DNA of 64,000 nucleotides, from NCBI GenBank assembly GCA_025093555.1, contig JAIWNF010000019.1:186001-250000 (forward strand), in the 5' to 3' direction. Shown piece by piece: positions 1-64,000 of this stretch. Every line of letters begins with the position of its first letter. Position 1 is the first letter of the stretch. The notes beneath the pieces were generated by a model. The model had not been told where the DNA came from. It searched no databases and was given only the letters and a program-made list of their open reading frames with translations. The translations under genes and the position numbers were made by a program. The stretch is from Circinella umbellata (Eukaryota; Mucoromycota; Mucoromycetes; Mucorales; Lichtheimiaceae).

Positions 1-531
1 ACATGATTGACATTTAAATTCTATCGAAGCCACTTTAAAAAAGGAAATGCGATATTAGGATACTCTCAAAATCATAATTATCTCCTGTGTTATAAACAAG
101 AACAGCGCATAGACTGCTGAGCTATTAAATCAACTTATTGCTACGTGACGTTAGTTGAATTCGGCCCGATTTTGTATTTAATGCTTGATAAAAAGGAGAA
201 TTATGTATAAGACTCATTAAATAAGAAGAGTCCATAATCTCAAAAACAATTGGTATATGCTGAAATGTGTAACAATAAATAAAATTAAGTGACGATGTTA
301 CCAATTTGTAGATTAAAGAAAAATAAAATATATCACGGGAAACCCCCAAAACGTTCTACACTAGTAGCTGAAACATAGCCAGCAAAGAGTAACAAACAAA
401 TAATAATATATACAAAGTTGCAGGGCGATTTGAGGAGGAAATGATTGCCATCAAACTCCCATTGATATGGGTTTCGAGAAAATGGATGTAAGAAAGGGAA
501 TGTAAAATTGAGGGCTGTATATATATGTGTA
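1..531. other. Left-edge intergenic stretch, no gene seen
   Basis: AT-rich sequence beyond the 3' end of thymidylate synthase. Only short low-complexity open frames occur and none shows family similarity. I see no RNA gene. Confidence 0.5.
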
Positions 532-1530
532 TTAAACAGACATTTTCATTTCAAGTTTACCATGAGGATTATAATTTTCAATAACAAAGTCCTCCATGGT
601 GAAATCATTGATGGAGTCAATTTTTCGGGAGATCTTTAGAGTGGGGAATTCGCGTGGTTCGCGTTTCAATTGTTCCTTGAGAGCATCAACATGATCCACA
701 TACACATGAGTATCACCCATAGTATGAATAAATTCTCCAGGGTCAAGATCCGTTACATGAGCAATCATACGAGTCAATAAGGCATATGAAGCAATATTGA
801 AGGGTACGCCCAGGCCCATATCGCAAGAGCGTTGATACAGTACACAGGATAAACGACCACGACCATTACTACCTGGATTCGAAACATAAAATTGACAGAA
901 TGCATGGCATGGAGGAAGTGCCATTTTACTCATATCTTTTACGACAAAAAATATATTGTTAATTTTTTTTACTCAAATCCAGCATAATAAAATACCTTCT
1001 TTTCAGCCTAAAAAATATATCTTTTTTTTACCTGAAGGGTTCCAAGCCGAAAGAATGATACGTCTATCAGTAGGATTTGTCTTGATTTTGTGAATCACTT
1101 CTTGTAATTGATCAACGCCTTGACCTGTATAATCTGTTTCACAATCCACATATTCTGCACCAAAATGACGCCATTGGAATCCATAAACCGGTCCAAGATC
1201 ACCTTGTTTACGATCCTTAAATCCCAATTTATCTAAAAATTCACGAGAACCATTACCGTCCCAGATCTTGATACCGCGTTCAGAAAGATGATTTGAATTG
1301 GTATCGGCTCGAATAAACCAAAGCAACTCTTCAGCAACACCACGGAAAAATGTGCGCTTTGTAGTGAGTAAAGGGAAAATGTCATTTTGAAGTGAGAATC
1401 GCAGTTGAGGAGGTGCAAAGATAGCTCTGGTTCCTGTTCCTGTGCGGTCATTTCGATGCTCGCCCTCAGTAAGAATACGCTCAATGAGTTCAAGATATTG
1501 ATATTCTTCGTGTGCCTTCTTTATGGTCAT
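532..1530 (-). CDS. CDC21: Thymidylate synthase, two exons
   Basis: Makes dTMP from dUMP using methylene-tetrahydrofolate, for DNA synthesis. Exons 1032-1530 and 532-935 with an intron at 936-1031 (GTAAAAAA...AAAG). The join restores a Ser-Asp pair after AWNP, and the total is 903 bp (300 aa), close to the ~304 aa of yeast. Seen: the N-terminal RTGTGT motif, the [10 protein letters not shown] block, the catalytic cysteine in LPPCHAF (about residue 176), and [19 protein letters not shown], which binds dUMP and folate. The start is the first ATG, with an MCB box and an RFX X-box 80-195 bp upstream. It is transcribed away from the polyQ gene at 3223. No defect is visible. The family call is secure; the symbol follows yeast CDC21/TMP1. 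Confidence 0.96.
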
Positions 1531-1607
1531 TTTTTTATTGTTGTGAAATTAAACAAGGAGATAAAAAAAAGGAGAACAAAAGACTCTTTAAAAGAAAATA
1601 ACGCGCG

Positions 1608-1613
1608 ACGCGT
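1608..1613. promoter_or_regulatory. MCB box (ACGCGT) upstream of thymidylate synthase
   Basis: A perfect MluI cell-cycle box lies about 78 bp upstream of the ATG, inside a CG-rich patch (1600-1615). In yeast the thymidylate synthase gene is a classic MBF target, so placement and gene identity agree. Binding is inferred. Confidence 0.6.
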
Positions 1614-1710
1614 TAAACAAAATTTGCTTCGCCGAACCGCGTTGACGTTAGGTAACCCCGCCAATGTATTGCACCATCCATATTCTAGTAATATGCCAGG
1701 TAACAAAACG

Positions 1711-1724
1711 GTTGCCATAGCAAC
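1711..1724. promoter_or_regulatory. Palindromic RFX-type X-box
   Basis: GTTGCCATAGCAAC is a near-perfect 14 bp palindrome that fits the RFX/Crt1 X-box consensus, 180 bp upstream of the thymidylate synthase ATG. In yeast Crt1 represses DNA-damage-inducible nucleotide-synthesis genes. Function here is inferred. Confidence 0.55.
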
Positions 1725-3222
1725 GTTTAATGATAGAACACGCTGTTGTGAGAACATAACACTTTTTCATGTAACACGGTTCAAATTTGTTAAAATTTGA
1801 AACTACACTTATTATCCGCCTGCATGCATATAATTTTTCGTTGTAAATAACAATGGCGGTCGTCCAGATTATTTATGTACTAGTCATCAGATCACGAGCA
1901 AAATTAAACAAAATACTTGGTATACGTATCAGAGCACAGCTAGTCTTTTTTTTTATTACCAAATGAGACTTCCTTATTACATAGGTTGCTAGGAAGAGGT
2001 GATATTATTATTTTTTTGGGGAAATAATAGTTAAACTCGGCTTGAAAGTTATATTCTCAATTCAACTTTTTAAAAATATCCATGTTTTTCTCGAAGCTTT
2101 GTGTGGGGAGTTTATTTACAGCTAAAACCATAACTTATCAAAATTGTATGATCAGTTGATAAAACATACAGTTTTCTTTGGCTTTTGAGATGATTATCAG
2201 TACATAAGTTTTATCCCAAAGTAGTTAATTAAATCAAAACTCCAAATGCTTCCTTATTTTTTTTGAAAGGTTGATGGTTATATATAGGAATTTGAAGCTT
2301 CTTAAACTTTTATCATCTCATCCAGAAGAAGGTTTAAGTATGATCAATAAGAAAAAAAAAGTAGATCTTTTTTGAATATTTATATGAAGCTGCATAATTT
2401 TTACGTTTAGGTAACGAAGATAGGGGGTGGTGTGCAACCAAATCTAATTTTTTAGTGGTTGAAAACATAAAGGGTATACGTATGTATATAAATATATTTA
2501 ATACTAAACCCACACGCACACCAGGACAAATCCACACCTACACTAAAAAAGCTGACTCTGAATGAAAAAAAAGTTTACTTGTTTTTTTAAGCTTTAAAAA
2601 CACATGAAGTAGATATGCGTACTATAATAATTTCACCATAAAGAAAAAAGAAATCAAATAAATATAAATGATAAAGAAAAAAAGAAAGCGAAAGTCAAAT
2701 GGGTAAAGGCTAAAGGCAAACTGGGCGTTGTGAACCACGACGTCACTGGTAAACCAGTTCATCCAGAAAAGAAAAAAGCGGGTCCCCCGATTATAGTTCT
2801 TCTTTTGTTGCAAACTCCCCCACTTTTTTTTTTTTGTTGCTCTGCTTTAAAAAAAAGTGAGAAGCGAAAACGACAATAGAATAACTTTGATCGCTGAAAA
2901 GAAGAGCCAAACCAACACTTACACCTTTTCTACATTGTAAAGCAAAAGCAAAGCTCACACGACAAAGTTCTATTTTCTTTCAATATACTCAAACATATAA
3001 TACCCACATCACAAAAATTATACTACTACTACTACATATATACTTTCATATATAACGTTATAGCACACACTTATATATCTATATATACTTTATCCCCTTT
3101 TTTTATATTTTTTTTTGGGTTCCAAGCTTTTTTTCAATCATTCATAATTAGGTTTTGGATTGTAGAGAAAAAAAAGAGAAAGCAGCTTTTTTTTATACAA
3201 AGTATAATTTAGTTCAAGCATT

Positions 3223-3900
3223 ATGTCACATGGACCTCCACGCGCCTTTCAACCTCATGGTTATCCAACTTCCATGCCAGCACCTAGTCATCATCGACCC
3301 CCAATGATGAGCCATCACTTGCAAACAATGACAACGGTCGCCAGTGCACAGCCTTTATCGTCTGCAGTACATACTCAACACGCCACAGCGGCAGCAGCAG
3401 CCGCGGCCGCGGCCGTTGGAGGAGGGGGAGGGGGAGGAAATGGTACTGCTGGTACAACGAATAGCGGAACTGGAGGACCAACAACTAGTGGTCAACAGCA
3501 GAGTGTTATGACAAGTACTCATGGAACGATTTATTGTGATGGATGTCAAACTTTGCGACCGGCTTCTCATTTTCCACCTGAACGACGACTTGATTATAAT
3601 GTATGTGATATTTGTCGTTCTAGGGAATTTCAAAAACGGAAACAACAGTTGGAGCGATATAACAACGATGTTTATGAAGAATCACAAAGGACATTTAAGC
3701 ACGCACGTTTTCCTCCACAATATAGTCATTATGCTGCTGCTGCAGCAGCACCCCAACATATGCAGCAACAACAACAACACCAACACCAACAGCAGCAACA
3801 CCAACAGCAGCAACAGCACCTTTCTCCGCAGTCGCTTCAAACACAGCATCTGCAGGCGCCCGCTCCTCTGAGAATGCCTCCTCAGCAATCACAACAACAA

Positions 3901-3935
<35 letters not shown>

Positions 3936-3969
3936 ACAACAACAACAACAACAACAGCAACAACAACAA

Positions 3970-4000
<31 letters not shown>

Positions 4001-5742
4001 AACAGCAGCAGCAGCAGCAACGACCAGTTTCCTCACCTCAAATTAAACCCACTTTACCGCTTTCTTCTTCAATCATACCAGGGCTATCACCACAACAACA
4101 GCAAACTTTAAGTAAACCTCATGGTTTATTTTCTTCTTCACCTTTACGTGCACCAATACAGAATCAACAACATCATCATAATCAACAACTTCCACATCAT
4201 GTGCATACACAACAACAACAGCATCAGCATCAACCGCCTGTATCGTTGCCATTGACATTACCTCAACAACCACAGCATGAAACTCATTTCCATCATCAAC
4301 ATCCATCCCCGTTACCATCTCATCCACCGCCTCCACTTGCACAACCTCCAAGATCCTTACACGAAATTTCCCCGCAACAACACCACCAACAACAAATACC
4401 TATTCGAATGCGGATAATAGATAACAATAACAGTAATGCGACTCCTACCAGCAGTACTACCTCCGGTGTTCCCGCCACAGTTGCTCCTACTTCTAGTAGT
4501 GCTACTCCTGCACCTAATACTGTACCAGCGACAAATACCAATACTAACAACAATAATAGCAGTACCAGTAGCAACAATAAAACCAGTAATAATAATAACC
4601 ACAATCATGGTAATAATAATAGTAATAATAGCAACGAAACAAAGCATCATATCACCACTAGTTCCACTGGTCGATCTCCTTCAAAGTCATCTCAAAATAA
4701 TGTTCATAATCAAGATGTATTATCACCTGAAGCATTTGTATGTGCATTACAACAAGAAACAGAATTTGAACGGAAACAATATGTAGTAGATATTAATCCA
4801 TTGATAGCACGATTGGGTAACGAAGCTGGATTTACACAATTGGGTCGTGCTATTTGTGAACATATTCTTGCAGGAACAAAATTCAATTTCAGGTACGTAT
4901 ACAATGGGTTGAAAGGAGCGAAGGAGTTAGAGAATAGATATTTTTTAATTTACGAGAGATACGCGTTACGTGAGTTTAGAAAAAAAAAACTAAAATGATG
5001 TGTGTAATACAAATGTCATAGTATGAAGGATCGAAGACGATCCACTAAAGCCCCAGATACCTTATCCACATTACGGTATTATTGTTCTCAACGAGCGGAT
5101 ACAGCTAAACCACGAAAGGGTGACCATCCGAAAGCTGCAAACCGATATGATTGTGCTGGAGCATTGACAGTTATTATTGATCTGAGTAAAAAGACAGGTC
5201 ATGTTACCTTGATCCACAAACATTCACATCCACCATTTATTCCTCATCATCATCACCATCATAACAGCAATAACCAGAATTCAAATAATGGTAATGGTAA
5301 TAGTACAAAATCCAGAGCTAGTGGTGGTAGTAAAGGAGGTAACAACAATAGTAACAATAATCGGCTTAGTCAGCAACAACAACAACAGCAACAGCAGCAG
5401 CAGCAGCAACAACAGCAACAACAACAGGTGCAACAGCAGCAGCAACAACAACAACAGCAGCAGATGCGATTGTTGAAACAACGTCAAAATAAACAAACAG
5501 AAAGACAATTTGAATCATTACGACAAAGAGTAGATGATTTTGGACGGCTACTAGAAAGTCAACAAAGTCTCAGGAACAAAGATTTCATTCAAACTGCAAC
5601 AAATGCATTTATGCATGCCGATAAGATGTTAAATGCATGTCGTTGGATGGAAGGTGCTTCAGAAGATCAACAACAAATACAACCACCAAACAAGTATACG
5701 TTACATTATAACAAGCCTGGTGAGAGTAGTTTTGAACAATAA
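3223..5742 (+). CDS. Large polyQ protein: CxxC zinc knuckle plus WRKY-GCM1-like C-terminal zinc finger
   Basis: Exons 3223-4892 and 5022-5742. The intron (GTACGT...CATAG, 129 bp) joins in frame to give 796 aa. Seen: an Ala/Gly-rich N-terminus, a Cx2C-x19-Cx2C knuckle (C105, C108, C128, C131), a ~43-residue Gln run (about 224-266), Pro/His/Asn-rich linkers, and a folded block from about 497. In that block C578, C601, H624 and H626 have WRKY/GCM1-type spacing (C-C-HxH), as in FAR1/MULE DNA-binding domains. A second Gln-rich stretch is followed by a probable coiled coil ending near 780. I infer a sequence-specific DNA-binding regulator, perhaps domesticated from a MULE-type transposase. The exact family is unknown. 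Without the intron the first exon would run into a short Lys-rich tail, which is not family-like. Confidence 0.8.
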
Positions 5743-6383
5743 TATTTTTTTCTCTCTCATTTCCATTTGTTATTTAGCATGCATTTTTTATATTTCTCTC
5801 GCTCCTATCTTCTTCTTTTTTTTGCTGTAACACGGAAAAAAAAATATTCACCCCCATCTACCCCCGTCCCATTTCACACATCAAGTAAAAAAAAATACAT
5901 AAACGATTATTATATACCATGCTTTTTCTCTTTCGTTGCAATTTTTTTTTTTGGCCATAGCAGATTTCTAGTATAGTTTGCTCGTGTTTTATTATTTTAT
6001 TTTATATGCTATCAATTGAAAAAAACGAGGATATATAATTTATATTTTGGATTCGTACATACAAAAAATGAAATTGGATTGTGGGAAGGGTATAAATGCA
6101 TGGAAGGAAAAAAAAGACAAAAAAAAAGAGATGTATATATATTTTTAAAACATGAAGAATGAAAAAGTTTATATTACATAGAAACGAGAGTAAATGTGTG
6201 TAATGTGTATTTGTTGAAGCTATAATTTTGGTCTGTGTGGATGAAAAGAATGTGAAATGCGTCAATAACAAAAAAATAAAATTCAGAAAAAAGGTATATA
6301 AATATTATATGTATGTACGTATGCTTATAAAAAGATCTAACTAATTGATGATAAAGGGTTTTGTTCGTTTGTATAATTGCATA
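5743..6383. other. Convergent 3' regions, no gene seen
   Basis: Lies between the ends of the polyQ gene (+) and the small protein gene (-). T-rich then A-rich, consistent with 3' UTRs on both strands. Confidence 0.45.
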
Positions 6384-7010
6384 TTATTTAACGGTTGTTT
6401 TTCGTCGTTGATTAAACAAAGGTGATGTGCGTAAACGGAATAACAATGATGACCGTGAAGTAATGCTGTAAGTGTTTTGTGATGTTTCAGGCTTTGAATT
6501 ATAAAGTGGCTGTGGTAAGGAAGAAGATGGATAAACGTCTGGTGGGGTTGTTGGTAACGAACATTCTGATGAAGCTACTGAGTGTTTATCATCCTCTTCT
6601 TCGTTGTTGTTATCCTTGCTGTTATTGTAGTCATGATTCACGAGAGGTCGTAAATCCAACTTTTTTAATGCAGCGGATTTCTTTTTCCGGCCTCCCGCAT
6701 AAACTGTTGTAGAATACTCCGTATCATCTAACGACATATAAGCAGTTGCAGGTTCTTCATAAGCTGGAGGTGGATGCTCATCAACTCCGGGCTCAAACTC
6801 GGCCTCATATTCGTAAACTGTCGGTGCTTCTGTTGAAAAACTGACAGATCGTCGAGGTGTCGCTGTAGATGAACTTGTAGACATGTTATTTATGAGTTGA
6901 TTATACAACTGTTCAATGTCAACATGACGTGTTCGACCATAATATTGGCTTGGCCATGTATTGGGATCAGGAATATGATGTTCTTCTTGTTGACACTGAT
7001 GGTTTTCCAT
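6384..7010 (-). CDS. Uncharacterised 208 aa protein with RVxF-like and PPxY motifs
   Basis: Single-exon frame. I do not recognise a named family. Seen: RRSVSF near residue 54, which fits the PP1-docking RVxF pattern, followed by an APTVYEYE acidic-aromatic block; PPAY (about residue 81), a WW-domain/Nedd4-type PPxY motif; GRKKKS, a basic patch; an Asn/Glu/Asp stretch; Ser/Thr-Pro sites in the C-terminal third. No membrane segment or signal peptide. This composition suggests a disordered regulatory or adaptor protein. It is convergent with the polyQ gene. It could have extra upstream exons, since the leader contains no clear signal. Confidence 0.65.
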   Translation of the reverse strand: MENHQCQQEEHHIPDPNTWPSQYYGRTRHVDIEQLYNQLINNMSTSSSTATPRRSVSFSTEAPTVYEYEAEFEPGVDEHPPPAYEEPATAYMSLDDTEYSTTVYAGGRKKKSAALKKLDLRPLVNHDYNNSKDNNNEEEDDKHSVASSECSLPTTPPDVYPSSSLPQPLYNSKPETSQNTYSITSRSSLLFRLRTSPLFNQRRKTTVK

Positions 7011-9780
7011 GTTAAATTAAATTAAATAAAGGGAATAAACTGGCAAGTGTGAAATTATATGATGATTATTAAGACAATATTCAAATAATGGGAAAAAGAA
7101 AGGAGTAATATAAAAAAATTAACTTATGAAGAGAAAAATAAAATAACGAGAAGTTTGAGAAAAAAAAGGCCACTTTTATATGGTAACGGACAAAGAACAA
7201 CGGTACGTCTCTCTCTCAAGGGGGTTAAAATACAAACTTCACACACCCTCTAACAGAACTTTTCAAAATGGGCATGGGCGGTATTATTCAATTTGATTGG
7301 TTGATCCAGAGGTCCACATGTCCATTTAAAAAAAGCTTTCTCTCCAGCCCGCAGATTTTCTGCTGGATAATGATTTCCCTTTTCCCCCTTCGTATCTATA
7401 TTATCTTACTATTACCCCCCATTAAGCTGCAAAACCTTGGAAAAAAAATATTTTACATCAAAGCGTGATATCAATGACAATTTCGATTTGTTGAGATGCA
7501 AACTTGATTTTTTGTTATATGCAGTTTGATATATATATATATGTATCTATGCACATATATAGTTGATCAGGTCATTCCAATGAACAATTTAAGTATAAAA
7601 AATTGAGTTAAAAGTGAACACAAAAGAAAATGGTAGACTCTCTCTCTCTCTTTACGTCTTTACCACGTGTGTTACGTTGGTACAACTTTCTTTCTCATAA
7701 TTTAAAATATCCCAATTCTTGTTCACATCTGGTGACTATAATATATCATCATGACTACTACCATAATTAATTTCCAGTTTTTTTTTAATCTTGTTGGGAA
7801 AACTAAATACAGGATAGTATACTTTATTACCACAGAAGCCCGAAATATAGCTACCATTTGTTTTTCTGAGATTCTTATTGTGTATTAAATAAGCAGAAAA
7901 TAAAAGTTGTTATTAAAAACCTGTTTCATTTCTATTGTTGTGAACTCAGAAAGATGTATAAAACTTGTCACGGGGACAAAATGTACCAGGCGTATCTGAG
8001 TAAGATTTTATTTTATGAACCCAATGCAAATATAATCTTAATTTTTAGTCCAAACTTGGCACATCAATAAGGAGTTCCAAGAACCGACTGAAAAATATTA
8101 CAATAAAGATTATATTTACTACGTAATTACTGTTATTAATAGGTATGTATCGATCATATAATCGACTATAGATACATATTGAGTTGACCAGTTTACTCCT
8201 AAGTACCATCATTTTATGGTCAAGTGTAGGAAAAAGAAAGGTACTTCAGTAAGTAGATGGTACGTCTTATTTTTTCACATCAATTTCAGTTTGGCATTTT
8301 TATTTCGGCACAGCCTGAATTTTCTTCTATGATCTAATGATTTTAGATTTGGCACCTAATACGTAAATATTGATTTGACAAAATATTTTTTTTATTTAAT
8401 ATACAGTATATTACAATAGCTCTTGACAAGGATATAAGTACAAAAATAATATTGTTATAACATTGGTTCTTTCATTTCAGCATGGGAAAAAGGTTTTGGA
8501 GTGCTAAATATGGCCCTGACAATCGCTTTAAATAATAAGACAAGTTTAATTACGTAATGATTCGTAGAGTCAAGGTATTATCTTTAGTTGAAACTTCCGT
8601 TTTATACCTGCTTTTAGTTTCGACTAAAACTTCTCAATTGGATTGGGAAAATGACTATACAGAAGTAGGTACAATTTCTTGAATCCCCGGGCTTTCACTA
8701 TTCTTTTGCGTTCTTCGCATGATGTAAAGTTTTCACTACTCATCATGGATCAACGTCTTTCCACTCCGGTCGTTATTCTCCTGAAAGTCCATCACATACG
8801 TATCTAAGAACTGTGCAGAATAATTAGCTCGTGTATCATCATCTCTTGCTGTTATTATTTCTTCGCCATCTTGTGATTTCGATTTTTAGTTCCAACCACA
8901 GCTTGTGGCTTTCGCAAAAAAAAAAAAAAAGATTTGCGTTCCACAAGCTTTCGGCGGTAATAGTAGCCCCAAAGATCGAAATGTCTATACCACCGTCATT
9001 AGATATTATTGCTTTAGCTGGCTATTTCTTTTTCGAGCGGTAGAAACCTTCTTCATTGATAAACACACGACTTGTGTTGATAACGAGAATCCAGCCCATT
9101 TGTTTTTTGATGGTCTCGAATGATGTACGTATGTACTGTCTTTTTGCATTTTTGAAAGTTTCTTCATAATAAGCGCATTTTTAACAAGATGTTTATGTAA
9201 ACCATTTTGTGTGAATATTACGGGATAGTCTTTCTAAACCATCAGCTGCGTGTCCAAGATCGTTGCAGGCGGATCGTTCTCATAGCGTCTTTGTAGTGTT
9301 TCTATATGCTCGTCGGGTAAGATAGGTACCCTTCACGTCTATTTTTTCATTTGACAAATGTGGCTCGCTACGGATAAAGGGGTTTAAATAATTTCACACG
9401 GGAACGCATAGACATACAAACAATACAAACAGTGTAGCTGCATCACTGTCACATTTTGAATTAAATCAATAACCTGAGTGATCTGGATACCGTTGTATTT
9501 TTGGCAAGTCCTTTTAAACAACGATATACTAGGGATAATAAGTAGTATACCATGCGAAACGTTCACGGGTTTCAAAGGTTCGCGAGGGCTAGTGTAGAAA
9601 ATATGAGCAAAGTATTTCTTTTTATTTGGATACCTGTGGGATTTTGAATTAAGCTATGAATATCATATGCGTAATGATAATATTAAAAACTGAAAAGGAA
9701 AAAAAAAGACTACGTAGCTTTTGAGAGAATGAAGATAATATAAGGATATAATATAAGATTTTATTTATTTATTTTTCAAG
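7011..9780. other. Intergenic stretch with a possible decayed coding patch
   Basis: AT-rich, with no intact gene. From about 8680 to 9123 the plus strand keeps Ser/Pro-rich coding-like runs broken by stops and by a 15 bp A-run near 8917, so it may be an old gene relic. The rest (7011-8680, 9124-9780) shows no supported feature. Confidence 0.35.
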
Positions 9781-11424
9781 TTAAATGTCACGAATGTTTC
9801 CAAGAGTGATGTCGCCAGGTATCATGTCAGGATAGACGACATAATAGCGACCAGGATGAAGTGAGGAGTGTAAAAGGCCTGCATACCCTAAAATGTTTTC
9901 ACAACCAATCACAAGGAATTTGTCACTTTCGCTGGTGTTTGCACTTGTTCTATAGCCAAAGGCGTTACATATCTTGGGCGTGCTCCCAACCCGTACTCTG
10001 TCATTTTGAGATTACAATAAAGCTTTACTAGGTATAGCTGCCGTTCAACGCCTATGAAAAAAAATAAAAAGTAAGTATATTGTTATTATAATATATTGTA
10101 TAGTTTTTATATTGCAGATGAAAATGTACCTTGGTATTGATGGGTGAAGAATAGAATTAATGCACCAAAATAGAAGGCCGTACTACCACTACGTCCTCTT
10201 ATTGGAAGTCTTAGCTTTACCAAGGTACCTAACTTGCGCGCCATACCATGATATTCCTTACACCTAAAGACAGTGTCTGTTTTGAAAAAGCGTTTTCCAA
10301 CTCGAATCCGTGTATCCAACGTACCAGTCAGCACTCAACTGTCGCGAAATTGGTTGTGTCAATACTTTTAAAGATAGCGGAACAAGTTATACTTACTGGA
10401 GTACATCTCCAGCGTGGTATGGTGCCAATACCACAGTTCAATTTCTTGGTTGCCATTCCGAATGATGTATTGGTCACTGTCAGTTACGTCTTCGCCTTCT
10501 TCTACTCCCTCTACTCCCTCTATAATATCTTCTTTAACATACATGCGGCTATAGTCACGGGTAATGAGGTGACGTTTTATGATATTGGTAGCATTAGACT
10601 CAGGAAGAACACGTTGCTTGATGTGTTTTTTGAAGAAGCCTTATAAACATTGGGACATTGGTAAGTATATGTTTATATGTTAAAAGAAATTATATGTTTG
10701 TTGATGATGTGTTAACGTACCAATTGCTATAACTTCGCGATGGGCCTAGTTTCAAGCATATATCGTGGGTGTGTCGAAGATAATGAAATTTGACATTGTA
10801 CATGTTAGTGCTGACTCTGTTATTTATATGGATATGCCAAGTATTAAGATTTCTATAGTTGTGGTTCAATTGTTAGTTATAGTTAGGCCTACATAGCTTG
10901 ATTATTATGAACTTACGCTTTGATGTTAGCAAGATCTTCATGGTCCATATTCCACTGAAGAGCCAGAGCACACCCAATTACGTATTAGAGGCATGATTGC
11001 GTTAACTTGCTCCGCTAAAGGCGTGTATTCTTCTACAAGCTGTTCGAAGACCAAAGTCAGGACCACTGCTTGCAAGAATACGATCCAATCAATAGATCGC
11101 ATGAGGCCAACTTTCTTGTACACATCTAAAATTGAGAGGTATGTTAAAATTCATATAAATATGCTCCCATCATAAAACAAGTCTATGAATTGCCTCTAAA
11201 GCCTTCTTCAAATATAGCAAATGGTAACGCTGCAGATGATGCAATTATGGGGCTTGCGATAGCTGGCATGCTCTGCTTGTGCAAGATGATTGTGTGAATG
11301 TTAGTCGCAAAGTCACCGGATGAATAAAATGCATAACTCATTTTTCTTTAGAACTGTTATCAACTCTACCACTGACCTTACACTTGAAGCCAGGGGGAGT
11401 GGTAAAGTTAAAACAAGGGAATAT
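9781..11424 (-). pseudogene. Relic of a CACTA/TNP2-like transposase C-terminal region (multi-exon, frameshifted)
   Basis: On the minus strand coding-like blocks follow one another with recognisable introns but broken frames. Around 10920-11000 is a block reading ALALQWNMDHEDLANIK ending at a GTAAGT donor. The next block (about 10740-10860) has FHYLRHTHDI...GPSRSYS and then, at about 10630, KKHIKQRVLPESNA. This order resembles the DUF4218 region of CACTA TNP2 transposases. Later blocks read LWYWHHTTLEMY, ADWYVGYTDSSWK, RLPIRGRSGSTAFYFG and a C-terminus ending in GNIRDI. An intron at about 10057-10131 (minus strand GTACAT...TCATAG) is still clean. At least three frame breaks mean it cannot encode a protein. 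Family assignment is tentative. Confidence 0.5.
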
Positions 11425-12367
11425 TCTCTTTATACTATTTGCACCCATGGGATAGAGTCCATTTAATTATAAGAATAAACAACTATGGAATGACTTCAGT
11501 TGAGCAAAATAGATGGGTCATTATTATTAGATTCCGTATATTTGTGAAAATATGATTAATTACAAATATTAGGAACCGGATATCAAGGAAGTAAGTATCC
11601 ATCTTTACTGCCATGCGTTTTTGTACTGTGTTAAAACTTTACATGGTCATTCCACCTAATTTATTATCCGTCAGCATAGTATGTACTATACCATCCATTT
11701 GCTAGACTGATTTCTCGGACTGTGGTGACTCGACATTGGCGACAACCATATAGTGACATATAACCTGGCTGATGGATTAATCTTTGATCAGCGATTATAT
11801 CACCTTATGCCAGTAAGCAATGTACCTTGACATAAACTCTTTTTATCATAGAAGTTACAGTAGAGAAAAAAGAAGATCCAAATAAAACTAGTATCGTTAC
11901 CAATGATTAATTCGTCGATAGATAATCTTTTTAGCATTTTTTTGCACCGCACACCTGCCCTGTAAATTGAATTATTGAGTCTTCTCGATCACTGTCAAAA
12001 TTTTTACGTACGTAAATTCATGATCTTTTTTTTAGGCAAAACAGTCGGCCGCAACAGTATTATTGTTGAGTTAATTCTTAATCGTACTCGTTGTTGTATG
12101 TATATACTTATATGGTCGTGTGTGTGTGTGTGTGTGTGTAGCATGTATAGATATAATTTGTAGTATAGGAACGTTAACCTACGTTGTTTAATTTCTTTTT
12201 ATTATTATTATTATTAAACAGCTAACGGGAATTATAGTTGTCCTTTTCATTATTGTCGATAAAATCTTCCAAATTTTATTTCTGGCGAATCCGTCAGGCA
12301 TGCTTCAAATGATCCAAACAGTTCTGCACTTTTAAGACATGCTCAGCAAACCCACGGTCTAGTTATA
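11425..12367. other. Intergenic stretch with a GT microsatellite
   Basis: No gene supported. A (GT)n run occurs at about 12117-12138. The remainder is AT-rich and without recognisable coding character. Confidence 0.4.
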
Positions 12368-12809
12368 AGGTGCATCCTGACTTAAACCGTCAAAATATGG
12401 GGTGGAATAAGAATTGACAAAAAATTGTCATAAATGCAGCTATGAACTTTTTGAGCCTTAATATATGTTAACTTGGGTATTCTGAAGAGATGTTACGGAA
12501 CAGTTTTTAGAGAAGATTATTTCCCTTTGAAATTTGTCGCTTCAAAGTTTTGTCAAAATATGGTATTTTACTAAGTAATGCCAATATTTCGAGAAAGAGA
12601 TAAGCAGTGTGTAACCTATAAAAGTGGATGGTTTATAGTTACACAAGGTTCGTACTCTAGATTATATGTAGCTCCTATCTATAGTATTTCACAGACTTAT
12701 CTATGGCCAGCAGAATTTTGATAGTCTCATTGGTGGCAGTATGATTAACCGTCGGGTGTTTAAAATATCTCAATTTTCGAAAAATGACGGTTTAAGTCAG
12801 GATGCACCT
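12368..12809. mobile_element. 442 bp MITE with ~25 bp perfect terminal inverted repeats and TA target duplication
   Basis: The left end AGGTGCATCCTGACTTAAAC and the right end (12785-12809) are exact inverted copies for about 25 bp. They are flanked by TA on both sides (12366-12367 and 12810-12811). The interior has no transposase frame. TA duplication and terminal structure fit a non-autonomous Tc1/mariner-type element. The termini resemble those of the 965 bp elements at 32583 and 42867. Confidence 0.85.
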
Positions 12810-12990
12810 TAGAAGACCAAAGAATTGATTCTTTAAATTTCGAGGGGCAAGAACAACGCAGACATGAGGTAATTTATTTGGTCAAAAAAAGAGGGTAACA
12901 AAAAAATGAACTGAGAGGTCGCATTTCAAAAAAAAATATTCCTTCATCAAGGAAAAGTATGCGTCGCATGCGGGCAGAACGTCGCCATCT

Positions 12991-13690
12991 TTAATAACAA
13001 TAACTTGAATATATATTTGCTGACATCTCAAGTGAAGATATCTCTTCACTCTCTCTTTGCAAATAGTATTTTTTTCTTTCTAACGTACTTTGTGAGTACA
13101 AAGCTGACATGGTTAGTTTTCCTAATTCTGTTTCTCGAAGCAATGTGACATTATAGAGCGAATCCGGATCCTCGGTCAGCATATGATCGCATAAGAGGAG
13201 CAAAAGTTGAGTTTCGCGCACAAAACGCTCATCTATGGAAGGAACCGATGTTTTTTTTCCTGCCTCTTTTCTTTTAAAGATAGTAATAAAACAGGAAAAA
13301 GAAATAGAATTATATTTGGTCTTTCAATGTGATCAAATAAAAAAATACTAATCATATTTAGTTGGCAGAATAGTAGTTTACAAAGTTTTTGATTTGGCAA
13401 CATATCATATAAACCTACTCCATATCCGCTACAATGAATCAAATTATACAGTTTTCCCATCTCTACGAATGTATCTATTATCATCTTCCCCATTCCAGAT
13501 ACTTCACCGCCTATGATATTCGCCATCATGCTTGATCAAATTTGGCTCCATCATTGGAAGATGATCTTTAACAACGAGCACTTTACATCTCCCCCCCCCT
13601 CAAATAGTAAATATTATTAAGAAGCCATTTTGCAAGGCGAACCTATGGAGAAGGAGACCAGTCTGAATCAAATAGAGGGTGTTTTTATTT
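12991..13690 (-). pseudogene. Decayed gene relic of an unknown, probably multicopy family
   Basis: Minus-strand fragments are coding-like but broken: LAKWLL then KDHLPMMEPNLIKHDGE (about 13545-13650), GGEVSGMGKMIIDTFVEMGK (about 13430-13510), and RETQLLLLCDHML then LGKLTMSALYSQSTLERKKYY (about 13060-13220). Frames shift between blocks, and a splice-like boundary follows the second. The style matches hypothetical proteins that I recall as repeated in Mucorales genomes, but I cannot name the family. It lies next to the MITE. Confidence 0.4.
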
Positions 13691-16600
13691 CTGCAATTCG
13701 TTTTTATCACTTATAATACCTTCATTGATGTGGTACCCACGATACTCTTATTTTATTTAAACAAAACATCGTAGACTCACCATGAACTGCGCTAATTAAT
13801 TAAAACACAAAAAAAAAATAATTATTACAGCTTGGTATGGTACAAATCCATTAAATCAATCAACGACCTCAAGTGATCTCACAACAGCTATATAATCAAG
13901 AAGGTAAGTGATGACCTTCAAGAATACAAAAAAAAAACACGTAATTATTTGACAGGCTGTTGCCATCAAAGTAGTAAAACATGTGCATGGACCTAGATTT
14001 GATATATTACTTCTAAAGAGCTTTACATGAAAGCACTTAAATTCTGATAATTTGAAGTGATTCGATTGAGTCATAACTTGGTATAAACCGAAACAACATG
14101 ATATTTTAATTTTTTTCTTCATTCTAAAATACGTGTACTCATTTATATAATGAAAATCATGCTTTAATTTTTTATGTATGAAAATGCAAAGCTTACATAA
14201 AGAAAATTACTACAGGCTAAGCGTAGAAGGGAAACTTTAGTAACGCTGTAGTACGCTGTTCCTGTAATCAGACTTTGATCTTTGACGTACTGTAATAAAA
14301 AGCATCATGTCTTGAGCAATTACTTTTTTTTTACATTTTTAATTTTTTTTTTAATATAATGCTTAAATATTTATACTACAGGAGATTATAAAAGCTTCTG
14401 TTATAAGTCAGCATGTAGTAGACTATTTACCATGAATTTTGAAAAGATGAAAGATAAAATGGTGGATAATTTATGTGCATATAGTAAAAACAAACATGTA
14501 CGTACTAATTAAGAAACTATATAGTATATAGCAGTAATAATACCAAGGTATTTTAATGTAATGTTATGAATAGAATTATATGTAAAAAAAGATGATACGT
14601 GCGTATAAAAATAAGAAATAATAATAATGTTGAAGCATGAACATGAATTGATAATATACAGCTCAATACGACTTTTGGAGAGGAAAATAAAAGAAAGATA
14701 GGTAAGAAAATATATTTTTCAAAGGCAAAGGAAAGAATAAAGAGTGTTAATATTTTATTTCAGATACTGGCTATAGGCTACGTATAGATATATACCATAT
14801 ATATTATATTTAATTATAAAAGTGACAGTTAGACCCATTTATCTAAATGAGAGAGTTGGTACATAAATGTTAATATAACAAAATTAATCCGACGATCGGT
14901 GCAATTAATCTTTTCATCAAAGGAAGCAATCGAAATGTATCGTATCACAAACTCGTTTTTGTTGTTAGGCGGTGGTGGTGGTGGTGGTGGTGGTAGTAGT
15001 ACAACATATACAAATAACATGTTAATTATTTATATTCAAGTAAATATCAATATTCAACCAGATTCAATGTAGTAAATTAAACTGTTAATTTTTACATTTA
15101 TCATATTAGTCGCTATTAAAGAGTTTAATAATATACGTGTCCTCAGAAGTTCTAATTATTGTACCTATAATATAAAACAATGTTCATTCGGCGGGATCCC
15201 TGATATGTGCCGAATTAAAAAACATCTTTGCGCATGGGGCACTTTTGAGTTACCATTGTTCCGACATTCCCCTCAATAAATTAACTTTTTTTGTTACACA
15301 ATATTATTAATCTTTAAAAATTATAATATATCTGTGAGAAAGAGGGATGAAAAGTAACAACGACTTGTTGGATAAATATCAACAACATATATATATATAG
15401 GATGGTGTCATTCCTGTGAAAAGATAAATGTTAGGGGAAGAGGGGATGAGATTGATAAATAATAGAGGGGGAATTCACCACAAGTAGGAGATGATGATAG
15501 AAACTGTTTCATGACACAGCATAATTTTCTAATAATAAAGATATACTTTTGATAACTGTAACCGAAAGGGATTGGGAGGATGATGTTGTTTATGTTATTG
15601 ATATTATTTATTGCCACATATTGATTATATTAAAGATGATAAGTAGTACTGGCATCTTACGCGTTATTATTGTTTTGTTTTATAAAAAAAAATAACACAA
15701 ATATTATAAATCATGTGCTAAAAAAATAAAAATAAAAATGGTAGGAGTATAAATAAGCAAAGACCTAAAACTTAATTTTTTAACCACACCACACATGTAT
15801 AATACATATGTAATCAATATACGTAGCAGCAGGGCAGCACCGTCATATTTCTCCATCAAGCAACGTTTTGTGCAAGGATAAAAAAAATTGATGATCGACG
15901 ACGATAAATGTAAATGGGGATATATAGAATAATTAAATTTGCATATTATGACGTTCAATATTATATATAAATAGCAATTATAAAATACGGTCTGGATCTT
16001 TTGCCCCTTATTAAATTGGCTCAACTCCTTTTTTAGACTTTTGCACGTATTATTTTCTATTATACACACCCCTTCTTTTTTTTTTTGCATTCTGCACGGT
16101 TTCGTATAAAATGCGAATTTACCAATCAATTCTTTTTTTTCTTCCTTTTTTTGTTTTTACTTAGGGAGGCAATGACGATTTCACCAAAGAACTGGATGAG
16201 AAAATTACAAAAGACGTAATGTATTGGTTACACACGTTTTTTTGACACCAAAAACTTTGCATCAGTATTTTTTTTCTATCCCTACCCATATCTTATCTTT
16301 ATATAGAAATCATGACATCATAATTGAACTTTATTTATAGTTAGTCGAATGATCCAGATGTAAAAATAGGCGTACTTTTTTTTTTCTGAATATATAACCC
16401 TTATTCTTTGGTATATAAAAAACCATTGTTATGGTTACCATTTTGTCATTTCTTCTTCTTCTTTTTTCCCTTGAACCAAAAAAAAAAAAATTTATACCGT
16501 AACAACGGTAACCATAGCAAGACAATTTGTGTACCTTGAGGAAACAACTTGTTACCTTTTTCTTTATCTATTGAATAATAGTAAGAAAATTCTAACTGTA

Positions 16601-17544
16601 GTAAATTAAAATATGGATTTATGTAAGGCTTTATTATATAAGATTAATTATATAAAGTGGCAATAGAAAAAAAAAGTAGTCAGGCGCCAGATAAATAAAA
16701 TGAAAAGGGATTGATTTTTCATAAGATTAAAACAATGTAATTGCGTTTTATAAATAAATATTAAAAAAAAGTATATAAAAAGGACAAGGCTTTTTGTTGA
16801 TAAAAATGAATGAAAAGAATTATGTCAAATAAAAAATAAGGCATATTTTGTCAGCGACCCTTAACACGCTAAAATAAAAAAAAAGTTGCCACCATAACAA
16901 TGTTTATTGTAGAACGGGCTTTAGGGTTCCATAATAATAATGTGTAATGTGTAATAGCCATGACGTATTTGTGCCCCCTAGGGAAAAAGCGATAAAAAAA
17001 GGCAACGATTGCCTTATATGTCAATGATGACACCATGTTTTGAAGTCATATCGCAGCAATATAATAAGTGAATGCAGATCCCAAAACACTGGGCGGTATT
17101 ACTATCCTTGGTAACCACGCGAAGGTTATATAGCTGGCCACTTTTCTTTAAAGCTTTCTTTAAACCCCCAAAACCTTCTTCACTTCTTTCGCTTCTTTTT
17201 CTTTCTTCTTTTTTTTTTTACCCATTACTTTTCTTTAAAAAAAAAACGAACGTTCAAAACTAACGCCCATCGCTCAATTGATTTTTTTTTTCAATTCAAT
17301 TTTTAAGTCTACAACAACAAAACGAAGAATTCACTTTTTTTTATCTTTATCGCTTTAACTCAGGGGCTGACGAAAAAAAAAAAAAAAACTGCCAATATTT
17401 TTTCAACTTTTTTTTTTTTAATAAAATCAGCGAAACTTTAGAAAATTTCACAATTACATTTTCTTTTTTTTAAATCAACACAAAACACACGTATAATTTA
17501 CAACACTTGTGCCATTTGTCAGCACAATTTGTTAATTTTGAACA
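13691..17544. other. 3.8 kb intergenic desert upstream of WC-2, with a GGT microsatellite
   Basis: AT-rich, with only random short frames. A (GGT)n run lies at about 14970-14996. Two inverted X-box-like elements are at 16426-16439 and 16507-16520. The last ~350 bp is pyrimidine- and T-rich, as expected for the WC-2 5' leader. Confidence 0.45.
16426..16520. promoter_or_regulatory. Pair of inverted X-box-like 14-mers
   Basis: TTGTTATGGTTACC (16426-16439) and GGTAACCATAGCAA (16507-16520) are inverted copies with one mismatch, separated by 67 bp. Each resembles an RFX X-box half-palindrome. No adjacent gene is visible within 1 kb, so function is uncertain. Confidence 0.3.
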
Positions 17545-17676
17545 TTGTCCACCATTACGACGTTTTACACTGAAACTCTTGATCGCACTCTTGGTGCTGC
17601 TGTTACTTTTAATACAACTCCTACGCGATACCTGTCCGACTCATTCCGTGTACCTTCCCCATTTGGACAACTAGTC

Positions 17677-17782
17677 ATGCAACCAAATCATCCCCAGCCA
17701 ACCAACCCTCATTTTTTTATTCTTGCAGAAGATACTCCTGGACTATACCCGTTTTTTAATCCACATCAATTATCACAGCATC

Positions 17783-17813
<31 letters not shown>

Positions 17814-19554
17814 CACACTTGATTTTCCAACTACCACTACAGTAACCACAACTACTGCTTCTGTATCCAATAATAATAATAACAGTAACTCGACAACTGC
17901 CATGCAATATGCAACGCCTGAAAATTTTGTTATGCATGAGAATGATGCCATAATCAATGAAAATATACATAACCAGCCATTTGTTGCACCTAATTCAATG
18001 AGACCTTCTCAACCTCAACAACAGCAAACGCCACAACAACCCTCTCAACCACCTCCACCACCACAACAACAACGACAACAAAATCATCACGTAAGCAGCG
18101 GAGTTGATTTCAGACGACGCCGCAACTGGTCTGAACGCATTTTGAATGAAGTCACGGGACTCTTGCATGTTTTGTCGCCGGTCGGCAAGATATTGCATTG
18201 TTCCCCATCATGTATCGAGTTGACTGGGTATACGCCCGAAGAACTTGTTGGCAGGTCACTTACTGAATTTTTACACGTTGACGATATTGACATTTTTATT
18301 CGTGAATTCAATCGCGCATTCCATACACGTTCACAAATCAAAACCATTTATCGTTTTCGTAAAAAGGATCAATCATATACCTTATTTGAAACTATCGGTC
18401 ATCCACGAACTGATGTACTAGGACAACCACCCCGTTCTTTCTTTGCTATTGCTCAGCCCTATCCTTCTGCTATGGATAGTTTATTTGATTCGTTCTTGGA
18501 ACTTAAAATGGAAAATGAATGGTTAAAACAACGGTTACGAGAAATACCCGTGGATGTATCTATAGACCCAATTTTTAATATTGATGTGGCTAGTGGTAGT
18601 AATAGTAGTAATAATTCAACAACTACCGTAACTAGTAATAATAATCGAAATATAAACACGGCTTCAAGTGGTTGTCAACAACCTATGGGTGGATACAGCA
18701 ATAATAACCTTAAAAGGCGTGTGTCTGAAGAAAATATTACATCGACGTCAAATACGACGAATAATAGTAATCCCATTAACACTAATAGCACCAGTAATGG
18801 ATTATGGCTACGAGAAGATGCGATGGTGAATGTGTATCCAAATAATAAAAATAAAAACACTCCTAACACAGGAAACAATAACGGTAGCCGATCACCAGTT
18901 CCACCGACAGCATCATCCGCAGGGGGAGCAGCCCCAGCAGTGGCTGCTGTCGGAATGGTATCAGCAAACGTTATGGATATAACGGAAACAACAGCGAGTG
19001 AAATGATAAAAGATAAATCAAAACGAAGGGTGAGATTTCTTTTTATTATTATTATTTTGCGTGTGTTTAGAGAATTGTTTGTTTGTATGATGGGGATTTT
19101 TATGCAACATCAACAACAAAAAAGAAATTTATTATCAAGATTGTAACCAACTCGTCGGGTCTTTTTCAATTTTTATTGTGTATTATAGAAGAAACAAAGA
19201 GGTGCGGATGAATACGTTTGTACCGATTGTGGGACAGCTACATCTCCAGAATGGCGTAAAGGACCTCATGGTCCAAAGACGTATGTATTGAATTTGATTA
19301 TATATATAGATTAGAAATGATTTACTTTTTGGTTTTAAGTAGAGTTAGAGAAAAGAAAATATCTGGCTAGCTGTTATCGAAAAGGTTATTAATTAACTCT
19401 TATCTTATTTTATTATCATTATAGGCTTTGTAATGCATGCGGGTTACGTAAGTTAAAACACACCAGTTGACATGTAAAAAAAAATACTAACACAATTCTA
19501 TAATATATTACACATTTAGGTTTTGCAAAAAAATCAAAGAAGAATCGTTCCTAA
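17677..19554 (+). CDS. wc-2: White Collar-2 type PAS/GATA zinc-finger protein
   Basis: Partner of the WC-1 blue-light receptor, acting as a nuclear transcription factor complex. Exons 17677-19029, 19189-19280, 19425-19447 (23 bp) and 19520-19554, closing in frame at 500 aa. Seen: Gln/Asn-rich N-terminus; a PAS domain at about 150-260 ([28 protein letters not shown]); a putative coiled coil after it; Asn/Ser-rich linker; a GATA finger CTDCG...LCNACG with 18 residues between the Cys pairs; a final basic [11 protein letters not shown] tail. The single GATA finger and absence of a LOV flavin-cysteine motif point to WC-2 rather than WC-1. The frame is open upstream to 17545 with no ATG before a stop, so I use the first in-frame ATG. 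An upstream exon may be missing. Confidence 0.9.
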
Positions 19555-20058
19555 TTCAACCATCTTAATCAATCATTACTACACAATAATAGTATATCAA
19601 TCCATCATAATTGAAATTACATAATGCATCATATAGTTCTCTATTATTATTATTATTATCATTCATTCCCCCATCTTTTTAAACCTCCCCCCCACGAAAC
19701 AACTCATCTTTACACGCACTTGTTTTTTTTTTCTCCTTTCCTTTTTATTGTCTCGGCATTTCTGGAAAAAAAAAGTAATAAACGAAAAAAACGTAAACTT
19801 ACTTGGAACGATGTGTTCCATTTCTGTGTGTTTTTTTTTCCTTTTTAAATTATTCCTTCTCTTTTTCTCGATATTCATTTTCTACGTTTACCTCCTCTCT
19901 CTTTTTTTGTTTTTTTTTCTTTTGCTTTTCATACACTTCTTTCTCGTTCTTCTCTTTTTATTTTTAATTTTTCTAACTCTGAATCTCTCATTTCTCTCTT
20001 TTGCTCCTTCTCATTTTTTCCATTTCTTTTTTTTTTCAAAAAAAAGAAGGAAAAGACG
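19555..20058. other. Pyrimidine-rich intergenic/leader region
   Basis: After the WC-2 stop the sequence becomes strongly C/T-rich (about 19660-20035), typical of a fungal promoter and 5' leader for the cyclin gene. No ORF is supported. Confidence 0.45.
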
Positions 20059-21066
20059 ATGAGAGATTTCGAGAGTCGATTTAATGCTGCAATCCATAGT
20101 CCTGTCACTTCTGAACTCTTGACACATGTATCACACCAAGCATCGCGTGTTATTCCATGTCATCCAGCACCTTCCAATAACAATAAGAACAGTACAGTAC
20201 CCATTACAACGACAGCGATGGCAACGAATGAGAATGAATCAACATTAATTCCAGAAAGTGCGAATCCACAAGCATGGCCACCACCTTTACGTACATTTAT
20301 AAGTGTTGTTGTCAAACGATCATCCGTCCGTGCGGGAACATTATTCGCTACATTGGTATTTCTGGAACGATTACAGAAAAGACTTGAACGGGTCGCCCGA
20401 GGAATGCCATGTACATGCCATCGTATTTTTCTTGCAACACTTATTGTTACTTCAAAAGCATTACATGATGCATCACCGAAAAATAAGCATTGGGCAAAAT
20501 ATGCAATGTGGTGTTTTAGCTTATCTGAAATTAATTTAATGGAAAAGCAACTATTGTCTATATTGGTAAATAAAATTGAACATTGTTATTTTATGCAAAT
20601 GCATGATAAATTTTTTATTGAGCAACAGTTTAATAATTTACCCATAACGTTATAGAATTATCGATTGCTTATTTCATTGGAAGATTTACATCATGTTTAT
20701 TCTTGTTATGCTTCGTTACGTTTAACAACACCCGTGTTGATTCCATCTTCATCCTCGGCTTCTTCATCAACTTCATCTATCAATTATCCTCCTTCTTTAT
20801 CATCCTCTATCAAAACTGCAAGCAATGAATCATTAGAAGAACAAGTTAATATAACTAATACTATCATAACTAATAACAGCAATAATAATAATGATATAAA
20901 TGAATTACCACCCTTATCTATCGTCCCTCCAATACAAGCGCCACTGCCACCTTATCTATTACCCAAGAATAATCAGCATAATCATCATCAGCATCATCAG
21001 CATCATCATCACCATCAAGTCAACATTTTAGATGAGCATACGATATCCCATCGACGTCATTTGTAG
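20059..21066 (+). CDS. Pcl1-type cyclin (Pho85-class), two exons
   Basis: Exons 20059-20565 and 20656-21066; the intron (GTAAATAA...TTATAG) joins LLSIL to NYRLLISLEDL, giving 305 aa. The N-terminal cyclin box (about 75-190) has RAGTLFATLVFLERLQKRL, the PCTCHRIFLATLIVTSKAL helix and the WAKY...SLSEINLMEKQLL helix, as in PCL1/PCL2-type cyclins that activate the Pho85 CDK. The C-terminus is Ser/Asn/His-rich and lies outside the cyclin fold. It is tandem to WC-2, 500 bp downstream. I am confident of the family but not of which Pcl it is. Confidence 0.88.
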
Positions 21067-21799
21067 CTTAATATTAATATTATTTTTTCTTTCAAAAAAA
21101 AAAGACCATTTTATGGTATGGTTTCGCAGGTGATATTAAATAAAAGGTTTATTGTTACTAAGAAACCAAAATATTACTTCTTTCTATATTTATGTTCGGA
21201 TTATTTTCAGTGAGTTAAAAGACGTGAGGAGGGGATTGTGACCAATTAAGTTCAGGAAGTTGTTGAACCAATAAAAGCGCGATTTGACATGTTCAACTGT
21301 ACATGCACTATGTATAACGTATTCATAATAATTCCACACACAGAGCAAAGTGCTCAAGTTATGTTAAGCTATGACATCACAGCGAATAGATCAAATCACA
21401 CTTAATATGGGTTGTAGCAAGCTTTAAAAAAAGAGTATCAACGTATCAAGAGGATTTATAATCACCTTTTTTTTTATTTTTCTTAGGTCATTTTCGCTGA
21501 AATGGGTCACCCATAAGCGTAGTATTAGAAGATTAAAGAGCAAAAGCTATTCTCAGCTGTGGATTTTATGTATATCAGGGTAGGTGATTTTTTTACAACT
21601 ACTTTTACTTTTAACAATTCATGGTGATAAATTCCCTCACTCTGTTTCATTGTATTTAGTTGAGTCCGACACCTTTAACTTGAATAGGGATAAAGTCTTT
21701 TTACATAAGTTGAAATACCATAACCCTATTCGCCGTGCCTGTATTTCCATTGACAATCTCCAAAGATCTTTTTTTTTTTTCAAATAAATAGAACTCAAA
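21067..21799. other. Intergenic region upstream of the DHHC gene
   Basis: No gene seen. Contains a CCAAT-like element near 21268, a 13 bp palindrome (ATGGGT-C-ACCCAT) at 21502-21514 with flanking CGCT/AGCG arms, and a T-run just before the start of the DHHC gene. Confidence 0.4.
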
Positions 21800-23569
21800 A
21801 TGAGTCGATCCATTCAAACCATGGCGGCTCGAATTACATTTCCATGCGTTGTATTCATTTTAATGAGTTATACTTTACATTCTTTTGTTTTTCGCGTTTA
21901 TGGCAGGTTATTTTTTCCGTCCAACAATATTCCATTAACAAAAAGAAATAAATAAATAGTAAATAAAAAAATATTACTAACATAATTGAAACATTTCAAA
22001 AATGAAGGTCGTTTGCTAGAAACTAATGTTTGGTTTTTAGGTAAGGAAAATGACTATTTGTTATTTATTATTATTTATTAAAAGATAAAAACAAAAAGTG
22101 TAACTAAAAGATAAATAAAAAAAAAATAAAGTGATTGCAATTTTATTATGGAGCTGTAGTCTAGTCACGTATACTCGACTATGGCTTACTCCACCAGGAT
22201 CCCCATCTATGTTAACAAAAACAAGGATGGATGATGTTGAAATAACACCGAGAATATCACTTTGTGATATTAACGGTGAAATAAGAGTTTGTACAAAATG
22301 TAATGTAGCGAAACCAGATAGAACACATCATTGTCGACATTGTAATCAATGTATCCTAAAAATGGATCAGTATGTTATCTTTATTTCTATTTCTTTTTTG
22401 CTCTCTGTTGCCTTACTTATCGTATACACATATGTATGATCACCATTGATTGTTTTTTTTTTATTCTTTATAGTCATTGTCCATGGTAATATATATTCAT
22501 CAAGCTATGGTTGGAAGGGGGAAAAAAAAGAAAAGGCTTATATAGTAACTAGATTATATAATATTGCATTTGGATAACACTATAGGATCGGAGGATGTGT
22601 TGGTAAAAATAACCAAAAATTATTTTACCTCTTTCTTGTGTATACTACGACATATGCTTGCTGGATGACGAGTGTGATATTAAAGCCATTGACTCATGCG
22701 ATCTTTAAGGGTCAACCCATCAATTTAAGATTATGTTGGGATGTGTATAAGCTTTACTTGTATACACTATTTAGAATTGTTGTGAACATTTACCATATTG
22801 GGCGTCATTTATCTTGGATTCCTTTACTTACTGATGTCATTGGATGGGTAATATTAATAATAATATTAATTAGTTCTCTTGTAAAATATATAACGAGATA
22901 ATCAATTACATAAAACTTATATATTATTACTATTTATTATAAAATAGGATGAATATCGTTACATTGATATACATTGGGTGGTCATGCTTTTACTGTAATA
23001 AGAACTTTACTATTTTATTGTTTTCCCACCTAATTTTTCTCCATTCTTGAATCCTCACACAGGTTCCCAGATGACTCATATGACACACTTGAACCTTTTT
23101 TTTTTTCACTTACATAATAGTGGAATACTGTTTACGGCAGTGCTGAGCGGTTTCACAGGATTTCATACTTATTGTATTTTGCGAAACAAGACCACAATCG
23201 AACATGTTAGTTCTCGTCCATATTATATCCGTTTCAATTATCCTGACGACGAAAACGACCCGCAACAAAATAGTTTCATTGTTATCACTGTGGAGTCATC
23301 AGAACGACCATGGGATAACGGTATAAGAAATAACTGGAATTCAGTCATGGGCGTTTCCCCATTGATTTGGTTTGGTAAGAGAGCAAACCCTCCTCCCCAT
23401 TACTTTCTTCTTTGCTTCGGGATGGAACTGAATAACTGAACTTTTACTATTATATAAAATAGCTCCAGTTGTTAAGGAAGAATATATCAAAACAAATAAC
23501 AAGTTATCGTCATCGTTTAGTGACACAATATACAATCGTATTGTAATGGAAGGTGATAAACAAAAATGA
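21800..23569 (+). CDS. DHHC-type protein S-acyltransferase (palmitoyltransferase), eight exons
   Basis: Transfers palmitate to cysteines of membrane-associated proteins. Exons 21800-21902, 22008-22040, 22132-22369, 22474-22485, 22586-22847, 22948-22994, 23121-23374 and 23463-23569 close exactly at 351 aa. Seen: two N-terminal membrane helices, the cysteine-rich block CTKCNVAKPDRTHHCRHCNQC, the catalytic HHCPW split by a 12 bp microexon, GGCVGKNNQKLF, two more helices, and the TTxE-like motif NKTTIE. The soluble C-terminal tail ends EGDKQK. Intron 1 seems to use a GC donor (TATG|GCAGGT), since the GT next to it breaks the frame. Similar to fungal Pfa3/Pfa4-type enzymes, but the subtype is uncertain. 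Confidence 0.9.
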
Positions 23570-24238
23570 TCATACATTAATAATAGAAAGCTATATGACG
23601 TTTTGTATTGATAATATTTACTCTTCTTTCTTTTACGTTTCATGGACAACTTTCATTATACACGAGATGAAATGTAATACTGTTGTTTTATACTTGTAAT
23701 GATAATAATATAATTACGTACGTAAGAATATTAAAATGTAATAAATGTTAAACAAAACTTGAAAAGAATAAACAGTTTTTCATTTTATCACCTCTTTTTT
23801 CTTCGTTGTATTTTTTTTTGTGATTGGAAAAAGGAAGTATTTGAATTTTTTTGAAGTATATATCCTATAAATGATAAGAAATAAAAAAAAATAATAATAA
23901 TAAAAATATGTATACGTAATAATATGATAATAATGATAATAATAATAAAGAAGAAGGAAATGGGAAATGCGGGTATGTTACTAAGTTGAGTCTTTTTTTT
24001 TGTTTTGTTTTGTGTGTGAATGTGCAAAGTTGTAATAGTGTGCAGATATAAGGAAAGGAAAGAGAAATGAAACTGTGTACGGAGTCAATAAGTATTAATA
24101 TGCAGAAGGGATGTGTGTTTATGTAATGTTGTGTGTGGGTTTTAACAAAGAAACTGACTAAAAAAATATATATTTTTTTTGTAGATTTTTTCTTTTTTTT
24201 TTGGAGAGTTTTTGTTTCGTTTTGTTTGTTTTTTTTTA
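23570..24238. other. Convergent 3' regions
   Basis: Lies between the DHHC gene (+) and the orphan protein gene (-). AT-rich with TAA/ATA microsatellite-like runs (23880-23950). No gene seen. Confidence 0.4.
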
Positions 24239-25073
24239 CTATGGATGACAATGATGATAATTATGAATATATTGATATTGGGGTACTATTGGTTGTTGCT
24301 GTTGAATATTTCGTTTTGGTTTTGGAGGTGGTACTGTTGGCTAAATGAATATAAAATGATTTTTAATATCATATTAAAGATTAATAAAATATTAGTGAAA
24401 TAGAATATTGATAAATATTTACCAAAAAGCAAACTTCATAGTCCTCTTTACTAACAAGTCCCCATTTATTATTATCTTCTTCAACTGCACGTCGATAAGC
24501 TTCAGCAGCAAAAGGTGGTAGACCAAACCAAGATGAAGATTCATTATTACGTTGTTGACGTTCTTGTTGTTGTTGCTGTTGACTTTGTAAACAAACACGA
24601 CGAATAAATTGTTCTGCTTGTTGTAACCTCAGTTCCCAAGCTGATGATGTTTGAAAATGAGAAAAGTCAATATCTCGTCCACGTAAAATCTTTTGTTGAT
24701 GTTGACGTCGTCGATGATGATGCAGATATTGTTTTTCATCTGTTATGGATGGAGGACCCGTATTCCAAAAGAGTTCATAAGCAACAGTTGAAATAGAATT
24801 AATAAGAGTTGAAGCAATGGACCGACGACGTTTGGTTGGTCTTTCATCACGCGCTGTTTCTCCCTCTTCGTTCTTCTCCTTTACTACCTGGTCTCGCTGG
24901 TATGGGTCGTAACTAGAACCGAAAATTTGTTGTTTAACTGTACCAAGTAACCGTTTCATACGACGTGGTTGGCGAATAGGTCGGATGGTTTGTTCATCAT
25001 CAAGAAGTTCATCGTCGACCGACACATTTGTAGTATCAGTCACAAACGCTTGTCCGTAGAAACGTTTGGACAT
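24239..25073 (-). CDS. Uncharacterised 250 aa protein with basic patches and polyQ
   Basis: Exons 24423-25073 and 24239-24340; the intron (GTAAATAT...TTTAG) keeps frame and replaces a hydrophobic run-on by a Pro/Gln/His tail (PTVPPPKPKRN to the stop). No family recognised. Seen: an acidic N-terminal patch (DDELLDDEQ), basic RQPRRMKRLL, a candidate nuclear signal TKRRRS, a conserved-looking TLINSISTVAYELFW segment, a poly-His/Arg run, a helical HFQTSSAWELRLQQAEQFIRRV stretch, then polyQ and the WFGLPPFAAEAYRRAVEE block. Probably a nuclear or scaffold protein, but the function is unknown. Confidence 0.7.
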
Positions 25074-26591
25074 TTTTTTTTTCTTTGTAATAAAAAAGGT
25101 CTTAAAGTCTTTTTTTTTTTTTCTCTTTTCTTTTTTCTCTCTCTTTTTATTTTGTTCTTTTTTCTCTTTGGGAGAATTTTTTAAAAAAAAAGATCAAAGT
25201 TGAAAAAAAAAAAAGAAAGAAAAAAGAAGAAAAAAAACGGACTACTTTAAGGAGCAGAAGAAGAGAACAAGGGTTGTAAAAAAAAAAAAGAGGTAGTTGC
25301 ACACAGATACACTTCACGTATACAAATAGACACACACTAATCACAAGTGAGAAAAAAAGAAAGAGGAAGAAAGGAAGGAAAAGCAGTTTTTTTTTTGATT
25401 GCAAAAACAGCCTTTTTTTTTTTCTCCCGCACACATTACGTATAACATCACACATATCCCCCTTCTTCTCTCTCCTCATATAATAATAATATAACCTCCC
25501 TCATGCTCCCCTCCCCCCAAATAATTTCGTCGCTGCAAGCTATCCATCTTTGGTTTATGCATTGCCAGAAATGGTACAAGTTTTTTCCTTATTTACTCTA
25601 AACCGCAACCATATTTTTTTTCTCTTATTTTCATAAAAAGAGGCATAAGAATAAATACAAACGTAAAAGAAAAAGAAGGACTTTTTTTTATTTATTTATT
25701 TCATACCATGCTAATATAAGGATCTTTTATACAATGAAAGGAATAACTGAGAAACCATGAAAATGTAACTAATACAGTGTACTTTTGAACACAGCCTCAA
25801 ATATGGTCATCAGCATGCAATCATTAATAATGAAATAATTATTTCGCTTATTACTACTATATTACGTATCGTTATTAATAATAACAGTTAATAACAAAAA
25901 GACTTATAATAACGAGAGTTATCTGTATCTTAGCAACAAAAATTTGCTCTGTTATATATAATAGAAATAAAATTTTACAATTTTAACAAAGGACTACAGA
26001 TGCTTTTTGAATGGGTGGTTATAATTGTTAATTCTCGGCACTACACACATCTCAACAGGTGATTAATTTTTTTTAAAGCTATAAAATACATTTTATACCC
26101 TGATTGCTGCGCTATCTTGCTGTATACCGTCCCGGCTGAAAAAAAAAAGGTCTTTGATGATGATATATTTAGGTAATGGCCTGATAAACGAAAACAAAAA
26201 ACTGCCCGTCGTTGTCGTGGCCATGCATCACCTGCTTTTCTTTTTTTTTTAACAACCCTTGAATGTAAATAAAGTTCCATATGATACATACATATATATT
26301 TTGAATCTCCCACCTTACTGCAACACTATATATTTATCACCAACAAGTGAAGTTTACTAATAATGAATTGTGTGTGTTACTATTAATATTTCCATTTACT
26401 TTTTTTTAATCGGTAACGCAGTAAGAGGCGTTCGGACCAATAAAAATCGCTTTTGATATACACCCAAAAATGTAAAAAAAATCAATGCACACGCTAAGGA
26501 ACACGACGTAATTATTATTTTTTTAATTTTTTTTTTTTTTGTTCCACGATTCTATTATATATACTTCCCCCAAAAATAAGAGAATGAGACC
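25074..26591. other. 1.5 kb divergent intergenic region
   Basis: Separates the orphan gene (-) from BRAP2 (+). Purine- and pyrimidine-rich runs near 25080-25450 match a leader. No supported gene. Confidence 0.4.
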
Positions 26592-28542
26592 ATGGCATCT
26601 TCACAATATCGATCGAGTGGAAAAATTAGTCTTGATCTTGTTGGATTAGTTGTACGTCTTTCGAATCAACCTGATTATGGCATTTTACATTTATATCGAG
26701 GCAACGATGGTAATATTAAACAGGACAAAAATCAAAAAGATACCACAGTAGCCTCCTCTGAAAATACAACAAAGACAAATACGACAAGTACTATTGTATG
26801 TAGTTTAGATATTCCATCCTATCTTACTGTACCTGATTTTTTAAGCTTCGTTGAACCTGTTGATTCATGTGTGAGCCATTATCGAATTATCCGGTAAACC
26901 ATTATAATCAGGTGTTTTTTTTCCCTCACTTTTAACGATCTATGTACGGTTATTGATAAATATTTTCAATAACATAGAGAAACCAATCCGGATAAATATA
27001 TGGTATTAATGAAGTTTCGTGATTCTGATGCGGCACGGGATTATTATACGCAATACAATGATCGGCGATTCAGTTCAATGGAGGTAACATGTTATAAGAT
27101 AGAAAGTGTATTCAATTGATAGATAAAACATGATCGAGTAATTAATCAAGTTGTTGCTTGCATATTTTTCTTTTCAATTAGCCAGAAATATGTCGAGTTG
27201 TTTATATCCAATCTGTTGAAATGAATTCCGTACTTATGCCACCTTATACTTTCCCCTTTGTCAATGATACAACGACTATCCGTCGAGCTAACGATGACAC
27301 ATCTATTTGTCCTGTTTGTTTGGAACGTATGGATGAAAAAGTGACAGGTTTACTTACCATTCTCTGTCAACACACATTTCATTGCTATTGTCTTTCGAAA
27401 TGGGGTGATGGCAGTTGTCCGGTATGTCGATATTCACAAAAACCTGTCAATGATGATGATGTGGTACCAGATGATCAACAACAATCACAACAAAACCCAC
27501 AGCAACAGCAACATCAATTGTCACATCAGCAGCAAAAACAATGGTCTTATCGCGAAGCAAACGAGTGTTCATTATGTGGATCAACAGAAAATTTATGGAT
27601 TTGTTTAATTTGTGGTCACATTGGATGTGAACAAGGAGCACATGCATTGGAACATTCGAACCATAGTAATCATCCATATGCTTTGGAAATAGAGACACAG
27701 CGAGTATGGGATTTCGCGAGTAATGGATATGTTCATCGATTGATTCAAAACATGGTGGATGGTAAATTGGTTGAATTACCAGGTGGATCAGATGAACCAT
27801 CGTCTACTATCGATACATCGAGTACATCTCAAGTAAGCTTTCTATATCCTTTAAATAAATTCCACTGACCTGAATAAACAAGAAAGAAATAAAAAGAAGG
27901 ATAAATACTAATAAAAATATAATATAGGAAAAACTAGATGCCATGTCATTAGAATATAGTTATTTAATGACATCTCAATTAGATTCTCAACGAATCTATT
28001 ATGAAGATTTTTTGGATGATGCTACTTCTCAACTATCAACACTCACAGCTCAAGTCAAAAGTTTAACCAAAGAATCACAACATTTACACGTTGAAAAAGA
28101 AAAAACATCTATTCGATGTCAAGACGTCAAAACAGCACTTGAGGATGCAACACTTTATAAGGAACGAGTTGATAAATCATTACAAGGATATAAAGATCAA
28201 TATGAAAGTTCACGGCGTCATTTGACTGCCGAAAAAGAGGTTAGTTGCATAAAAAAAAAAGAAAAGCTTTATTCTTATCATTACAATTGACTGATCTTGT
28301 TCTCTCCCCCCTCCCTGATATATTAGAAAACCAATACACTTTTAAAAGAAAATGAGGCTTTACAAGAATCGATTGAACAAAAACAGAAAATGGTCAAGGA
28401 GTTAGGTGATCAAGTGCGTGATCTCAAGTTCTTTTTAGAGGCACGTGAAAAGGTCCAGGAGCATCCGGAATTGGGAGGTGGGAGTGTTGGTACCAGGTCA
28501 TCTTCTTCTGGTCGTAAATTAAAAAGGGGTGCAAAGAGGTAA
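26592..28542 (+). CDS. ETP1: BRAP2/ETP1-type RING-H2 and ZnF-UBP ubiquitin ligase, five exons
   Basis: Exons 26592-26893, 26978-27083, 27182-27832, 27928-28239 and 28327-28542, in frame to 528 aa. Seen: an N-terminal BRAP2 RRM-like domain (about 1-150) including YMVLMKFRDSDAARDYY; RING-H2 finger CPVCLERM...CQHTFHCYCLSKW...CPVC (about 175-215); a Gln-rich insert; a ZnF-UBP domain CSLCGSTENLWICLICGHIGC with the HALEHSNHSNHPYAL zinc ligands; a long coiled coil (about 355-490); a basic C-terminus GRKLKRGAKR. Human BRAP binds nuclear localisation signals and tunes Ras signalling, while yeast Etp1 acts in the ethanol response. Domain order is diagnostic. The symbol follows yeast. Confidence 0.94.
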
Positions 28543-31410
28543 CAAAAAGTATGGTACTTTTCCTTTTTTTCCCCCTCTCACGGCTTACTGTTCCGATATC
28601 ATTATAATAAGCCTAACTCATAGAATCATACATCAATAATAACAACAACAAACTAGCATCTTATGACAAAACCACTATCATTACACAACTTTTTTTCTCC
28701 CTTATAATGTTTTTTTCTCATCCTAAAAAGTTTTTATCTATACCCCCCATCAAAATCAATTCTTCTTTATTGTAAGAAAAAAAATAGTGAACTATTATTT
28801 ACATATACTATTCATTTCTAGATAGCGAGAAAAATGATTCTCAAATGGAAAATAATATCTTTTTATAATGTAAAAAGAGAGTGATGTTTTTTCTATAATG
28901 TTTGAAAATATACAATCGATTTATGTTAGATTATCCTAAACTGATCATTTTTTAAGGTTGTTATATATACTACGTAGTACGGATTTTATGGGAGTTACAT
29001 TCTTACCATACCTATCAAATCTTTATATGTTTATTTTACTTCACTCATATCATCATGGAATGATTTTTTCTTTGTTAACAGCCTATATATTATCAAATGT
29101 ATAAAAATACTACGTAGTATTTTAATTTTTTAATTCCATTCGTCATATAAGAAAAGTAGCATTACGTAGACAAGTTTCTGAACATCGAAAAGGATCAAAC
29201 TGATGCTGCACAGTATATAAAATGACGATGGGGAAAAAAGGAGGTTCTTATAAGTAGTTGTAGTATACTACAAAATTCTGGATTATTCATAGATCGCATT
29301 GCATTTTTCGTAGTACGCACATAATCATATATGTTTTTTTTCTGTTAATATGATATATATATCGTTAAAACACATTTGCTACCTATTGGTTTCGAGTAAT
29401 CTAACCCAGCAGCACCAGTAATGTAAAGCTATCATGTTTTTACGCAATATCTAGCATTTTTTTTTATCTACGTATATAGAAACAAAAGGGTGTAAAATGT
29501 AATATCAAACTAATCACTTCATGTATCTTGATTGATCTTCTTTTTACGTACATACATACATTTTATGGGTTTTATTATACCGGTCAGGTTTAAAATTATG
29601 TTATATGAGATATATATACCTTCAATAGATAGTGAGTTGTTGTTGTATCACGTGTACTATTTTGGTAATACCTGTTGGCCCGACGGAAAGTTTATTTTAC
29701 TGTAATCAATATTATAGTTAGTATGTATGTACGTATTAGCAAGTATAGTTTAGCATTCGTGGAAGCAGTTGAAATATAAGTATATCTATAATATACAAAA
29801 AAAAACAAAGAAAATGGTAACATACGTATTGCTATAGTTACATAAATTCAAAGGTAAGCAACTCATGAGGTTTGATTAAATATACATGTCTTTATCCTAT
29901 TTTCAAATATAATTATATAAGTCGTTTTTATGCTCTCAAAAAAAAGATCGGTGCTACGTACGTAGTATTTACATATGTATTATTGGAGAGTTGTGATTAT
30001 AATATAAATGGCAGACTTATTCAATCGTCCTGTGATGATAGCGATATATGTTGTCGAATATATGAATAGATATCTTTTTCTGGTATTTTACAATCACATT
30101 GAGTAAGTGATATGTATTAGCATTACTGATGAAAATCAAAATACTTTATGTAATATAGTACGTATCCTCTTCATAAACAGCATTTTTTAAAAAGTCAAAG
30201 CCCTCACGTAATTGTTGAGTATTTGGAGAATTAGAAGTTTCAACTGCAATCATAAGTAAAATGAAAAACACGAATCTTTGTATAATAAATGACAGTCTCT
30301 TTTTTTTCAATACATAGAAAGGATTTTGGGTACGTACAGTATTATGATTTTTTTCAGTAGTATAAAAAAAGAAACACTTTTTTTCGTTTGTATTTCCTTT
30401 TCTCATTTAAAATGATTATGCTTGCGTCAGTATTTCTCAGATCTTTCCAACGATATGGAGATAAAATGTTTAAGCAGTTGTAGATCGTTACAATACTTTA
30501 TTTAATAATATGAAAAAATGAAAAAAAAAAAAAACAACTACGTATCAATAAACTCAATGATTTACGTAAGAACAAAAATTTTTAATAGAACGCATCTCTG
30601 GTTTACATGTAGTAAATGATGCTTATGCACAAACTTTGTTCTTTGGTTCTAAATCTAAGTTTAAGTTCTACTTACAGCTGGTTCATTCATTTTTATTGTA
30701 TTTCGAATAAAAAAAATAATCAATATATAGAATATACTTTATTCTTTAAGTAAAAACGTCGTGTTTATGGTCGACTATGACAAGTACATACTCATGACTG
30801 GAAAAAAAAGAAACTTTCTACTTAGGTGGGAGGTCCATAAGATCTAGATACCTTAAGTCATTGGGTTATTTTTGTTTAAAAAGAAAAAGATACCTTTTTT
30901 ATCTAAAAGTTTGAGAACTTGGTGTTATAGCGAAACAAAAATGTAAAAAGGCTAAGATCATAGTATATCAAAGCATACGAGCCATAAAGAAGATTAGATG
31001 AGGCTGTAAACTATAATTATCTGATATAAGAAGTAGATCTACTCATATTATATATAGCAAAAAAATTACTTCTTTATCTTTTATATATAAAAAAAAAGTT
31101 ATGGTGCAGAAAAAAAAAGTACAAATAAGTTTTTGTGGTAGAAATATAACATGACGTGGATTTTTTTGCTTGTGGGGCGAGTAGTAAATTCAAGTTCATT
31201 AATCTCTCTTTTTAATCTTTTTTTCTTTTCAAATATTTCTTTTCTATATTAAAACCATTACTACTTTTCTTTTCAACTGCTCTATTCAAGTATATAATAA
31301 TATACAAAAACTTACTCTCTTCTTTATTTGAATATATGTATACCTTACCACAGCATTGTTAAAACTTTGATCCATTACTCTATAATTATAATGACGGTTC
31401 AGAAAAATCT
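28543..31410. other. 2.9 kb intergenic desert
   Basis: No convincing gene. TACGTA-type palindromes recur (e.g. near 28970 and 29110). A minus-strand frame at 30146-30406 contains a hydrophobic stretch followed by a coding-like tail (QQLREGFDFLKNAVYEED), but I could not support it as a gene. Confidence 0.4.
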
Positions 31411-31529
31411 GACGGATCCATAGATCTCAATCCGTTTACAATCCGGATTGTAGAATTACGATCCGAATCCGATCCAATCCGTATGAAAAACGGATCGGTT
31501 TATAAATCCGGATTGTACCAAGATCCCTG
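31411..31529. repeat. Cluster of ATCCG/CGGAT motifs with a 16 bp perfect palindrome
   Basis: About nine copies of ATCCG or CGGAT occur in 120 bp. They include the perfect palindrome TACAATCCGGATTGTA (31437-31452) and another AATCCGGATTG near 31506. It lies immediately before the pseudogene at 31530. Confidence 0.6.
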
Positions 31530-32424
31530 ATCGTGTATCAAGTTACCAACATATTCATTATCTCAGCCGTGCACAAACCTTTTACAGAAACTTCAAGATT
31601 GCCCAGAATCATCGATGCAACTACGTGTTATAATCCGGAAGGATTTTCTTGAAGGTGAAGCCTTTGATTCAATACTGTATGCCGACCTCATATTTGTCGA
31701 AAATGTGACTCACTACTTGTAAGTTTATTACTGGAAGGAAGTTTACTATGTTTTTCGCTAATTTTATTTTATCCTAGCCTTGACTTGATACAAAGCCCTC
31801 GCAACCCCATGCAACACAAGCTCTTGGAACGTTCCGCTGCTATCCATGCGTCAATTTTCATTTTAAATACACTTTTTGTAAGTGTGAATGATAAGATTGA
31901 TTTGCAATGGTAAGATGAACGTATTGAAAAGTGACTCACAACGTGTCTTACACAATGTTTTTTCGCTATAGGATTGAACGTCAAGCAACAGAAACAGGTC
32001 CAAGGAAATGGGACAGTATTGCATTCACGCGTTCAAAAAATGCATTGGACGCGGTGTTAATTGAGTTTTCCGGCGGTTTGGAGGCCAACTCGGGCCACAG
32101 CAAGGAAAACCATGGTCTTCCATGTATCAAACAGATCAATGACATCAGACCATCATTGCCATCAGCAACATACTGCGTCCACAGGTGATTTTCATTTACC
32201 ATAAATAATATATAATATTTTTCACGATACTGATTGGGCAAATAGACCGGCATCTCTTATTTGAGGGTGTAAAAAGTTTAAACGACCAATTGCATTTGAA
32301 GAAGAAGTATGCGGATATACTGTGTCCGGCAACACCATCAGAGCTGAAAGAGTGTGCCAAGCTACTTCCTGTCCTTTTCGCTTGGAAACAAGCTGTACTT
32401 GACGTTATTACAGACCTTACATGA
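31530..32424 (+). pseudogene. Gene relic of a multicopy-type unknown family, four exons, frameshifted near the end
   Basis: Exon-like blocks 31530-31718, 31778-31909, 31972-32184 and 32246-32424 are separated by good GT-AG introns. They read LEGEAFDSILYADLIF, then LDLIQSPRNPMQHKLLERSA, LFVSVNDKIDLQWIERQATE and DAVLIEFSGGLEANSGHSKE, and finally LLFEGVKSLNDQLHLKKKY to AWKQAVLDVI. The last junction is one base out of frame, so the copy appears broken. The D...VLIEFSGG pattern could be a PD-(D/E)xK-like nuclease core, which is a guess. A TIR element follows 158 bp downstream. I cannot name the family. Confidence 0.5.
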
Positions 32425-32582
32425 TTATCTTGCTCAAGCTCTCCAAATAATCAGCATTTTCTTTCCCGTAACATACTCAAAACACATATCTACTAATTTT
32501 CTCATCAACACACCTCTAATATTAGGTTTCTCATTGTTTTTCATACCCATGATTATCGTTATCAATAATTTTTTTTTTATTA

Positions 32583-33546
32583 TGGTGCATTTCACTTGTA
32601 ATCGCCAATAATTTCCACTTGTTTCTAGAGGCTTCAGCTTCACACTAAATCAATATTTTCTAAATCCACACTTTAAGTATTATTTTTAAGCTTATTATAA
32701 ACAGTTATTAAAGTTTAGAAAGTTGTAAAAATGTTTTAAAAAAAAGCTGAAGCTTGTCAAAGTTGGTCGGTCATAGCCCATTTCTGACCATTTTGGCTGG
32801 GCAAGAGACAAAATTGAAAGATGAAAACTACATATGGAGTTCTTAAGCATAGGTGGAGCAAATCATGTGATATGAGTAGTAGGTGAAAATCTTAGAATGA
32901 GCTGTATCACAGTATCACAATATTGGAATCTAAGGCCATAAATAAAGATAAGAAACTATGGAAAAGAATTTTTAGTCTACTAAAAATATACATATATTTG
33001 ATAAAGTTTACTGCATTTAATATTAATGCTTAAACAAATTGATTGTACTATATTCCTCACATGTATAAGCTTCTTCTTATTACAGTAGTGTACTGTAGTT
33101 ATTTTTGCTATTACTTGAAAAAAATAAGAAAATAGAGAGTTCTAAATTCTAAGTGCTAATATTAATTGCAGAATTAATTCTGCAAAGAATTGATTACTAA
33201 AGGCAATGTAATACTAGGTACATCATAGACAAGTTTCTTGATTTTGGTTTATGCAAAACACAAGAAAAAATGTAAAATAGGGAGGGAGTCAGTTTTAGGT
33301 TTTAAGCTATGATATAAGACTATTGAGTAATGTAATGTATTTATCAGAACATAATCATACCATAAGCCTACAAAAGAAGTAGTAAAACTTATTAAAAGTT
33401 TTAGTATAGAACACAACTTTATGATGGCGCAAAAACAACTACATGTAAAAGTAATTGTAACACAAAACACCAAATAAAGAAGCGGATTTTAAAATTGAAA
33501 AATTGAAATAAAATAAATTATTGGCGATTACAAGTGAAATCCACCA
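32583..33546. mobile_element. 964 bp TIR element, copy 1
   Basis: The left end TGGTGCATTTCACTTGTAAT and its inverted right end (33515-33546) match over about 32 bp with two mismatches. They are flanked by TA on both sides (32581-32582, 33547-33548). The interior has no transposase, only short frames. Copy 2 at 42867 is nearly identical across the whole length. Probably a non-autonomous Tc1/mariner-type element. Confidence 0.9.
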
Positions 33547-35340
33547 TAAAAGCAGCAAGCAAAATATGTTTTTCAAGAGATACCATCGGTCATGAACATC
33601 GGTTTGACAACGCTACCAGTGGGATGACAATCTTGCCCCAGGATAACAAGATCTCCACTGTCACTAAGGAACCCAGACCCAGATGGATACCTCCCAACAA
33701 GACGCAGATTGAAGGGGGACTTCCTTAAGCCAAACACATGTCGCGATGAAAAAGAAAGTAATCAAAAAAAAAGCATGCTGTTGTTGCTCTGTATAAAAAC
33801 AGCATAAAAACGTTATTAAAGCAAGCCAATGTGAAGAAGAAGAAGAACAAGAAAACATAATGAATGTTACTTTTCTAAATTAGTTCATGTAATATACACT
33901 ACCACAGCACTAGACTTAAGATATTTGCCAAGCAGCTTGATTGGAATGCCGCAACAGGAGTTACAAAAGTTTCTTGAGCTGCCTTCCAGCCAATAAAAAT
34001 TCATTTTGAAGCTTCTTTCCCCGTCTTTGTTTGCTACTTGTAACTTGGAGTTCTATCTATTTTTCATACTGCTTCAAGCATGCTATATATAAAACCATTT
34101 TGACATCATTTTTTAGAAACTAATTCTGAGAAGTAAATGTTAAAATCAAATTTCGAAACATATATTAGTAATGGCAATGCATCTCTTGGTGATCTCACAT
34201 GGCTCTTGTTGATACCTCTATGAAGTACTGGAAAATATTACTTTTATGCCAACTAAGTCAATAATCGAGAACAATATCGAGAGGAAAAGAAGGACGCCAT
34301 GTCACTGTCAAACAATATTAAAACTAATTGCATATTCAAAACTGTACGAAACATCACTGAATGATATTGATGATACACCTTTTGATGACATTATTAATTT
34401 GAAATATCTCTGTACTTCCATAGCTGTCGATCTTTAAAAAACAGGTAGAAACAATGATAATGTTAGTTGACGCTGGAAGACAAACAGATATAATTGACAT
34501 GTCTTCTTGGTTTTATTAATGAATATATAATAGTTTTTTCTTGCAACTAGTAAAATAATTAAATTATGTTAAACAAATGCTGCAGATAATAATAACAATT
34601 TTACTGTAGAAATCAGTAAGAGAAGATTCTTTGTCGAGTAAAAAGAATGCTATATTAATATTGTTTTTAAAAGCATTACGATTTTGGTGCAAATAATAAA
34701 GGATTATTATTATCTTATAAAAGGATTTATGCCACCCCCTAGTCAATTATATCCCACTATAAAGTAACCAATTGATGATTATCGTATTATGAGATGTACG
34801 AAAACCAAAAGAACACTCTTTGATTAAGAAACATATTGACAAGCTGGAAATGTACTGAAATGTATTGATTATGTACAGGTATATCCAACCCTGGGGTTTC
34901 ATTTTATTTTAAGATTGTACTAATAAGAATAGCTTGCTATTATATAGTTGTACTCTTGGTCAAAGCTCTCAAGTTTATTTAATGTTCAAGCCCCCATAAG
35001 TATCAGACGTTGCATTATCAAAATATCATAGACGAAAAAAAAAGACACCCGAATATGTATCAAAGCAGCGTAAAGTATGAGCACAAATACTAGAGTATTT
35101 TTACTGTCACTATATCTTTATACAATTGAAAAGTACTGTTTTCATTTTCTTTCTTTATATAAAACATACTAGAGCGTTTAATGTTCCTTCCTTTGGAAGC
35201 AACATCAAAAAAGTGAATAATTTATTATTTTTAGCCCTGGACATAATACCCAGGCCCAATATTCTGTTAAAAAAAAGTACATTAGAGTTGACAAATGATA
35301 TGCAACCATTGTTGTGTTATGTGAATCACATGTAATATCT
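33547..35340. other. Intergenic stretch in the transposon island
   Basis: A coding-like fragment (about 33548-33727, plus strand, with PRPRWIPPNKTQIEGG) abuts the TIR element and stops soon after, perhaps a remnant of an interrupted gene. Beyond it I see no supported feature. Confidence 0.35.
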
Positions 35341-35660
35341 TTCAAAACATTGTATCGCTTCTAAAGCTCAAGCACCATCTTCTCTTGTTAATCTACGTGC
35401 TCTTACTTATCAGTCACAAGCTAATAATAATCCGTCATGATGCACACCACTACAACAATCATTTCATTCTAATCCAGCTTTCTACCCGCCTTAGCATTCA
35501 ACAATATTTTCACGAAACATGATGGCACCATTCTCATATACTTTCTCGCAACCACCTTCTATGCTATAGTATAAATTGTTCACCACCACCACAACAACAG
35601 CAACATTCTAAAAAGCAAAGAAGAAATTCGGACATCTGTCCTGGGAGAAGAGGTAGTACT
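35341..35660 (+). pseudogene. Stop-ridden Ser/Gln/Pro-rich coding relic
   Basis: One plus-strand frame reads APSSLVNLRALTYQSQ, then LQQSFHSNPAFYPP, then FSRNMMAPFSYTFSQPPSML, with stop codons between. This composition is typical of Mucorales regulatory proteins but the frame is dead. No family identified. Confidence 0.3.
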
Positions 35661-36129
35661 TGCCGAGAAGTAACATCCAAAAACTTTTGTTGTTGTTATA
35701 ATCATCTAGAAGGTTTATATTTATTATTAAAAGATAGTATATTTCTAGTTTATACTTCTAGTTTGTACAAGGGCAGAGTGTTACTTCGCAACGCTCTTCG
35801 TGACTATCTCTTCTCTTCTATTTTGGCTACCCATATACATAATATGCGGGCCGTTTTATTATTTGTACCTATATGGTTGTGTACTCTCCAATAGACGCAA
35901 AGGACACTTCTAGTGTTATTGTTAAGTTAAATATGTATTTACGTATTAGTTATAAAACGTATTAGTGTGTAATTGAAGAAATTATAATAGTAACTATTAT
36001 GCTTGCCTGAATATGTTTCTGTGATTCCAAATAAACTCTTTAGTGTATAGTGTTTTTGTTTTTTGTTTTTTGTTCTTGAATATATTTTATGATAATATTC
36101 TCATGGAGTCTTGAGATTTCTGTTTCTGA

Positions 36130-37520
36130 TGTACTACGCATGTGCAATTTCCTGCTACGGATCATTAAAGAATATCTTGATTATATATATTTGTATATGT
36201 TTTTTCTTCATTTTCTCCATCTATAAGTAATGATAGAGAGATGATTTACTTACTTGTATTATATGATTCTTTTGAGAGACTACTTTGATGGTTTTTTTTG
36301 TGTGGTTTTTCTTGTCTTCTAACTTGTTATTTGCTGCCATTCTTATATGTGATATATGTTGTATCAATTTGCACGGCGATGATATAAATATATATAAGTG
36401 ATGATGTTCTTTATGTGTTCCTTGATCATTTTTCATATTGCTCTGAAATATAAACGTCTTGATGATCTGTTGTTGTTGTTTTAAAAAAATGTGGTTTCAT
36501 GATTTGAATTGTTGAGATAAAAACCAATTGTATCAATATAGTTAGAGTTTTCAGTTTTCGAAATATTGCTGTCTTGATTCTTCAATAGGACAAATCGTAA
36601 TGATTTTTTGGTGTTTGACCTTTGTCTTTGTCTTTTAAAGATGGTGGTGACGATAATAGTTATATAAAGATATTATGCTGCTCAAATTATTATAGTATGC
36701 TCATTACTCTTGATGCAATGTTGCTGTTATTACCAAGTTGATCGTGTAACTAAATCAGTACGTAGCTGTTGATTTTCGATTCTTAAAGTGCTAGTGGCGT
36801 GCTTGTTTATATCTGGGTTTTGTATTATGGCCCCAATAAGCAATGTACTCGAACCTTGAATGGTGATTACGCTTACACTGGCTGTTACTCTTGAATATTA
36901 TAACTTGGCATTAGATGTGCTGAAGTATCTGGTGGGTAAATGTCATGACGATTAATTTTAGTAATGTCTCTCCAATATGCCTTCTGTTTTACTTGATAGT
37001 AAAGAGTTAAATTTTCATATGTTGTTCAATGGTGATGAATATTTCATGATGAATTGTGATATTGGTGACGACGATTCTGCTGTGATTGGACACAAGTATA
37101 TGTAGTTTTATTGCCACTTGACTGACGAAATATAGTAATTCACAGAGATACATCTATAGTCCTTGCTTTGTATAATTGACATTTTCTTGGCTCTTTTTAA
37201 TACCCGTTATTCGTCTACCTGTATAACAGCAATATGTTTGCTTTTGAGGTGGATTGAGAAATTATCTGCTGTAATAAGAGTTCTGCTCCTGGTACTGTTC
37301 TCGATAAGTTTACATACACGACGACAAGCGCTTGCTGTTTTTGTTGTACAAGATTTGTAAATGGTTCGGTTTGGTTTGAAAAGATTTGTGTTCGTTGTCA
37401 AACACGAATTGTGAGCGCTTGTTTTTAAATGATCTTCCTTTTTCTCCGTATATGTAAAAAGGCAGTGTTGATTTGAAAATTATTGGTGATAAATTGATTG
37501 ATGGCGTTATCATTTGTTTT
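36130..37520 (-). pseudogene. Decayed coding region, minus strand
   Basis: Successive minus-strand fragments look like protein but are broken by stops and shifts: KSTLPFYIYGEKGRSFKNKRS (37460 region), RVCKLIENSTRSRTLITADN (37270 region), KAYWRDITKINRHDIYPPDT (about 36930-36990), LRIENQQLRTDL (about 36760) and KSLRFVLLKNQDSNISKTEN (about 36560-36620). Probably one old gene or element. No family recognised. Confidence 0.3.
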
Positions 37521-38395
37521 GTGACATGGTGTTGTATTTTGATAAATCATAATATTGAATGGTTCTTGTGACATTTTTGCTGATCTGTTTCTTTTTTGGT
37601 GTTTACGAAAAAAAATACTTCATATTGATGGATGCTTTTTTTTCGCGGTTCCAATGTTTATTCCTTGTTTTTCATAACCATGGTTTTTGCTGGTAGTGAG
37701 TGCGCATAAAAAATATGGCTTGTTGGCTTACAAAACAGTCTTGATTGAGTCATATAGATCTTGGGCCCTCATTGGTTCATTCACTATGACTTTGGCTCGA
37801 TACCAAGAAGACATACTTTATACCAATGTCTTTAGTTCAGTTTGTGTTGGTCCAAATAAGTCACCACCCGATTACTTGAGTTCTTGTTATAGTAAAAACA
37901 AAAGAGAGATTGTGGAAGTTTTGCAAATACTCCAAAGGATACCCTAATGTTGATAATCCAGCCACCTTAAGCCAGAATTCATACCAATGTCTCCAAGTTC
38001 ATCTGCGTCAACGCACAATAAACCTATATCCTAATACAAGGGTTTTTTGCCCAATACGGGTCATCTTGTGAACACCAAAAACAAGTGTAGAAGCTATTCC
38101 GCAAAGAGATCGGAATGTGCACCTTCCAATGATAGGTGCCTGCGCCCTCAAACAAAAACGCGGGAGAACTCTGTGGCGCATGGAAAGCGCCACACACCAA
38201 AACCACAAAGCGCCAAAAACGCCGAAGCCTCTGCGCCCACGCTAGGATGACACCTCAACGGGTGGACTTGATAAAGAAAAGGACTCACAGGCAGTGCAGT
38301 CCACACTACAGCTGGTGTACTAGGATCCAGGGACTTACTCCATGACTAACACCCATGGCCGATGACCATGAATGCAGGCTCGGAAGTCCACAGAA
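37521..38395. other. Intergenic, with a GC-richer block from about 38000
   Basis: An 86-codon plus-strand frame at 37687-37947 has no recognised similarity. From about 38000 the base composition rises above that of neighbours and continues to about 38960, which marks an inserted or foreign segment around the inverted repeat. Confidence 0.35.
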
Positions 38396-38774
38396 GTAAG
38401 GGAACTTCAGGAACACACGGTCTTTTATAGGTTACTTGGCAATCCGCCACCTTCGATCCGGAACAGATGTAAGGTTGATGACAAGATTGAAACTGGGGAT
38501 TAATTATTCTGCTTCCATTATAATAAGCTTGCAACTGTTATAATGGAGTATCTAAAAGTCTATAAATCAGCTCTTTTAATAGTTAGTAAAATTCCATCAA
38601 CAAATCGCATTTATTACTTTCTTTTTCAAGAACAAGAAAAAAGGAAAAATAACTTACGGTCTTTATATCGAAAACATAAACGCTTGTTGTCATCAGCATT
38701 ACATCTGTTCCAGATCGAAGGTGGCGGATTGCCACTAACCTATAAAAGACCGTGTGTTCCTGAAGTTCCCTTAC
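38396..38774. mobile_element. Inverted-repeat element with ~86 bp arms
   Basis: Left arm 38396-38482 and right arm 38689-38774 are inverted copies with about five differences over 86-87 bp, separated by about 206 bp of AT-rich spacer. The outer ends begin GTAAGGGAACTTCAGGAAC. No transposase and no clear target duplication. Could be a foldback/MITE-type element or two oppositely placed copies of a short repeat. Confidence 0.7.
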
Positions 38775-39240
38775 TCTGCTTCCCCCCTTACCCACACCCA
38801 TAGTCACCAACCACGGGGTAGCCACAGAGTAAGCGCCCCTTCCCCGCTCCACCAACCATAGTATGAACATACACTACCCTGCCTTCTCTCCACCAAGCCA
38901 TCCGCGGAGATGCCATCCTCCTCCGCCCCACCAAGCGGGACAAACCCACCCGTAACACCACTACGGGTCTATTTAAATATAAAAATTAGTTCTAGGTTAG
39001 TTATTCATTATCTATATAATGCCGTATTCTTTACATGTTAATTTATTTATATTTTACATACCTTAATGGTTCGAAAACCATTTACTGCGCCATTAAAAAT
39101 AGCCAAAACTGTAGAGGAAGTGACCTCAACCTAGTTATTGATGGAATATATAACACATGTTTCATTAATTATTATTACATTAGTTACTAGCATTAGCACC
39201 TCTTTATTCATGTAATAAATTCAACATACCTCTAATAAAA
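38775..39240. other. Short GC-rich tail and AT-rich spacer
   Basis: 38775-38960 is C-rich and carries no open gene. From 38960 the sequence is very AT-rich. No supported feature. Confidence 0.35.
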
Positions 39241-40050
39241 ACAGCAAAACTGGAAAAATAAATAAAGAACAAAAATGAGGGAGACTTGCTCGCCTATATA
39301 TCAAATGACACGAAGAAATAAACATTAGTGATTAAAAATATAGTTGATTACGTACCATTATATTTATATTTATATCTATATAAGAATATTTATAAATACC
39401 TTCAAAAATAAAAAATAAATAATAAGTAATAAATAACAGAGGGAGGAAGGGAACCTGCCCAACCTCGACCTATATATATATATATATATGAATGTAGATT
39501 ATAAAAAGTATAATTAGTAACTGTCGTACCATCTCCATATAACGTACTCTCTATATTCATAACCATAATGTTTCTCGAGAATATTTACCTCAATGACGGT
39601 AGCAAAAATGTGTAAATAAATAGGATATCTTCTATAAGTGGATATATTCAAAATATGTACAAAAAGAGGGAGCCAGCCCAACCTATACATGGATATGAGT
39701 TATGATAAGTGTGATTAGTACTGTAGCTATGATATTATTTTTACTTGTCACCTTGCTAAAATCCAATATTCATAATATATTTATAGAATATTTACCTTAA
39801 ATAAATAGGGTATATTGACAGAAATAGGGTATTTTCAAGCATAAAAAAAAGAGTGGGAGATAAACTCGACCTATACATATGGATAGCAGTAAAGGTATGA
39901 TATTAGTATACTGCAAAAACACTGTCATCAATGTGTCCCCACCCTACCAAATAACTACCTTCAACAAAAAAAAATAATACTTCGACTGACTAACAACACC
40001 AAAAAAAAAAAGGGGGGGTGAACGCAAAGGGGAACGAGCCTATGTAGAAG
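39241..40050. repeat. Degenerate tandem repeat, ~160-230 bp units
   Basis: A landmark of the form GAGGGAG followed by (CC)AACCT(CGA)CCTATA recurs at 39277, 39439, 39666, 39851 and, weaker, near 40010. Each copy is preceded by AAATAAATAGGnnAT-like and A-rich sequence. Units are diverged and of unequal length. Confidence 0.5.
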
Positions 40051-40459
40051 ATTGTTGTGTTAATATGCAATATCTTAACATGCTTTATATGTAATTCATA
40101 GAACAATATAAAAAGTTACTTACCAAGAAAAAGAAAGAGAAAGAAATGAATGTTTTTGTAGGTTTTTAAAATTTTACGATTTTTTTAAAGGTTTTTTAAG
40201 GTTTTACGATTTTTTTTTGGGATTTTTGTTGGTTTTTATATTTTCTAAATTGTTCAAACAAAAACGTGTCAGTAACAAGTTTTTTTTTATGAGTAGAAAA
40301 CATGTTTTAAACAAGTATTATACAACTTACTTTTGTGAATTTTTTAGGGTTATAAAAAAAAAAGAAAAAGAAAAACTACAAAAAATAATAGTTATAGTTA
40401 GAAAACACAATAAAATCTTTTATATACAAAAAAAAACAGAACTTACTACACCGTTTTGC

Positions 40460-41311
40460 TCAGAACCACAAGGAGGTGGCATTTGGTGGGACGATATCGA
40501 CGTCCATGTCTCCTTCACACCAGTCTACATTCATATACTCAAGGTCGCCAAACTTCCAATCTATCTCCATTTTTACATCATCATCTTCAGCATCATTTTC
40601 ATCGCGTCTTTCTTCTTCATTTTCACCATGAGCACCAGTAGCACCTGCACGAGCAGCACGAGCATCACGAATAGCGCGAATTGGACGAGGTGTAAGGATT
40701 GGACGAGCAGGGGGAGTCGGAGCAGAAGTAATGGCAGGAGCGGTGGCAGGAACAGTAGCGGTAACGGCGATAGAAGTAGTAGTAGGAGTAGCGGCAGGAA
40801 TAGTTGGAGAAGTCGGAGCAGAAGTAGTAGTAGGAGTAGCGGCAGGAATAGTAGCAGGAACGGCGGCAGAAGTAGTAACAAGAGAGGCGGGTGGAGTAAT
40901 AACAGTAGCCGTAGCAACAGAAGAAATACGAGAACTGGTGGCAGAAACGCCAGGAACAGTTGCGCCAGCACCAACACGACCGCCAACAGCAGAAAGAGCA
41001 AAGGCGTTACTCGTGGCAACCCAATTAGCATTAACCCAACGAGCCGGAGCAGGATCGGGCAATGTAGGAGTGGGAGCAATGGCATAAGGATTACCAATTG
41101 CAACCCGATTATCACCAGCCCTGCGAGCAGAAACTGGGATAGAGAAGACGTGGTCAGAAGCTGGAGGAGATGTAAAAAACGGAGCAGAAGTAAGAATGGG
41201 GGTAGGCGGATTCACCACCGAGCGAATGCGTTGCACATTGCTGGTGGGATTGGCGATAGAAGTAAAAGTTGTGGTGGCTTGTGAAGCAAGAGATCGTGTA
41301 GAGCGAATCAT
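40460..41311 (-). CDS. Ala/Thr/Pro-rich orphan protein with acidic tail (283 aa)
   Basis: Minus-strand single-exon frame. Residues 1-75 look folded or mitochondrial-like (MIRSTRSLASQ, basic and Ser/Thr-rich). A central Ala/Thr/Pro/Val region contains imperfect copies of IPAATPTTTS. The C-terminus is acidic (NEEERRDENDAEDDD, then EGDMDVDIVPP). Two other long frames overlap it: a Ser/Arg-rich one on the plus strand and a Leu-rich one on the minus strand. I prefer this frame because of its non-repetitive N-terminus and acidic tail. It is GC-richer than its neighbours. An ACGCGT box lies about 53 bp upstream. No family recognised. Confidence 0.5.
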   Translation of the reverse strand: MIRSTRSLASQATTTFTSIANPTSNVQRIRSVVNPPTPILTSAPFFTSPPASDHVFSIPVSARRAGDNRVAIGNPYAIAPTPTLPDPAPARWVNANWVATSNAFALSAVGGRVGAGATVPGVSATSSRISSVATATVITPPASLVTTSAAVPATIPAATPTTTSAPTSPTIPAATPTTTSIAVTATVPATAPAITSAPTPPARPILTPRPIRAIRDARAARAGATGAHGENEEERRDENDAEDDDVKMEIDWKFGDLEYMNVDWCEGDMDVDIVPPNATSLWF

Positions 41312-41363
41312 ACTGAAAAAAAAATAATGAGGTGAGGGAAAAGAAAGTGAAAGAAAGAAAAAA

Positions 41364-41369
41364 ACGCGT
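41364..41369. promoter_or_regulatory. ACGCGT box upstream of the orphan gene
   Basis: Perfect MCB-type hexamer 53 bp before the ATG at 41311, followed by GTTGCTATAG, which resembles half an X-box. Function inferred only from position. Confidence 0.3.
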
Positions 41370-42281
41370 TGCTATAGAAATAATTTATTTATAGCTGCAT
41401 TGTAACCTTATACCCCGCACACCAACAGCCAACTATTTATTTAACCCTCAAACTATTCACACATTTTAATATTAAACTATGTAAGCTTGGGAGTGTTGAC
41501 ATATAATAAAAACATATGTTCATTATTTAATCGTAGCTATTATGAGATCCTTTTAAAAAAATTCTCTTTATTCTTCATTTCAACAATGTCACTCATTAAC
41601 TAATATAAAAACAATAGTTATATAATATGCACGGGCCACCAAGGACATTTTTTTTTACAGCTCGCAGCTATTTGACTTTTTCACTGGTACTTTAACATGA
41701 CGAAAAATAACGTTAACTTGAAAGATACGTAATAATATTAGCAATTGAAATAAAATCTGTCAAAAGGAAGCTAAACTAACAAATAATATCATATTATGAA
41801 TATTTTTTAAATATGGCCAAATATACCCAAAAGTAATATATTATTATGAGCGAAAAATAAAATGATATATAAGTTCTATCCCTCTGTATATTCCATGAAA
41901 TAGTACTCGACCATGGTCAAGCTAATTAACATTTTTTATTATCAGCAACATATCCAATGCTTCATGCCAAAAATGATTTTTAATTCTAGTGATCAGTATA
42001 AGGAATCATGCACAATACGTATAGCGATATTTAACATTATTCTTGATCTACATACGACTCTCATTTTTTTATTGTATTTATTGTATACCAAATTGTCTCT
42101 TAATCTCCAATTTGAAGAATTTTCAAAAAGTATACAATATAGAATGATAGTGTTTTATTTCAAAAGTACACATTAAATAAACCAATGGTTTGATCATCAA
42201 TAAGGGTGATACTCTTCACGTATAGTATATACTGCATAAGACATTCGTGTTTCGAAAAAAAAAAGAGACATAAACTTTCCT
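41370..42281. other. AT-rich intergenic stretch
   Basis: No gene supported. An 87-codon plus-strand frame (41913-42176) is low complexity and lacks similarity. Confidence 0.35.
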
Positions 42282-42866
42282 TCACCATCGTAAATCATTT
42301 TGTGGATTTTCCCAAGTCTCTTTAAATCCAATACCAGCAAAATTCCAAGCAACATTTGGAACACTCGATTTACCACCAATATCCACAGTGACTTGAGCTG
42401 CCTTAAGCAAAATATCATTACCAAAAGAAGAAGGATTGCCATAAGCTATTTGAGCAGTAGCAATGGCACGTACAGCCTTGATGCAGTGAGATTCTTCCGC
42501 TTTAAGAGCAAGATGAATGACATTCAGCCATGGATTTTCACTGTCTTCAATAGCTTGAGGTGATATGTAGTTTGCAAGTAAATCCAATTGAAGACTTGGA
42601 CGACCTCGACCAACATAATACATTAATGTTTCTGCAAAGTGGGCACGAAGTAACAATTCAGCTTGAATAGCTGTCAAGTAAGGTAAAATAGTATAGATTG
42701 CATGTACAGAAGTGACTGCGTGAGCGAAGAAAAAATCCAATTTGATTTCTTGTTCACGAATACCTGAAGCAACAAATAAAACGACACTAAAAATAAAAAG
42801 TTCTTTCAAACTAGATTCGGCATCTATATTGTTGATTATACGTACGTATTGTTTCAGGTAATCTTA
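42282..42866 (-). pseudogene. C-terminal fragment of a questin-oxidase-like (DUF4243) protein, cut at a TIR element
   Basis: The minus-strand frame is open from exactly the TIR-element boundary (42866) to the stop at 42282. It reads DYLKQYVRIINNIDAESSLK, then KLDFFFAHAVTSVHAIYTI, RAHFAETLMYYVGRGRPSL, the ENPWLNVIHLALKAEESHC region and VAWNFAGIGFKETWENPQN. This matches the end of questin-oxidase/AflY-type oxidoreductases. The usual N-terminal two thirds is absent. Across the element (43834 onward) I do not find the missing part. Hence a truncated gene, either broken by the insertion plus rearrangement or already partial. Confidence 0.55.
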
Positions 42867-43833
42867 TGGTGCATTTCACTTGTAATCGCCAATAATTTCC
42901 ACTTGTTTCTAGAGGCTTCAGCTTCACACTAAATCAATATTTTCTAAATCCACACTTTAAGTATTATTTTTAAGCTTATTATAAACAGTTATTAAAGTTT
43001 AGAAAGTTGTAAAAATGTTTTAAAAAAAAGCTGAAGCTTGTCAAAGTTGGTCGGTCATAGCCCATTTCTAACCATTTTGGCTGGGCAAGAGACAAAATTG
43101 AAAGATGAAAACTACATACGGAGTTCTTAAGCATAGGTGGAGCAAATCATGTGATATGAGTAGTAGGTGAAAATCTTAGAATGAGCTGTATCACAGTATC
43201 ACAATATTGGAATCTAAGGCCATAAATAAAGATAAGAAACTATGGAAAAGAATTTTTAGTCTACTAAAAATATACATATATTTGATAAAGTTTACTGCAT
43301 TTAATATTAATGCTTAAACAAATTGATTGTACTATATTCCTCACATGTATAAGCTTCTTCTTATTACAGTAGTGTACTGTAGTTATTTTTGCTATTACTT
43401 AAAAAAAATAAGAAAATAGAGAGTTCTAAATTCTAAGCGCTAATATTAATTGCAGAATTAATTCTGCAAAGAATTAAATACTAAAGGCAATGTAATACTA
43501 GGTACATAGACAAGTTTCTTGATGGTGGTTTATGCAAAACACAAGAAAAAAATGTAAAGTAGGGAGGGAGTCAGTTTTAGGTTTTAAGCTATGATATAAG
43601 ACTATTGAGTAATGTAATGTATTTATCAGAACATAATCATACCATAAGCCTACAAAAGAAGTAGTAAAACTTATTAAAAGTTTTAGTATAGAACACAACT
43701 TTATGATGGCGCAAAAACAACTACATGTATAAAAGTAATAACTGTAACACAAATCACCAAATAAAGAATCGGATTTTACAATTGCAAAATTGAAATAAAA
43801 TAAATTATTGGCGATTACAAGTGAAATGTACCA
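42867..43833. mobile_element. 967 bp TIR element, copy 2
   Basis: Almost identical to copy 1 (32583-33546), with scattered single-base changes and a few small indels. The same TGGTGCATTTCAC ends are flanked by TA (42865-42866, 43834-43835). The near-identity of two copies 10 kb apart implies recent transposition. Confidence 0.92.
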
Positions 43834-44263
43834 TAAAATCCGACAAGTTTCTTTTTATCCTTATTTGTATACCATATCCATTTACTATTTTTAAAAAGTC
43901 ATGTCTCTTTATCAAGGAATACCCTGTGGTTTCTTTTCACTTCAAATGTATCCCACAACTTATTATTCAGTCATTTCAATTTCGAAATAAAAATGCTCAT
44001 TCAATAGCAAGTTGCTTCCCATTAAAAAGAAAGAACAAGGCTGACAAGGTACCAGGGGTACTACCATCCAATCTTCTATGGAAATATAAGTTTCTTTTTC
44101 CTTTTTTCTTTTCACATAGATGCAAATTATGGTAATGATACACTACTTCTTGTAAATACGATCAATATCTTATATATAATTGATATTTCTTAGTATAAAA
44201 ACATAAAACTACCAACTTTAGTATCGGATTTTGCATTGAATAGCACCAAAGGACAACAAAAAA
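43834..44263. other. Intergenic remnant next to TIR copy 2
   Basis: A plus-strand open frame (to 44135) contains a coding-like run (QSFQFRNKNAHSIASCFPLK, VPGVLPSNLLWKYK) without recognised family. Probably an old relic. Confidence 0.3.
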
Positions 44264-44591
44264 ACTCATATTCGAGGGGATGATTCTTTCATGTTCGAGC
44301 GAGTAAAATTTCTGTATTCGAAAGAATATTCGAGAACAGCCTTTTCCATATTGAAGGGAAGAAGTTTTTCTTATTGAAGGGTTGCTATTTTTCATATCCA
44401 AGGGAAGGCAATTTTCATAACTTGGTTATGTATTTGGGAAGAAGAATTTTTCATAATTGAGCATATCCAATTTTCATATTTGTCCCTACAGATTATCGTA
44501 ACTGAGCAACTTTATTTTTCGTTGCCGATAGTATAGTAATTCGCAACTGGCATCTATAGTTTTTCATACTCGGCGCATGAATTTTCATACA
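44264..44591. repeat. Degenerate minisatellite, ~23-30 bp unit
   Basis: About ten diverged copies of a unit like TTTTTCATATTCGAGGGAAG recur in the same orientation. Examples start near 44264, 44288, 44347, 44371, 44392, 44415, 44450, 44475, 44560 and 44582. Confidence 0.55.
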
Positions 44592-44998
44592 ATGTCAGTA
44601 CATTTTTGCTCTTCCTTCTGAGTAGAAATCCTTTGGTGTTGAGCTATGTGTAACAGTTTTTTTAAGCTTAAGTTTACTTCATTGTGGAATTGTTTTGTTC
44701 CATCTCTTTCTAGATGAATTCTACTCCTCGATGGATGTTGATAAACAGAATAGGCTGCTGATAGTCTTGTCGGATTGGCGAACAGTACGACCGCAAAATT
44801 TTTTAAGCAACACCAGTTGACCGACACGATTCTTTGACTAATGATAACGAAGATAGTATTCCAAATGTTAATGGCAACGGTATGAACATGATATTATCTT
44901 TCTAAACTGACAAAGGACTATATAATAATGTTATTTTATATGAAAACATTGAGGTCCTTCTGGCCAGTATGATTTTGATGGTGATGTGGATATGACCA

Positions 44999-45433
44999 GT
45001 GGTTCAAGCCAACAATAAAAAAACACCAAAAAAGAAAAAGCGTCCTTACAATCTCCCTGAATCCAAAACCATTGAAAAAGCACTGGAGGCAATGGTCGGC
45101 GGTATGAAACTGAAACAAACCGCCAATAATCAATATAATATTGATATTATGACTTTGAAAAGTCGTCTTGATACATTCTCTGAAAGTGGTACTGTAAACA
45201 AAAAGAAAAGAGGTCCCGAGAAAAAAGAGCGCTTTACGGACAAAACGTATAAGCATATATGTCGGTTTGTCGATGTAGATATCATTGCATCGTATGGGGA
45301 AATCTATGATAATTTCCAAATGCATTTTAATACAACAAAGATTGGACAACATACATTAAAAACCTACGTGCAAAACATTTTCCATATCACCCAGTACGCA
45401 AAACTTGAATTTTGCTCAATTTTGTATGAGTGA
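44999..45433 (+). pseudogene. N-terminal HTH fragment of a Tc1/IS630-type transposase
   Basis: Reads a Lys-rich lead-in, IEKALEAMVGGMKLKQTA (first helix-turn-helix), KRFTDKTYKHI-like second HTH and IGQHTLKTYVQNIFHITQ, which is the arrangement before the DDE domain in Tc1/IS630 transposases. There is no in-frame ATG at the start, and the frame ends before any catalytic region. A truncated relic, separate from the fuller relic at 45933. Confidence 0.5.
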
Positions 45434-45932
45434 ACCCATTTCCGCTCATTTATTTATTCAATGCTGTATGTTTTTGCGTTCAACAAACTTGGCCGACAGT
45501 TTGTCAAATATTAGTAGAACTAGATGCCCATCAGCACCCAACATCAAACCAACAACAATATGTGGACAACAACGCCAGTCAAGCATACCTCTTATGGATT
45601 GATCCTCCTCCTCCTGAGCCAGACTAGAAAAACAAATATGTAAAGGTAGCTTATTTTCCTCTTGGCTCAAATATATAATATAATTTCCTTAAAAGAAAAA
45701 AACCTATATTGTTCGTTCTCCCACTTATTTCCACACTCATACACACACACTATTGATTTTCACCACATGAGCCTATATCTCCTTATTTTTATTATTCTTT
45801 CCCTTATGACATTTTCCCTGTTACCCCCACAGGGTTTTTAGTACTCTTGTAAACATTTCTGAACTGTCTCAAACAAATATGCCAAACCTGGCGCTGTGTT
45901 AAAAATGGCTCATATGCATTGCTGATGAAATA

Positions 45933-47305
45933 TTGACCCACACTTGTACCAGTGAACAACCAGTAGCGGATGTTGACACCGACCTTCTTCGTCAAACTAA
46001 AATGGAATGGCAAGGAACAGCAGGTGGAATCCAATCGCTTCATCAATCCGAAATTCAAAAAGCCGATGAAGAGATGACGGAAGCGGTATTGACAAATGTT
46101 CAAACTGGCAATAGAGAACCTCAGTCTTGCCCGAGAAAAGTGACGACAGCCAAAAAGAGATAAGCGCGTGGCCCCTACAGAAAGTACACTCCTCAGCAAA
46201 TCCAACAACTTTTTGATTATGTCATTGAGATGGGTATGACTGCCAAAGCAGCTTCAATTTTGGCTGGAATTAAGATCAGAACTGGTCAGCATTATATTCG
46301 TCAGTACAAGATCGATAACGAGATAGTTGTTCCTAATGCTGCAACGAAAAAACGTCTTGGACGTCCACCCACTTTGACTTGTGAACACACTGCGTTTCTT
46401 ATCGACCACTATGATAAAAATGCGGGTGCAGTACTTTTTGAAGCACAAGTTGCTTTGTCTGAAAAATTTGATGGTCTTTCAATAACATTAAACGGGTTTC
46501 ATAAACATCTTGTCTACAATGCTGATTTGACCTTGAAAAAGCTGGAAAAGTTACCAATGACTACAGTAACTGAAACGACACTGGATAAACGTGCAAAATT
46601 CAATGGAACAATGATCCTGAATTTGACTTCGATAATTGTTGCGTGTTTATCGATGAAGCTGGTTTCAACCTCCATATACGTCGTAATTTTGGTCGATCCA
46701 AGAAAGCAAGTCCTGCTCGAGCCGTAATTACTTCACAACGTGGTGTATCCATTACTATTCTCGGCATTATCTGCGAGGTTGGTGTTATCAATGTGTCTCT
46801 CATAAAGCCACAAGCTGTACAAAGCAGTAAGAAAGGAAAGCGAAGTGATGGTACCCCTGTGGTGAATGCTCGCATTGGAACACGTACGGAACATTTGATC
46901 GTTTTTCTTAACAAGGTCATCGATATTCTTGATGAGAATGATATTAAAGGACGTTACTTGCTAATGGACAATGCGCCCATCCACACAAATCTGCCACTTG
47001 CTCGTCTTGTGGAGCAACGTGGTTACAAGTGCCCTTATCTTGCTCCGTATTCTCCTTTTCTCGATCCAATAAAGCAGTTTTGGTCGAAAGTCAAGCTTAG
47101 GTGTAACATGTAGTCGACATTATCGTTCTTGAACTTAATATTTTTATCATGATAGATGTTCGAAGAGACAAGTTGAGTGAGAAATATCAGTTGACCCCCA
47201 GAATTACTGAAGCTGTTAAAAGAGTAACCATGGGTGATTGTGTTGAATGGATCAAGCATGCAAAATCGTTTTTTGATGCTTGTCTCGAAAAAAAAAGTAC
47301 TGTAC
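45933..47305 (+). pseudogene. Tc1/mariner (IS630-like, DDE_3) transposase relic
   Basis: The plus strand carries an HTH region (GMTAKAASILAGIK, LGRPPTLTCEHTAFLIDHY) and a DDE core: first Asp in FIDEAGFN, second in LLMDNAPIH, third motif PYSPFLDPIKQFW. The third acidic residue of the usual PIE motif is Lys here. Breaks: an in-frame TAA at 46161-46163, a frameshift near 46600 and a stop at 47111, after which the C-terminus (LTPRITEAVKRVTMGDCVEW) continues. So it is dead on three independent counts. Candidate 12 bp terminal inverted repeats with TA flanks are at 45469 and 47393. Confidence 0.85.
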
Positions 47306-47655
47306 GTAACAACTTTTACATTTTTCTTTGTTTTATAAGTAGTTTTTTAATGAAATAAAGATTGACATACAATTATATAATAACGCAAAAACATAAACGC
47401 AAAGTTAGTACGCAAATTTATTTCTTAGGCAACGCAAAATCTTTCATCAGTAACGCATAATTATGTTTCCAAATTAAAAAGGATGTAATTTTATCGTGTA
47501 AGAAAGAAACAAAATACTACAAATCATTTTTATTATATGAATGAAGAAGGAAAAAAAACAAGTAATATTGGAATGAAAAGAGAAGAAGATGGTGGTTGTG
47601 GGAGAGAGAGAGAGAGAGAGAGAGAAGAAGAAGAAGAGGGAAAGTATGAATTAAA
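47306..47655. other. Intergenic, ACGCAAA repeats and a GA microsatellite
   Basis: Five ACGCAAA-like copies lie at 47383-47458, and a (GA)n run at about 47602-47623. No gene. Confidence 0.45.
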
Positions 47656-50581
47656 TTAGATGTTCAAGAAAAGTTCAGTGTACTTGGGGAATGACCTATA
47701 AAAGAAAAAAGAAGTAAATTTAATATTTAATTTCGATTTACATATTCTTACTTATCGTTTCCAAAAGAATAAAAACTTACCAAAGTTTATCAGAAATGTT
47801 TCTTTCCAAGTAATCTGCGAGTTCACGAACAGCTTCCATAGCAGGAAGAACCTTTTCGCTAGCATAGAAAGCCAACTCACTTACATCCTCAATTTCAGTC
47901 CAATGATTAGCTAATTTTTCCAATTCTTGAACACGGTCTTGAAGGTTAGCAACAACAGGTGATAATTCTTTGATGACACGAGATTCAGCTGTAGCATCCA
48001 AACCAATAGTAACAATCTTGGAAGCAGTATCTGCCAATTCACCACGATAAGTATAAGCAGCAGGTAACACATGTTGAATGACCATAGTAAGCAAAGTTTG
48101 TGCTTCAATCATGACATCCTTGGCATATTTTTCCATCAAAATGTGATAACGGGAGGTCAATTCGGCATCAGAGAAAACACCTGTTTGACGCAACATATCA
48201 GCATTCTTATCCTTCAAAAGACACTTGAAAGCATCAGGACTCTTGACAATGTTAGGTAAACCACGCTTGGCTGCTTCAGCAACCCATTCATCCGAATAAT
48301 TATCACCTTCGAAACGAATAGGCTTGGTCTTTGTAATGTATTCACGAATAACAGCCAATTGATCTTCACGGGAAGCAACCTTTTTGTCACCCATTTGTTT
48401 ACGTAAAGCTTCCTTCATTTCGGTCAAAGAAGAAGCAACGGCAGAGTTGAGAAGAGTGACAGGGAATGAAGTAGATTGCTTGGAACCAACAGCACGGAAT
48501 TCAAATTTGTTGCCAGTGAAAGCAAATGGAGAAGTACGGTTACGATCAGTCAAATCACGAGCAATACTGGGAAGAGTGGCCACCTTAAGATCGAGAACAG
48601 TACCCTTGACACGAACGTTTTGCATTTGTGTACCAGTGGCACCATAATCGACAGGTCGGTTCTCTTCAATAGCATTAAGGACTTCATTCAGTTGACTACC
48701 CAAGAAGACGGAGATAATACCTGGGGGAGCTTCGTGAGCACCAAGACGATGATCATTGGATGCAGATGCAATACCGGCACGTAACAAATCGCCGTGATCG
48801 AGAACAGCCTTTAAAATGGCGACCAAGAAGAATAAGAAACGCAAGTTGTTTTCAGGAGCAGCTGAAGGATCCAAAAGGTTATCACCTTGATCAGTGGACA
48901 TACTCCAGTTACAATGTTTACCAGAACCATTGACACCACGGAAAGGCTTTTCGTGGAAAAGTACCTTAAGTTTGTGACGATGAGCAACACGGTGAAGGAC
49001 ATCCATGGTCAACAAATTGTGATCGACAGCTTGCATAGCTTCTTCAAAAATAGGAGCTACTTCAAATTGAGCAGGAGCGACTTCATTATGGCGAGTCTTG
49101 ATTGGTACACCGAGTTTGGCAAGTTCATGCTCACATTCACTGATAGCGGCCAAGACACGGGTGGGAATTTTACCGAAGTAATGATCTTCGAGTTGTTGAT
49201 GACGAGGAGGTAAACCACCAAGCAAAGTACGACCTGTGATCTTTAAATCGGGACGCAAAGTATATAAACCACGATCAATCAAGAAATATTCTTGTTCAGT
49301 ACCAAGGGTAGTAAAAACGTTCTTTGTGCGGGGATGATCTGTGCGTGTATATATATATATATATATTGTGAGTCATTATTGTATCTCCTCCCCCTCTTCA
49401 CATACATCTTTCCTTCCACATCCCTACCCCCTTAATTTTTTTTTGTCCATGCATCCTAAATTTTGTTTTTCATTGTTTATCCTTTTTTTATTTATTTTAC
49501 CTTCATCCACTTCTTCAATCATGGATAAGAATTCCAAAACAGTCTTGTTTAAAACTTCGGAAGATCTTAATAAAACACTCTTTTCATCTAAAGCTTCACC
49601 ATTATAAGAAATAAAGACAGAAGGAACGTATAAAATGGCGGTACCATGAGGACCATCTTGAATGAACATTGGGCTGAGATTGTAATTATAACAATATAAT
49701 AATAAAGTCAGCGCTATTTTTAGGATATATTGGGATATCATAATAAAAAATAGAAAAGCAGGAGGTGTACATAATATGCCTCGATCATTTCCCCTCCTCC
49801 TCCTCCTCCTCCGCTCCCCATATTTCTGTTTTTGTTACCTTTTAGTGTCCCACACAGTGTAACCGCGAGCTTCAAAGGTAGTACGCATACCACCCGATGG
49901 GAAAGAAGAAGCGTCAGGTTCAGATTGTAAAAGTTGAGAACCTGAGAATGTTTCAAGAGCTGTAACCTGTCAAAAATAAAAAAAAAAAACCAATTAAAAA
50001 AAATGATTTTAGCCATCCCTCACTTTTGTCTATACGAAATTATAATAAAAAAATAAACAACAATCAAAACAAACCTCTTCAAATCCATTATAGAAAGTGG
50101 ATTTTAAAGTTAAAAATGAATCATGTTTTTCAGCAGTAGAGTCTGTCATAGGTTGAAACCAATGGGTAAAATGACTAGCACCACGTTCAATAGCCCACAC
50201 TTTGACAGCATGAGCAATAGCATCAGCAGTAACCTTGTCTAAAGTTTGATTACCACGAAGTTGTTTCATAAAGCTCTTTTTTTTAAAAATATATATATAT
50301 AACAAACAACCGTTAATAAAACCATCTATCTTCTTTTCTTTTTGCCTTCCTTCCATCCCTGTAATTTCATTTCAACAACGATAAAAAAAAAAGTCTTCAA
50401 TGAGGTTTACCTTAAAGATGGGTTTTGGTAATGTACGTGACATCTCCTTCAATGAGAAAACATTGCTACCAAAAACTTCAGTAATGGTCTTTGCTTTACC
50501 ACTGTCGTCAGACAAATTAATGTTACGAGGTGCCTTTGTAAGACTTTCTACGACAGTATTAATACGTGCTTCGTGCGTCAT
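47656..50581 (-). CDS. Type III glutamine synthetase (GSIII), six exons
   Basis: Forms glutamine from glutamate, ammonia and ATP. Exons 50411-50581, 50075-50275, 49839-49966, 49501-49673, 47781-49338 and 47656-47695 give 756 aa in frame. Seen: [19 protein letters not shown], the [12 protein letters not shown] block, [19 protein letters not shown] (class III hallmark), the nucleotide/ammonia-site region [37 protein letters not shown], and [19 protein letters not shown]. The length is right for the GlnN/GSIII class (about 700-730), far longer than the ordinary fungal GSII (about 360). The final exon of 40 bp restores the ending [11 protein letters not shown]. Divergent from THI4. Most fungi use GSII, so GSIII is unusual here. 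Confidence 0.95.
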
Positions 50582-51174
50582 TTTTTCTCTAAAGTATAAA
50601 AAAAAAAAAGGAAACAAGAAGGAAAAATAGTAATTTTCGTTTGAACCGAAGAGATCAAATTTTAACGCGGTAGTTTAAAATTTTGAATTGTTTGGTTGTC
50701 AAAAAAATATTGAACCAATCCTATGAGATTTTAACCTATAAATTATAATGCTATTGCTGTTTAGCTGATGCGACTATATTTGATCTCCCCCCCCCAATAA
50801 AAAAACGCGTAAAATTCACTTCCCACACACATTAAATCATTATGATCAAAAATAAAGAAAAAATTAAAATGTATTACCCGATTATTATTACCTGGGTAAC
50901 CTTTTCAAACAATGCATGAATTATTCTTATAAGAGGAAATAGGTCATCTGAGATTTATGATAAGATATGATAACAGGTTGTTTAATATAAATGTTAACTT
51001 TTTTTTTTGGGGGGGGGAGAATTGTTTGAGACGCGGGTAACTTTTATGCCGTCACATCTTTTTTTGATGATGTTACTCTTTTCTTCATCTACAAAAAAAA
51101 GATATAAATACCACCCATTATTCGCAACCATTCTTTAACTATTCTCTTTAGCTTTTATCTCAAGAACAAAAACA
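50582..51174. promoter_or_regulatory. Shared divergent promoter of GSIII and THI4
   Basis: 593 bp between the two start codons. Seen: three GATA cores within 16 bp at 50959-50974, an ACGCGT at 50805-50810, GGGTAAC-type repeats near 50893 and 51045, and T- and G-runs near 51000-51018. GATA clusters fit nitrogen regulation of GSIII; this is inference. Confidence 0.5.
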
Positions 51175-52364
<1,190 letters not shown>

Positions 52365-52372
52365 AATTTGAG

Positions 52373-52552
52373 GTACGTGCTAATTGTTGATTATCGAGTT
52401 AAGAAAACTTTTATAAACAAACAAACAAAAAAAAACAAACAAATGTGATGGCTATCTATATTTTTGGTTTTCTATCTCGAAATCTTGCAATTGGCACTAG
52501 GGGTGCTTGTTTAATTGTAAAGAATATACATATTTTTCTTTATATTGTTCAG
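52373..52552 (+). promoter_or_regulatory. Candidate 3'-UTR intron of THI4
   Basis: A strong donor (GAG|GTACGT) lies 9 bases after the stop codon. A pyrimidine-rich acceptor (TTTATATTGTTCAG) lies at 52539-52552, inside the TPP aptamer just before its GCTGAGA motif. Splicing here would remove half the aptamer. Inferred, no transcript data. Confidence 0.5.
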
Positions 52553-52607
52553 GCTGAGAAATACCCTTAGAACTTGACTCTGGATAATACCAGCGAAAGG
52601 AAGTGTC
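52493..52607 (+). promoter_or_regulatory. TPP riboswitch aptamer in the THI4 3' UTR
   Basis: Contains the conserved elements in order: GGGGTGC (P2 5' side), an extended P3, GCTGAGAAATACCC, TTAGAAC, and CTGGATAATACCAGCGAAAGG. P1 forms between GGCACT (52493-52498) and AGTGTC (52602-52607). P4 shows a CTT/AAGG pairing where the usual consensus is CCT/AGGG, suggesting covariation. P5 is CTGG/CCAG. Orientation is sense to THI4 and no other gene lies downstream within 3 kb. Confidence 0.93.
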
Positions 52608-53583
52608 TTTTGCGTGTTTATTAACGCATTAAATTATTATAATTCATGGTTTCCCCCTTATTTTTTTTCTTCTTTTGTAATATTTTGATATGGAAATAAA
52701 CACGACCCTTACCTTTTCTTATAATTTTAAACGTACATAAATTTGTTGTTTACTTATTGGTTGGCTGGGGAAAAATAGATGAGATCTTGATTATTGTTCT
52801 TGAATTGACATGAAGTGAGTCAATTATAATGGATGGGTTATGTTGTACAAAGATAAAATTGTGAGATTTTTTTTTTCAAAGATATCAGTTTGATTGATAT
52901 CTCTATTACCCAAATCGGGTAGCTGAAATTTCAAGGGCTCCTTCTCTTATTCTTTATTATAAGTTCTTCATCCGCGGAAGGCAAATAGAAAAGTTATGTT
53001 CTATGACTCACTTTTTTTGTTTGCAAAAAAAAAAAAAAACATACTTTCCCTGTTCAAGCTAAATGGCTATTGCTAACATTACTTAGGGTCCTCCCCCCAT
53101 TTTTACTTTCGTGGGACCTCAAATTTGTCTCACCAAGAAAGTAAAAGACATGTTAAAGCACTTCATTCTTCTGTGGTCACTCACTGCCCTAGTAGTCAAA
53201 TAAAACAAATTAAGATGTATTTGACTGTTGATGGTTTTTTTTTGTTGAGGAATTTTTCAAGCTCGTTTAATTACGAGTTCTAAAGTTTTTTCAAGTTCTT
53301 TTATTTATTGCTGTTTTGGAAATTAAATAATTTGCAGTAGAAATTTGGTATCTACCTGAACTCATCACATGATTTATTGGCTTTCCACTTCATCTTAGTT
53401 GAAGGAATACGTAGGATATGAACTACGACGTAGGAGGCACATTCCTCTTGCTCAGTCAATGGAGAGAGACTTTGTGGATGAGGCATTTTAGTCTTTACAG
53501 GTTTGTGTAATATTACAAGTATGGAAGAGAGAAATACTACGTACATCTTGGAAGTCGAAGATGATGGTCACTTTATTTATTTG
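52608..53583. other. THI4 3' region and intergenic
   Basis: AT-rich; a (A)15 run near 53025; no ORF supported. Candidate poly(A) signals (AATAAA) occur at about 52694 downstream of the riboswitch. Confidence 0.4.
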
Positions 53584-54357
53584 CAGCGAGTATTCATTAA
53601 GCCGGTACTCGTTAAGCCGGTATTTCGTTAAACCGGTAGTATCTCTTAAATATTTTGTATATACTTAGTAAAATATCGGTGAGCTTTCTTAAATATTTAC
53701 CGGGTTTGTAATAGTATTATTTTATTTTATATAATACAATATAATACAATGTTAGTCTTTTTATTGATAAAATCATTGATACAGCCTTCCTTTAACGTCA
53801 TCTCAGCTTTCCCTTTGTTTCCATAACAATTAAAAATACACAAATCATTCTAGTCGTCAAGAGAAACCTTCTCAACGTCTTGTTGATAACAGTGTCTCTT
53901 CTTCGCCAACTTCACACAGATGCTTTTTTCTTCTTCGCCTCATCCGCGTACGTACGTACTTCTTTTCAACTTCGTCACGTACTTGCTCATTACCATTGAA
54001 TACTATATGTAATTATGTTGTTGATACACTCCATTTTTACTCATTTATTCAACTGCTAACCATGGTCCATATTTTAAACACACTTTGTTGTAAATTCATT
54101 ATTAATCCAGTCTCTGGTTAACTATCACTATTTTATGAATACACTATTATCATTTTTATCACTAAAACATTAGCTCATAGTAGCAAAGCTACATTAAGCA
54201 GTTAGCTACATTATATCAACTATCATTTTTTATCTTATCCGTACAGCTTAGTTATTTTTCCAGTATATTCTACATATTAGTACCAGTTGCGTTTCAATTC
54301 GCTAAACCGGTACAAATCCTCACATATATCGAGTACCGGTTTAACGAATACTCACTA
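53584..54357. mobile_element. ~774 bp TIR element with AACCGGTA subterminal repeats
   Basis: The left end CAGCGAGTATTCATTAAGCC and the inverted right end (54331-54357) match over about 26 bp with a few changes. Inside the left end the motif GTTAA(A/G)CCGGTA recurs three times in 45 bp; inside the right end an inverted AAACCGGTA pair also recurs (54304-54312, 54335-54343). No transposase. The terminal CAGYGAG is typical of Tc1/mariner MITEs. Ends are diverged, so it is older than the 965 bp elements. Confidence 0.7.
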
Positions 54358-55665
54358 TATTTTGCTCAAAAAATAGCCTCTTTAAAGATCAATTTAAAAT
54401 AACTTGCTTCCTGCTACTCACTCAGATAAATCAACTGAAGGTGTTACATATGCCATTTTTGAACTAGAGCTTTCATAAGATTTCCCAACTCGGTGAACAA
54501 CTTATCTGGTCATTGTCATTATTATACTATATGTATACAAAATACACTGGGCTTTATATTTTTTATAATACCCCGCCGTTTGTAGTTAACGAATACCTTT
54601 TGCCTCTTTCTGTTTTCAGGTACGTACGGGGTCTGAAATATAACTCGACGTGCATAGGTAAGATTGCTTTCTTTCAAAAACACCCTAATAACCACACCTT
54701 ATTGACAGATGTGCGACGAGTGGATAAGAAAGACTATATTTTGGATTATAGTTATCAATTGACTTATTCAAGAACAATCAAGCAAAATTATATGTGAGGG
54801 AGAGGGGGGAATTGATAAAATGATCCAAAGCTCGAGATACGACGTATTTATAGAATAACTGAAAGATGTAGAAAAAAAAAGAATATACTTTTAATTATCA
54901 AGTTGAAGTTTACTTATTCTAAAAGGATATGATTGACAAAAGTGAAACGTGATAAGTGTACTACAATTAAAAAAGGTGTATATTCTTTTTATAAGAGTGA
55001 TGTGGCAAATAGAATCACTGTATAGCAAAAAAATAAAATAAAAACCACTCAAATCTCGAACTATCACTTATTATCTGTAAAATTATTTTCAGAAACTTTG
55101 TAACAGCACCTTATCAAAAAGAAGAAATAGCTTTACTGAGTTTCATTATGATATTTATTCCATTCTACAGAATATAAGATAAGGGAATAGCTTACTTTAC
55201 AAGCGATTATCATAAAGATAAATAACCTCACTGTCGATATTATAAAATTACATTCACAGAAACATTTTACTTTTCTTTTTGAGTCAGTTGATACAAGTAT
55301 CATAGAAGTTTATAATATAATTAACACCATTAAATGTTTAAAAAACCGAAAAGATGATTCATGTCGCCAGTCTCTCAATGAAATGTATTAGATGAATTAT
55401 TATCTTTCAAGACATATATATAATTTCATTATCTAATAAGTTATCATGCTTAGAAATAAGTGACGTAAAATACACACAGACCATTCCTTTACACACACCC
55501 CTATCATTTTATATTATATTGTCAAAACGTTTTTCTTGTTGTGTGTGGCTGATATATGATCCTTTTTGCCCCGCAAAAGAGGGGCAGTTCATTTATCTCT
55601 CCCCTCCCCCCAAAAAAAACACCCTAATTGAATTTTTTTTTATAAAACGCTTCCCAATTCAAAAA
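54358..55665. other. Intergenic, no gene seen
   Basis: AT-rich. A 94-codon plus-strand frame (54513-54797) has no similarity. The T-rich stretch before 55666 is the leader of the next gene. Confidence 0.4.
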
Positions 55666-56552
55666 ATGTCATTAATCGATCGAGTTAAACAAACAAGTCA
55701 TAATGTATTAACAGGCACTTCTCTTGCTGGTAATCTTGGACAAAATAATAAGAAAAAAAACTTGTTTTTTTTTTCATGAAACTACCATTATATATAAAGT
55801 TTTATGTGTTGACATTTACATATATAAAAAGTTTTAGGAGGTGCAACAACAGGTGCAACTGTAGCCATTCTTAAAAATGCTCCTATTAAACAATATACCA
55901 TAACAACAGCACTTAATTGTGGTGTCTTTGGAGCCACTTTTTTTAGTATGTGTTTCCTTTTTTTTCTATTCATATGTATCATAAAATGAGTCTTTTTATT
56001 TTTCAAATGTCATTTTTTAACGAAAAAGTAAATAAATAAATAAATTAGTTGTTCGTGAAACATTTGCGAATCACCAACGAAGTAAAAATCCTCGGTTTGG
56101 TCTTAAAGATTCTCAAACAAGAGATTTTGATGATCTCATGAGTAGTACTTTGGCAGGTGCAACAACAGGTGGTTTATTGTCAGCTGTATACCGTAAGTTT
56201 ATATATATATATGTGGATTAAAAAAGAGTTAAATATCTATATAATTAATTCATTATATGATATAGGTGGACCAAAAGGTGTATTATCAGGTGCTATTATG
56301 TTTGGTACAATTTGTGCTGCTATGCAAGCTGTCTATACAACAGGTAATCGATGGCGTCAAGAAACCATTTTAATTGCTCCTACATCAGAAGAAGAACAAA
56401 AATCAATTTGGGAATCTTTTAGTATGCCTTCTTGGTCACCCATTCGAATGATTTCAGATGATGAATACGAAGAATTATTAGATACACGATTAAAAACTTT
56501 AGAAGCAGAAGTAGAAGAAATTGAACGTGAATTAAAACAAACCAAGAACTAA
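55666..56552 (+). CDS. Tim17/Tim22/Tim23-family-like membrane protein, four exons
   Basis: Exons 55666-55729, 55838-55945, 56049-56192 and 56266-56552; in frame, 200 aa. Seen: Gly/Ala-rich hydrophobic segments GGATTGATVAIL, TALNCGVFGATFFIVRE, STLAGATTGGLLSAVYRG and GVLSGAIMFGTICAAMQAVY, with a helix-Arg-Glu pattern typical of Tim17-type proteins. A C-terminal soluble part (about 140-200) ends in a Glu-rich coiled coil. Likely a mitochondrial inner-membrane or related membrane protein. The Tim17 core is seen, but the specific member is not identified. Confidence 0.75.
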
Positions 56553-56876
56553 AAGAACATAAATTATGTTTGAAATGATGTACATAATATATACTAGAAA
56601 AGTAATAATATTTAGTTAAATAAATGTAATAGATACCAAGTTCCCTTTTTTTTATTATATAATAATAATAAGTAAATCCCCCGTTCCTGAATCATTTTTT
56701 ATATATAATCAAAACACCTTATTCATGAAAAAAAAAGGAACGTTGTTATTACTTTGCAAAATATTTGGAATGGGGGAGGTTTTTTTGTGTGTGTGTTGCA
56801 TAATATAATATTTAGGAGAGAGTGATATATTTGTATGTAAGTGTTTGTGTATGAAAGAAAGAAAGAGAGAGATTTT
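56553..56876. other. Convergent 3' regions
   Basis: Between the Tim17-like gene (+) and RPT6 (-). AT-rich, GAAAG and GT runs, no gene. Confidence 0.45.
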
Positions 56877-58487
<1,611 letters not shown>

Positions 58488-58842
58488 TGTAAATAAAGTA
58501 AAAGAGGAGTAAAGATATAAAAGTGTATAGAGAGAAAAAGTAAAGAACTAAAAAAGGAGTTGCGTGTTCAGTTTCTCTCTTTCTCTCTCTCTCTCTCTTT
58601 CGGTAATCAAAAATCGCTGACGCAATTTCCATTTTCGGTTGCATAGAAATAAAACCTGTACATATTTATGAAATTGTTTCCAATACAGAGTACTTTTCTC
58701 TTTTTATTGTACTTTATATATATATAAGAAAAAAAGGGAATGTATTATTACACAAATAGAATGAGTATTATAGAGAAATCATGCTATGTTACAAAGAGGG
58801 AAAAATTGATGTTAAAAGGGGGGGGGGATTAGGAAAAGTTAT
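58488..58842. other. Spacer between RPT6 and SMC6
   Basis: Both neighbours are on the minus strand, so this is the RPT6 promoter and the SMC6 3' end. CT-rich run (about 58573-58600). No gene. Confidence 0.5.
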
Positions 58843-61800
58843 TTAAAGTTGTTCACGCTCTGGATCACTTAAACGATGTACTTTAATATGTGGACCAGGA
58901 ACCATATTAGATGCATCTATTATTATGAAAAAAAAAATTAGTTTCCCAGTCTTTACAAAAAGTGATTAAGAATAATAATTTACCTTGTGGAGTAATAAAA
59001 ATATATTGTGAATCATTATCCATTGCAGCTTCCATCTATTTATTTTGTTTTTTGCAAGTGTCAGTCCCAGTCAGTTAAAATATCAAATCTTTAATTAATA
59101 ATCTTACCATCATCTGCATACTCTTCTTTCTATTGACAGCATCCATATATACATCGAATTCATCCAAACTAATATAGAGAGAAAGAGATAGTTAGTTATT
59201 GAACTATTTAAAAGTCAAGTATAATATATACATCTTACCAATAAAGAGGTGAACTGATGCCTTCCCATAATGACAAAAGTAAACTAATTTGAGAAAAGGA
59301 TTTTTCACCACCAGAAAGTGTTTTAGAGTCTTTATGTCTAGAACCTCTTTTAAATTGATCTCCTGTAGACACCTATTTTAATTATAATCTCGTTAGAAAT
59401 AAGTTTTCCTCTTTAACAAGCTTTTTATTCACTTACTCGAATATCAAGTCGTTCTTTATCATGATTGAATTTCAAATAACCATTGTAACCACGTTGATGC
59501 ATAAAATAGGTAAAATGACCTTGTGCACTGAGAGAAATATACATGCGAAAAGCATTCCAATGATCAAGACGTTTAGCCAAAGTATCTCGAAGATTCTAAT
59601 TATCAATACATTTTTAAGTTATACACGATTCAATAATGAAAATTGGTTGTGTGTGTCTGTATGTGCGTTTTATATCTTACTGCTCTATAAGTATCAAGTA
59701 ATCTAACAGTTCCTTTGGCTGTTCTTAAAGCTTCTAATGCATCTCTAGCTTCTTGTTCAATTTCTTCCAAAGAGGCTCCAATACTATTATATATAATGGA
59801 AATATAAAAATTAATTACTATTTATTAGAAACTTTTCCCTCTCGTCTTTACTTGGAAAAAAAAAATAGGAACTTACGCTTTATTTCTTTCTTCAATACGC
59901 ATTTCCAAATGGCGAATTTGTTTTTGAATTTGATCGGGTGAACGTCTTGTTTCAACACGGTTAGGCCATTCTTCTATAACTTGTCTTGTCCATTCCTATT
60001 TAAAAACAGATTAATTTGGGGATAAATTCATGAATAAACAAAATAAAAAGTAGTTTCTCTTTTCTTACTGCAACAGTTCGTTCATCAAGATCTGCTTTTC
60101 TTTCCATTTCTTTATGACGCATAACACAATGATCATATGCTTCTTGTGTTTGATTTGCTTTTTGAACTGTTTTCATTCTTAAATTTTCAATTCCTTGAAT
60201 GTTACGCTATTATTGATAATATATACATATATATGAGAAAATGGCGGAGGGGACAGATTGCTTGCATAAATTTCATTAAATATATATTTATTACCTGGAA
60301 TTCACGCATTTTTACTTCGTGGGCTTCTTCTTCTGTTTCATATTGTTGAATTCGAACCATAATTTCTTGAATCTCAACTCTTATTTCTTGATCTTGTTGA
60401 CGAAGTACTTGAAATTGACCGATATAACCTTGAATTTGATCATTCAATTTCTATTAACATTAAAATAGGTTTAGAAGAAAGAAAGAAAGGATGACTTTTT
60501 TGTTTTCTACTTACATCTTTTTCATCTTTATAAATTTGAATATCAACAGGTTCTTCTTCTTGCATAGATTCTTCAACTTGTTTAATTTGATAAAGAATAT
60601 TTCGAATTTCTCTTTCAATGTTATATTGTTTATTCTAAATGGATTATGTTGATAACTTTATTCTTTTAGAAAACCAAAGAGAGGAGAAAGGGGAAGGATC
60701 TTTTTACCTGTAATGTTTTCATTTGATTACGACATTTATCAATCTTTTCTCCTACTTGTTGACGTTCTCTTTTCAATTCATTATATTCTTTCTCAATTTC
60801 CTTTAATTGTTCATGTGCTTCCCTATAAAAAAATATATATTTAATATCCCCACTCCCCCAAATGTTAATACTTGGATATTTCTATTCCCTAGTCAAAAAA
60901 TAGACCACTTGCCTAATTTCTGGTTCAATATCTTGTTTAAAACGTGGAGGTCCATTATATCGATTTAATGAATCTACTTTTAAACCTTGATGACCAGTAA
61001 TCTTTTGAGCTCTTGATGTATAACATTGTTTCACGTTTTCTGGTCCACCCCCTTCCATAATACTTTGTGCATCAATACGTTCTTTTATTAAAAGACATTT
61101 TTCAATATCTCTTGCAACAATTAATTGACGTTTAACCCATTCATCTTTAAACTATATTTATATATAAAAAGCTTTTTTAGTGAATCGATATAAAATATAA
61201 AGATATGTTATGAATGTATCAAATGAACAAACCTCTAAAGCACGTAACATGGTCAAATACTTTGGATCTGGTTCACCACGACTATAATCAAATAAATCAT
61301 ATCGTGAGACAAGAACAATAGTATCAGACCTAATAAAAAAAATACATAGAATTAATTCATAATTTAAAAGTAACCCTCCCCCCCATCCCCTTCCAATAAA
61401 TCATTAATATTTACATATTTCTACGTTCCAAAATTCGAGTCAAACGTTTTCGATCATCATAAGTCTCTACAACAAATGAATTCAATACTTTTCCAAGTAC
61501 AAGTTCCATTGTTTCAGTATATTCAGGATTCTTTAACGTGACAAAACGTCCAAAAGGACCTACAGGTTTACGTGTCCATCCTCTTTCTTCATTGATATCA
61601 TGAAGCACTTCGGGCATAAATCTTCCAAATGCACGTAATGTATTTGATTTTTGTTGTCTCAAACTATCTATCTTATCTCGTACACTTTTTCTTTGTCGTT
61701 CTTTTTGATCGAATTTGTTTGCAAAACCATTTCTTTCCGCTGTCAATTCAGTCAATTTCACTTCAATATCTCCTATTTCATCTTTGCATTGACGTGATTC

Positions 61801-63762
61801 GCGTTCTTTTTGTTCTTTGGTTCTTTGTAAAGCTTCAAGTTTTTCTAAACGTTCGTCATTGATCGCTTGTGAACTGGCTTCTTGTTTGGCTGTTTCCACT
61901 TGAATTGTTTTTTCTAGTTGGGCCACTCTTGTTTTTGTTGATTTAACAAGAGAATTAATCTTGTTGATATCCGACTAATATTAGAAAAAAATATAAGAAA
62001 CGAATATGAATGATATATACACACACACAATATATATATTTCTTCTTTATTACCTGAACATCTTGTCTTCTTATTTCAGCCTCCACTTTTAATCTATTTT
62101 CATTTCGTTTTCCTTCTACATTGAGACTAATACTTGCTTGATATTCATCACTTTGTCTTTTAGCCTCTTCAAGTTCTTCATTAAAATGATCAACTTTACT
62201 CTATCAAAAAAAAAATTAGTTCACCTTTTTTTTTTAAAAAAAAAATAGTGGAGGGAGGGAGCGGAAATCACATTTATATAACTTACTTTGATAGCAACAA
62301 GTTTTTCTTTTGCTTGAGTTACTTGACGTTCAGCAGCATCTCTATTCTTTTGTGAAAGAGCAACTTCTTTTTCTTTAAGAATAACTTGTACCCAAGCAAG
62401 TTCATTACTAAGTACTTCTAATTGATCTTCAAGTTTATCACGTTCAAGTGCTTCATCATATCGTAATTTTGTTTCATCTGCTTTTTTACGTAAATCTGGA
62501 ATAGCACGACGTTTTCGATCAATAATTGTATCTGTTGTAGTTAATTTTTCTCCAATTTCATCATAATCCTCATGTAAAGCAGTAAGTTGAGTACCACGCA
62601 TAAATAACTAATGAAAAAATAGTATTAAATTCCATCCTATTATTATTATTATTATTATTACTATTATATTTACCTTATATTTATCTTTTGGACTACTTGA
62701 ATTTAAGAATTCACGAGCATTATCTTGACTGAGTACAATAAGTGGATTATCAACTTGAATAGACATATGATCACAAATAGTTGTAAGTTCTTCTCTTTTT
62801 AATGAAATGGTTTTACCAGATGAACTTTTGATTTTATATTGACCCGATCCATCTTTTAATATTTTACGATCAATAATAATAGTATCACCATAAACATCAT
62901 GACGGTAAGCATCTGGGCCTTTATTTGTAATATGTACAGTAATTAATGCAGCACTATATAAAAATTATATATTATATTATTAAAAATAAGCACCTTTCTT
63001 TTCTTTTTTTTACTTTTGAACTTACTTTGCACCTTCACAAATTAAAGCACTTAAATTTTTACCACGATTAGTTGAACTTGCTTTTGCTCCTAAAGCAATT
63101 GTAAGTGCTGTCATAATAGCACTTTTACCACCTAGTTGATATCATAAATAGAATATAAATATAATAGACTCTTTTTTTTTCTAATTCTGTTTTTTTTTTC
63201 TCAATACATACTTCCATTGTGTCCAATAACAAAATTTATCTTGGGTCCAAGATCAATAGCTAAATAAGTATGACACATGAAATTACACATTTCTACACGA
63301 CTAATTGTTCCAGATTCAGAATATTTCTAATATTTTATAAACAAAAAAAAAATAAGAATAATAATTAAGGGAGACCATTGATAATACTGTCGTGTTTTTT
63401 TCTTTTTTTTTTTTCATACCATGTTGGTGCCTGGAAGAACTGGTCTAGAAGATGGTTCTTCAGTATCACTATCTTCGTCTATTTCAAAATCTGATTCTTC
63501 TTCTTCATCGTCGTCAGGAGGTCTAATGACTCTTTCAGATTTTTGTCGTTTTGGTTGTGTTGCGAGCTTTTTAAAAAAGAAAAAAAAAAGTTAGTTCATT
63601 TGGACACATACCACATAATGTACAAATATATATATAAAGTATAGTTTTCTTTTTTTTAGATCACTCAATAAATGATATATATAAAGAGACACGTACATCA
63701 CTATCTGATAACTCGTCCATGCTTTCATTGGGACTGAAAGCACGTTTTAATGCTGGAGGCAT
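58843..63762 (-). CDS. SMC6: SMC6 subunit of the SMC5/6 complex, 21 exons
   Basis: ATP-driven chromosome-maintenance and DNA-repair protein. Twenty-one exons from 63697-63762 to 58843-58916 sum to 3309 bp, 1102 aa, in frame throughout. Seen: acidic N-terminal tail, Walker A GHNGSGKS (split by intron 3), LSQDNAREFLNSSSP (SMC6 hallmark), two long coiled coils, a hinge region (GPFGRFVTLKNPEY to NVKQCYTSRAQKITGH), LSGGEKSFS signature, Walker B CLDEFDVYMD, and an end at PEREQL. One intron (60833-60912) uses a GC donor. An ACGCGT box lies about 130 bp upstream of the start. RPT6 is next downstream on the same strand. Confidence 0.97.
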
Positions 63763-64000
63763 TATGGGTTGGTGGATAAAAAAAAAAGGGAAAAAAAAAA
63801 GAAGGGCGGTTGTCAAAGAAAAAATATGGCGCGCGCATCTCTTTCTCTCTCTGTCATGTGAGGTGGAGCGTCATATACAAAATTTAATTTTACGCGTTAT
63901 GAAATTGCGCGTTTTTAAAGGTATAAAATTGATGATGTTGATAGTATATTAATATATATGAAATGTTGAATAAAAGAAACTATACTTATTATAATACGTA
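63763..64000. promoter_or_regulatory. SMC6 upstream region with MCB box
   Basis: ACGCGT at 63892-63897 plus two other CG-rich hexamer-like spots (GCGCGC near 63831, GCGCG near 63907). No further gene on the edge. Confidence 0.4.

Follow-up and report, generated by a model that had tools for sequence, protein, structure and literature searches.

All three TPP aptamers found in Circinella umbellata lie 3' of their target genes, with a possible P1/anti-P1 switch beside a splice-donor-like site after the THI4 stop codon

The 64-kb stretch of the Circinella umbellata genome analysed here (the window, to which coordinates refer unless stated otherwise) carries a gene for THI4, the thiamine thiazole synthase, whose coding sequence (51175..52364, + strand) comprises four exons separated by introns at 51363-51441, 51969-52060 and 52146-52246, as placed by the spliced translation, and ends in a stop codon at 52362-52364. 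At 305 aa, the protein agrees at 100% identity with a C. umbellata NCBI entry described as 'thiazole biosynthetic enzyme' (P0001) and matches the Pfam family Thi4 (PF01946) at 2.5e-108. A genome search found one full copy of THI4 in the assembly; an extra PF01946 match on C2 reaches 25.6 bits (26.7 with its neighbours, for a cut-off of 26.2) and covers profile positions 14-60 only. By eye, a TATA-like motif lies 72 nt 5' of the THI4 ATG, which suggests a short 5' UTR with scant space for a 5'-UTR intron. Divergent from THI4 is a glutamine synthetase gene (47777-50600, - strand), in which PF18318 and PF00120 are recognised within a 501-aa ORF at 47777-49282, and whose upstream exons and type III (GlnN) assignment were judged by eye. 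Between THI4 and the next gene, an element of ~770 bp (53585-54356) has 30-nt imperfect inverted ends (87% complementary) and at least 41 genome matches of at least 620 bp, of which one is itself and the remaining 40 are 78-84% identical to it; its copy number and inverted ends suggest membership of a family of non-autonomous DNA transposons. In public records, several fungal THI4 proteins are named 'triosephosphate isomerase', and NMT1/THI5 proteins 'glycylpeptide N-tetradecanoyltransferase', labels that look like propagated naming errors.

Downstream of the THI4 stop codon, the Rfam covariance model for the TPP riboswitch aptamer (RF00059) matches in full length at 52489..52618 (+ strand) with 65.9 bits (gathering threshold 54.3, E=1e-10), the sole gathering-level Rfam match in the 64-kb window. 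A sequence-only reading of this DNA had called a TPP aptamer here with its core elements in order, and the covariance model bears it out, with the CTGAGA core and the GCG pocket both in place. The same reading had set the aptamer in sense 3' of THI4, as it indeed lies; its distance of 128 bases from the stop holds for the start that it had chosen (52493), whereas the Rfam bounds give 124 nt. It had also proposed a P1 helix, which does form in the fold but had been drawn too short: in the pair list of the unconstrained fold, the extended P1 joins 52486..52498 to 52602..52614 (both + strand). The aptamer strand folds unaided into a three-way junction (z=-2.8), and 2 of 200 shuffles fold equally well. 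Within it, P3 (52500-52552) carries an AT-rich extension of ~40 nt, absent from the NMT1 aptamer described below, that ends in TTGTTCAG right before GCTGAGA; TTGTTCAG resembles a splice acceptor.

Across the 50.8-Mb assembly, the TPP model identifies at least three places, at THI4, at NMT1/THI5 and at a sugar transporter (PF00083), three being a lower bound because 49 of the 1159 first-pass candidates were scored. The pattern CTGAGA-N15-45-TAATRCCNGCG, built from the three aptamers themselves, likewise occurs three times in the assembly, at the same three loci, and its reversed-pattern control does not occur. At every locus the CTGAGA core and the GCG pocket stand in order, and a P1-P5 three-way junction forms in the unconstrained fold, THI4 having z -2.8 and an extended P1 of 11 pairs, NMT1 z -3.1 and 13 pairs, and the sugar transporter z -3.9 and 17 pairs. 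The NMT1 copy scores 62.2 bits, above gathering like that of THI4, and the sugar-transporter copy falls below it at 45.2 bits (E=1.9e-6 in a 9.4-kb search). Since the latter nevertheless folds well (z -3.9), generic models may miss this group of aptamers. Its P4 strands (L003 1501-1627, G000:C57) depart from the Rfam consensus yet remain complementary (GCG/CGC), and its J2-4 is divergent.

By genome position, all three aptamers lie 3' of the stop codon and in sense, that of NMT1 200 nt after the stop and that of the sugar transporter starting 44 nt after it. Neither the TPP model nor the pattern scan found an aptamer 5' of THI4, NMT1 or the sugar transporter, and the arrangement at these genes is therefore not the 5'-UTR-intron placement of fungal type I. 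The 347-aa NMT1/THI5 product is 100% identical to a C. umbellata NCBI entry (P0210), and the genome search found one full NMT1 gene in the assembly. A paralogue of the sugar transporter on C207 (83% identical) has neither CTGAGA nor TAATRCC over 1494 nt downstream of its stop. The next gene on the same strand encodes EF-Ts (PF00889, PF25025), ~2.7 kb beyond the NMT1 aptamer, and a WDR26-type LisH protein (PF23627), ~2.8 kb beyond the sugar-transporter aptamer. Before EF-Ts, a weak ribosomal L7Ae-like match (L004 6135-6398, + strand; 21.5 bits, cut-off 22.1) lies on the strand opposite to NMT1 and converges on it from its 3' side.

A further reading for THI4 assigns the aptamer to the 5' end of another transcript lying downstream. 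Pfam recognised no + strand gene in the 3.9 kb from the aptamer to window position 56.5 kb, where five of the + strand ORFs were tried; by eye, those at 55.4-56.5 kb resemble coding sequence, and they would be the candidates for such a transcript. The first of them, however, begins ~2.8-3 kb 3' of the aptamer, past the mobile element at 53585-54356, and the same 3' layout recurs at NMT1 and the sugar transporter, target classes that the accessible parts of the literature report for Mucoromycota. We consider a separate transcript very improbable. It is very likely, in our judgement, that THI4 carries a genuine TPP aptamer in its 3' untranslated part, one of three found, all 3' of their target genes. 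For relatives, Mucorales protein alignments served as queries: genome contigs searched with NMT1 gave 10 loci, all bacterial, and viral contigs searched with THI4, the sugar transporter and NMT1 gave no confirmed locus. No aptamer-encoded tail was seen among the tails of relatives' proteins that were inspected, and a motif scan of 329 proteins gave one match, judged unrelated.

Riboswitches are mostly upstream devices. The sequence-only reading had placed known fungal TPP riboswitches mainly in 5'-UTR introns; types I-IV of this group occupy 5'-UTR introns, internal introns and single-exon 5' UTRs in the available text of PMC5882874, and the accessible part of PMC11683625 places the TPPsw-SUGAR group of Mucoromycota mostly in 5' UTRs, with Circinella absent from its main text. 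The C. umbellata loci resemble types I-IV (Neurospora NMT1/THI4 and relatives) in aptamer class, in their targets (NMT1, THI4, transporters) and in alternative pairing, here predicted, near a 5' splice site, but differ in that three of three aptamers lie 3' of the stop. With TPPsw-SUGAR the common feature is that a PF00083 sugar transporter of a Mucoromycota species has a TPP aptamer next to it, but the C. umbellata copy follows the transporter stop by 44 nt and none was found 5'. The available portions of PMC5882874 also conclude that both UTRs as well as introns harbour riboswitches, refer to one at NMT1 of a Mucor, and mention a 3'-UTR TPP riboswitch at eIF5B of Postia placenta, which energy minimisation could not validate according to its authors. 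The latter is the sole earlier fungal 3'-UTR case that we found in print; unlike THI4 and NMT1, eIF5B is not a thiamine gene. In the accessible text of the open-licence literature, our searches turned up no account of a 3' TPP riboswitch at a fungal thiamine gene.

Outside fungi and land plants, 3'-UTR TPP aptamers have been predicted in algae (PMC4260697) and found in diatoms (PMC9544697), in both cases at thiamine-related genes, as here. The diatom P2 lacks the AGGG acceptor sequence, whereas AGGG is present in P2 of the C. umbellata aptamers. According to the available text of PMC9544697, the diatom aptamers are conserved in sequence and show no thiamine response: the level, splicing and poly(A) site of PtTHIC are unchanged by thiamine. 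This counts against regulation at THI4, and it raises the reading that the C. umbellata aptamers, too, are conserved yet do not regulate. We regard such an outcome as improbable, because the core is kept at three loci, which comprise two thiamine-synthesis genes and one published target class, and because the strong stem predicted at THI4 (see below) would be hard to account for in the absence of a switching role.

The intervals between stop codon and aptamer contain sequences reminiscent of splice sites. At THI4, a candidate 5' splice site, GAG/GTACGT (52373..52378, + strand), is separated from the stop by 8 nt before its GT; its donor score of 7.1 places it among the best 2.3% of the window's GTs and inside the range of 17 introns on which our splice models are built, seven of them from three gene models and ten script-predicted and partly doubtful. 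NMT1 has a donor-like AAT/GTAAGT 5 nt after its stop (score 7.5, top 1.8%), and with the same 17-intron donor model the sugar transporter shows no good donor near or after its stop. By our estimate, a donor of this quality is met about once in 800-1000 positions. Finding two within 10 bases of a stop codon among three genes is therefore unlikely by chance, a consideration that is post hoc. Further downstream at THI4 lies an AG-free stretch (52604..52776, + strand) between an AG at 52602 and another at 52777. The resulting gap of 175 nt is among the longest on the + strand of the window, where 5 of 3215 AG gaps, itself included, are as long or longer. An AATAAA hexamer resembling a poly(A) signal (52695..52700, + strand) falls inside a putative intron from 52373 to any of the candidate acceptors considered downstream, which are those at 52778 (score 3.7, below all 17 introns), at 52881 (7.5) and at 52963 (7.3), the last two lacking a branch-point match. 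That the putative acceptors are weak or far counts against a splicing model for THI4.

Acceptor-like sites also lie at the edges of the aptamers, and the effect of TPP could be of the opposite sign or act at the other junction, with the closed aptamer hiding an acceptor and blocking 3'-UTR splicing; the sites concerned would be an AG in the outer P1 pairs (NMT1, sugar transporter) or the CTAG/GGG of P2. In NMT1, an acceptor-like TTCACTTTATAG ends within P1 and scores 6.5, and favouring the aptamer raises its opening cost from 3.7 to 5.8 kcal/mol; at the sugar-transporter site the cost rises from 8.4 to 11.2. These changes are nevertheless small and were computed without a shuffled control, and the sugar-transporter site falls outside the acceptors above the 80th percentile and has no good partner donor. 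The AG of AGGG in P2 serves as an alternative acceptor in algae and plants, according to the available portion of PMC9544697, and at THI4 it is the first AG for 97 nt; its acceptor score there, however, is 3.3, below all 17 introns. On balance we think it unlikely that a hidden acceptor is the main mechanism.

A further structural signal at THI4 involves the donor-like site itself. In the folding model with aptamer pairs disfavoured, a switching stem forms between a 5' arm (52377..52409, + strand), made up of an anti-P1 segment at 52377-52387 and an upper stem at 52389-52409, and a 3' arm (52466..52497, + strand), whose portion 52487-52497 is also the 5' strand of P1, so that the two pairings are mutually exclusive. 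The anti-P1 segment forms 11 bp with 52487-52497, the stem runs on to 52409/52466, and the segment overlaps positions +5/+6 of the donor-like site. The stem came to our attention in a predicted fold, and the tests of it followed later. Its energy of -32.4 kcal/mol compares with shuffle means of -12.8 and -14.2 and was reached by none of 5000 shuffles of each arm, none of 3000 random 46-mers and none of 252 (111+141) GTRNGT sites of the same geometry. Among 12 anti-P1 tests over the three genes, p fell below 0.05 in only two, at 0.004 for THI4 upstream and at 0.026 for NMT1 downstream, and neither NMT1 nor the sugar transporter has an anti-P1 comparable to that of THI4. Other pairings were less telling. 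Plant-like pairing of P4/P5 to the donor is unconvincing (p=0.026 for THI4, where it falls off the donor, 0.42 for NMT1 and 0.50 for the sugar transporter), and no duplex was significant between the whole spacer and the whole aptamer (p 0.43, 0.27 and 0.87) or between the downstream 200 nt and the aptamer (p 0.91, 0.33 and 0.96). A mobile-element origin of the THI4 stem is ruled out: the stem region is single-copy in the genome, and no arm of it is therefore a transposon arm.

Taken alone, anti-P1 (-15.6) and P1 (-14.3) are near-isoenergetic. A ligand-free model of 52365-52640 puts anti-P1 at a probability of 0.97 and P1 at 0.00. Once P1 is given a bonus of -9 or -12 kcal/mol, its probability becomes 0.22 or 0.31 and that of anti-P1 0.81 or 0.75. 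Displacement is thus partial even at -12 kcal/mol, which speaks against the THI4 switching model. The modelled cost of opening the THI4 donor falls from 6.1 kcal/mol, when aptamer pairs are disfavoured, to 3.5 when they are favoured, and the donor ranks 13 of 145 windows for the effect of aptamer state, with windows just 3' of it the strongest. When 480 nt are folded, aptamer pairs average 0.52 without ligand, so the bistability of THI4 depends on the stretch folded. Within this crude thermodynamic model, THI4 is predicted to be a switch. For the NMT1 donor window, the model shows no response to aptamer state (rank 83 of 113), and the sugar transporter lacks a good donor; hence a single mechanism does not cover all three genes.

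To our knowledge, riboswitch control from a 3' UTR has been demonstrated in plant THIC only. There, TPP frees a 5' splice site in the 3' UTR, and splicing removes a proximal processing site (PMC10226581, in its available text). C. umbellata has several of the same components, namely a TPP aptamer in sense after the stop of a thiamine-synthesis gene and a donor-like site separating the two (at THI4 and NMT1, the sugar transporter having no good one), a poly(A)-like signal within the putative intron of THI4 and, by prediction and in THI4 only, ligand-free pairing over part of the donor. It differs in the genes concerned (THI4, NMT1 and a sugar transporter), in kingdom and in that the predicted THI4 masking helix uses a P1 strand, amounting to a P1 exchange. 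The likeness to plant THIC, which the sequence-only reading had raised, has become firmer, given that three of three aptamers lie 3' of genes and that donor-like sites follow the THI4 and NMT1 stops.

These features can be assembled into a P1/anti-P1 model for the THI4 donor. At low TPP, the segment after the stop would pair with the 5' strand of P1 and so make an anti-P1 hairpin over the end of the 5' splice site; the 3' UTR would stay unspliced, and the AATAAA at 52695 would be used to give a normal, stable THI4 mRNA. At high TPP, the aptamer would close P1, the anti-P1 helix would open and the 5' splice site would be freed, upon which splicing (or U1 binding) would remove or silence the AATAAA, leading to long unstable transcripts and less THI4. 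The direct grounds for this model are the aptamer, its position, the donor-like sequence, the significant anti-P1 complementarity and the position of AATAAA; from these we infer transcription through the region, splicing, the choice of acceptor, a response to the ligand and its direction. We give this mechanism a chance slightly short of even, and we propose it for THI4 only. The other two genes may instead rely on acceptors bordering P1 or on poly(A) control.

The position of the poly(A)-like signals also admits a working 3'-UTR riboswitch without any splicing, in which the folded aptamer with its long P1 would alter poly(A)-site choice, read-through or transcript stability and the donor-like sites would be incidental. 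The AATAAA of the sugar transporter begins 14 nt after the stop, 5' of the aptamer, and that of NMT1 begins 13 nt past the end of the Rfam match, so cleavage could occur at or beside the aptamer. An extended P1 in all three aptamers, the want of a good donor near the sugar-transporter stop and the 3'-UTR aptamers predicted in single-exon algal genes (PMC4260697, available text) are all in keeping with such an arrangement. On the other hand, the modelled opening energy of AATAAA is nearly constant across aptamer states at all three loci, and both the donor-like sites right after two stops and the strong anti-P1 stem over the THI4 donor would be left unexplained. Control without splicing therefore strikes us as a lesser possibility, though the most serious of the alternatives considered. 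The best overall explanation, a 3' aptamer combined with P1/anti-P1 switching at the THI4 donor, has in our estimation an even chance of being right. The wider proposition, that in Mucorales the whole TPP regulon has moved to 3' ends, where a plant-like switch arose independently and acts at THI4 through P1/anti-P1 exchange over a post-stop splice site, is more tentative still.

Two points are new here: each of the three aptamers found lies 3' of its gene, and the predicted anti-P1 overlaps the donor-like site at THI4. The THI4 locus offers an explicit, testable switch, consisting of the swap of one short helix beside a donor-like site. A fungus whose detected TPP aptamers all lie 3' of genes would suggest that 3'-end control by these riboswitches evolved more than once and that the 5'-UTR assignments published for Mucoromycota call for checking.
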